Made by a program: the position numbers and the translations under genes. This document shows, one piece after another, positions 1-33,031 of a DNA stretch of 33,031 bases. The notes under the pieces are model-generated. The model saw nothing but the letters and a program-made list of their open reading frames with translations, had not been told where the DNA came from and searched no databases. How positions within the stretch are numbered: position 1 is the stretch's first letter; each line of letters opens with the position of its first letter. The DNA comes from Oscillospiraceae bacterium (GTDB lineage: Bacteria > Bacillota > Clostridia > Oscillospirales > Oscillospiraceae), in assembly GCA_017439805.1 (NCBI GenBank), contig JAFSIK010000078.1:1-33031 (forward strand), given 5' to 3'.

Positions 1-28
1 ATACCGCAAAAAGTCATCAAAACAAAGG

Positions 29-64
29 AAAAAGCACCGAAATCTCACGATTTCAGTGCTTTTT

Positions 65-65
<1 letters not shown>
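29..65. terminator. Rho-independent terminator downstream of tRNA-Ala
   Basis: An inverted repeat pairs GCAC (34-37) with GTGC (56-59) and GAAATC (39-44) with GATTTC (49-54), with one C/A mismatch and a TCAC loop. A-tracts on the left and T-tracts on the right make it readable as a terminator on either strand. It sits directly after the 3' end of the minus-strand tRNA, so ending that transcript is its obvious job. It could also stop plus-strand transcription entering from the left edge. Confidence 0.85.
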
Positions 66-140
<75 letters not shown>

Positions 141-148
141 ACAGGATG

Positions 149-164
149 TGTTGCTCTCGCAACA
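149..164 (-). other. Hairpin with GNRA loop in the tRNA-Ala leader
   Basis: On the minus strand TGTTGC - GAGA - GCAACA forms a perfect 6-bp stem closed by a GAGA (GNRA-class) tetraloop. From the promoter position it should lie at or within a few bases of the 5' end of the pre-tRNA, 8 nt upstream of the mature tRNA. The function is unknown; a 5' stabiliser or an RNase P leader element are possibilities. Confidence 0.5.
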
Positions 165-172
165 GCTTTAAC

Positions 173-201
173 AGAATAACACAGCTTTTTTAATTTGTAA
201 A
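173..201 (-). promoter_or_regulatory. Promoter of the tRNA-Ala gene
   Basis: On the minus strand TTTACA (201-196) is followed after exactly 17 nt by TATTCT (178-173). Transcription would begin near 166, giving a leader of about 25 nt before the mature tRNA. The spacing and location support it; each hexamer departs slightly from consensus. Confidence 0.6.
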
Positions 202-297
202 GAGGTTTTTTAATTTTTTTGAAAAATTATTTTGAGGCAGAGGAAGGAGGGCGGAGGGAAAACAATATAACGAAATTACACATATATGAATTAGCGC

Positions 298-340
298 CAG
301 TTTATGAAAAAAGACATAATGTACATTAAACTGATATAAT
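298..340 (+). promoter_or_regulatory. Possible upstream promoter of the TRAP operon with nested operator-like dyads
   Basis: TATAAT at 335-340 is preceded by TG one base away (332-333), an extended -10. AAGACA at 311-316 is a weak -35 with an 18-nt spacer. The spacer contains a perfect 12-bp palindrome, TAATGTACATTA (317-328). An outer 7-bp inverted repeat, CAGTTTA (298-304) and TAAACTG (327-333), flanks it. A dimeric repressor bound here would block the promoter. No regulator gene is adjacent, so the binding protein is unknown. Confidence 0.4.
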
Positions 341-418
341 TAGAGTAAGAAACTGTGCAAAAAAACACAAAAATGAAATTTTTTTAAAAAATTATTCAAA
401 AATTGTATACATAAAGCC

Positions 419-447
419 TTGCAATATGGGTTTTTGGCGTTTATAAT
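419..447 (+). promoter_or_regulatory. Main promoter of the TRAP-TAXI operon
   Basis: TTGCAA (419-424) and TATAAT (442-447) are separated by exactly 17 nt, a near-consensus housekeeping sigma-factor promoter. Start of transcription near 454 leaves a leader of about 45 nt before the ATG at 499. Confidence 0.8.
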
Positions 448-498
448 GAATAAACACAGAATTAAAAATTCAAATTTAGAAGAAAGAGTGATTTAAAC

Positions 499-1449
499 AT
501 GAAGAAGAGACTTGCTGTTGTTCTGGCACTGGTCCTGGTTGTGGCCATGATGCTGTGCGCCTGCGGCGGTTCCGGAAAGACCGATAAGATCGATTTCGCC
601 ACCGGCGGTACCTCCGGTACTTACTACGGCTTCATCGGTTCCGTTGCCACCACCCTTAACGAAGAGAGCGGCATGGACATCACCGTTGAGTCCACCGGCG
701 CTTCCCAGGCCAACGTTCAGCTGATCCAGATCGGCGAGAACAATATGGCTATTATCCAGAACGACATTATGTCCTACGCCTATAACGGCCAGTTCATGTT
801 CGAAGGCAATGCTTTCCAGGGCATGTCCGTTGTTATGAGCTGCTATCCCGAGGACATTCAGATTGTTGCCTCCCCCAACGTTTCCTCCATCGAGGATCTG
901 GCCGGCAGGACTGTTTCCGTCGGCGCTTCCGACTCCGGCACCCGTTACAATGCCGAGCAGATTCTGGCTTCCTACGGCATCACTTTCGATGACATCAATG
1001 TTGTTTACGAGAGCTTTGCCGACAGCGTTGACTCCCTGAAGAACGGCACCATCGACGCCGCCTTCATAACCGCCGGCAGCCCCACCACCGCTGTTACCGA
1101 GCTGGCCACCAGCTATGAGTTCAACCTGCTCAGCGTAGACGACGCTCATGCTCAGGCTCTGGCTGACGAGTACGGCTTCTACACCACCGTTACCATCCCC
1201 GGCGGCACCTACTCCTGCATCGAGGAAGACGTTCAGACCGTAGCCGTTATGGCCACCATCGTCTGCTCCAACGACCTGTCCGCCGACACCGTCAAGGCTT
1301 TCCTTACCGGTATGTTTGAGCACGCCGGCGACATTTCCCATGCCAAGGCTGCATACATAAAGGGTGACACCGCCGTTTCCGGCGTTTCCATCCCCTTCCA
1401 TCCCGGCGCTGTTGAGTTCTTCGGCGATATGGGTTACGACATAGGCTAA
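499..1449 (+). CDS. TRAP transporter solute-binding lipoprotein, TAXI family
   Basis: This is the extracytoplasmic receptor of a tripartite ATP-independent periplasmic (TRAP) importer of the TAXI type. It captures the solute and passes it to the fused permease encoded two genes downstream. The N-terminus is a lipoprotein signal: a Lys/Arg start, a hydrophobic stretch 5-19, and a lipobox L19-C-A-C22, so it should be anchored outside the membrane. The family signature GGTSGTYY spans residues 36-43, and the mature domain has the usual alternating fold of about 290 residues, including GASDSGTRYNAEQIL in the middle. The 316-aa length is normal. The ATG has a purine-rich AGAAAGAG upstream. The substrate cannot be read from sequence; known TAXI systems are poorly characterised, with glutamate-like or other organic acids proposed. 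Confidence 0.93.
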   Translation: MKKRLAVVLALVLVVAMMLCACGGSGKTDKIDFATGGTSGTYYGFIGSVATTLNEESGMDITVESTGASQANVQLIQIGENNMAIIQNDIMSYAYNGQFMFEGNAFQGMSVVMSCYPEDIQIVASPNVSSIEDLAGRTVSVGASDSGTRYNAEQILASYGITFDDINVVYESFADSVDSLKNGTIDAAFITAGSPTTAVTELATSYEFNLLSVDDAHAQALADEYGFYTTVTIPGGTYSCIEEDVQTVAVMATIVCSNDLSADTVKAFLTGMFEHAGDISHAKAAYIKGDTAVSGVSIPFHPGAVEFFGDMGYDIG

Positions 1450-1467
1450 CCTTAACGCCAACTTAAC

Positions 1468-1944
1468 GTGAAATTCAAAAAAAACATAGTTTTGACCGCA
1501 GCGGTCCTCATTATCGCTGCGGTTATGACTATTCTTTCGGGTTGTTCGGCGGACAAAACACTTGTTTTGACTGACGGCGACACCGGCGAAATTTACGCAA
1601 AATATCCTGCTGCAGAGGGCGCGGAGTTCTCTGTAACATTCACCCACTCCGTCAATAAGACCGACGTCACCGAGACCTATCAGATCCGTGACGGCAAAAT
1701 TTGGCTTACCGGCTGCATCTATTACGGATTCGGCGCGGGTGTGGCCACCGAGATGGAGGAGGGGTGGGAGCTTTCCTACGGAGAGGACGGCTCCATGGTC
1801 ATCTCAGGCATCGAAATGCAGATGCATGACTTGACCTATAAGGTCGGAACCGTTTCCGACCACACATTGCGCATAGACGGGGAGGCGGTCAGCCTTCGCG
1901 ACCTGTGCGGCAGAAACAGCAGCGTGGAATTTGCGCTGCGATGA
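1468..1944 (+). CDS. DUF1850 domain lipoprotein, TRAP-TAXI accessory
   Basis: A small 158-aa DUF1850 protein lies between the receptor and the permease, an arrangement seen in many TRAP-TAXI operons. The N-terminus is a lipoprotein signal with lipobox L23-S-G-C26, so the protein is predicted to be surface-anchored. The conserved DUF1850 core is visible: FTHSVNKTDVTETYQI (about residues 53-68), followed by the YYGFGAG segment. The start is GTG, and I see no good Shine-Dalgarno sequence in the 18-nt gap after the receptor gene, so translation probably depends on ribosomes leaving that gene, with lower output than the receptor. The biochemical function of DUF1850 is unknown. Its position suggests a role in solute delivery or permease assembly, which is inference. 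Confidence 0.85.
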   Translation: MKFKKNIVLTAAVLIIAAVMTILSGCSADKTLVLTDGDTGEIYAKYPAAEGAEFSVTFTHSVNKTDVTETYQIRDGKIWLTGCIYYGFGAGVATEMEEGWELSYGEDGSMVISGIEMQMHDLTYKVGTVSDHTLRIDGEAVSLRDLCGRNSSVEFALR

Positions 1945-1959
1945 GCAAGGAGTGAAAAA

Positions 1960-4083
1960 GTGTCTCTTTTCAAGAAAAAATCCGAGGACGAAGGCACCGT
2001 TAAAACCGCCCACGTCCGTGAGGAAGAGCCAGTTCTCGAAGAGGAGAGCGAGGAGCGAATAAAAGAAGTAATGGAAAAGTACGACCGTGAATCCAACGTT
2101 CGTACCTTCTCCGGCAGACGACAGAAACTGTTCAGATGGCTTCTTATTCTGTTCTCCGTTTATTGCATCTTCCTTCTTTATTTCCCCGGCGAAACCAGAA
2201 TGGAGCGCGCCTCTTTCGTAGGTCTTCTGGTATTTTTCGTGGTACTTCTGTTCCCCCCGACGAAAAAATTCAAGCGCAAACACGACTTTATTCCCTGGTA
2301 TGATGTTGTAATCGCACTGGTGGGAGCATTCTCCTACTTCTACTTCGTTGTAAACTGGGAGCGCATTGCCAACCAGGGCCTTATGCTCAGCGCCAACCCC
2401 ATAGAGCGCACCTTACTTATCATTCTGGGTATCATAGGTATACTTATAACCTTTGAATCCTGCCGCAGGGCGGTAGGCCTGCCCATCGTCATCGTGGCGG
2501 CAGCCTTCATCATCTATGCCCTGTCCCAGAAATCCCTCCGTCTGAACGTTTATAACCTGTTCTACACTACCGAGGGTATCATCGGCACACCCATCCGCGC
2601 CTGCATCAACTATATCGTGATGTTCGTCATTTTCGGCGCTTTCCTTGAGAGGACGGGTATATCCCACTTCTTCATCGACATCGCCAACTCCATCGCCGGT
2701 GCTTCCTCCGGCGGCCCTGCCAAGGTTGCGGTTATCTCCAGCGCACTGTGCGGCATGGTTTCCGGCTCCTCCGTCGGCAACACCGTTACCACCGGCTCCA
2801 TCACCATTCCTCTGATGAAAAAGACCGGCTACGCCCCCGAGTTTGCGGGCGCGGTCGAGGCGGCGGCCTCCACCGGCGGCCAGATAATGCCCCCCATCAT
2901 GGGCGCGGCGGCTTTCCTTATGATCGATTACATCGGACTGCCCTACAAGGCTATCGCTCTTAAGGCCATTCTGCCCGCAGCCCTGTATTTCACCGGCATT
3001 TTCATCATGGTACATCTTGAGGCCAAGCGCCTGGGTCTGAAGGGTATTCCCCGTGACCAGCTGCCCAGATTTTTCCGTCTTGTGGCCCGCCGCGGCTATC
3101 TGCTGCTGCCTCTGGTAATCCTCATTTACCTGCTTATCGCCAAGACCATGGCTCTGGCAGCCATCTTTGCTTCCTGCAGCGCCGTTGTTATCGCCAACAT
3201 CGAAAAAACTCCCGTGCCTTCCGCCATTTCTCTGGCAGGCATGGCTGTCTATGTTGTCCTTGACCCCACCGGCCCGCTGAAGCTGGTTCTTTACATTGTC
3301 ATCGTTGCTGCGATGCTTGTCAGCGTTTTCAGCAAAAAGGAAGTTGTGGTCAATATCACCAAGTTCCTTGACGCCCTTGAAAACGGTGCACGCAGCGTTC
3401 TTACCGTCGGCATCGCCTGTGCCGTTGCCGGCTGCATCGCCTGTGTTGTTACCACTACCGGCATTGCTACCAAGCTGACCACCGTTGTTGCCACTCTCTC
3501 CGGAGGCCACCTGATCATCGCCATGTTCTTTACGATGATCGTCTGTATCATACTGGGCATGGGCGTGCCCACCACCGCAAACTTCGTTATAATGGCAACC
3601 ACCTGCGCGCCCATCCTCATCAATATGAATATGGACCCTGTCAGCGCATACTTCTTCGTATTCTACTTCGGTATCGTGGCAGATATCACTCCTCCCGTTG
3701 CTCTGGCCGCTTACGCCGGTGCCGCCATTGCCGGTGCCAAGCCCATGAAGACCGCTTTCAACGCCACAAAGCTTGCTATTGCGGCCTTCATCATTCCCTA
3801 TATCTTCGGCCTGAGCCCCTCTCTGCTGTTCGTTGACACCACCTTCTGGGAAGTCATTCTTATTATCATTACTTCCTTCGTCGGCCTGTTCGGCGTAGCG
3901 ATGGGTGTAAAGGGTTTCTTTAAGGTAAAACTTCCCTGGTGGCAGCGTATCATTGCCGCTGCCGGCGGCCTGTGCCTTATTAAACCCGGTATTCTTACCG
4001 ACGTTATCGGCATCGCTGCGGTAGTTCTGATTATCGTTATTCAGTTCGCCACCGAAAAACGCCAGAGAGCAAAAGCTGCCTGA
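1960..4083 (+). CDS. TRAP transporter fused permease (DctQ-DctM type)
   Basis: This 707-aa membrane protein fuses the small and large TRAP membrane subunits and imports the solute with an ion gradient. Residues 1-60 are a charged, acidic cytoplasmic extension. A few small-subunit-like helices follow (from about residue 55 to 170), and then the many-helix DctM-type domain. The DctM part shows the expected Gly/Ser-rich segment SGSSVGNTVTTGS, followed by AASTGGQIMPPIMGAAAF, and a second glycine-rich segment GMGVPTTANFVIMATT in the C-terminal half. These are the paired re-entrant regions of the family. The GTG start is supported by AAGGAG 7 nt upstream. It ends the operon 15 nt before a strong terminator. 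The length is typical of TAXI-type fused permeases. Confidence 0.95.
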   Translation: MSLFKKKSEDEGTVKTAHVREEEPVLEEESEERIKEVMEKYDRESNVRTFSGRRQKLFRWLLILFSVYCIFLLYFPGETRMERASFVGLLVFFVVLLFPPTKKFKRKHDFIPWYDVVIALVGAFSYFYFVVNWERIANQGLMLSANPIERTLLIILGIIGILITFESCRRAVGLPIVIVAAAFIIYALSQKSLRLNVYNLFYTTEGIIGTPIRACINYIVMFVIFGAFLERTGISHFFIDIANSIAGASSGGPAKVAVISSALCGMVSGSSVGNTVTTGSITIPLMKKTGYAPEFAGAVEAAASTGGQIMPPIMGAAAFLMIDYIGLPYKAIALKAILPAALYFTGIFIMVHLEAKRLGLKGIPRDQLPRFFRLVARRGYLLLPLVILIYLLIAKTMALAAIFASCSAVVIANIEKTPVPSAISLAGMAVYVVLDPTGPLKLVLYIVIVAAMLVSVFSKKEVVVNITKFLDALENGARSVLTVGIACAVAGCIACVVTTTGIATKLTTVVATLSGGHLIIAMFFTMIVCIILGMGVPTTANFVIMATTCAPILINMNMDPVSAYFFVFYFGIVADITPPVALAAYAGAAIAGAKPMKTAFNATKLAIAAFIIPYIFGLSPSLLFVDTTFWEVILIIITSFVGLFGVAMGVKGFFKVKLPWWQRIIAAAGGLCLIKPGILTDVIGIAAVVLIIVIQFATEKRQRAKAA

Positions 4084-4095
4084 AACCTTTAAATT

Positions 4096-4130
4096 AAAAA
4101 CCACTCCTTCGGGAGTGGTTTTTTGTTTTT
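4096..4130 (+). terminator. Terminator of the TRAP-TAXI operon
   Basis: The stem AACCACTCC / GGAGTGGTT (about 4099-4120) closes on a TTCG tetraloop and is followed by TTTTGTTTTT. A-residues on the 5' side extend the stem. This is a textbook intrinsic terminator directly after the permease gene. Confidence 0.95.
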
Positions 4131-4175
4131 ACATAACCGGAAAAGGGTATAATTTACTCAATCCTCGCGCCCGGG

Positions 4176-4202
4176 CGTGCAAGTTCCTGTTGCAATTGCA
4201 CG
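4176..4202 (+). promoter_or_regulatory. Operator-like inverted repeats around the hprK promoter -35
   Basis: CGTGCAA (4176-4182) and TTGCACG (4196-4202) form a perfect 7-bp inverted repeat with 13 nt between the arms. The -35 hexamer lies inside it. CCGG further out on each side extends the symmetry with a small bulge. The right arm is also part of a 10-bp palindrome TGCAATTGCA (4191-4200), and a second palindrome CGCCCGGGCG lies at 4168-4177. It does not resemble a CcpA cre site. The regulator is unknown. Confidence 0.35.
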
Positions 4203-4218
4203 GCTCCGGGAATATAAT
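4190..4218 (+). promoter_or_regulatory. Promoter of the hprK-dnaE operon
   Basis: TTGCAA (4190-4195) and TATAAT (4213-4218) are separated by exactly 17 nt. The -35 and spacing are identical to those of the TRAP operon promoter. The predicted start near 4225 leaves about 30 nt before the hprK ATG. Confidence 0.85.
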
Positions 4219-4256
4219 ATAAAGTACATAACTATGTTCAAAAGCAGGTGGAAGAT

Positions 4257-5189
4257 ATGCAGAAAAAATATTCCGTGCCTCTTTCCAGAGTCGTTGAGGA
4301 AAACAGCCTGAAAATAATCCATAAAAGCAAAAATTTCGAAAGCATAAATCTGTATTCCGAGGACGTTAACCGCCCCGGTCTGCAGCTTACAGGCTTTTAT
4401 AACTTTTTCGACCACCGCCGTCTTCAGATAATCGGCATGGTGGAAAATTCCTATCTGAACGGCCTGACTCCCTTCAAGCGCACCCAGGCTTTTGAAACCT
4501 TCTTCTGTATGCAGATACCGGCGGTGATTTACGCCCGCGATATCGAGGCCCACAAGGAATGCCTCATTATGGCGGAAAAGTATGACGTTCCCGTGCTTTC
4601 CACAAACAGTACCACCTCTGAGGCGGTCAGCCAGCTTGTTACCTACATCAAGCAGAACCTGTCCCCCCGCATTACCCGCCACGGTGTTCTGATGGAAATA
4701 TACGGCGAGGGTGTGCTTATTACCGGCGACAGCGGCGTAGGCAAAAGTGAGGCCGCCGTAGAGATAATAAAGCGCGGTCATCGACTTATTGCCGACGATG
4801 CGGTTGAAATCACCCGTACTGCGGAAAATCACCTGCTGGGCAGCTCTCCGGAGCTTATAAAGCACTATATGGAGATACGCGGCATCGGTGTGGTCGACGT
4901 GCGAAGCCTTTTCGGCACCAGTGCCGTTAAAGATGACTGCAAGATCGACATGGTCATAGATCTGGAGCCCTGGGATGACACAGCCATATACGACCGCCTT
5001 GGCGCGGAGTGGGCGACCACGGAGATTCTGAACGTAAACATACCTCATCTGACCCTGCCCGTTAAACCCGGCAGAAATATGGCGGCTATCCTTGAGGTTG
5101 CCGCAATGTGCAACAGAGAGAGAAAGATGGGCTACAACGCCGCCGCCACCTTGACGGAAAAACTTTTCAGCCATGTAGAGGGACAGTGA
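4257..5189 (+). CDS. hprK: HPr kinase/phosphorylase
   Basis: HprK phosphorylates and dephosphorylates the regulatory serine (Ser46) of HPr, the phosphocarrier that links sugar supply to carbon catabolite control in Firmicutes. The Walker A loop is G157-D-S-G-V-G-K163-S164. The HprK signature E206-I-R-G-I-G-V-V-D-V follows about 45 residues later. The 310-aa length matches the family. I start at ATG 4257 because AGGTGG lies 5 nt upstream. A GTG three codons earlier (4248) overlaps that ribosome binding site and has none of its own. It is the first gene of the operon, directly followed by a ROK sugar kinase, so two proteins that read or set sugar phosphorylation state are made together. Confidence 0.96.
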   Translation: MQKKYSVPLSRVVEENSLKIIHKSKNFESINLYSEDVNRPGLQLTGFYNFFDHRRLQIIGMVENSYLNGLTPFKRTQAFETFFCMQIPAVIYARDIEAHKECLIMAEKYDVPVLSTNSTTSEAVSQLVTYIKQNLSPRITRHGVLMEIYGEGVLITGDSGVGKSEAAVEIIKRGHRLIADDAVEITRTAENHLLGSSPELIKHYMEIRGIGVVDVRSLFGTSAVKDDCKIDMVIDLEPWDDTAIYDRLGAEWATTEILNVNIPHLTLPVKPGRNMAAILEVAAMCNRERKMGYNAAATLTEKLFSHVEGQ

Positions 5190-5194
5190 TCTGA

Positions 5195-6175
5195 ATGTAT
5201 ATCGGAGTGGACGTGGGCGGAACCAACCTTGCCGCCGCACTTATCGACGACGAATACCGCATAATTCGTAAGGCCAAAGGCCGTGTGGACGGTTCCATGA
5301 CGGGTGAAAATCTTTCCGCCGCTCTGGCGGAACTGGCTCTCGAGGCCGCAGGCGAAGACAAAAACGCCGTAAAGTACGCCGGTTTCGGCATACCCGGCGA
5401 AATAGACCGGAAAAACGGGCGCATAATATATACTCCCAACGCACCTTTCGGCGGCACGAACCTGCGTGAAGGTTTTCAAAAGCGATGGGATATTCCCGTT
5501 TACCTTGAAAACGACGCAAACTGTGCCGCTCTTGGCGAATTTTTCGCAGGCGCCGCCCGGGGATACAAGGACGTTGTGGTTCTGACTCTCGGTACCGGCG
5601 TTGGCGGCGGTATAATATCCGGCGGCAAGCTTCTTATGGGCAGCCGGGGTACCGCTGCGGAGGTGGGGCATATGGTCACCCGCTCCGGCGGCAGACAGTG
5701 CGCCTGTGGCAGAAAGGGATGCTGGGAGGCATATGCATCTGCCAGAGGCTTGAAGCAGACCGCCTCGGAGGAGATGCGCCGCAGCAAAAACAGTCTCATG
5801 TGGCAGCTGTGCCACGGTGACATTGAAAAGGTCAGCGGCAAGACGCCCTTCAACGCAATGCGCCGGGGCGACATGGCCGGAAAGAGAGTGGTGGAGGAAT
5901 ATATTCGCCACCTTTCCGAGGGCATAATAAATCTTGTAAATATCTTTCAGCCCCAGCTTGTCTGCATCGGCGGCGGCGTCAGCAACGAAGATGAGCACCT
6001 GCTCATCGACCCCGTGCGTGAGCTGGTCCGCGGCGAAAGCTACGGCGCGGCAAAGGGAAGCTGTGAGATTAAAAAATGCCTGCTGGGCAACGACGCCGGT
6101 ATAGTCGGCGCGGCAATGCTTGGCAGACAGATCAGGGAGATTGCTGATGGACAGATACTCTGCAATAATAACTGA
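5195..6175 (+). CDS. ROK family sugar kinase, probable glucokinase
   Basis: This 326-aa ROK protein probably phosphorylates glucose or a related hexose at the 6-OH using ATP. The phosphate-binding loop is D6-V-G-G-T-N11. The likely catalytic base is D107 in ENDANCAALGE. The structural zinc site of the family is complete: H159 in EVGH, and C169, C171 and C176 in CACGRKGCWE. The E-x-G-H motif is that of sugar kinases. There is no N-terminal helix-turn-helix, so this is a kinase and not a ROK repressor. It begins 5 nt after hprK and its end overlaps murB by 29 nt. Glucose is the most likely substrate, but N-acetylmannosamine, fructose or allose kinases share these motifs. Confidence 0.88.
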   Translation: MYIGVDVGGTNLAAALIDDEYRIIRKAKGRVDGSMTGENLSAALAELALEAAGEDKNAVKYAGFGIPGEIDRKNGRIIYTPNAPFGGTNLREGFQKRWDIPVYLENDANCAALGEFFAGAARGYKDVVVLTLGTGVGGGIISGGKLLMGSRGTAAEVGHMVTRSGGRQCACGRKGCWEAYASARGLKQTASEEMRRSKNSLMWQLCHGDIEKVSGKTPFNAMRRGDMAGKRVVEEYIRHLSEGIINLVNIFQPQLVCIGGGVSNEDEHLLIDPVRELVRGESYGAAKGSCEIKKCLLGNDAGIVGAAMLGRQIREIADGQILCNNN

Positions 6176-7058
6176 AATATCCAAAATGGGCGGCGCGGTC
6201 ATCTGCCGCGACGAGCCCCTCAGCCGCCATACCTCCTTTAAAATCGGCGGAAATGCGGCACTTATGATATTCCCGGAAGATCCCCAGACCCTTGCGATGG
6301 TCTGCGCGGTTTTTGCCCGGGCAGGGGAGAAACCCTTTGTTATGGGAAACGGCACCAATCTGCTCTTTCCCGATGAAGGCTTTGCCCGCCCCATCATAAA
6401 TACCTCCAAAATGCACAGCCCTGCCGAGATTCTTGAGGGGGACAAAATACGCTTCCCCGCCGGTATGAATCTGGCCACAGCCGCCACAATCGCGGCAAAA
6501 AACGCCCTTGGAGGCATGGAGTTTGCCCACGGTATTCCCGGCACCATTGGCGGCGCCATATCCATGAACGCGGGAGCCTACGGCGGCGAGATGAAGGACA
6601 TTGTTTTCGAAAGCCGCTGTGTGGACGCAAACGGTGAGATTTTCACCCTTTCCGCCCGGGAGCACGACTTTGGCTACCGCCGCAGCGCCATAAGCGAAAA
6701 GGGTTATACCGTCATAGATGCCGTCATGCATCTGACCGCCGGCAGCGCCGCCGCCATTTCGGAATGTATGGCGGAACTTGCGGCGAAGCGCCGTGAGTCC
6801 CAGCCTCTTGAATACCCCAGCGCAGGAAGCGTTTTCAAACGCCCCCAAAACGGCTACGCCGCCGCAATGATAGACCAGGCAGGACTTAAGGGACTTACCG
6901 TGGGCGGTGCGCAGGTATCGGAAAAGCACGCGGGATTTATGATAAACGTGGGCGGTGCCACCTGCAAGGACGTGGTGGAGCTTATCGACCGGGTTCGCCG
7001 GGAGGTTTACCGCCAGACCGGCACCCTGCTTGAAACCGAGGTCAAGGTCATCGTTTAA
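6147..7058 (+). CDS. murB: UDP-N-acetylenolpyruvoylglucosamine reductase
   Basis: MurB is the FAD- and NADPH-dependent enzyme that reduces UDP-GlcNAc-enolpyruvate to UDP-MurNAc, the second committed step of peptidoglycan synthesis. Visible motifs are HTSFKIGG, the FAD-binding GNGTNLLF, GIPGTIGGAISMNAGAYGGEM, the catalytic serine S228 in YPSAGSVFKRP, and the C-terminal catalytic glutamate (about E298) in LETEVKVI. It is the short, type II form common in Firmicutes, 303 aa. I choose ATG 6147, which has GGGAG 7 nt upstream; a TTG at 6120 in the same frame lacks a ribosome binding site. The gene overlaps the end of the ROK kinase gene, implying translational coupling. Confidence 0.97.
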   Translation: MDRYSAIITEISKMGGAVICRDEPLSRHTSFKIGGNAALMIFPEDPQTLAMVCAVFARAGEKPFVMGNGTNLLFPDEGFARPIINTSKMHSPAEILEGDKIRFPAGMNLATAATIAAKNALGGMEFAHGIPGTIGGAISMNAGAYGGEMKDIVFESRCVDANGEIFTLSAREHDFGYRRSAISEKGYTVIDAVMHLTAGSAAAISECMAELAAKRRESQPLEYPSAGSVFKRPQNGYAAAMIDQAGLKGLTVGGAQVSEKHAGFMINVGGATCKDVVELIDRVRREVYRQTGTLLETEVKVIV

Positions 7059-7070
7059 CAGGGAGGAAGT

Positions 7071-7928
7071 ATGAAATTTCTTATAATTTCCGGCCTTTCC
7101 GGCGCGGGCAAGAGCCAGGCGGCCTCCGCTCTGGAGGATATGGGTTACTACTGCGTGGACAATATGCCCCCGGTGCTCATACCCCAGTTTGCCCAACTGT
7201 GTCTTGCAACCAAGGGAAAATATGAAAAAGTGGCTCTGGTCACCGATGTTCGCGGCGGCCAGAGCTTCGAGGGCCTTTATACCGCTCTTGACAAGCTTAC
7301 CGAGATGAACTGCCCCTACGCGATTTTGTTCATTGAGGCCTCTCAGGAGACCATAATCGCCCGCTATAAGGAGACGCGCCGTCCCCATCCTCTCGTTACC
7401 GGCGGCCAGAGCCTTGAGCAGGCCGTCACCAGAGAGGAAGCGCTGCTTTCCCAGCTGCGCGCCCGGGCGGACTATATCGTCAACACCACCGGCATGACCC
7501 ACGGCAATATGCGCCGCAGGCTGCTGAGTCTTTTCGGCTCGGACAAGCCCGGAAACCCCATGGTGGTCACAGTCACCACCTTCGGTTACAAATACGGTCT
7601 GCCGCTGGATGCGGACCTTGTGTTTGACGTGCGCTTTTTGCCCAATCCTTATTACATCGAGGAACTTAAAACCCAGACCGGCCTTGATGACGGCGTGTCT
7701 GATTTTCTTAATTCCTACCGCCAGACCGGGGATTTTATGAAGATGCTGGAGGAATTTATATCCTACCTGCTGCCCAAATACACCGAGGAGGGCAAAACCA
7801 GCCTTACCGTCGCTTTCGGCTGCACCGGAGGTAAGCACAGAAGTGTTTTCGTAGGTCACCACATGGCCGATTACATATCCCGACTGGGTTACCACGTCTA
7901 CGAAAACAACCGGGATGTAGGGAGGTAG
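7071..7928 (+). CDS. rapZ: RapZ/YvcJ family nucleotide-binding protein
   Basis: A P-loop protein of 285 aa with Walker A G8-L-S-G-A-G-K14-S15 at the very N-terminus. The C-terminal domain ends with the family hallmark GCTGGKHRSVFV. Family members bind or hydrolyse ATP and GTP. In Enterobacteria, RapZ is an RNA-binding adaptor controlling glucosamine-6-phosphate synthase; in Bacillus, YvcJ affects competence. It may therefore tie amino-sugar supply to the murB step next door, which is inference. The ATG has GGGAGG upstream. In many Firmicutes the next gene is yvcK; here whiA follows after 4 nt and yvcK is absent. Confidence 0.94.
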   Translation: MKFLIISGLSGAGKSQAASALEDMGYYCVDNMPPVLIPQFAQLCLATKGKYEKVALVTDVRGGQSFEGLYTALDKLTEMNCPYAILFIEASQETIIARYKETRRPHPLVTGGQSLEQAVTREEALLSQLRARADYIVNTTGMTHGNMRRRLLSLFGSDKPGNPMVVTVTTFGYKYGLPLDADLVFDVRFLPNPYYIEELKTQTGLDDGVSDFLNSYRQTGDFMKMLEEFISYLLPKYTEEGKTSLTVAFGCTGGKHRSVFVGHHMADYISRLGYHVYENNRDVGR

Positions 7929-7932
7929 CACC

Positions 7933-8826
7933 ATGTCATTTTCCTCCAATGCAAAGGAAGAAATCTGCCGTGCGGCAGTGAATAAACGCTGCTGTGCTCT
8001 TGCCGAGAGCTACGGCGTGCTGCTTTTCTGCAACACCTTTTCCCGTACCCGGGTGCGTATCGTGACGGAAAGTACTCCCTTTGCCCAGCGCATACCCAAG
8101 CTTTTCAAAAAAGCCTTCGGCATTGAGCCGGATTCCATAACCGGCGGCGAAGGCTCAAAATACACAATCGAGATACGTGAGCGCTCGTCCATTGCCCGCA
8201 TTTTTGACGCCATCGGCTATGGCGAGGAGCGGGATGTTGCCCTGCATCTGAATCTGGGCGTGGTGGAGGAGGAATGCTGCCGTGCGGCCTTCCTGCGGGG
8301 AGCTTTTTTAAGCGGCGGCAGCGCCACAAGTCCCGAAAAAAATTACCATCTTGAGCTGTTGACCAGCCACTATTATGTCAGCCGCGAGGCCTTTGCCCTG
8401 CTGCTGGACATGGGCTTTGAGCCCAAGGCGTCCAAGCGCAAGTCAAACTACGTCATTTACTTCAAAAGCAGCGAGCAGATAGAAAATTTCCTCACCAAGG
8501 CCGGCGCGCCCGTGGCCGCCATGACCATAATGTCCGCCAAGGTGGAAAAGGAACTCAATAACCGCGTTAACCGACGCATAAACTGCGACGCCGCCAATGC
8601 TGACCGCACCGTGGACGCGGCGCAGGAGCAGCTGGAGGCAATTGCGGCGCTGCGCCGGGCGGGGATTCTTGAAACCCTGCCGGAAAAGCTGCAGGAGACC
8701 GCCCGTCTGCGCGAAATGTACCCGGAGCTGAGTCTTAATCAGCTCTGTGAGATGTTCCAGCCCCAGGTCAGCAAATCCTGCCTCAATCACAGACTTCGAA
8801 AGCTGTCCGAACTTGCCAGAAAATAA
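7933..8826 (+). CDS. whiA: DNA-binding protein WhiA
   Basis: WhiA is a DNA-binding protein conserved across Gram-positive bacteria, needed for sporulation in Streptomyces and linked to cell division and chromosome segregation in Bacillus. The start MSFSSNAKEEIC is the family N-terminus, leading into a LAGLIDADG-like fold (about 1-200) that has lost endonuclease activity in the family. The C-terminus has the helix-turn-helix segment MYPELSLNQLCEMFQPQVSK, then NHRLRKL. At 297 aa it is slightly shorter than the Bacillus protein (about 316). GGGAGG lies upstream of the ATG and overlaps the end of rapZ. Confidence 0.95.
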   Translation: MSFSSNAKEEICRAAVNKRCCALAESYGVLLFCNTFSRTRVRIVTESTPFAQRIPKLFKKAFGIEPDSITGGEGSKYTIEIRERSSIARIFDAIGYGEERDVALHLNLGVVEEECCRAAFLRGAFLSGGSATSPEKNYHLELLTSHYYVSREAFALLLDMGFEPKASKRKSNYVIYFKSSEQIENFLTKAGAPVAAMTIMSAKVEKELNNRVNRRINCDAANADRTVDAAQEQLEAIAALRRAGILETLPEKLQETARLREMYPELSLNQLCEMFQPQVSKSCLNHRLRKLSELARK

Positions 8827-8844
8827 CCGAAAGGGGAAGCGGCA

Positions 8845-11800
8845 ATGAGTTTTGTTCACCTTCACGTACATACCGAATACAGCCTGCTGGATGGAGCCTG
8901 CCGCATTGGCGAGCTTGTAAAGCGGGCCAAAGAGCTTGGTCAGGATGCCGTTGCCATCACCGACCACGGCGTTATGTACGGCGTGGTGGATTTTTACGAG
9001 GCGGCAAAAAAAGCGGGCGTGAAGCCCATAATCGGCTGTGAAGTATACGTGGCGGCCAGAAGCCGCTTTGACAAATTGACCGCCCTTGACCGTGACCCCC
9101 GCCATCTTGTGTTGCTTTGCAGAAACGAGGAGGGTTACCGCAACCTTTCCTACCTTGTCAGCATGGGCTTTGTTGAGGGTTTTTACAGCAAGCCCCGAAT
9201 CGACATGGAACTGCTGGAAAAGTACAGCGGCGGCCTTATCGCCCTTTCCGCCTGCCTTTCCGGCGAGATACCCATGCGCCTCCTTGCCGGCGACTACCGT
9301 GGAGCAAAGGAATTCGCCCTTAAAATGCGTGAAATTATGGGCGAGGACAATTTCTACCTTGAGCTCCAGGACGCGGGACTTTCCGACCAGAAGCGGGTAA
9401 ACCCCGACATTATCCGAATTGCAAAGGAAACCGGCATCGGTCTGGTGGTAACAAACGACGCCCATTATCTGCGCCGTGAAGATGCGCAGATGCAGGATGT
9501 GCTTATGTGCATTCAGATGGGCAAAACCGTGGATGACCCGGACAGGCTGCGCTTTGAAACCGACCAGGCATATCTGAAAAGCGAAGATGAAATGGCGGCG
9601 CTGTTTCCGGAATATCCCGAGGCAGTTGAAAACACGGTCAAAATCGCCCAGCGGTGCAACCTTGACTTCGTTTTCGGCAAATACCACCTGCCCGAATTTA
9701 AGTACCCACAGGGCAGGGAGGGAGAGGAATACTTCCGGGAGCTGTGCCTGAAGGGATTTGAAATGCGCTACGGCGCGGGCAGCGACGAGTACAAAGAACG
9801 CCTGCAGTTCGAAATGAACATGATAAAGCAGATGGGATTTGTGGATTATTTCCTCATCGTCAGCGACTTTATCCGCCATGCCAAGAGCAAAGGCGTGCCC
9901 GTTGGCCCGGGACGAGGCTCCGCCGCGGGCAGTATGGTGTCCTACGTTCTGGAAATAACCGACGTTGACCCCATGAAATACAGCCTTTACTTCGAACGCT
10001 TCCTCAACCCTCAGCGCGTCAGTATGCCCGATATTGACATTGATTTCTGCCAGCGCCGCAGAGAAGAAGTCATCGAATACGTTAAAAACAAATACGGCGC
10101 CGACCATGTGGCTCAGATAATCACTTTCGGCACCATGAAAGCCAACGCCGCCGTCCGCGCCGCGGGCAGGGCGCTCAGTTTCCCCTACGCCGAGGCCGAT
10201 GCCATCGCGAAAATGATACCCCGTGAGCTTGGCATAACCCTCACCGATGCCATAAAAAAATCTCCTCCCCTGCGTAAGGCCATGGAGGACGACCCCAGAG
10301 TAAAACGCCTCATCGACACCGCGCTGAGCGTTGAGGGCATGCCCAAGGATACCTCCACCCATGCCGCCGGCCTTGTAATTACAAGAACGCCGGTCTATGA
10401 CTATGCCCCTCTGGCTCTTTCCAAGAAGGACGATTCCATCGCCACCCAGTACACCATGACCACCGTGGAGCATCTGGGACTTCTGAAGATGGACTTCCTC
10501 GGCCTTCGAAATCTTACCATTATCGACGATACCATCCGGCAGATTCACAAGACCCAGCCGGATTTCGACCTTAAAAAAATACCCGACGATGACCCGGAAA
10601 CCTTTGCCATGATAACTCGCGGCGAAACTGTGGGCGTTTTCCAGATGGAAAGCGAAGGCATGGTAAACGTCTGTCAGGGCATAAAACCCGACAGCATCGA
10701 GGATATTACCGCCATTCTGGCGCTCTACCGACCCGGCCCCATAAAGGGCGGAATGATACCCCTCTTTACCCAGCGCAAGCACGACCCCAAATCCGTCACA
10801 TACAAGCATCCCATGCTCCGTGATATTCTTCAGCCCACCTACGGCTGTATAGTCTATCAGGAACAGGTCATTGAAATTTTCCGCCGCCTGGGCGGATACA
10901 GCCTTGGACAGGCTGATATGATGCGCCGGGCCATTTCCAAGAAAAAGCAGGAGGACATCGTAAAGGAACGCCGCAACTTTGTCCACGGCGACCCCGAACG
11001 TGGCATCCCCGGAGCGGTCAAAAACGGCGTGCCGGAGAAAGTGGCAAACGATATCTACGATGAAATTCTGGGCTTTGCCGACTATGCGTTCAATAAATCC
11101 CATTCCGTGTCCTACGCGATTATCACTTACCAGACCGCTTATCTTAAGCGCCACTATCCCCACGCCTATATGGCGGCGCTGCTGTCCAGCGTCCTGGACA
11201 ACAGCGTGAAGGTTACGGAATACATCAACGAATGCCGCCGTATCGGCATTAACGTTCTGCCCCCGGATATAAACCGCTCCGTGGCGGATTTCTCCGTTGA
11301 GGGCGGCAATATCCGCTTTGGCCTTGTGGCTGTCAAAAACATCGGCCGCGGCGTAATCGACGAGGTGGTGGCCCAGCGTGAAACCGGTGGCCCCTACCTT
11401 GACCTCATGGATTTTCTGGGCCGCATGAGCAGCAGCGATATGAACAAGCGCTGCGTGGAAAGTCTTATAAAATGCGGCGCGATGGACTGTTTCGGTGTTT
11501 TCCGCAGCCGCCTTCTGGGCGTTTACGAACAGGCGATGGATATGCTTGACCAGGAGGAGCGGCGCAATGTTGCCGGTCAGCTTGATATGTTCGGCAGCGG
11601 AGAGGCCGAGCCTATGCGTCTGCGCTATCCTCAGGTGGACGAGCTTGGCAAGCGGGACAAAATGGCCATGGAGAGGGAGGTCACAGGCCTTTATCTCAGC
11701 GGTCACCCAATGGACGACTACCGTGAGCTTGCCACCCGTGCCGGTGCTGTGGCAATAGGAAAAATCAACGAGGATTTTCTTGCCGAAGAAGGCCCTGCGC

Positions 11801-12408
11801 AGTTCAGGGACAATCAGCGCATCTGCGTTGCCGGTGTGGTTGGCGAAGTGAAAATGAAAACCACAAAAAACAACACCATGATGGCATACGCAGGTCTGGA
11901 GGACGACACCGCCGGAATGGAACTTATAGTCTTCAGCGACACACTCCAGCGCGACGGTGCGCTTATCGCCCCCGGCACAGCCGTTCTTGCGGCGGGACGA
12001 ATATCCGCCCGTGATGACAGGGAACCCCAGCTGGTGGTTGAAAAGGTGCTGCCTCTGGACGGGGCGGAGGACCTTCTGCAGTCGGATATGTATCAGCAGC
12101 TGCGGCGCAGCTATACCGCTGCCGCGCCTTACTCCCCGGACAGACCTGCCCGCAGGAACGAGAGCGCACCTGCTCCCGCACCCGCGCAGCAGGACGCTGC
12201 CAGAACCCTCTACCTGCGCGTAAGTGATGAAAATCATCCTGCTTATCACAAGCTGCGCCCCCTTTTCTCCATGTTCCCCGGCACCTCAAAGGTGGTCATT
12301 TATCATCAGGCCAGCGGACGGCGTCTGGGCACCACATGTTTGCTGCACAGCGCTCTTACGGCGGAGCTGAGAGAGCTTTTCGGGGACGATAATGTGGTGG
12401 TCAAGTGA
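8845..12408 (+). CDS. dnaE: DNA polymerase III alpha subunit (DnaE)
   Basis: Replicative DNA polymerase of the C-family, 1187 aa. Domain order: PHP (1 to about 280); polymerase palm, thumb and fingers with catalytic aspartates D398 and D400 in PDIDIDFC and D550 in KMDFLGLR; helix-hairpin-helix region; OB fold (about 990-1080); and a short C-terminal domain ending in FGDDNVVVK. The PHP domain keeps all nine metal-ligand positions known from mycobacterial DnaE1: H7, H9, D16, H41, E66, H87, C137, D205 and H207. Proofreading by the PHP domain is therefore plausible, unlike in E. coli where the site has decayed. GGGGAAG precedes the ATG. It is the last gene of the operon, and the next promoter begins at the base after its stop codon. 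Confidence 0.97.
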   Translation: MSFVHLHVHTEYSLLDGACRIGELVKRAKELGQDAVAITDHGVMYGVVDFYEAAKKAGVKPIIGCEVYVAARSRFDKLTALDRDPRHLVLLCRNEEGYRNLSYLVSMGFVEGFYSKPRIDMELLEKYSGGLIALSACLSGEIPMRLLAGDYRGAKEFALKMREIMGEDNFYLELQDAGLSDQKRVNPDIIRIAKETGIGLVVTNDAHYLRREDAQMQDVLMCIQMGKTVDDPDRLRFETDQAYLKSEDEMAALFPEYPEAVENTVKIAQRCNLDFVFGKYHLPEFKYPQGREGEEYFRELCLKGFEMRYGAGSDEYKERLQFEMNMIKQMGFVDYFLIVSDFIRHAKSKGVPVGPGRGSAAGSMVSYVLEITDVDPMKYSLYFERFLNPQRVSMPDIDIDFCQRRREEVIEYVKNKYGADHVAQIITFGTMKANAAVRAAGRALSFPYAEADAIAKMIPRELGITLTDAIKKSPPLRKAMEDDPRVKRLIDTALSVEGMPKDTSTHAAGLVITRTPVYDYAPLALSKKDDSIATQYTMTTVEHLGLLKMDFLGLRNLTIIDDTIRQIHKTQPDFDLKKIPDDDPETFAMITRGETVGVFQMESEGMVNVCQGIKPDSIEDITAILALYRPGPIKGGMIPLFTQRKHDPKSVTYKHPMLRDILQPTYGCIVYQEQVIEIFRRLGGYSLGQADMMRRAISKKKQEDIVKERRNFVHGDPERGIPGAVKNGVPEKVANDIYDEILGFADYAFNKSHSVSYAIITYQTAYLKRHYPHAYMAALLSSVLDNSVKVTEYINECRRIGINVLPPDINRSVADFSVEGGNIRFGLVAVKNIGRGVIDEVVAQRETGGPYLDLMDFLGRMSSSDMNKRCVESLIKCGAMDCFGVFRSRLLGVYEQAMDMLDQEERRNVAGQLDMFGSGEAEPMRLRYPQVDELGKRDKMAMEREVTGLYLSGHPMDDYRELATRAGAVAIGKINEDFLAEEGPAQFRDNQRICVAGVVGEVKMKTTKNNTMMAYAGLEDDTAGMELIVFSDTLQRDGALIAPGTAVLAAGRISARDDREPQLVVEKVLPLDGAEDLLQSDMYQQLRRSYTAAAPYSPDRPARRNESAPAPAPAQQDAARTLYLRVSDENHPAYHKLRPLFSMFPGTSKVVIYHQASGRRLGTTCLLHSALTAELRELFGDDNVVVK

Positions 12409-12437
12409 TTGAAAAAGCACAGCATATATGATATAAT
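12409..12437 (+). promoter_or_regulatory. Promoter of the lipoprotein/two-component operon
   Basis: TTGAAA (12409-12414) and TATAAT (12432-12437) are separated by exactly 17 nt. The -35 starts directly after the dnaE stop codon. I see no terminator between dnaE and this promoter, so read-through from dnaE probably adds to expression. Confidence 0.8.
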
Positions 12438-12454
12438 TATTTAATTAAATGTTT

Positions 12455-12479
12455 CGCGGGGAAAACCCCCGAAAATCGG
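12455..12479 (+). promoter_or_regulatory. Leader hairpins before the lipoprotein gene
   Basis: In the 5' leader, CGGGG (12457-12461) can pair with CCCCG (12467-12471). Alternatively, CCGA (12469-12472) can pair with TCGG (12476-12479). The two stems share bases, so only one can form at a time. They lie just upstream of AAAGGAGG, the ribosome binding site. There is no T-tract, so neither is a terminator. A regulatory role is speculative. Confidence 0.25.
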
Positions 12480-12500
12480 CTGAAAAAGGAGGCGGGGACA

Positions 12501-13838
12501 ATGAAAAAACGGACTCTGGCGCTGCTTTGCATCGTCCTTGTCTTCGTGAGCCTTTTTTCCGGCTGCGGATTTATGGCGGCTTCGGAGCTTCTGACTCTGC
12601 CTGCCCAGCCCAGCGAGTACGCAGCTCTCCAGTCGGCAATAAACCAGGTCATAAATGCCGGGGCGGAGTATTCCTCCCCTGTGTCCGGCAGCCGCAGGCA
12701 GTCCGTGCAGATGGTTGATCTTGATGCCGACGGAACGCAGGAGGCAATCGCCTTTTTCAAAACCATGGAAGAAAAACCTCTCAAAGTCTGCATTTTCAAA
12801 CAGAACGACAAGGACTGGAATATCGTGTCGGAAATCACCGGCGAGGGCTCGGCCTTTGACAGCGTGGAGCTTATCCGCCTTACAAAGGAAAGCACGATTT
12901 TCCTTGCAATCGGCTGGCAGATAGGCGGCGATTTCACCTGCGCCATGAGCGTTTACTCCCTGAAAGACCTTAAACCCGTGGATATCGGCTCTTTCAACTA
13001 CGACGAATACCGTGTCTACGATGCGGACGGCGATACCGCCAGCGAAATACTGGCAGTTACCTCTCCCTCCAGCGAAAGCAAGGGCGTGGTAAGCCTGTAT
13101 AAATACGACGGCTCGGTGGTGCAGAACGTTTCCCAGGCAGAGCTTACAAACGGAGCAGGTTCTGTCAAGGTGGTAAAAACCGGATATCTTAAAAATTACA
13201 CCCCCGCCCTTTACGTTATGAGCACCTATGAATACGGCTACATTACCGACATCATTGGATGTGTAAACGGTGAACTGAAAAACCTGGTCATAAATCCGGT
13301 TACCGACCGTGCCAGCACCTTCGTTACCAAGTATTATTACGCCCGCGACATAAACAACGATATGATAACCGAGGTGCCCATACCCCGCCAGCTGAAATCT
13401 TCCGAGATGCTTACCACTTCGTCCAACCGCTTTATGCTACAGTGGTACAGCATCGACTCCAGCGGAAGGCGCACCCTGACCATGACCACCTACCAGAACG
13501 ACAACGACGGCTGGTACATTGACTTTTCCGACCTTGATTATGAAATCGTTGCAAACACCCCCGAAACCGGCGGCGGCGAAAGCGCCGTAACCTTCTACCA
13601 CATGGCGGAAAGCGGCGAAGTTACCGAGATACTTTCCGTTTACACTCTCACCGGCGACAACAGATACTCCCGCGCCACGGTGGGACGCAGGTTTATGATA
13701 ATGGAAAACGGCGACAAGGTCTATGCGGCCCGCCTGCCCCAGACAGACGACATTCAGACCCTTGAAGAGGCCCGTCAGGAGATAATAGAACGTTTCCACC
13801 TTCTCACCTACGACTGGGATACCGGTGAGGTAAGCTAA
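12501..13838 (+). CDS. Lipoprotein of unknown function with three Asp-rich repeat motifs
   Basis: I do not recognise the family with certainty. The 445-aa protein begins with a lipoprotein signal, lipobox F19-S-G-C22, so it should be anchored on the outer face of the membrane. The mature part appears beta-rich. Three similar Asp-rich turns recur about 105 residues apart: D73-L-D-A-D-G-T-Q-E81, D174-A-D-G-D178 ending at E182, and D283-I-N-N-D287 ending at E291. These resemble the calcium-binding loops of FG-GAP/VCBS propeller blades. The ATG has AAAGGAGG upstream. The gene is 14 nt ahead of a response regulator and histidine kinase, so an accessory role in sensing at the envelope is a reasonable guess. 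A polysaccharide- or wall-binding role is another. Confidence 0.85.
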   Translation: MKKRTLALLCIVLVFVSLFSGCGFMAASELLTLPAQPSEYAALQSAINQVINAGAEYSSPVSGSRRQSVQMVDLDADGTQEAIAFFKTMEEKPLKVCIFKQNDKDWNIVSEITGEGSAFDSVELIRLTKESTIFLAIGWQIGGDFTCAMSVYSLKDLKPVDIGSFNYDEYRVYDADGDTASEILAVTSPSSESKGVVSLYKYDGSVVQNVSQAELTNGAGSVKVVKTGYLKNYTPALYVMSTYEYGYITDIIGCVNGELKNLVINPVTDRASTFVTKYYYARDINNDMITEVPIPRQLKSSEMLTTSSNRFMLQWYSIDSSGRRTLTMTTYQNDNDGWYIDFSDLDYEIVANTPETGGGESAVTFYHMAESGEVTEILSVYTLTGDNRYSRATVGRRFMIMENGDKVYAARLPQTDDIQTLEEARQEIIERFHLLTYDWDTGEVS

Positions 13839-13852
13839 AAGGAGGCAGTGAT

Positions 13853-14542
13853 ATGAAAAAAATACTTACTCTTGAAGATGAATCCAGCATCAGAAGTTTT
13901 GTTGTAATAAATCTCAAGCGCGCCGGCTATGAAGTCCTTGAGGCTGCCACCGGCAAGGAAGCGCTGGAAATACTCCACGATAATCCGGACATAAAGGTTG
14001 CCCTGCTGGATATTATGCTGCCCGACATGGACGGCTTTGAGGTTTGCCGCGCAATCCGTGCCACAAACACCGGCATCGGCATTATTATGCTCACCGCCCG
14101 CACTCAGGAGATGGACAAAATTACAGGCCTTATGACCGGCGCCGATGACTATGTAACAAAGCCCTTCTCTCCCGCGGAGCTGCTTGCCCGTGTGGACGCC
14201 CTTTACAGACGTACCGGCGGCGCCTCCGCCCCTGCCGATGATGGAGTAATCAAACGGGGGCCCTTCAGTCTGAACACCCGCAACCGTACCCTTGAGAAAA
14301 ACGGTGAGCGCATCAGACTAACCCAGATTGAATACACCATTATGAAGCTTTTCATGGAAAACCCCGGCAAGGCCCTCTCCCGGGAGGAGATTCTCAGCCA
14401 GGTATGGGGCAAGGACTACTTCGGCGAGCTTAAAGTTGTGGACGTGAATATGCGCCGGCTGCGCATCAAAATCGAAGAAGACTCCACCAACCCCGAGTAT
14501 ATCACCACCGTTTGGGGTTACGGCTACAAGTGGGGCGCATAA
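13853..14542 (+). CDS. OmpR/PhoB-family response regulator
   Basis: A two-domain transcription regulator of 229 aa. The receiver domain (1 to about 120) has the acidic pair E8-D9, the phosphorylated aspartate D53 in LLDIMLPDMDGFE, and the conserved lysine K103 in YVTKPFSPAE. The C-terminal winged helix (about 130-229) shows LTQIEYTIMKLFMENPGKALSREEIL and ends YITTVWGYGYKW, standard for the OmpR/PhoB class. A strong AAAGGAGG precedes the ATG. The histidine kinase that should phosphorylate it follows 41 nt downstream. The targets are not evident; no obvious direct-repeat binding site was seen at the operon promoter. Confidence 0.96.
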   Translation: MKKILTLEDESSIRSFVVINLKRAGYEVLEAATGKEALEILHDNPDIKVALLDIMLPDMDGFEVCRAIRATNTGIGIIMLTARTQEMDKITGLMTGADDYVTKPFSPAELLARVDALYRRTGGASAPADDGVIKRGPFSLNTRNRTLEKNGERIRLTQIEYTIMKLFMENPGKALSREEILSQVWGKDYFGELKVVDVNMRRLRIKIEEDSTNPEYITTVWGYGYKWGA

Positions 14543-14583
14543 CAGAGCGTTTATCATAGATTTCACGGAAAGGAGGTGCGGCG

Positions 14584-16044
14584 ATGAAAGCCATACGGCC
14601 TGCGAAACCGGTAAAAAAGCGCCTTGGTCTTGGCCTGGGCAGAAAATGGCTGCGAAACTGCTTTCTTGTGGTTATTGTAACGGTCATCATCGCGGTGCTT
14701 CTGTTTTCCATGTCGTTTACCAACTACTACTACACCTCCGTCCGCACCATCCTTGAGGAAAAGGCGGAGAGCACCAGCGCTTTCTTCAGCTCCTACGTTA
14801 TTGAATCCTACAACGAATACTACAAAAACGCCTACCAGTATGCCGAAACCTTTGAGGACAGAGACACGCTGGAGATGCAGTTTATAAACACCTCCGGACG
14901 TATAATCGTTTCCTCCTACGGTCTGGCGGCGGGATATTCCCCCGGCACCGACGACATCACCGGCGCGCTGACCGGCAAGGTATCCACCGTTTTCCAGGGC
15001 AAGGACCCGGAAACGGGAGAGCATATTATGGCCGTTTCCAGCCCCTTGTTTTACTCCGGCGACCAGGTAGTCGGCGTTATGCGCTATGTTACCAGCCTGC
15101 GTCTGGTGGACGAGCAGATAAGCAGGGTATTTCTCACCGCTTCTCTGGTGGGACTTGCTGTATTGCTTATCGTGGCGGTAATAAGTATGTACTTTATACG
15201 TTCCATAGTCCGGCCTCTGGGAGAGATAACCTACGCGGCCCAGCAGATTGCCGAGGGCGGCTACGGCTTCCAGATAGAAAACGAATTTTCGGACGAGATT
15301 GGGGTTCTGCGAAACACCATCAACGATATGTCCCAGAAGATAAAACAGTCGGAAAAGACACAGAACGACTTCGTCTCCTCCGTTTCTCACGAACTTCGAA
15401 CTCCCATAACCGCCATCTCCGGCTGGAGCGAAACATTGCTGGACGACCCCAATATGGACCCGGGCGACCTGCGAAAGGGTCTGGGCATCATCGTCAAGGA
15501 GTCCAAGCGACTGGGCGGCATGGTTGAAGAGCTTCTGGAATTCAGCCGCATACAGGACGGACGGTTCACCATTCGTGTGGAGGAAATGGACCTTCGTGCC
15601 GAGCTGGAGGACGTTATCTACATGTACCGCAGCCAGTTCTCCCGGGAAGACATGGACTTTGAATACTTCGATTGCAATGAAAACCTTATCATCAACGGCG
15701 ACCCCGAAAGAATAAAGCAGGTTTTCTTCAACATATTTGACAATGCCGTAAAACACGGCAGGGCGGGCAAAAAAATAACAACACGTATCGCCCTTGGACA
15801 GGAAGAAGTCATCGTAACCGTCCGCGACCACGGCCCCGGCGTACCAGAGGACGAGCTGCCCCAGATAAAAATGAAATTTTACAAGGGCAGTTCCAAGGAA
15901 CGCGGCAGCGGCATAGGCCTTGCAGTCTGCGATGAGATAGTCAGACTTCACGGCGGTCATCTTGAATTTGAAAATGCTGAGGGCGGCGGCCTGCGGGCCA
16001 TTATCAGCCTGCCCATGGAAACTGCCACAGTAAGCGAAAGCTGA
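14584..16044 (+). CDS. Membrane sensor histidine kinase
   Basis: Partner of the upstream response regulator, 486 aa. Order: basic cytoplasmic start; transmembrane helix 1 (about 26-45); an extracytoplasmic sensor domain of about 135 residues, probably of the Cache/PAS-like class judging by its size and its DTLEMQFINTSGRIIVSS segment; transmembrane helix 2 (about 182-202); HAMP linker; HisKA with the phosphorylated H269 in SSVSHELRTP; and an ATPase domain with N-box NIFDNAVKHG, G1 DHGPGVP and G2 GSGIGLAVC. All catalytic motifs are intact. AAAGGAGGTG lies before the ATG. The signal is unknown; the lipoprotein two genes upstream could supply or modify it. Confidence 0.95.
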   Translation: MKAIRPAKPVKKRLGLGLGRKWLRNCFLVVIVTVIIAVLLFSMSFTNYYYTSVRTILEEKAESTSAFFSSYVIESYNEYYKNAYQYAETFEDRDTLEMQFINTSGRIIVSSYGLAAGYSPGTDDITGALTGKVSTVFQGKDPETGEHIMAVSSPLFYSGDQVVGVMRYVTSLRLVDEQISRVFLTASLVGLAVLLIVAVISMYFIRSIVRPLGEITYAAQQIAEGGYGFQIENEFSDEIGVLRNTINDMSQKIKQSEKTQNDFVSSVSHELRTPITAISGWSETLLDDPNMDPGDLRKGLGIIVKESKRLGGMVEELLEFSRIQDGRFTIRVEEMDLRAELEDVIYMYRSQFSREDMDFEYFDCNENLIINGDPERIKQVFFNIFDNAVKHGRAGKKITTRIALGQEEVIVTVRDHGPGVPEDELPQIKMKFYKGSSKERGSGIGLAVCDEIVRLHGGHLEFENAEGGGLRAIISLPMETATVSES

Positions 16045-16060
16045 ACCAAAGGAGCAAAAA

Positions 16061-17020
16061 ATGTCTGAAAAAAATCAATCCTGCAGCACCAAGCGCACCT
16101 CCATCGGCGGTCAGGCTCTGATAGAGGGAATTATGATGCGCGGGCCGAAAAAGGAAGCCATCTCGGTGCGAAACCCGCAAGGTGAGATAATCACCACCGT
16201 AAAGGATTTAAAATCCGTAAGGGATAAATATCCTATCCTGCGCATACCTGTTGTACGCGGCGCCGTGGCTCTGGTAGAGAGCCTTGTCAGCGGCATCGCC
16301 GCCCTTAATTACTCCGCAGAATTTTACCCGGAAGAGGAAGACCCCAACTACAAGCCCGGCAAGTTCGAACAGTGGCTGGACAAAAAAATGCAGGACCCCA
16401 AGGCGCAGAAAGCCTCCACCGCAATTCTGATGGTAATTTCCTTTGTTATTGCCATCGTGGTGTTCTTTTTCCTGCCTACCCTCATCACAGGCTGGATATC
16501 CAGGGCTGTTGAGAGCAATATTGTCAAAAACCTTATTGAGGGCGTTATCCGTATAGTAATTTTCCTTGTGTATCTTTTCGCCGTGTCCAGAATGAAGGAC
16601 ATAAAGCGAGTGTTCTCATACCACGGTGCCGAGCACAAGACAATTTTCTGCTATGAGGCGGGCAAGGAACTTACCGTCGAAAATGTTCGGCCCATGAGCT
16701 GCCATCATCCCCGCTGCGGCACCAGCTTTCTGTTTGTGGTATTTATACTTGCTATCATCGTTTTCTCTCTGGTGCCCTGGATGCCTGTCCTGCCCAGACT
16801 TGTGGTGCGTATCGTGCTTATTCCCGTAATCGTTGGCATAGCCTTTGAATTCAACCGGGCAGTGGGACGCCACGACAACTGGCTGACCCGTATTCTCACC
16901 GCTCCCGGTATGGCTCTTCAGAATCTGACCACCTTTGAGCCCGATGACAGCATGATCGAGGTGGCCATTGCCGCCATGAAGGAGGTAATCCCTCAGGAAG
17001 AGGGGCTCGACAACTGGTAA
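16061..17020 (+). CDS. DUF1385 (YqhQ-type) membrane protein
   Basis: A 319-aa protein with the defining DUF1385 N-terminus IGGQALIEGIMMRGP (residues 15-29). Four membrane segments are predicted at about 119-143, 158-178, 221-240 and 247-266. Between segments 2 and 3 is a dense set of potential metal ligands: H188, E191 and H192 in YHGAEHK, C197, and C214-H-H-P-R-C219. The family is widespread in Firmicutes, often beside prmC as here, but has no established function. AAAGGAG precedes the ATG. It lies 16 nt after the histidine kinase and 13 nt before prmC. Whether it belongs with the signalling genes or with prmC cannot be told from sequence; the wider conservation favours prmC. Confidence 0.9.
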   Translation: MSEKNQSCSTKRTSIGGQALIEGIMMRGPKKEAISVRNPQGEIITTVKDLKSVRDKYPILRIPVVRGAVALVESLVSGIAALNYSAEFYPEEEDPNYKPGKFEQWLDKKMQDPKAQKASTAILMVISFVIAIVVFFFLPTLITGWISRAVESNIVKNLIEGVIRIVIFLVYLFAVSRMKDIKRVFSYHGAEHKTIFCYEAGKELTVENVRPMSCHHPRCGTSFLFVVFILAIIVFSLVPWMPVLPRLVVRIVLIPVIVGIAFEFNRAVGRHDNWLTRILTAPGMALQNLTTFEPDDSMIEVAIAAMKEVIPQEEGLDNW

Positions 17021-17033
17021 GGAAGGCTTCGAA

Positions 17034-17906
17034 ATGATAAAATTCGGCGACCTTTATCTTGAAATAAGACAGACTCTCCGCCGTGCCGGCGTGGAGGCTT
17101 ACGCAATGGAGGCCCGTGAGCTGGTGCGCTGCTGCGCCGGTATGACGCGGGAAAAATTCACCGCATCCCAGGCGCTTTACATGGACGCCGCCACTGAGGC
17201 AAAGTGCCGCGCCGCCCTTGAAAGAAGGCTGGCGGACGAGCCTCTTGCCTACATACTGGGCGAGTGGGATTTCTACGGTCTGACCTTTCAGGTGGAGCCC
17301 ACGGTGCTCATACCCCGCCCGGATACCGAACTGGCGGCCGAAAAGGCCATTGAGTATATGACCGCCGTGGGGGAGGGAGGACGCCTCCTTGACCTGTGCA
17401 CCGGCACCGGATGTATCGGCATTACCGTGGCGGTGAACGTACCCGGATGCAGGGCGGTGCTGGCGGACATTTCCGAGGACGCCCTGGCGGTAACGAAGAA
17501 AAACGCCGCATTGAACTCCGTCAGCGGACGCACACTTCCCGTGAAGGCCGACGCCATGAGCGACCCGCCGGAGTATATCGGCAAATTCCACCTTATAACC
17601 TGCAACCCGCCCTATATCACCGAGGCGGAATATCCCGGCCTTGATGATTCCGTCCGGCTTTACGAGCCGGCACTGGCTCTGTTGGGCGGCAGGGACGGAC
17701 TGGATTTCTATCGTTCGGTATGTGAAAAATGGAAAAAGGCTCTGCGCCCCGGCGGACGGATTATTTTCGAAATAGGGGAGACGCAGGCAGAGGAAGTGTC
17801 CGCTATATTGGACACAAATGGGTTTATAATCAAAGATGTCCTCAAGGATAACGCAGGTCACGACCGCGTTGTCATAGGGGAACTTCAAAAAGATGAGGAG
17901 ATATGA
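17034..17906 (+). CDS. prmC: Peptide chain release factor N5-glutamine methyltransferase
   Basis: PrmC uses S-adenosylmethionine to methylate the glutamine of the GGQ motif of release factors RF1 and RF2, which speeds translation termination. The N-terminal helical domain (about 1-75) binds the release factor and includes the [14 protein letters not shown] segment, followed by VLIPRPDTE. The methyltransferase domain shows the SAM motif [13 protein letters not shown] and the catalytic N191-P-P-Y194. The 290-aa length is normal. The AAGG before the ATG is modest. The stop codon overlaps a possible recA start by ATGA. The last third of the gene contains a dyad and a TATAAT that could serve recA. 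Confidence 0.96.
17796..17830 (+). promoter_or_regulatory. Possible recA promoter and operator inside prmC
   Basis: GTGTCC (17796-17801) and GGACAC (17810-17815) form a perfect 6-bp inverted repeat around an 8-nt spacer. TATAAT follows at 17825-17830, about 80 nt before recA. The dyad would overlap the -35 zone of such a promoter, but no good -35 hexamer is present. The usual Firmicute LexA box (GAAC-N4-GTTC) was not seen near recA. The dyad lies inside codons of prmC, so it may be chance. Confidence 0.3.
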
Positions 17907-17908
17907 AA

Positions 17909-19000
17909 ATGGCTGAAAAAAACGCGGCAAAAATCGCTGAAGACAAGAAGAAAGCTCTTGAAACCGCAATCGGTCAGATAGAAAAAAGTTTCGGTGCCGG
18001 TTCCATTATGCGCCTTGGCGAAAACAGCGCCATGGCGGTGGAGGCTATTCCCACCGGCTCCCTTTCCCTGGACCTTGCTCTGGGTATCGGCGGCGTGCCC
18101 CGCGGCCGTATCATTGAGATCTACGGCCCCGAATCCTCCGGCAAAACCACTCTGGCTCTGCACATCATCGCCGAAGCTCAGAAAATGGGCGGCGAAGTTG
18201 CTTTCGTGGATGCCGAGCATGCCCTTGACCCTGTTTACGCCAAGGCTCTGGGCGTAAATACCGACGATGTACTCATTTCCCAGCCCGACACCGGTGAGCA
18301 GGCTCTGGAAATCACCGAAGCGCTGGTGCGTTCCGGCGCGCTGGACGTTGTGGTTGTTGACTCCGTTGCGGCTCTTGTTCCCAGGGCGGAGATCGAGGGC
18401 GACATGGGCGATTCCTTCGTTGGCCTCCATGCCCGCCTTATGAGCCAGGCTCTGCGCAAGCTGGCCGGCGCAATTTCCAAAACCAACTGCGTTGTTATTT
18501 TCATCAACCAGATCCGTGACAAGATCGGCGTAATGTACGGCAGCAGCGAGACCACCACCGGCGGCCGCGCTCTGAAATTCTACGCCAGCGTGCGTATCGA
18601 CGTGCGCCGCATTGAAGGACTTAAGTCCGGCGACGAGGTTGTAGGCAACCGCACCCGCGCCAAGGTTATCAAAAACAAGGTTGCGCCTCCTTTCCGTACC
18701 GCCGAATTTGACATAATGTACGGCGAGGGCATTTCCCGCGACGCCGAGCTCATCGACCTGGGTCTGCGCCTGGGTCTGGTGCAGAAAAGCGGCAGCTGGT
18801 TCAGCATGGGTGAGACCCGTCTGGGCCAGGGCAAGGACAACGCCCGTGAATACTTCAAAAACAACAAGGAAGCCGCCGACGCACTTGAGGCGGATATCCG
18901 CAAAAACTCTTACAAACTTCTCAGCAAGCAGTCCATGGTGGCCGCCATTGCCGCAGGCCGTGTGGACATAAGCGCCGAGGATTTTGATGACGAGAAATAA
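17909..19000 (+). CDS. recA: Recombinase RecA
   Basis: RecA forms filaments on single-stranded DNA, drives strand exchange in homologous recombination, and triggers LexA cleavage in the SOS response. The Walker A loop is G73-P-E-S-S-G-K79-T80, and the L2 loop region includes [19 protein letters not shown]. The length is 363 aa with a fairly short acidic tail ending EDFDDEK. Two in-frame ATGs exist. The one at 17903 overlaps the prmC stop as ATGA but is only 2 nt from GAGGAG. The one at 17909 is 8 nt from it and begins MAEKN, so I prefer it. recX overlaps the 3' end by 14 nt, a common pairing. Confidence 0.97.
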
Positions 19001-19454
19001 TCCCAAAGAGCGCCTGTCTGCTCTGGACAGCGCCGCCTACAGCCTTGGCAGGCGGCAGATGTCCGTAAAGGAGCTTCGGGACAAGCTCCTGTCCAAAGGC
19101 TATGAGCCGGAGGAGATTGAGCAGGCGCTGGAGCGTCTTGAGGAAATCGGCGCTCTGGATGACGGAGTCTACGGCTGCATGCTGGCGCGGCACTATAAGC
19201 TGCGTGGCTGGGGACCGGGGCGTATAAAGGAAGAAATGTATAAACGCGGCGTCCCCCGGATGTACTGGGAGGAAGCCATCGAGTCCGCCGAGGGCTTTTC
19301 TGAGGGAGCATATGCCGCCCTTGTGAAAAAGCTCTCCGGCAGACGGGACCCGGACAGCATACGCAAGGCTCAGGCCTTTCTGATGCGCCGGGGTTTTGAC
19401 CGTGATGACATCCACGACGCGGTGAAGCGTCTGGACAGCGAAAACGACGACTGA
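18987..19454 (+). CDS. recX: Regulatory protein RecX
   Basis: RecX binds RecA filaments and limits their activity. At 155 aa it is close to the size of the E. coli protein. It consists of repeated three-helix units; the first has the signature [32 protein letters not shown], and [12 protein letters not shown] lies near the C-terminus. I start at ATG 18987, which has GAGG 6 nt upstream; a TTG directly before it (18984) adds one residue and is less likely. The gene overlaps recA by 14 nt, which links production of the inhibitor to that of its target. Confidence 0.9.
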
Positions 19455-19466
19455 GAGGTATAGATA

Positions 19467-20777
19467 ATGCCGTCTGTAATGCTTATTTCCCTTGGCTGTG
19501 AAAAAAATCTTATAAACAGCGAGCAGATGCTGCATCTTCTGGTTGACGAGGGATTCAACCTTGTTGGCGATGCCATTGATGCTGATGCCGTGGTTATAAA
19601 CACCTGCGGCTTTATCGACAGCGCCAAGGAGGAGGCCATTGACAACATCCTTGCCGTTGCCGACAGAAATCCCGATGCCAAAATTGTGGTTGCGGGCTGC
19701 CTTGCCCAGCGCTACGGAGATGAGCTTACCGAGGCTATGCCGGAAATTTCCGCCCTTGTGGGAGTTGGCAGCTTCGATGATATTGTGGACGCCGTCAAGG
19801 CTGCGCTGAAAGGGGAGAAGCCCTGTCTTATGGGTGACATCCACGCCCCCCTCAGCGAGACCGGACGACTTGTCACCACCCCCCGTCACTACTCCTACCT
19901 TAAAATTTCCGACGGCTGCTCCAACCGCTGCGGCTTCTGCGTGATACCTTCCCTTCGCGGAAAGTACCGCAGCCGCACAATGGAGAATATAATAAACGAG
20001 GCAAAGCTCCTTGCCGAAAGCGGCACCAAAGAGCTGATTCTTATTGCCCAGGATATCACCCGCTACGGCATAGACCTTTACAAAAAGCCCTGTCTGCCGG
20101 AGCTTCTGCGCCGCCTTGCCGAAATAGACGGCATCGAATGGATAAGACTGCACTATCTCTACCCCGATATGATAACCGATGAATTAATCGAGCTTATCGC
20201 CACAGAGGATAAGATAGTAAAATATCTGGATATCCCCATTCAGCACGTAAACGATAATATTCTCCGCGCCATGAACCGCCGGGGCACCAAGGCAGAGCTT
20301 TGTACCCTCATCGAAAAGCTCCGCGCCGCAATACCCGGTCTTGTTATCCGCACCAGCCTTATCTGCGGTCTGCCCGGTGAAGGCGAGGAGGAATTTGAAG
20401 AACTGTGCGAATTTTTGCACAAATACCGTCTGGAGCGGGTGGGCGCCTTTGTGTTCTCGCCTCAGGAGGGCACCGCCGCCGCCGAGATGGAATATCCCGA
20501 GGAGGAAGTTGCCCGCAAGAGGGCGGAAATAATCCTCAACCTTCAAAACAGTATTATGGACTCCCTTTCCGAAAAGCTGGTTGGCAGGGAGATCAGCGTC
20601 ATCTGCGACGGCTGGGACAGCGACAGCCGATGTTGGTGCGGCAGAACCTACGCCGACTCCCCGGGCATTGACGGGGCGGTGTACTTCGACGCCGAGGGCA
20701 GTATCGAGCCCGGCACCATCCTGACGGTCATTATTGACGACGCCCAGGGCGGCGAACTGACCGGCAGAGCAAAATGA
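19467..20777 (+). CDS. rimO: Ribosomal protein S12 methylthiotransferase RimO
   Basis: RimO is a radical-SAM enzyme that adds a methylthio group to the conserved aspartate of ribosomal protein S12. The N-terminal UPF0004 domain carries the second iron-sulfur cluster: C11 in [12 protein letters not shown], the cysteine of [15 protein letters not shown], and the one in [13 protein letters not shown]. The radical-SAM cluster is C151-S-N-R-C155-G-F-C158. A C-terminal TRAM domain (about 370-436) binds the substrate. The SLGCEKN...NSE and SAKEEAID patterns separate RimO from the tRNA enzyme MiaB. The length of 436 aa is normal. GAGAGG precedes the ATG. In many Firmicutes pgsA follows; here cysE does. 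Confidence 0.95.
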
Positions 20778-20793
20778 TAAAGAGGTTTTAAAA

Positions 20794-21411
20794 TTGAGAG
20801 CAAAGGAACTTATACAGGCGTATAAGGGCAATGACCCGGCGGCTAAAAGCACTATACAGATACTTTTTTACGCCGGAATTCACGCCACGCTGTGGTACCG
20901 TGTGGCAAACTGGTTCCACCGCCACGGCCTGAAGCTGATTGCCCGAATAATTTCGCAGCTTACCCGGCTTTTTACCGGTATAGAAATACATCCCGGCGCA
21001 CAGATAGGCCGCCGCTTCGTTATCGACCACGGTATGGGTATCGTAATCGGTGAAACCACCATTATCGGCGATGATGTTCTGGTGTATCAGGGAGTTACCC
21101 TTGGCGGCACCGGCAAGGACGTGGGAAAGCGCCACCCCACCATCGGCAACAATGTCATCATCGGCTCCGGAGCCAAGGTGCTGGGTCCCTTTACCGTCGG
21201 CGACAACTGTCGCATCGCCGCAAACTCCGTGGTGCTGCGTGAAGTGCCCCCCAACTGCACGGTGGTCGGCGTTCCGGGAAGAATAGTAAAAATAAACGGC
21301 GAAAGACTTGACCACATACACACTCCGGACCCTCTGGCTCTGGAGATAGAGGCTCTTGAGGCCAGAATACAAAAACTTGAGAAACTTCTCTCACGGGAGG
21401 ATAAAAAATGA
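20794..21411 (+). CDS. cysE: Serine O-acetyltransferase
   Basis: CysE transfers acetyl from acetyl-CoA to serine, giving O-acetylserine, the first step of cysteine synthesis. At 205 aa it is the short Gram-positive form. The N-terminal helices include DPAAKS, and the left-handed beta-helix of hexapeptide repeats spans about 60-180. Catalytic residues are D78-H79 in [13 protein letters not shown] and H114 in GKRHPTIG. The long loop VTLGGTGKD and the ending VVGVPGRIV are typical. The start is TTG, supported by AGAGG 8 nt upstream; I see no better ATG. Its stop overlaps the cysS start as ATGA, so serine acetylation and cysteinyl-tRNA formation are coupled, as in many Firmicutes. Confidence 0.95.
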
Positions 21412-22808
21412 AACTGTTTAACAGCCTTACCAATAAAAAGGAAGAATTCGTACCCATTACCCCGGGCGAGGTAAAGATGTATGCCTGCGGCCCCACCGTA
21501 TATAACTTCATCCACGTTGGCAATGCCCGTCCCCTTATTATGTTTGACGTTCTGCGCCGCTACATGGAGTACCGGGGCCTGAAAGTCAATTTCGTTCAGA
21601 ACTTCACCGACGTTGACGACAAGATTATTAACCGCGCCAACGAGGAAGGCATTTCCTCCACCGAGGTTGCGGAGAAGTATATCAAGGAGTTTTTCATCGA
21701 CGCCAAGGGACTGGGCGTGCGCGAAGCCACCACCCATCCCAAGGCCACAGAAAATATCCCCAATATCATCGAAATGGTTCAGACCCTTATCGACAAGGGC
21801 TACGCCTATGAGGTAAATGGCGACGTCTATTACCGCACCGAAAAGTTTGAAGGCTACGGCAAGCTGTCCCACCAGCCTCTGGAGGAACTGCAGGCCGGTG
21901 CCCGCATCGATGTTGCCGACATTAAAGAATCCCCCATGGACTTTGCCCTGTGGAAGGCCGCCAAGCCCGGCGAGCCCTATTGGGAATCCCCCTGGGGCAA
22001 CGGCCGCCCCGGCTGGCATATTGAGTGCTCCGCCATGGTAAACCGTTATCTGGGCAAGACCATCGACATTCACTGCGGCGGTCAGGATCTGACCTTCCCC
22101 CACCACGAAAACGAAATCGCCCAGTCCGAGGCCGCCAACGGCTGCCGGTTTGTAAACTACTGGCTGCATAACGGCTTTATCAGCATCGATAACCGCAAAA
22201 TGAGCAAGTCCCTGGGCAATTTCTTCACCGTCCGCGAGGCGGCAGAGGCCTACGGCTATGAAACCATCCGCTATTTCATGCTCTCCGCCCACTACCGCAG
22301 CCCCCTCAACTACTCCGGCGAGGTGCTCATGCAGTGCAAGGCCGCTCTTGAAAAACTCTACACCGGCGTTGAAAATCTGCGCTTCATTGCGGAAAACGCC
22401 GCGGTTAAGGAAATCACTGCCGAGGAAGCCGAATTCGTGACCACTCTGGACAAATACCGCCAGAAGTTCATCGACTCCATGGACGACGACTTCAATACCG
22501 CCAATGCCATTGCCGCCGTGTTCGAGCTGCTGCGTGATGTCAACACCAAGGTTGGCTCCGGCACCGCCAGCGCAGAGCTTGCCGAAAAGTGCCTTGAGCG
22601 CGTAACCGAGCTGACCGATGTTCTGGGTCTGCTCTACAGCAAGGAAGAGGAAAATCTGGACGCTGAGATCGAAGCCATGATCCAGGCCCGTCAGGACGCC
22701 CGCAAGAGCAAAAACTGGGCCGAGGCCGACCGCATCCGCGATGAGCTGAAGGCCATGGGCATCGTTCTGGAGGATACCCCCCAGGGCGTAAAGTGGCGCC
22801 GCGCATAA
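21408..22808 (+). CDS. cysS: Cysteinyl-tRNA synthetase
   Basis: A class I aminoacyl-tRNA synthetase that attaches cysteine to its tRNA, 466 aa. The zinc site that selects cysteine uses C27 in YACGPTVYN, the cysteine of HIECSAMV, and the His and Glu of [10 protein letters not shown]. The HIGH-type ATP motif is H36-V-G-N in FIHVGNARP, and the KMSKS loop is K264-M-S-K-S268. The C-terminal helical region with [18 protein letters not shown] binds the anticodon stem. CACGGGAGG before the ATG is a strong ribosome binding site inside the end of cysE. No T-box leader is possible in this tight arrangement. Confidence 0.97.
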
Positions 22809-22831
22809 ATTACACGAAAGGGGACAGCCCC

Positions 22832-25468
22832 ATGAAGCTGATGGTCATCGACGGCAACAGCATAATAAACCGCGCATTTTACGGAATCCGCCCTCTCTCT
22901 ACCAGAGAGGGCGTTCCCACTAACGCGGTTTACGGCTTTATATCCATTTTGCAAAAGCTCATAGAGGAGGATGCTCCGGAGGCTCTTTGTGTCACCTTCG
23001 ACCTTAAGGCTCCCACCTTCCGCCACGAAAAGTGCTGCTATTACAAGGCTCAGCGAAAGCCCATGCCGGAGGAACTGGCTCAGCAGCTTCCCATTATGAA
23101 GGAAGTTCTGGATTTAATGAACATTCCCCGTTATGAGCTGGAGGGTTACGAGGCGGATGACCTTATCGGTACCATCAGCCGCCTTTGTGAAAAATCCGGC
23201 TGGCATTGTGAAATTGTCACCGGCGACAACGACAGCCTGCAGCTTATAACAGACCGCACCGCCGTCAAAATCGTCTCAACCTACATGGGAAAAACCTCAT
23301 ATAATCTGTACGGCCCGGCGGAATTTATGGACAAGTACGGATTTGAGCCGGTAAAGCTCATCGACCTTAAAGCTCTGATGGGCGACACCTCCGACAATAT
23401 CCCCGGTGTTGCCGGCGTGGGACAGAAAACCGCCACGGATCTTATACAGAAATACGGCACCATCGAAAATATCTATAAAGATCTGGACGCCCTCGACGCA
23501 AAACCCGCCGTCAAGACCAAGCTTGCCGCAGGCCGTGACGCCGCGCTGGAAAGCCGCTGGCTGGCGGAGATACGCTGCGACGCCCCCATTGATTTTACTC
23601 CCGAAAAAAATCTGCGCTCCGACCCGAAGCCGGAGCTGTATGATATGTTTTTAAAACTGGAATTTTTGAAATTCATTGAAAAATTCCGCCTGCGCCCCAC
23701 TGATAATGCTCCGGCAACCACCGCCGCGCCGAAAATCGAGCCGGTGCTGACTCACCTTACCGACTCCGCCGCAGCAGATGCTCTCCTTGCCGAAATTGAG
23801 GGCAAAAAAGTGGCCGTGCTTTGGGTGGGCGGCACGGACGTGCTGTGCATCGCGGCAGGGGAGAGGGCATGGGTATTTACCCCCGATGCCCTTCCGGAAA
23901 ATTACGGCGGGTTTATTGAAAAACTCTTTACCGGCGGCGCGAAAATCATCACCCACAATGCAAAAGACCTGCTTGGTCTGCTCCTGCAGCAGGGAATAGA
24001 GGGCAAAATTGCCTTTGATACCGCCCTTGCGGCCTACCTGCTTGCCGCAACCGAGAGCAGTTACCCCGTGGCAAAACTCACAGCCTCCTATCTGGGCGCG
24101 GCGCTGCCCGATGAGGCGGCATTCCGTGACGAAGCAGCATTTACGCTTCTTGGCGCGGAGGAGAGCGCGCTCACCGCTCTTGCTGCCCACACAGCCGCTC
24201 TTTTGCACCTTGAAAAGGAGCTTTCCGCGCGGCTTGAAAATCTTGGCATGCACGACCTTTTTTACGATGTGGAGCTTCCCCTGTGCGCCGTTCTGGCGGA
24301 TATGGAGCGTACCGGCTGCCTTGTGGACAAAAAGGCTCTTGCGGAGTACGGCGAAAATCTCTCCGCGGGAATTGAGGAACTTCAGCGTAAAATATACGAC
24401 CACGCCGGAGAGCAATTCAATATCAACTCCCCCAAACAGCTTGGGGAGATACTTTTTGAAAAGCTTGGCCTGCCTTCGGGCAAAAAGACCAAGACCGGCT
24501 ACTCCACAAACGCCGAAGTGCTTGAAAAACTGGTTGGACAGCATCCCATCGTCAGCGATATTTTAAACTACCGCAAGCTGACCAAGCTCAAAAGCACTTA
24601 CGCAGACGGCCTTATAAAGGTCATCGGTCCCGACGGGCGCATTCACACCAGCTTCCAGATGACCGTAACCGCCACGGGCAGACTCAGCTCTGTGGAACCC
24701 AATCTTCAGAATATCCCCACCCGCAGCGACCTGGGGGCGGAGATAAGAAAGATGTTCATTCCCGCCCCGGGCTGTGTGCTGGTTGACGCGGACTATTCCC
24801 AGATAGAGCTTCGCATCCTTGCACACATGGCTTCTGACGAAATTATGCTCTCCGCCTTTGAAAAGGGAGAGGATATTCACACAGTGACCGCCTCTCAGGT
24901 TTTTTCCGTGCCGGCGGATATGGTAAGTTCCTCTATGCGCTCCCGTGCAAAGGCGGTAAACTTCGGTATTGTCTACGGCATTTCGGAATTTTCTCTTGCC
25001 CAGGATATCGGCGTTGCCGTTTGGGAGGCGAGGGAGTATATGCAAAGCTATTTTGCCAAATACTCCGGAGTTAAAAATTATATGAACACCATCGTTGAGC
25101 AGGCAAAGGCCGACGGTTTTGTGTCCACAATTATGAACCGCCGCCGCGACCTGCCGGAGCTTAAATCCTCCAACTTCAATATGCGCGCCTTCGGTCAGCG
25201 TGTGGCGCTGAATATGCCCATACAGGGCAGCGCCGCGGACATCATGAAGCTTGCCATGGTTCGCGTCTGGCGCAGGCTGCGGGAGGAAGAACTGAAATCC
25301 CGCATTATTCTGCAGGTACACGACGAACTTATTATCGAAGCCCCCGAAAACGAGGCAGAGCGCGTGGCTCGTATCCTTGAAGAGGAAATGTCCGGCGCGG
25401 TAACACTTAAAGTGCCCCTCATTGCGCAGGCGGCCTGGGGACATAACTGGCTGGAGGCGAAAAAATGA
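22832..25468 (+). CDS. polA: DNA polymerase I
   Basis: Repair and Okazaki-fragment polymerase, 878 aa. Order: 5'-3' flap nuclease (1 to about 290) with DGNSIINRAF, YEADDLIGT, GDNDSLQL and DTSDNIPGVAGVGQKTA; a degenerate 3'-5' exonuclease domain (about 315-470); and an A-family polymerase with motif A D654-Y-S-Q-I-E-L-R, motif B RSRAKAVNFGIVYG and motif C HD831E. In the exonuclease region the strand that should carry the D-x-E metal ligands reads KVAVLWVGGTD, so proofreading is predicted to be lost, as in Bacillus and Thermus. I start at ATG 22832, with AAAGGGGA 7 nt upstream; an upstream in-frame start would overlap cysS and lacks a ribosome binding site. Confidence 0.97.
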   Translation: MKLMVIDGNSIINRAFYGIRPLSTREGVPTNAVYGFISILQKLIEEDAPEALCVTFDLKAPTFRHEKCCYYKAQRKPMPEELAQQLPIMKEVLDLMNIPRYELEGYEADDLIGTISRLCEKSGWHCEIVTGDNDSLQLITDRTAVKIVSTYMGKTSYNLYGPAEFMDKYGFEPVKLIDLKALMGDTSDNIPGVAGVGQKTATDLIQKYGTIENIYKDLDALDAKPAVKTKLAAGRDAALESRWLAEIRCDAPIDFTPEKNLRSDPKPELYDMFLKLEFLKFIEKFRLRPTDNAPATTAAPKIEPVLTHLTDSAAADALLAEIEGKKVAVLWVGGTDVLCIAAGERAWVFTPDALPENYGGFIEKLFTGGAKIITHNAKDLLGLLLQQGIEGKIAFDTALAAYLLAATESSYPVAKLTASYLGAALPDEAAFRDEAAFTLLGAEESALTALAAHTAALLHLEKELSARLENLGMHDLFYDVELPLCAVLADMERTGCLVDKKALAEYGENLSAGIEELQRKIYDHAGEQFNINSPKQLGEILFEKLGLPSGKKTKTGYSTNAEVLEKLVGQHPIVSDILNYRKLTKLKSTYADGLIKVIGPDGRIHTSFQMTVTATGRLSSVEPNLQNIPTRSDLGAEIRKMFIPAPGCVLVDADYSQIELRILAHMASDEIMLSAFEKGEDIHTVTASQVFSVPADMVSSSMRSRAKAVNFGIVYGISEFSLAQDIGVAVWEAREYMQSYFAKYSGVKNYMNTIVEQAKADGFVSTIMNRRRDLPELKSSNFNMRAFGQRVALNMPIQGSAADIMKLAMVRVWRRLREEELKSRIILQVHDELIIEAPENEAERVARILEEEMSGAVTLKVPLIAQAAWGHNWLEAKK

Positions 25469-25899
25469 CCTACGACATTATCGCAGCCGCTCCCGCCGAC
25501 GCGGCGGAGCTTGAAAAGCTGGAAAAACGCTGCTTTTCAGACCCCTGGAGCCTTCAGAGTCTTTCTGACGAGATAGTCCACCCCGATGCCATCGTCCTTA
25601 CCGCACAGAGCTGCGGCGGAATGCTTGGCTACATCGCAATGCGGGACATTTCCGGTGAAGCGGAACTTATGCGTGTGGCGGCGGACCCGGACTGCCGCAG
25701 GCTTGGTATAGGCCGCGCCCTTCTGGAAACGGCCCTGCTGCTTTGCGAAAAGCGCTCCGTTACCGCTGTGCATCTGGAGGTTGAGGAGGGCAATACCGCC
25801 GCTATTACTCTTTACGAAAAAACCGGTTTTACCGTTGACGGCCGTCGTCCGGGCTACTACGGCGACAAGGCCGCCATACTTATGACAAAGGTGATTTAA
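25465..25899 (+). CDS. rimI: Ribosomal protein alanine N-acetyltransferase-like GNAT protein
   Basis: A 144-aa GNAT acetyltransferase of the RimI type, which acetylates the N-terminal alanine of ribosomal protein S18 in E. coli. The acetyl-CoA loop is R79-L-G-I-G-R84. The expected catalytic pair is present: E105 in HLEVEEGN and Y117 in ITLYEKTGF. The substrate-recognition segment CFSDPWSLQSL near the start is typical of RimI. The start overlaps the polA stop as ATGA, and the stop is immediately followed by the tsaD ATG. The usual partner tsaB is not next to it. Confidence 0.92.
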   Translation: MTYDIIAAAPADAAELEKLEKRCFSDPWSLQSLSDEIVHPDAIVLTAQSCGGMLGYIAMRDISGEAELMRVAADPDCRRLGIGRALLETALLLCEKRSVTAVHLEVEEGNTAAITLYEKTGFTVDGRRPGYYGDKAAILMTKVI

Positions 25900-26901
25900 A
25901 TGCTTATCCTGGCTGTTGAGTCCTCCTGTGACGAGACCGCGGTCTCCCTTGTGGAGGACGGACGAAAGCTGATATGTGATAAAATACTCTCCCAGACCGA
26001 CCACGCCATCTACGGCGGCGTTGTGCCGGAAATTGCTTCCCGCCGTCATATTGAGGCGGTGGGCGGTCTTGCCGACCTGGCTCTGGAGGGAATTGACAAG
26101 AGCAAAATCGACGCCGTGGCGGCAACCTACGCACCGGGCCTTATCGGCGCGGTGCTTGTGGGATTGAACTTTGCCAAATCCGCCGCCTATTCTCTGGGAG
26201 TGCCCTTTATCCCGGTGCACCACATGCGCGGCCATATCGCCGCAAACTATCTGGCCTTCCCGGAGCTTGAGCCGCCCTTCGCCGCCCTTGTGGTATCCGG
26301 CGGGCACAGTCTTATCGTGGATGTGCGCGGCTACACCGACATGGAGGTCATCGGCACCACCCGGGACGATGCGGCTGGTGAGTGCTTTGACAAGGTGGCA
26401 AGAGTGCTGGGACTTGGTTACCCCGGTGGCGCGGCGCTGGACGCCTTGTCCAAAACCGGCGACGATAAAAAATATCCTCTGCCCCGGGCTCACGCCGGAG
26501 ACAGTCCCTTTGACACATCCTTCTCCGGCCTGAAAACGGCGGTGATAAATCTCATCCACAATTCCCGCCAGAAAGGCGAGGAACTGGACGAGGCATCTCT
26601 GGCGGCATCCTTTGCCGCGGCGGTGTCCGACGCGCTGGTGCCCCGGGCGGTGGAAGCGACGAAGATGCTTGGCTACAAAAAGCTTGCCGTCTGCGGCGGC
26701 GTTGCGGCAAATTCCCGTATACGCAGTGACCTGACCCGCCTGTGCGATGGAAACGGCATTGAAATATTTGCTCCGCCGCTGAAGCTCTGCGGCGATAACG
26801 GAGCCATGATTGCCTCTCAGGCCTATTACGAGTATATGGCCGGCAAGCGGGGCGGACTGGACTGCAACGCCTACGCCACCATGGCAATAAACAACGGATA
26901 A
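25900..26901 (+). CDS. tsaD: tRNA N6-adenosine threonylcarbamoyltransferase TsaD
   Basis: TsaD transfers the threonylcarbamoyl group to A37 of tRNAs reading ANN codons, giving the universal t6A modification, together with TsaB and TsaE. The 333-aa protein opens with ESSCDETAVSLV. It has the metal-binding H108-M-R-G-H112 within PVHHMRGH, and the C-terminal ASKH/actin-like elements VCGGVAANSRIR and CGDNGAMIA. The ATG directly follows the rimI stop. It is the last gene of a run reaching back to 12501 and is followed by a strong bidirectional terminator. tsaB and tsaE must be elsewhere in the genome. Confidence 0.97.
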   Translation: MLILAVESSCDETAVSLVEDGRKLICDKILSQTDHAIYGGVVPEIASRRHIEAVGGLADLALEGIDKSKIDAVAATYAPGLIGAVLVGLNFAKSAAYSLGVPFIPVHHMRGHIAANYLAFPELEPPFAALVVSGGHSLIVDVRGYTDMEVIGTTRDDAAGECFDKVARVLGLGYPGGAALDALSKTGDDKKYPLPRAHAGDSPFDTSFSGLKTAVINLIHNSRQKGEELDEASLAASFAAAVSDALVPRAVEATKMLGYKKLAVCGGVAANSRIRSDLTRLCDGNGIEIFAPPLKLCGDNGAMIASQAYYEYMAGKRGGLDCNAYATMAINNG

Positions 26902-26940
26902 AAAAATCCCCGCTTCATCGAAGCGGGGATTTCTGTTTTT
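26901..26940. terminator. Bidirectional terminator between tsaD and lysC
   Basis: The stem AAATCCCCGCTTC (26904-26916) pairs perfectly with GAAGCGGGGATTT (26920-26932) across a 3-nt loop. T-rich sequence follows on the plus strand, and the six A residues before the stem give U's on the minus strand. It lies exactly between two convergent operons. Confidence 0.95.
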
Positions 26941-26943
26941 ATC

Positions 26944-28158
26944 TTATACCAGGTTGAAGAACTTTCTGTGAATTACCTGCATGGCCTGGTCGGCGTACTG
27001 GTTTTCGATGAGGACGGAGACCTTGATCTCACTGGTGGAGATCATATGTATGTTGATCTCGGCCTCGTACAGAGCCTCAAACATGGTGGCTGCGATACCG
27101 GGGTTGTCGATCATGCCGGCACCTACAACGCTGACCTTTACCAGAGAGTCGCTGACGTGCAGCTCTTCAAATCCCAGGTCCAGCTTGTTGGCGTTGAGCA
27201 CCTCAACGGCCTTTTCCTTGTCGCCCTTGCAGATGGTGAAGCTGATGTCCTTAACGTCGCCCCGTCCGATGGACTGCAGAATGATGTCAACATTGATGGA
27301 GTTTCTGGACAGCAGGGCAAATACTCTGTAAGCTCTGCCGGGTTCGTCCTTAATGCCGGTGAGAGCGATTCTTACTACATTATCGTCCTTTGCGATACCG
27401 CTTACGTGAAGTTTTTCCATGTTGGTTACGACCTCCTTAACAATAGTGCCGGGTTTTCTTGAGAAACTGGAGAGAACCTCCAGATTGATGTGGTATCTTT
27501 TTGCCATTTCAACGCTGCGGTTATGCAGGACCTTAGCGCCCAGGGAAGCAAGCTCAAGCATATCGTCGTAGGGGATTTCGTCCAGCTTGACCGCGTCCTT
27601 TATGATGCGGGGGTCCGCGCTGTAAATACCGTCAACGTCGGTGTAAATCTGGCACAGGGAGGCCTTCAGCGATGCCGCCAGAGCAACAGCGGTGGTATCA
27701 CTGCCGCCGCGTCCCAGGGTGGTGATGCTTTCAAACTTGTTTATGCCCTGGAAACCGGCTACTATGACGATGTTTTTCTTATCCAGCTCGTTTCTGATGC
27801 GCTCGGGGTCTATGCGCACGATACGGGCGGAGCTGTGGTGGGAAGTGGTTTTTATGCCGGCCTGCCACCCGGTCAGAGAAATGACGGGGAAGCCCAGCCG
27901 CTCGATAGCCATGGCCAGCAGGGACATGGACATCTGCTCGCCGCAGGCCAGGTAAACGTCCATTTCGCGCTTGGAGGCATTGGGATTTATCTCCGCAGCC
28001 TTGGCGAGCATGTCGTCGGTGGTGTCGCCTTGGGCGGAAACCACAACGACCACGTCGTTGCCGGCGCTGTAAGTTTCAGTAATGATTTTTGCAACATTAA
28101 AAACTCTTTCGGCGTTGGCCACGGAGCTGCCGCCGAATTTTTGCACAATAAGAGCCAT
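26944..28158 (-). CDS. lysC: Aspartate kinase
   Basis: LysC phosphorylates aspartate, the first step toward lysine, threonine, methionine and diaminopimelate. The 404-aa protein starts MALIVQKFGGSSVAN, the family signature (K7-F-G-G-S-S12). Further kinase motifs are TLGRGGSDTTAVALAA and TDVDGIYSADPRI. The C-terminal part (about 260-404) has two ACT domains that normally bind the feedback inhibitor. GGIKDEPGRAYRVF and VSVVGAGMIDNPGIAATMFEAL mark them, so this is the single-function, allosteric form. AGGAGG lies upstream of the ATG. It is the last gene of the operon, 17 nt after hom. Which amino acid inhibits it cannot be said. Confidence 0.97.
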   Translation of the reverse strand: MALIVQKFGGSSVANAERVFNVAKIITETYSAGNDVVVVVSAQGDTTDDMLAKAAEINPNASKREMDVYLACGEQMSMSLLAMAIERLGFPVISLTGWQAGIKTTSHHSSARIVRIDPERIRNELDKKNIVIVAGFQGINKFESITTLGRGGSDTTAVALAASLKASLCQIYTDVDGIYSADPRIIKDAVKLDEIPYDDMLELASLGAKVLHNRSVEMAKRYHINLEVLSSFSRKPGTIVKEVVTNMEKLHVSGIAKDDNVVRIALTGIKDEPGRAYRVFALLSRNSINVDIILQSIGRGDVKDISFTICKGDKEKAVEVLNANKLDLGFEELHVSDSLVKVSVVGAGMIDNPGIAATMFEALYEAEINIHMISTSEIKVSVLIENQYADQAMQVIHRKFFNLV

Positions 28159-28175
28159 AGGGAAAAACCTCCTGA

Positions 28176-29390
28176 TTATTCAAATACCCTGATTGCCGTT
28201 TCGGCAAGCTCTCCCACGGCGGAGGTCAGCTGCGCCGCGGTCATGGGGTCGGTGATGTATGCGTTATAGGGGCTGTCCGGGCAGCAGATGGGCTGTTTTC
28301 CGGCGAAGACGGCGGGTACGCTGTCTTTTTCGGTGCGGACAAACCATTTGAAAGGCAGGTCATCGCTGCTTTCAAGACGCTCGGGAGCGCTGTCGTTCCA
28401 GCTTATGCCCTTGCGGTGTTCAACGTGCATGGCGCAGTCGATAACATCGCCCACAACGGCGCTGGCGGTGGGCAGACTGCCCGCACCGGGGCCGTAGAAC
28501 ATTACCTCGCCCACGGCGTTGCCGCGAACGGTAATGGCGTTGAAAACGTCGTCAACGGTGGAAAGGGCGTTGCTTACGGGAACGAGGGAGGGAGCAACAA
28601 AGGCGCAGACCTTGCCCTTTTCCGTGGCGATTGCACGGCCTACAAGCTTGATTTTGTATCCGGCGGCCATGGCAAGAGCCATATCGTCAAGTGTGATTTT
28701 GGTAATACCCTCGCAGCTGATGCCCTCGGGATAGATGTGGTTGCCGAAAGCAAGAGTGCCAAGAATGCAGATTTTTCTGCAGGCATCGTGTCCCTGAATG
28801 TCGGCAGTGGGGTCGGCCTCCGCATAGCCCAGAGCCTGAGCCTGCTTCAAAGCCTCGTCAAAACCAAGACCCTCACGCTGCATCTTAGTAAGGATAAAGT
28901 TCGTGGTGCCGTTTAAAATGCCGCAGACCTCGCTTACCCGGTTGCCGCTGAGGCACTGCATCAGAGGACGCAGCACGGGGATACCGCCGCCAACGCTGGC
29001 CTCGAACATATAGTTGACTTTCTTTTCCTTGGCGATGGAGAGCAGCTCATAGCCATGCTTTGCCACCAGTTCCTTGTTGCTGGTAACAAGACTCTTACCG
29101 GCGGAAAGGGCGCGTTTGGAAAATTCATAGGCGATTTTCGCGCCGCCGATGGTTTCCACAACGATATCCACATCGGGATCGTTTTCAATAACGGCAAAGT
29201 CGTGTACAACTTTATCGGCATAAGGACTGTCGGGGAAGTCACGCACGTCAAGGATGTATTTAAGCTCCACAGGGCGACCGACCTTGGCCTTGACCAGATC
29301 GGCGTTCATATCCAGCACCTGAGCAACACCGCTGCCCACGATGCCGAAACCCATTATAGCAACATTGATCTTCTCTTTCAATATGTTCAC
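28176..29390 (-). CDS. hom: Homoserine dehydrogenase
   Basis: Hom reduces aspartate semialdehyde to homoserine with NAD(P)H, the branch leading to threonine and methionine. The Rossmann loop is G14-F-G-I-V-G-S-G21. Other signatures are TSNKE (103-107), the substrate motif ILNGTTNFIL (158-167), and the catalytic pair D202/K206 in GHDACRK. At 404 aa it is about 30 residues shorter than the classical form with a C-terminal ACT domain. The tail (about 346-404, FKWFVRTEKDSVPAVFAG) lacks the D-x-P-G-V-L-A core, so the ACT domain looks degenerate. The GTG start overlaps the stop of the ACT-domain gene (GTGA), indicating coupled translation; no strong ribosome binding site is visible. Confidence 0.96.
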   Translation of the reverse strand: MNILKEKINVAIMGFGIVGSGVAQVLDMNADLVKAKVGRPVELKYILDVRDFPDSPYADKVVHDFAVIENDPDVDIVVETIGGAKIAYEFSKRALSAGKSLVTSNKELVAKHGYELLSIAKEKKVNYMFEASVGGGIPVLRPLMQCLSGNRVSEVCGILNGTTNFILTKMQREGLGFDEALKQAQALGYAEADPTADIQGHDACRKICILGTLAFGNHIYPEGISCEGITKITLDDMALAMAAGYKIKLVGRAIATEKGKVCAFVAPSLVPVSNALSTVDDVFNAITVRGNAVGEVMFYGPGAGSLPTASAVVGDVIDCAMHVEHRKGISWNDSAPERLESSDDLPFKWFVRTEKDSVPAVFAGKQPICCPDSPYNAYITDPMTAAQLTSAVGELAETAIRVFE

Positions 29391-29827
29391 CCCGCTAAAA
29401 CGTTAAGTTTGATAACTCCGGGCACCTTGCCCATTTCCTTTAAAAAGTCTTCCATACTCATCACCATACCGCCGGTCTGGGCGCTGATGGTGACAACGGC
29501 ACGCCCGTCAGAGGGCACGCTCTGGTTGATGGTGAGAATATTGGCGCCAACCTCGGCAAAAGCATTGAGCACGGCGGAAAGAGTGCCCTTGATATCCTTG
29601 AGCAGTACGCTGAAGGTGACAACTCTGCCGGATATCATGTCCTGGAAAGGGGAGATGGAATCCTTGTATTTATAAAAGGAGCTGCGGCTGATGTCCGCGA
29701 TTGCGATAGCCTCGCTGACGGTTCTTGCCTCGCCCGTTTCAAGAAGAGTTTTTGCCTGAATGACCTTTAAAAATATCTCCGGAAGGGCGGAAGTTTCTAT
29801 CAGATAATACTTGGCAAGCTGCTCCAT
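29387..29827 (-). CDS. ACT-domain protein of the UPF0735/PheB family
   Basis: A 146-aa protein of the family known as PheB in Bacillus. The N-terminal half has a helix-turn-helix-like segment, TVSEAIAIADISRSSFYKYKDSI (about 36-58). The C-terminal half is an ACT domain: VVTFSVLLKDIKGTLSAVLNAFAEVGANILTINQ (about 69-102). ACT domains usually bind amino acids. The family commonly sits upstream of hom, as here, and its molecular role is not established. A regulator of the threonine branch or of hom activity is plausible. AGGAGG lies 8 nt before the ATG. It is the first gene of the three-gene operon. Confidence 0.92.
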   Translation of the reverse strand: MEQLAKYYLIETSALPEIFLKVIQAKTLLETGEARTVSEAIAIADISRSSFYKYKDSISPFQDMISGRVVTFSVLLKDIKGTLSAVLNAFAEVGANILTINQSVPSDGRAVVTISAQTGGMVMSMEDFLKEMGKVPGVIKLNVLAG

Positions 29828-29868
29828 GTATATCGCCTCCTACTGACAAATGTTTTTCTATGCCGTAT

Positions 29869-29897
29869 ATATTACCACAGGCGGACAGTTTATGCAA
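29869..29897 (-). promoter_or_regulatory. Promoter of the ACT-hom-lysC operon
   Basis: On the minus strand TTGCAT (29897-29892) and TAATAT (29874-29869) are separated by exactly 17 nt. The leader would be about 35 nt, too short for a lysine riboswitch or T-box, and none is seen. Confidence 0.6.
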
Positions 29898-29910
29898 CTG
29901 AAAAAATACC

Positions 29911-29939
29911 TTAATTTTTGCTCCGCACCGTGGTATAAT
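29911..29939 (+). promoter_or_regulatory. Promoter of the phosphoesterase gene
   Basis: TATAAT at 29934-29939 is preceded by TGG, giving an extended -10 (TG at 29931-29932). The -35 (TTAATT, 29911-29916, spacer 17) is poor, consistent with an extended -10 promoter. It is divergent from the ACT-hom-lysC promoter. Confidence 0.6.
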
Positions 29940-29956
29940 ATGGGAGAGGTGTACAA

Positions 29957-30796
29957 ATGAAAGGTAAGAAGAAGCTTATAATACCCGCTGCTGCGGTGCT
30001 TGCCCTGATAGCATGGTTTGTTATAATGAATTTTATCCCCCACAGGCCGGTTTACACAGCTGCCCTGCCGGGGCTGCCGGCGGAGCTGGAGGGATTTAAA
30101 ATAGTGCAGATTTCAGACCTGCACGGAGCAAGCCTGGGTAAAGACAACTCACGCCTTGTAAATATGGTGGAGCGTTCGAAGCCCGACGCAATCGCCATTA
30201 CCGGCGACATACTGCACAGTGCAGATCAGCTTGAAACGGCGGAAAAACTTATAAAGCAGCTTACGCCGATGGCGCCGGTGTATTACGTCACCGGAAACCA
30301 CGAATGGGCGTCGGGACAGGCGGCAAACGTAAAGGAAGCGGTTGCCCGCGCCGGAGGAATTGCTCTTTCAAATGAGTTTGTGTTTCTCGGGTCAGACAGC
30401 GGCGGCCTTGTCATTGCCGGCTGCGACGACCCCAACGGCTACGCCGACCAGAAAACCCCGCAGGAGCTTATTGCGGAAATAAAGGCGGTACACCCCGATT
30501 CGCCGATAGTTATGCTCTATCACCGAAATCACGGACTGGAAAAGCTCTCCGGCGCTCACGCGGTGCTCTGCGGCCACGGACACGGCTCGCCCATAAACGC
30601 CCACAGTGAAATTTTCCGGGCACTGCTTACGGGCCAGCGGGGGGAGGGCAACCTCATTGACTGGGAAACATACCGCAGCGGAATGTATGACCTTGGCGGC
30701 ATGGATATCTGTGTCAGCCGCGGCATCGGATGCAGTATAATACCCCTGCGCGTTACCTGGATGCACCTGCCCACTTTAATGCTTACAACAGATTAA
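29957..30796 (+). CDS. Membrane-anchored calcineurin-like metallophosphoesterase
   Basis: A 279-aa phosphoesterase with an N-terminal signal anchor (hydrophobic 7-26), so the catalytic domain should face outside. The two-metal site reads D54-L-H56, G83-D84, G113-N-H115-E, then H189 or H192 in LYHRNH, and G206-H-G-H209. This resembles the YkuE/YaeI group of phosphoesterases. Two motifs depart from the usual form: GHGHGSPI in place of GHTHGGQ, and YHRNH where many relatives have SHNP-like sequence. The ending MDICVSRGIGCSIIPLRV is typical of that group. GAGAGGTG precedes the ATG. A HAD phosphatase follows 14 nt later. The substrate is unknown; UDP-sugar lipids and wall glycolipids are possibilities from related proteins. 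Confidence 0.9.
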   Translation: MKGKKKLIIPAAAVLALIAWFVIMNFIPHRPVYTAALPGLPAELEGFKIVQISDLHGASLGKDNSRLVNMVERSKPDAIAITGDILHSADQLETAEKLIKQLTPMAPVYYVTGNHEWASGQAANVKEAVARAGGIALSNEFVFLGSDSGGLVIAGCDDPNGYADQKTPQELIAEIKAVHPDSPIVMLYHRNHGLEKLSGAHAVLCGHGHGSPINAHSEIFRALLTGQRGEGNLIDWETYRSGMYDLGGMDICVSRGIGCSIIPLRVTWMHLPTLMLTTD

Positions 30797-30810
30797 ACGG
30801 GAGATAAGAA

Positions 30811-31434
30811 ATGCTGTTTTTCGACCTTGACGGAACCATTACAGATACAAATATGCTCTGGCTGGACGTGGACAAGGACTTTCTTGGACGCCGGGGTCTG
30901 CCGTACACGAGCGAGTATCAGCAAAAAATTGCCCACTGCATATTCAATACCGCCGCAACCTATACCAAGGAACTTTTTTCTCTGCCCGAAAGCGAGGAAG
31001 AGATAAAAGCCGAGTGGATGGAGCTTGCTCATAAACACTATAAAACCGCCGCGCTGAAACCTCATGCGGAAGAATACCTGCGCCTGCTTCACGGCAAAGG
31101 TCACCGTCTGGGTATAATTACCGCATGTATGCCGGAACTTCTTGAAACGGTGCTTAAAAACCGCGGCATATACGACCTTTTTGAAATCATCGTCTACACC
31201 AATGAACTGGGATATGAAAAACGCCGTCCCGAGCCTTATTTGTTTGCCGCGGAGAAGGCAGGAGTGGAAATTTTCGACTGCGTAATGTTTGAGGACTCTC
31301 CCGTGGCGGCGGCCGGCGCCGTGGAGGCGGGAATGAAGGTTGTGGGCGTTTACGACGGATACTACGCCCCCCGCAGAGCCGAGATGGAGAGTATCTGCCA
31401 TAAGTACATAGAGAGTTTTTCCGAACTGATGTAA
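30811..31434 (+). CDS. HAD-superfamily hydrolase, phosphoglycolate-phosphatase-like
   Basis: A 207-aa HAD phosphatase of subfamily I with a helical cap. Motif I is D5-L-D7-G-T9, with D5 the likely nucleophile. Motif II is T104 in IITACMP, motif III K137 in KRRPEPYLF, and motif IV E161-D162 in FEDSPVAAAGAVEAGMKVVGV. This pattern fits phosphoglycolate phosphatase, beta-phosphoglucomutase and similar sugar-phosphate enzymes; the exact substrate cannot be assigned. GGGAGA lies 7 nt before the ATG. It is cotranscribed with the upstream phosphoesterase and ends inside the terminator stem. Confidence 0.9.
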   Translation: MLFFDLDGTITDTNMLWLDVDKDFLGRRGLPYTSEYQQKIAHCIFNTAATYTKELFSLPESEEEIKAEWMELAHKHYKTAALKPHAEEYLRLLHGKGHRLGIITACMPELLETVLKNRGIYDLFEIIVYTNELGYEKRRPEPYLFAAEKAGVEIFDCVMFEDSPVAAAGAVEAGMKVVGVYDGYYAPRRAEMESICHKYIESFSELM

Positions 31435-31471
31435 AACAAATCCCCGGCGCGTGCGCGCCGGGGATTTGTTT
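31434..31471. terminator. Bidirectional terminator between the HAD and MATE genes
   Basis: A 17-bp perfect inverted repeat, 31434-31450 with 31455-31471, has a GC-rich core CCCCGGCGC, AT-rich ends and a GTGC loop. The AT-rich arms give the weak tail needed in both directions. It overlaps the HAD stop codon and touches the MATE stop codon. Confidence 0.93.
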
Positions 31472-32822
31472 ACACAGTAACGTTTTTGACCCACTTTTTG
31501 CCGAGCCACCGCCAAATACAGGGACCAAGCTTCAAAAGCTCATCTATCATCAGTATGCAGAAAACCACCCTGACCGGTGCATGGAACAGGAAGGCCGCGA
31601 TTGCGCCGAAAAGCACTCCGCCGAACCACAAAACGCCCACGTCCAGAATAAGACCGATTTTCGTGTCGCCGCCGGAGCGAAGTATACCCACGATTATGGT
31701 GCAGGTGAAGCTCTGTAAAAGAATGCTGATGGATACGATTATCAGCATAAAGGACAGATACTCCCGGCTTTCCGCCGAAAGATTCTGGGTATTTGCCATA
31801 ATGGGTCCCCGGGCGATAATAACGATGCCCGCGCCGATAATTCCCGCTATAAGCGACAGGAACATCAGCCTCTTGCTGTTGATCCAGGCCTCCTGCAAAT
31901 TGCCCCGGCCAAGATCGTTACCCAGCACCACCGCCGTGGCGTTTGCCACCCCCAGACACAGAACCATCGCCAGCTGTCGGGTTACGGATACCACGGAGAA
32001 GGCGCCGGAAACGGCACTGCCCAGTTGACCCAGAATTGCGCTGCAGGCCGCCATACCGGCGCTCCAGAGCACTTCGTTTATGATGACCGGCAGGGAGTAA
32101 TTGAGAAAATCACGACCCAGTTTGCTGTCGCGCACACGGATGTCCTTCAGGAACTTGAATTTGAAAACAGGGTTTAATTTTTTGTTGTATATGAGCACCA
32201 TTACCGTTTCGCACACGCGGGCGATAAGGGTACCGACAGCGGCGCCGGTGACGCCCAGAGCAGGCAGACCCAGCTTGCCGTTTATCAGAACATAATTGCA
32301 GCCGATGTTTATAAACAGGGAAGCGATGTAAATTATTGTGCTGACCTTTACCCTCTGCAGGCTTCGCATAAGGCAGAGATATGTCATCGTGATGCTGGTA
32401 AAGCAAAAGGAAATGCTTAAAATGCGCAGATAATCCGTGCCCTCGGCAATTACACGGGCGTCGGATGAGAACACCTTCATTATCTGCCCGGCGAAGATAA
32501 AGCACAAAACAAAGCAGCAAAAGCTTATTATAAAGGCAGAGCGCATGGCTATGCCCAGAGTGCGCTTAATGGAGTCAAGGTCCTGCTTGCCCCAGAACTG
32601 GGCGGTGAGCACCACCATACCCGAGGCCAGACCGAAAAAAGCCAGATTGATAATAAAAGGTATCTGACCGCCAAGGTTTGCCGCGCTCAGCGCCACCTCG
32701 CCCAGAGGCTTCAGCATTATAACGTCGGCTATCTGCACAGCGGCGTTTATTAAATTCTGTATCGCCAGGGGGATTATGAGAAACAGTGCACGGCGGTAAA
32801 AATCACTTTTGGAAACTTTCAC
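31470..32822 (-). CDS. MATE-family multidrug/toxin exporter
   Basis: A polytopic membrane protein of about 450 aa with roughly twelve helices in two related halves, as in MatE/NorM exporters that expel organic cations or metabolites against sodium or protons. The N-terminal half starts with IPLAIQNLINAAVQIADVIMLKPLGEVALSAANLG, the standard MATE helix 1-2 pattern, and a related pattern recurs near residue 250 (LPVIINEVLWSAGMAACSAIL). I start at GTG 32822 because GGGAG lies 8 nt upstream. A TTG at 32843 lies before that ribosome binding site and would waste it. No clear promoter was found. The substrate is unknown. Confidence 0.93.
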   Translation of the reverse strand: MKVSKSDFYRRALFLIIPLAIQNLINAAVQIADVIMLKPLGEVALSAANLGGQIPFIINLAFFGLASGMVVLTAQFWGKQDLDSIKRTLGIAMRSAFIISFCCFVLCFIFAGQIMKVFSSDARVIAEGTDYLRILSISFCFTSITMTYLCLMRSLQRVKVSTIIYIASLFINIGCNYVLINGKLGLPALGVTGAAVGTLIARVCETVMVLIYNKKLNPVFKFKFLKDIRVRDSKLGRDFLNYSLPVIINEVLWSAGMAACSAILGQLGSAVSGAFSVVSVTRQLAMVLCLGVANATAVVLGNDLGRGNLQEAWINSKRLMFLSLIAGIIGAGIVIIARGPIMANTQNLSAESREYLSFMLIIVSISILLQSFTCTIIVGILRSGGDTKIGLILDVGVLWFGGVLFGAIAAFLFHAPVRVVFCILMIDELLKLGPCIWRWLGKKWVKNVTV

Positions 32823-32879
32823 TTTTTTATCTCCCGAAAACAAACTTCATACATACTAACACAAACCGGAATAAAATAA

Positions 32880-32900
32880 AAGCCCCCCAAGGGCGGCCTC
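32880..32900 (-). terminator. Possible weak minus-strand terminator
   Basis: On the minus strand GGCCGCCC - TT - GGGGGGC is followed by TTTTATTTTATT. The stem has a G/G mismatch and a tight loop, so it is uncertain. It lies between the stronger hairpin to the right and the MATE gene. Confidence 0.35.
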
Positions 32901-32951
32901 ACACAGGGATTTATACGCTCCAAACCGGATCTTTTTCCGCAATTCTTCGTT

Positions 32952-32990
32952 AAAAAGCCACGGCAGGCGTCAGCCTTGCCGTGGCTTTTT
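32952..32990. terminator. Strong hairpin terminator at the right edge
   Basis: AAAAAGCCACGGCAGGC (52-68 of 32,9xx) pairs with GCCTTGCCGTGGCTTTTT (32973-32990) across GTCA, with one bulged base. T-runs are present on both strands. It probably ends a transcript coming from beyond the right edge on the minus strand, or one entering from the plus side. No complete gene is present to assign it to. Confidence 0.8.
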
Positions 32991-33031
32991 GTCTTGTCCT
33001 GCGAAAAAATCTCTCGCTTTGGAGTGCAGGG

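Follow-up and report, generated by a model that had tools for sequence, protein, structure and literature searches.

What does a free-standing ACT-domain protein do when its gene overlaps the start of hom, and when the homoserine dehydrogenase (Hom) encoded there ends in a shortened tail? The question is raised by a contig of 33,031 nucleotides from an Oscillospiraceae bacterium of the order Oscillospirales (JAFSIK010000078.1, assembly GCA_017439805.1), referred to below in its entirety as the window. A sequence-only reading of this locus had proposed that the free ACT protein supplies the threonine control that Hom has lost, acting either on the enzyme or on transcription. The analysis reported here points to transcription: it is highly likely, in our judgement, that the protein is a ThrR-type repressor whose helix-turn-helix binds a palindrome in the promoter, whose ACT domain recognises an amino acid ligand, probably threonine, and which would thereby control its own thrR-hom-lysC operon.

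Layout of the locus

The genes and junctions that matter are these:

29387..29827, minus strand: thrR-family gene (old name PheB; NCBIfam PRK04435), 146 amino acids, helix-turn-helix plus ACT (NF003361, Pfam ACT, AlphaFold2)
29387..29390, minus strand: 4 nt in which the thrR stop overlaps the GTG start of hom (coordinates and sequence)
28176..29390, minus strand: hom, homoserine dehydrogenase, 404 amino acids, GTG start (PF00742, NF004976)
26944..28158, minus strand: lysC, monofunctional aspartate kinase with ACT domains (coordinates and profile matches)

The overlap suggests that thrR and hom may be translationally coupled, and the gap of 17 nt between hom and lysC points to lysC as probably the third gene of a thrR-hom-lysC operon. 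Named loci (Flavonifractor, Agathobaculum, Oscillospiraceae MAGs and others) were also compared, a set that leans towards the window because the 80 closest of at least 592 were taken. Among these, an aspartate kinase lies within 1.5 kb downstream at 27 of the 35 testable loci with an adjacent thrR and at 25 of the 36 without. In two genomes of one genus of the order (g27, family f18) thrR is followed by an aspartate kinase of 243-258 amino acids that stops where the kinase domain ends and lacks both ACT domains (L306:3135-4443 and L308:4047-5338); hom in these genomes lies on another contig and has a degenerate tail.

The upstream gene encodes a ThrR-family protein

Judged by its profile matches, the upstream ACT protein is a member of the ThrR family. 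It scores 163.6 bits against NF003361 (cut-off 131) with residues 3-145 of its 146 covered, and this profile, applied at E<=1e-20 to 14 control genomes, found a match in B. subtilis only. Pfam ACT is matched at 33.1 bits (cut-off 27) and HTH_7 below threshold (15 bits against 23.8, E=0.027). The AlphaFold2 model (34 sequences, mean pLDDT 88.9) comprises three N-terminal helices, at residues 17-31, 37-44 and 48-54, and a complete ACT fold, giving two features:

29666..29719, minus strand: predicted helix-turn-helix of ThrR, residues 37-54, with the conserved SRS..YKY stretch (second and third model helices)
29393..29623, minus strand: ACT domain of ThrR, residues 69-145 (model, conservation and fold match)

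Residues S47, R48, S49, Y52, K53 and Y54 are invariant across the 34 sequences, and the mean frequency of the majority residue is 0.74 in the helix-turn-helix as against 0.57 in the ACT part. The ACT loop of the window protein (residues 78-83) reads D-I-K-G-T-L where the majority has D-E-P-G-V-L, and the majority Pro80 is thus absent. When the model was searched with Foldseek, the top ten matches were all to the DNA-binding regulator NikR; the whole-chain rmsd is above 12, so the agreement is confined to the parts. The ACT part alone resembles the regulatory subunits of acetohydroxyacid synthase (2f1f, Z 12.4, rmsd 2.0, 77 residues aligned).

Hom has a degenerate ACT tail

The catalytic part of Hom is readily recognised, with 215.2 bits against Pfam Homoserine_dh (PF00742), a match to NAD_binding_3 and 417.4 bits against NF004976 (PRK06349 subfamily, cut-off 205), the last of these ending at residue 358. 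A Pfam search of Hom up to E=10 found no ACT domain and, in alignment, the window Hom lacks the P-G-V-L loop. In the AlphaFold2 model (58 sequences, mean pLDDT 94.9) the tail is made up of a strand (347-354), a second strand (375-379), a helix (385-395) and a last strand (396-402):

28185..28352, minus strand: degenerate ACT tail of Hom, residues 347-402 (no Pfam ACT match; AlphaFold2 model)

As modelled, this tail appears to be an ACT remnant that lacks a regular first helix as well as the second strand, where the effector loop usually sits. Pfam, alignment and model thus bear out the sequence-only reading that the Hom tail is shortened and lacks the P-G-V-L-A core, just as the Pfam ACT match and the model of the upstream protein confirm its description of the overlapping gene as encoding an ACT domain with a helix-turn-helix-like part.

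The same state prevails across the order. A survey of Hom in Oscillospirales yielded 161 loci from 159 of 188 matching genomes (197 drawn), with two genomes giving two loci each. A loop of the P-G-V-L type is present in one of these Homs; the tail is degenerate in 137, almost absent in 20 and cut off in three. The three were excluded from the comparison below, and a match to the loop pattern in a further Hom (L013, EAAGAM, in a tail of 82 amino acids) was set aside as chance. The sole P-G-V-L Hom (L002, G183:C66) is an extra copy without an adjacent thrR, and the other Hom of the same genome (L115) has a degenerate tail and an adjacent thrR. The 20 tailless Homs (L036, L052, L120, L122, L123 and others) extend less than 65 amino acids past the AVV-D motif and belong to families f2, f10, f19 and f20. 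Among the 80 window-leaning named loci, 78 Homs have a degenerate tail, one is short, one is cut and none has the loop. Outside the order, 110 Hom loci were obtained from 109 of 142 matching genomes, two of the 142 belonging to the order itself. Seventeen of the 110 lack the loop pattern and were left out of the intact group; 15 of them have tails of 114-125 amino acids, and the other two, from genomes of the same class, have short tails of 91 and 99 amino acids.

ThrR does not track the state of the Hom tail

If the free ACT protein made good the loss of the Hom ACT core, the two should go together, as the sequence-only reading had proposed. They do not. The free ACT gene adjoins hom in 119 of the 271 Hom loci surveyed; thrR is adjacent to 60, elsewhere for 11 and not found for 66 of the 137 degenerate-tail Homs in the order, as against 50, 2 and 41, respectively, for the 93 intact-loop Homs outside it. 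With relatedness ignored, the difference is not significant for adjacent thrR (Fisher p=0.14) or for any ThrR (p=0.59), and a thrR 'not found' in a draft genome can be an assembly gap. Compensation for the lost ACT core was accordingly rejected, the gene standing about as often beside intact enzymes as beside degenerate ones, which is an outcome that the sequence-only reading had itself named as refuting; with it goes the proposal that the free protein supplies the lost threonine control.

No thrR was detected in any of the 20 genomes with a tailless Hom, and the difference from degenerate-tail Homs (p=2.7e-6, relatedness again ignored) runs in the direction opposite to compensation. The four families concerned gave one fetched, uncut locus in a ThrR-bearing genome; since they are thus nearly free of ThrR, the association between tailless Hom and missing ThrR may reflect shared descent. 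The simplest account of the shortened Hom tail is inheritance within the order, with no tie to ThrR.

A palindromic candidate operator at thrR and hom promoters

A usable thrR start was available for 102 of the 119 adjacent loci (53 outside the order and 49 within it; 17 dropped), one in-order promoter being too short for leave-family-out and template scoring (48 kept). An unbiased motif search of the 53 outside promoters returned an extended -10 box and, downstream of it, GTCTAC and a core resembling GGACAAATGTCC. When the outside sites are anchored on this core, TGTC stands at -16 in 38 of 47 and GACA at +12 in 22 of 47; in-order sites have the GACA arm at the same +12 offset in 18 of 34, the TGTC arm being mostly lost (2 of 34 at -16). 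The candidate operator is therefore a symmetric 40-bp palindrome, TGTC-N12-ACANNTGT-N12-GACA.

At least 11 of its 14 positions are matched in 40 of 53 thrR promoters outside the order (shuffle mean 0.24) and in 25 of 48 within it (shuffle mean 0.08), the template in both cases having been derived from the sites themselves. When a template settled in advance was applied to the named thrR-hom loci, 27 of 43 reached the same level (shuffle mean 0.10); some genomes of this set may also be in the first. Agathobaculum massiliense and Flavonifractor sp. An10, for example, each match 11 of 14. Leave-one-family-out scoring in the order gave 32 of 48 sites that reach <=1 of 100 shuffles. A first scan of about 1050 nt with the outside matrix (score >=12) had given, outside the order, 51 of 57 loci with adjacent thrR (the training set), 3 of 6 with thrR elsewhere and 1 of 44 with none; the corresponding in-order counts (8 of 60, 1 of 10 and 0 of 80) are low, showing that the outside matrix alone is weak in the order.

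Where thrR lies elsewhere in the genome, 13 of 18 hom promoters carry a site when scanned with matrices trained on thrR promoters, as against 11 of 126 where no thrR was detected (p=1.3e-8, relatedness again ignored); the contrast holds in the order (7 of 11 against 9 of 82) and outside it (6 of 7 against 2 of 44). Three of the five hom promoters with thrR elsewhere that lack a site belong to second hom copies (L002, L128, L257), and of the nine in-order hom promoters with a site but no detected thrR, two (L054, L059) come from genomes 62-64% complete in a genus carrying thrR. Because the palindrome is found at hom promoters even when thrR is elsewhere, transcription is the level at which the ACT protein most probably acts, and this half of the original proposal is now well supported by NF003361 membership, the precedent of B. 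subtilis ThrR and the 13 of 18 hom promoters. As for the non-adjacent thrR promoters themselves, only 9 of 20 reach <=2 of 200 shuffles with either matrix.

Allowing up to two mismatches, a genome-wide scan for the promoter pattern gave 53 places in 71 ThrR-bearing genomes from outside the order; 34 of these lie at a thrR or hom promoter, and the reversed control matches 11 times. If no more than one mismatch is allowed, 13 of the 14 places are at thrR or hom. Seven genomes outside the training set were matched (G220, G229, G244, G282, G286, G299 and G333), G244 and G282 sharing a genus with a training-set genome. A one-mismatch match away from both genes (G243:C32:143721-143751) may be a further ThrR target or a chance hit. 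Searched genome-wide, the bare 40-bp pattern is less specific than the promoter pattern. Outside the order, all five exact copies among the matches listed are at thrR or hom promoters, and with one mismatch the reversed control is equally frequent; within the order, a scan of 80 of the 87 genomes with ThrR gave 34 places (<=1 mismatch) against 21 for the reversed control, three of the 34 being at thrR or hom (G025, G058, G145). Each of the three exact in-order copies is embedded in a long reading frame (466, 583 and 917 codons) away from thrR and hom, and they were taken as chance.

One genome, G334, links these loci to the Bacillus arrangement: spo0B, obg, thrR and pheA are consecutive (Pfam), and hom lies some 456 kb away with an exact copy of the 40-bp palindrome just before it; G299 has an exact copy at hom and thrR on another contig; and G333 has matching sites at the hom promoter and at a separate thrR promoter. 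In two further genomes (G199 and G319), free-standing thrR adjoins spoIVA rather than hom or obg (L323, L325), and the hom promoters (L283, L289) still carry the candidate operator.

The site in the window

The window's own copy is a poor one:

29830..29869, minus strand: place of the operator-like palindrome; the core ACATTTGT alone remains, with 8 of 14 template positions matched

The core stands at 29846-29853, the expected place, but this best match of 8/14 is at chance level, and two other places within 300 nt score the same. When the last 70 nt are shuffled and scored with a matrix built without the window's family, 250 of 1000 shuffles equal the site; a leave-family-out scan of 200 nt prefers a different place, with a score that 34 of 100 shuffles reach. 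The decayed candidate site may nevertheless still be functional. Together with the variant D-I-K-G-T-L loop of the protein, it could mean a drifting or differently tuned regulator. A T-box or riboswitch upstream of thrR was considered and rejected: no Rfam family reaches its gathering score between 25000 and 31000 of the window, and a permissive search gave two sub-threshold leader matches at 26899-27007, which is not upstream of thrR.

Alternative explanations

Could the ACT protein instead serve Hom as a regulatory subunit, making contact with the tail remnant and conferring threonine inhibition in trans? The 4-nt overlap of the two genes, the ACT-type strands that the model retains in the Hom tail, the likeness of the ThrR ACT part to the acetohydroxyacid synthase subunits and the failure to detect ThrR in the 20 genomes with a tailless Hom would all suit such a partnership. 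The protein, however, keeps a conserved helix-turn-helix; its gene is equally often beside intact-ACT Homs (50/93) and degenerate ones (60/137); an operator-like site marks 13 of the 18 hom promoters with thrR elsewhere; and the tailless Homs are confined to four families with a single fetched, uncut locus in a ThrR-bearing genome. We therefore regard a subunit role as improbable. Still less credit is due to a role in phenylalanine synthesis, as implied by the old name PheB. It is true that thrR precedes pheA in G334 and in B. subtilis, but the gene adjoins hom at 119 of 271 loci, the pheB annotation is called incorrect in PMC1173090, and B. subtilis ThrR regulates hom-thrCB according to PMC8226366; we consider this reading very unlikely indeed.

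A different objection concerns the palindrome, which might be an RNA leader or a promoter feature rather than a protein operator, with ThrR acting in some other way. Its fixed distance past the -10 box, and the probable transcription of part of it, would fit. Against this, the left TGTC arm directly adjoins the -10 box and so is unlikely to be transcribed, both arms lie symmetrically around the core (TGTC at -16 in 38/47; GACA at +12 in 22/47 outside and 18/34 within the order), no Rfam family reaches its gathering score in the region searched, and the palindrome is rare at hom promoters without a detected ThrR (11/126). An RNA or promoter feature thus seems to us a poor prospect, and a protein operator is the preferred reading.

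A model for ThrR at this locus

In the mechanism that we favour, the N-terminal helix-turn-helix of ThrR would bind TGTC-N12-ACANNTGT-N12-GACA just downstream of the -10 box, the C-terminal ACT domain would sense an amino acid, probably threonine, and ThrR would in this way control its own operon, here the presumably co-transcribed thrR-hom-lysC, with repression as the likely direction of control. A bolder proposal, covering the whole order, is that feedback on the threonine branch has moved from enzyme to transcription: the Hom effector loop is lost almost throughout, the thrR-adjacent aspartate kinase of one genus is without both ACT domains, and ThrR, on a palindrome of four half-sites, could be the main remaining threonine sensor where it is kept. 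We offer this tentatively and consider it rather unlikely.

The analysis gives the misnamed PheB gene, a frequent neighbour of hom in these Firmicutes, a concrete role as ThrR that can be tested, together with a defined candidate operator, and it is the wide conservation of this candidate operator that is the useful part. That degeneration of the Hom ACT domain is common, and does not follow the presence of the neighbouring free ACT gene, guards against a tempting but wrong inference.

Comparison with known systems

NikR-type regulators, the top Foldseek matches, have in common with ThrR the order of their domains, a DNA-binding domain followed by an ACT-like ligand domain. NikR is a nickel regulator and its DNA-binding fold is other than that of ThrR. 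Three-domain Homs with a C-terminal ACT domain, such as those of B. subtilis and mycobacteria (6dzs), have catalytic domains like those of the window Hom, the model of which matches the 6dzs chains over its full length (TM 0.90-0.91 by query); by comparison, the window tail is without the D-x-P-G-V-L loop, the regular first helix and the second ACT strand. In C. difficile, hom is reportedly preceded by two T-boxes (PMC11477304), implying that other Clostridia may control hom through RNA.

The closest known system is that of B. subtilis ThrR (formerly PheB). PMC8226366 describes it as the repressor of threonine biosynthetic genes with hom-thrC-thrB among its targets, places thrR in a spo0B-obg-thrR-pheA context, reports that a hom promoter mutation in the ThrR site raises lacZ expression from 275 to 970 units, and cites Rosenberg et al. 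2016 for DNA binding and hom repression. Our literature search, which did not include Rosenberg et al. 2016, found no account of the palindrome in Clostridia; the B. subtilis ThrR site may be the same palindrome, already in print. A thrR-hom-lysC operon under its own ThrR repressor is a known kind of system. The two proteins belong to the same NCBIfam equivalog (NF003361), each has an ACT domain and each has hom as target or neighbour. They differ in that the window protein has a D-I-K-G-T-L ACT loop and a decayed candidate operator, and in that the window thrR, rather than standing in a spo0B-obg-thrR-pheA cluster, lies directly before hom.
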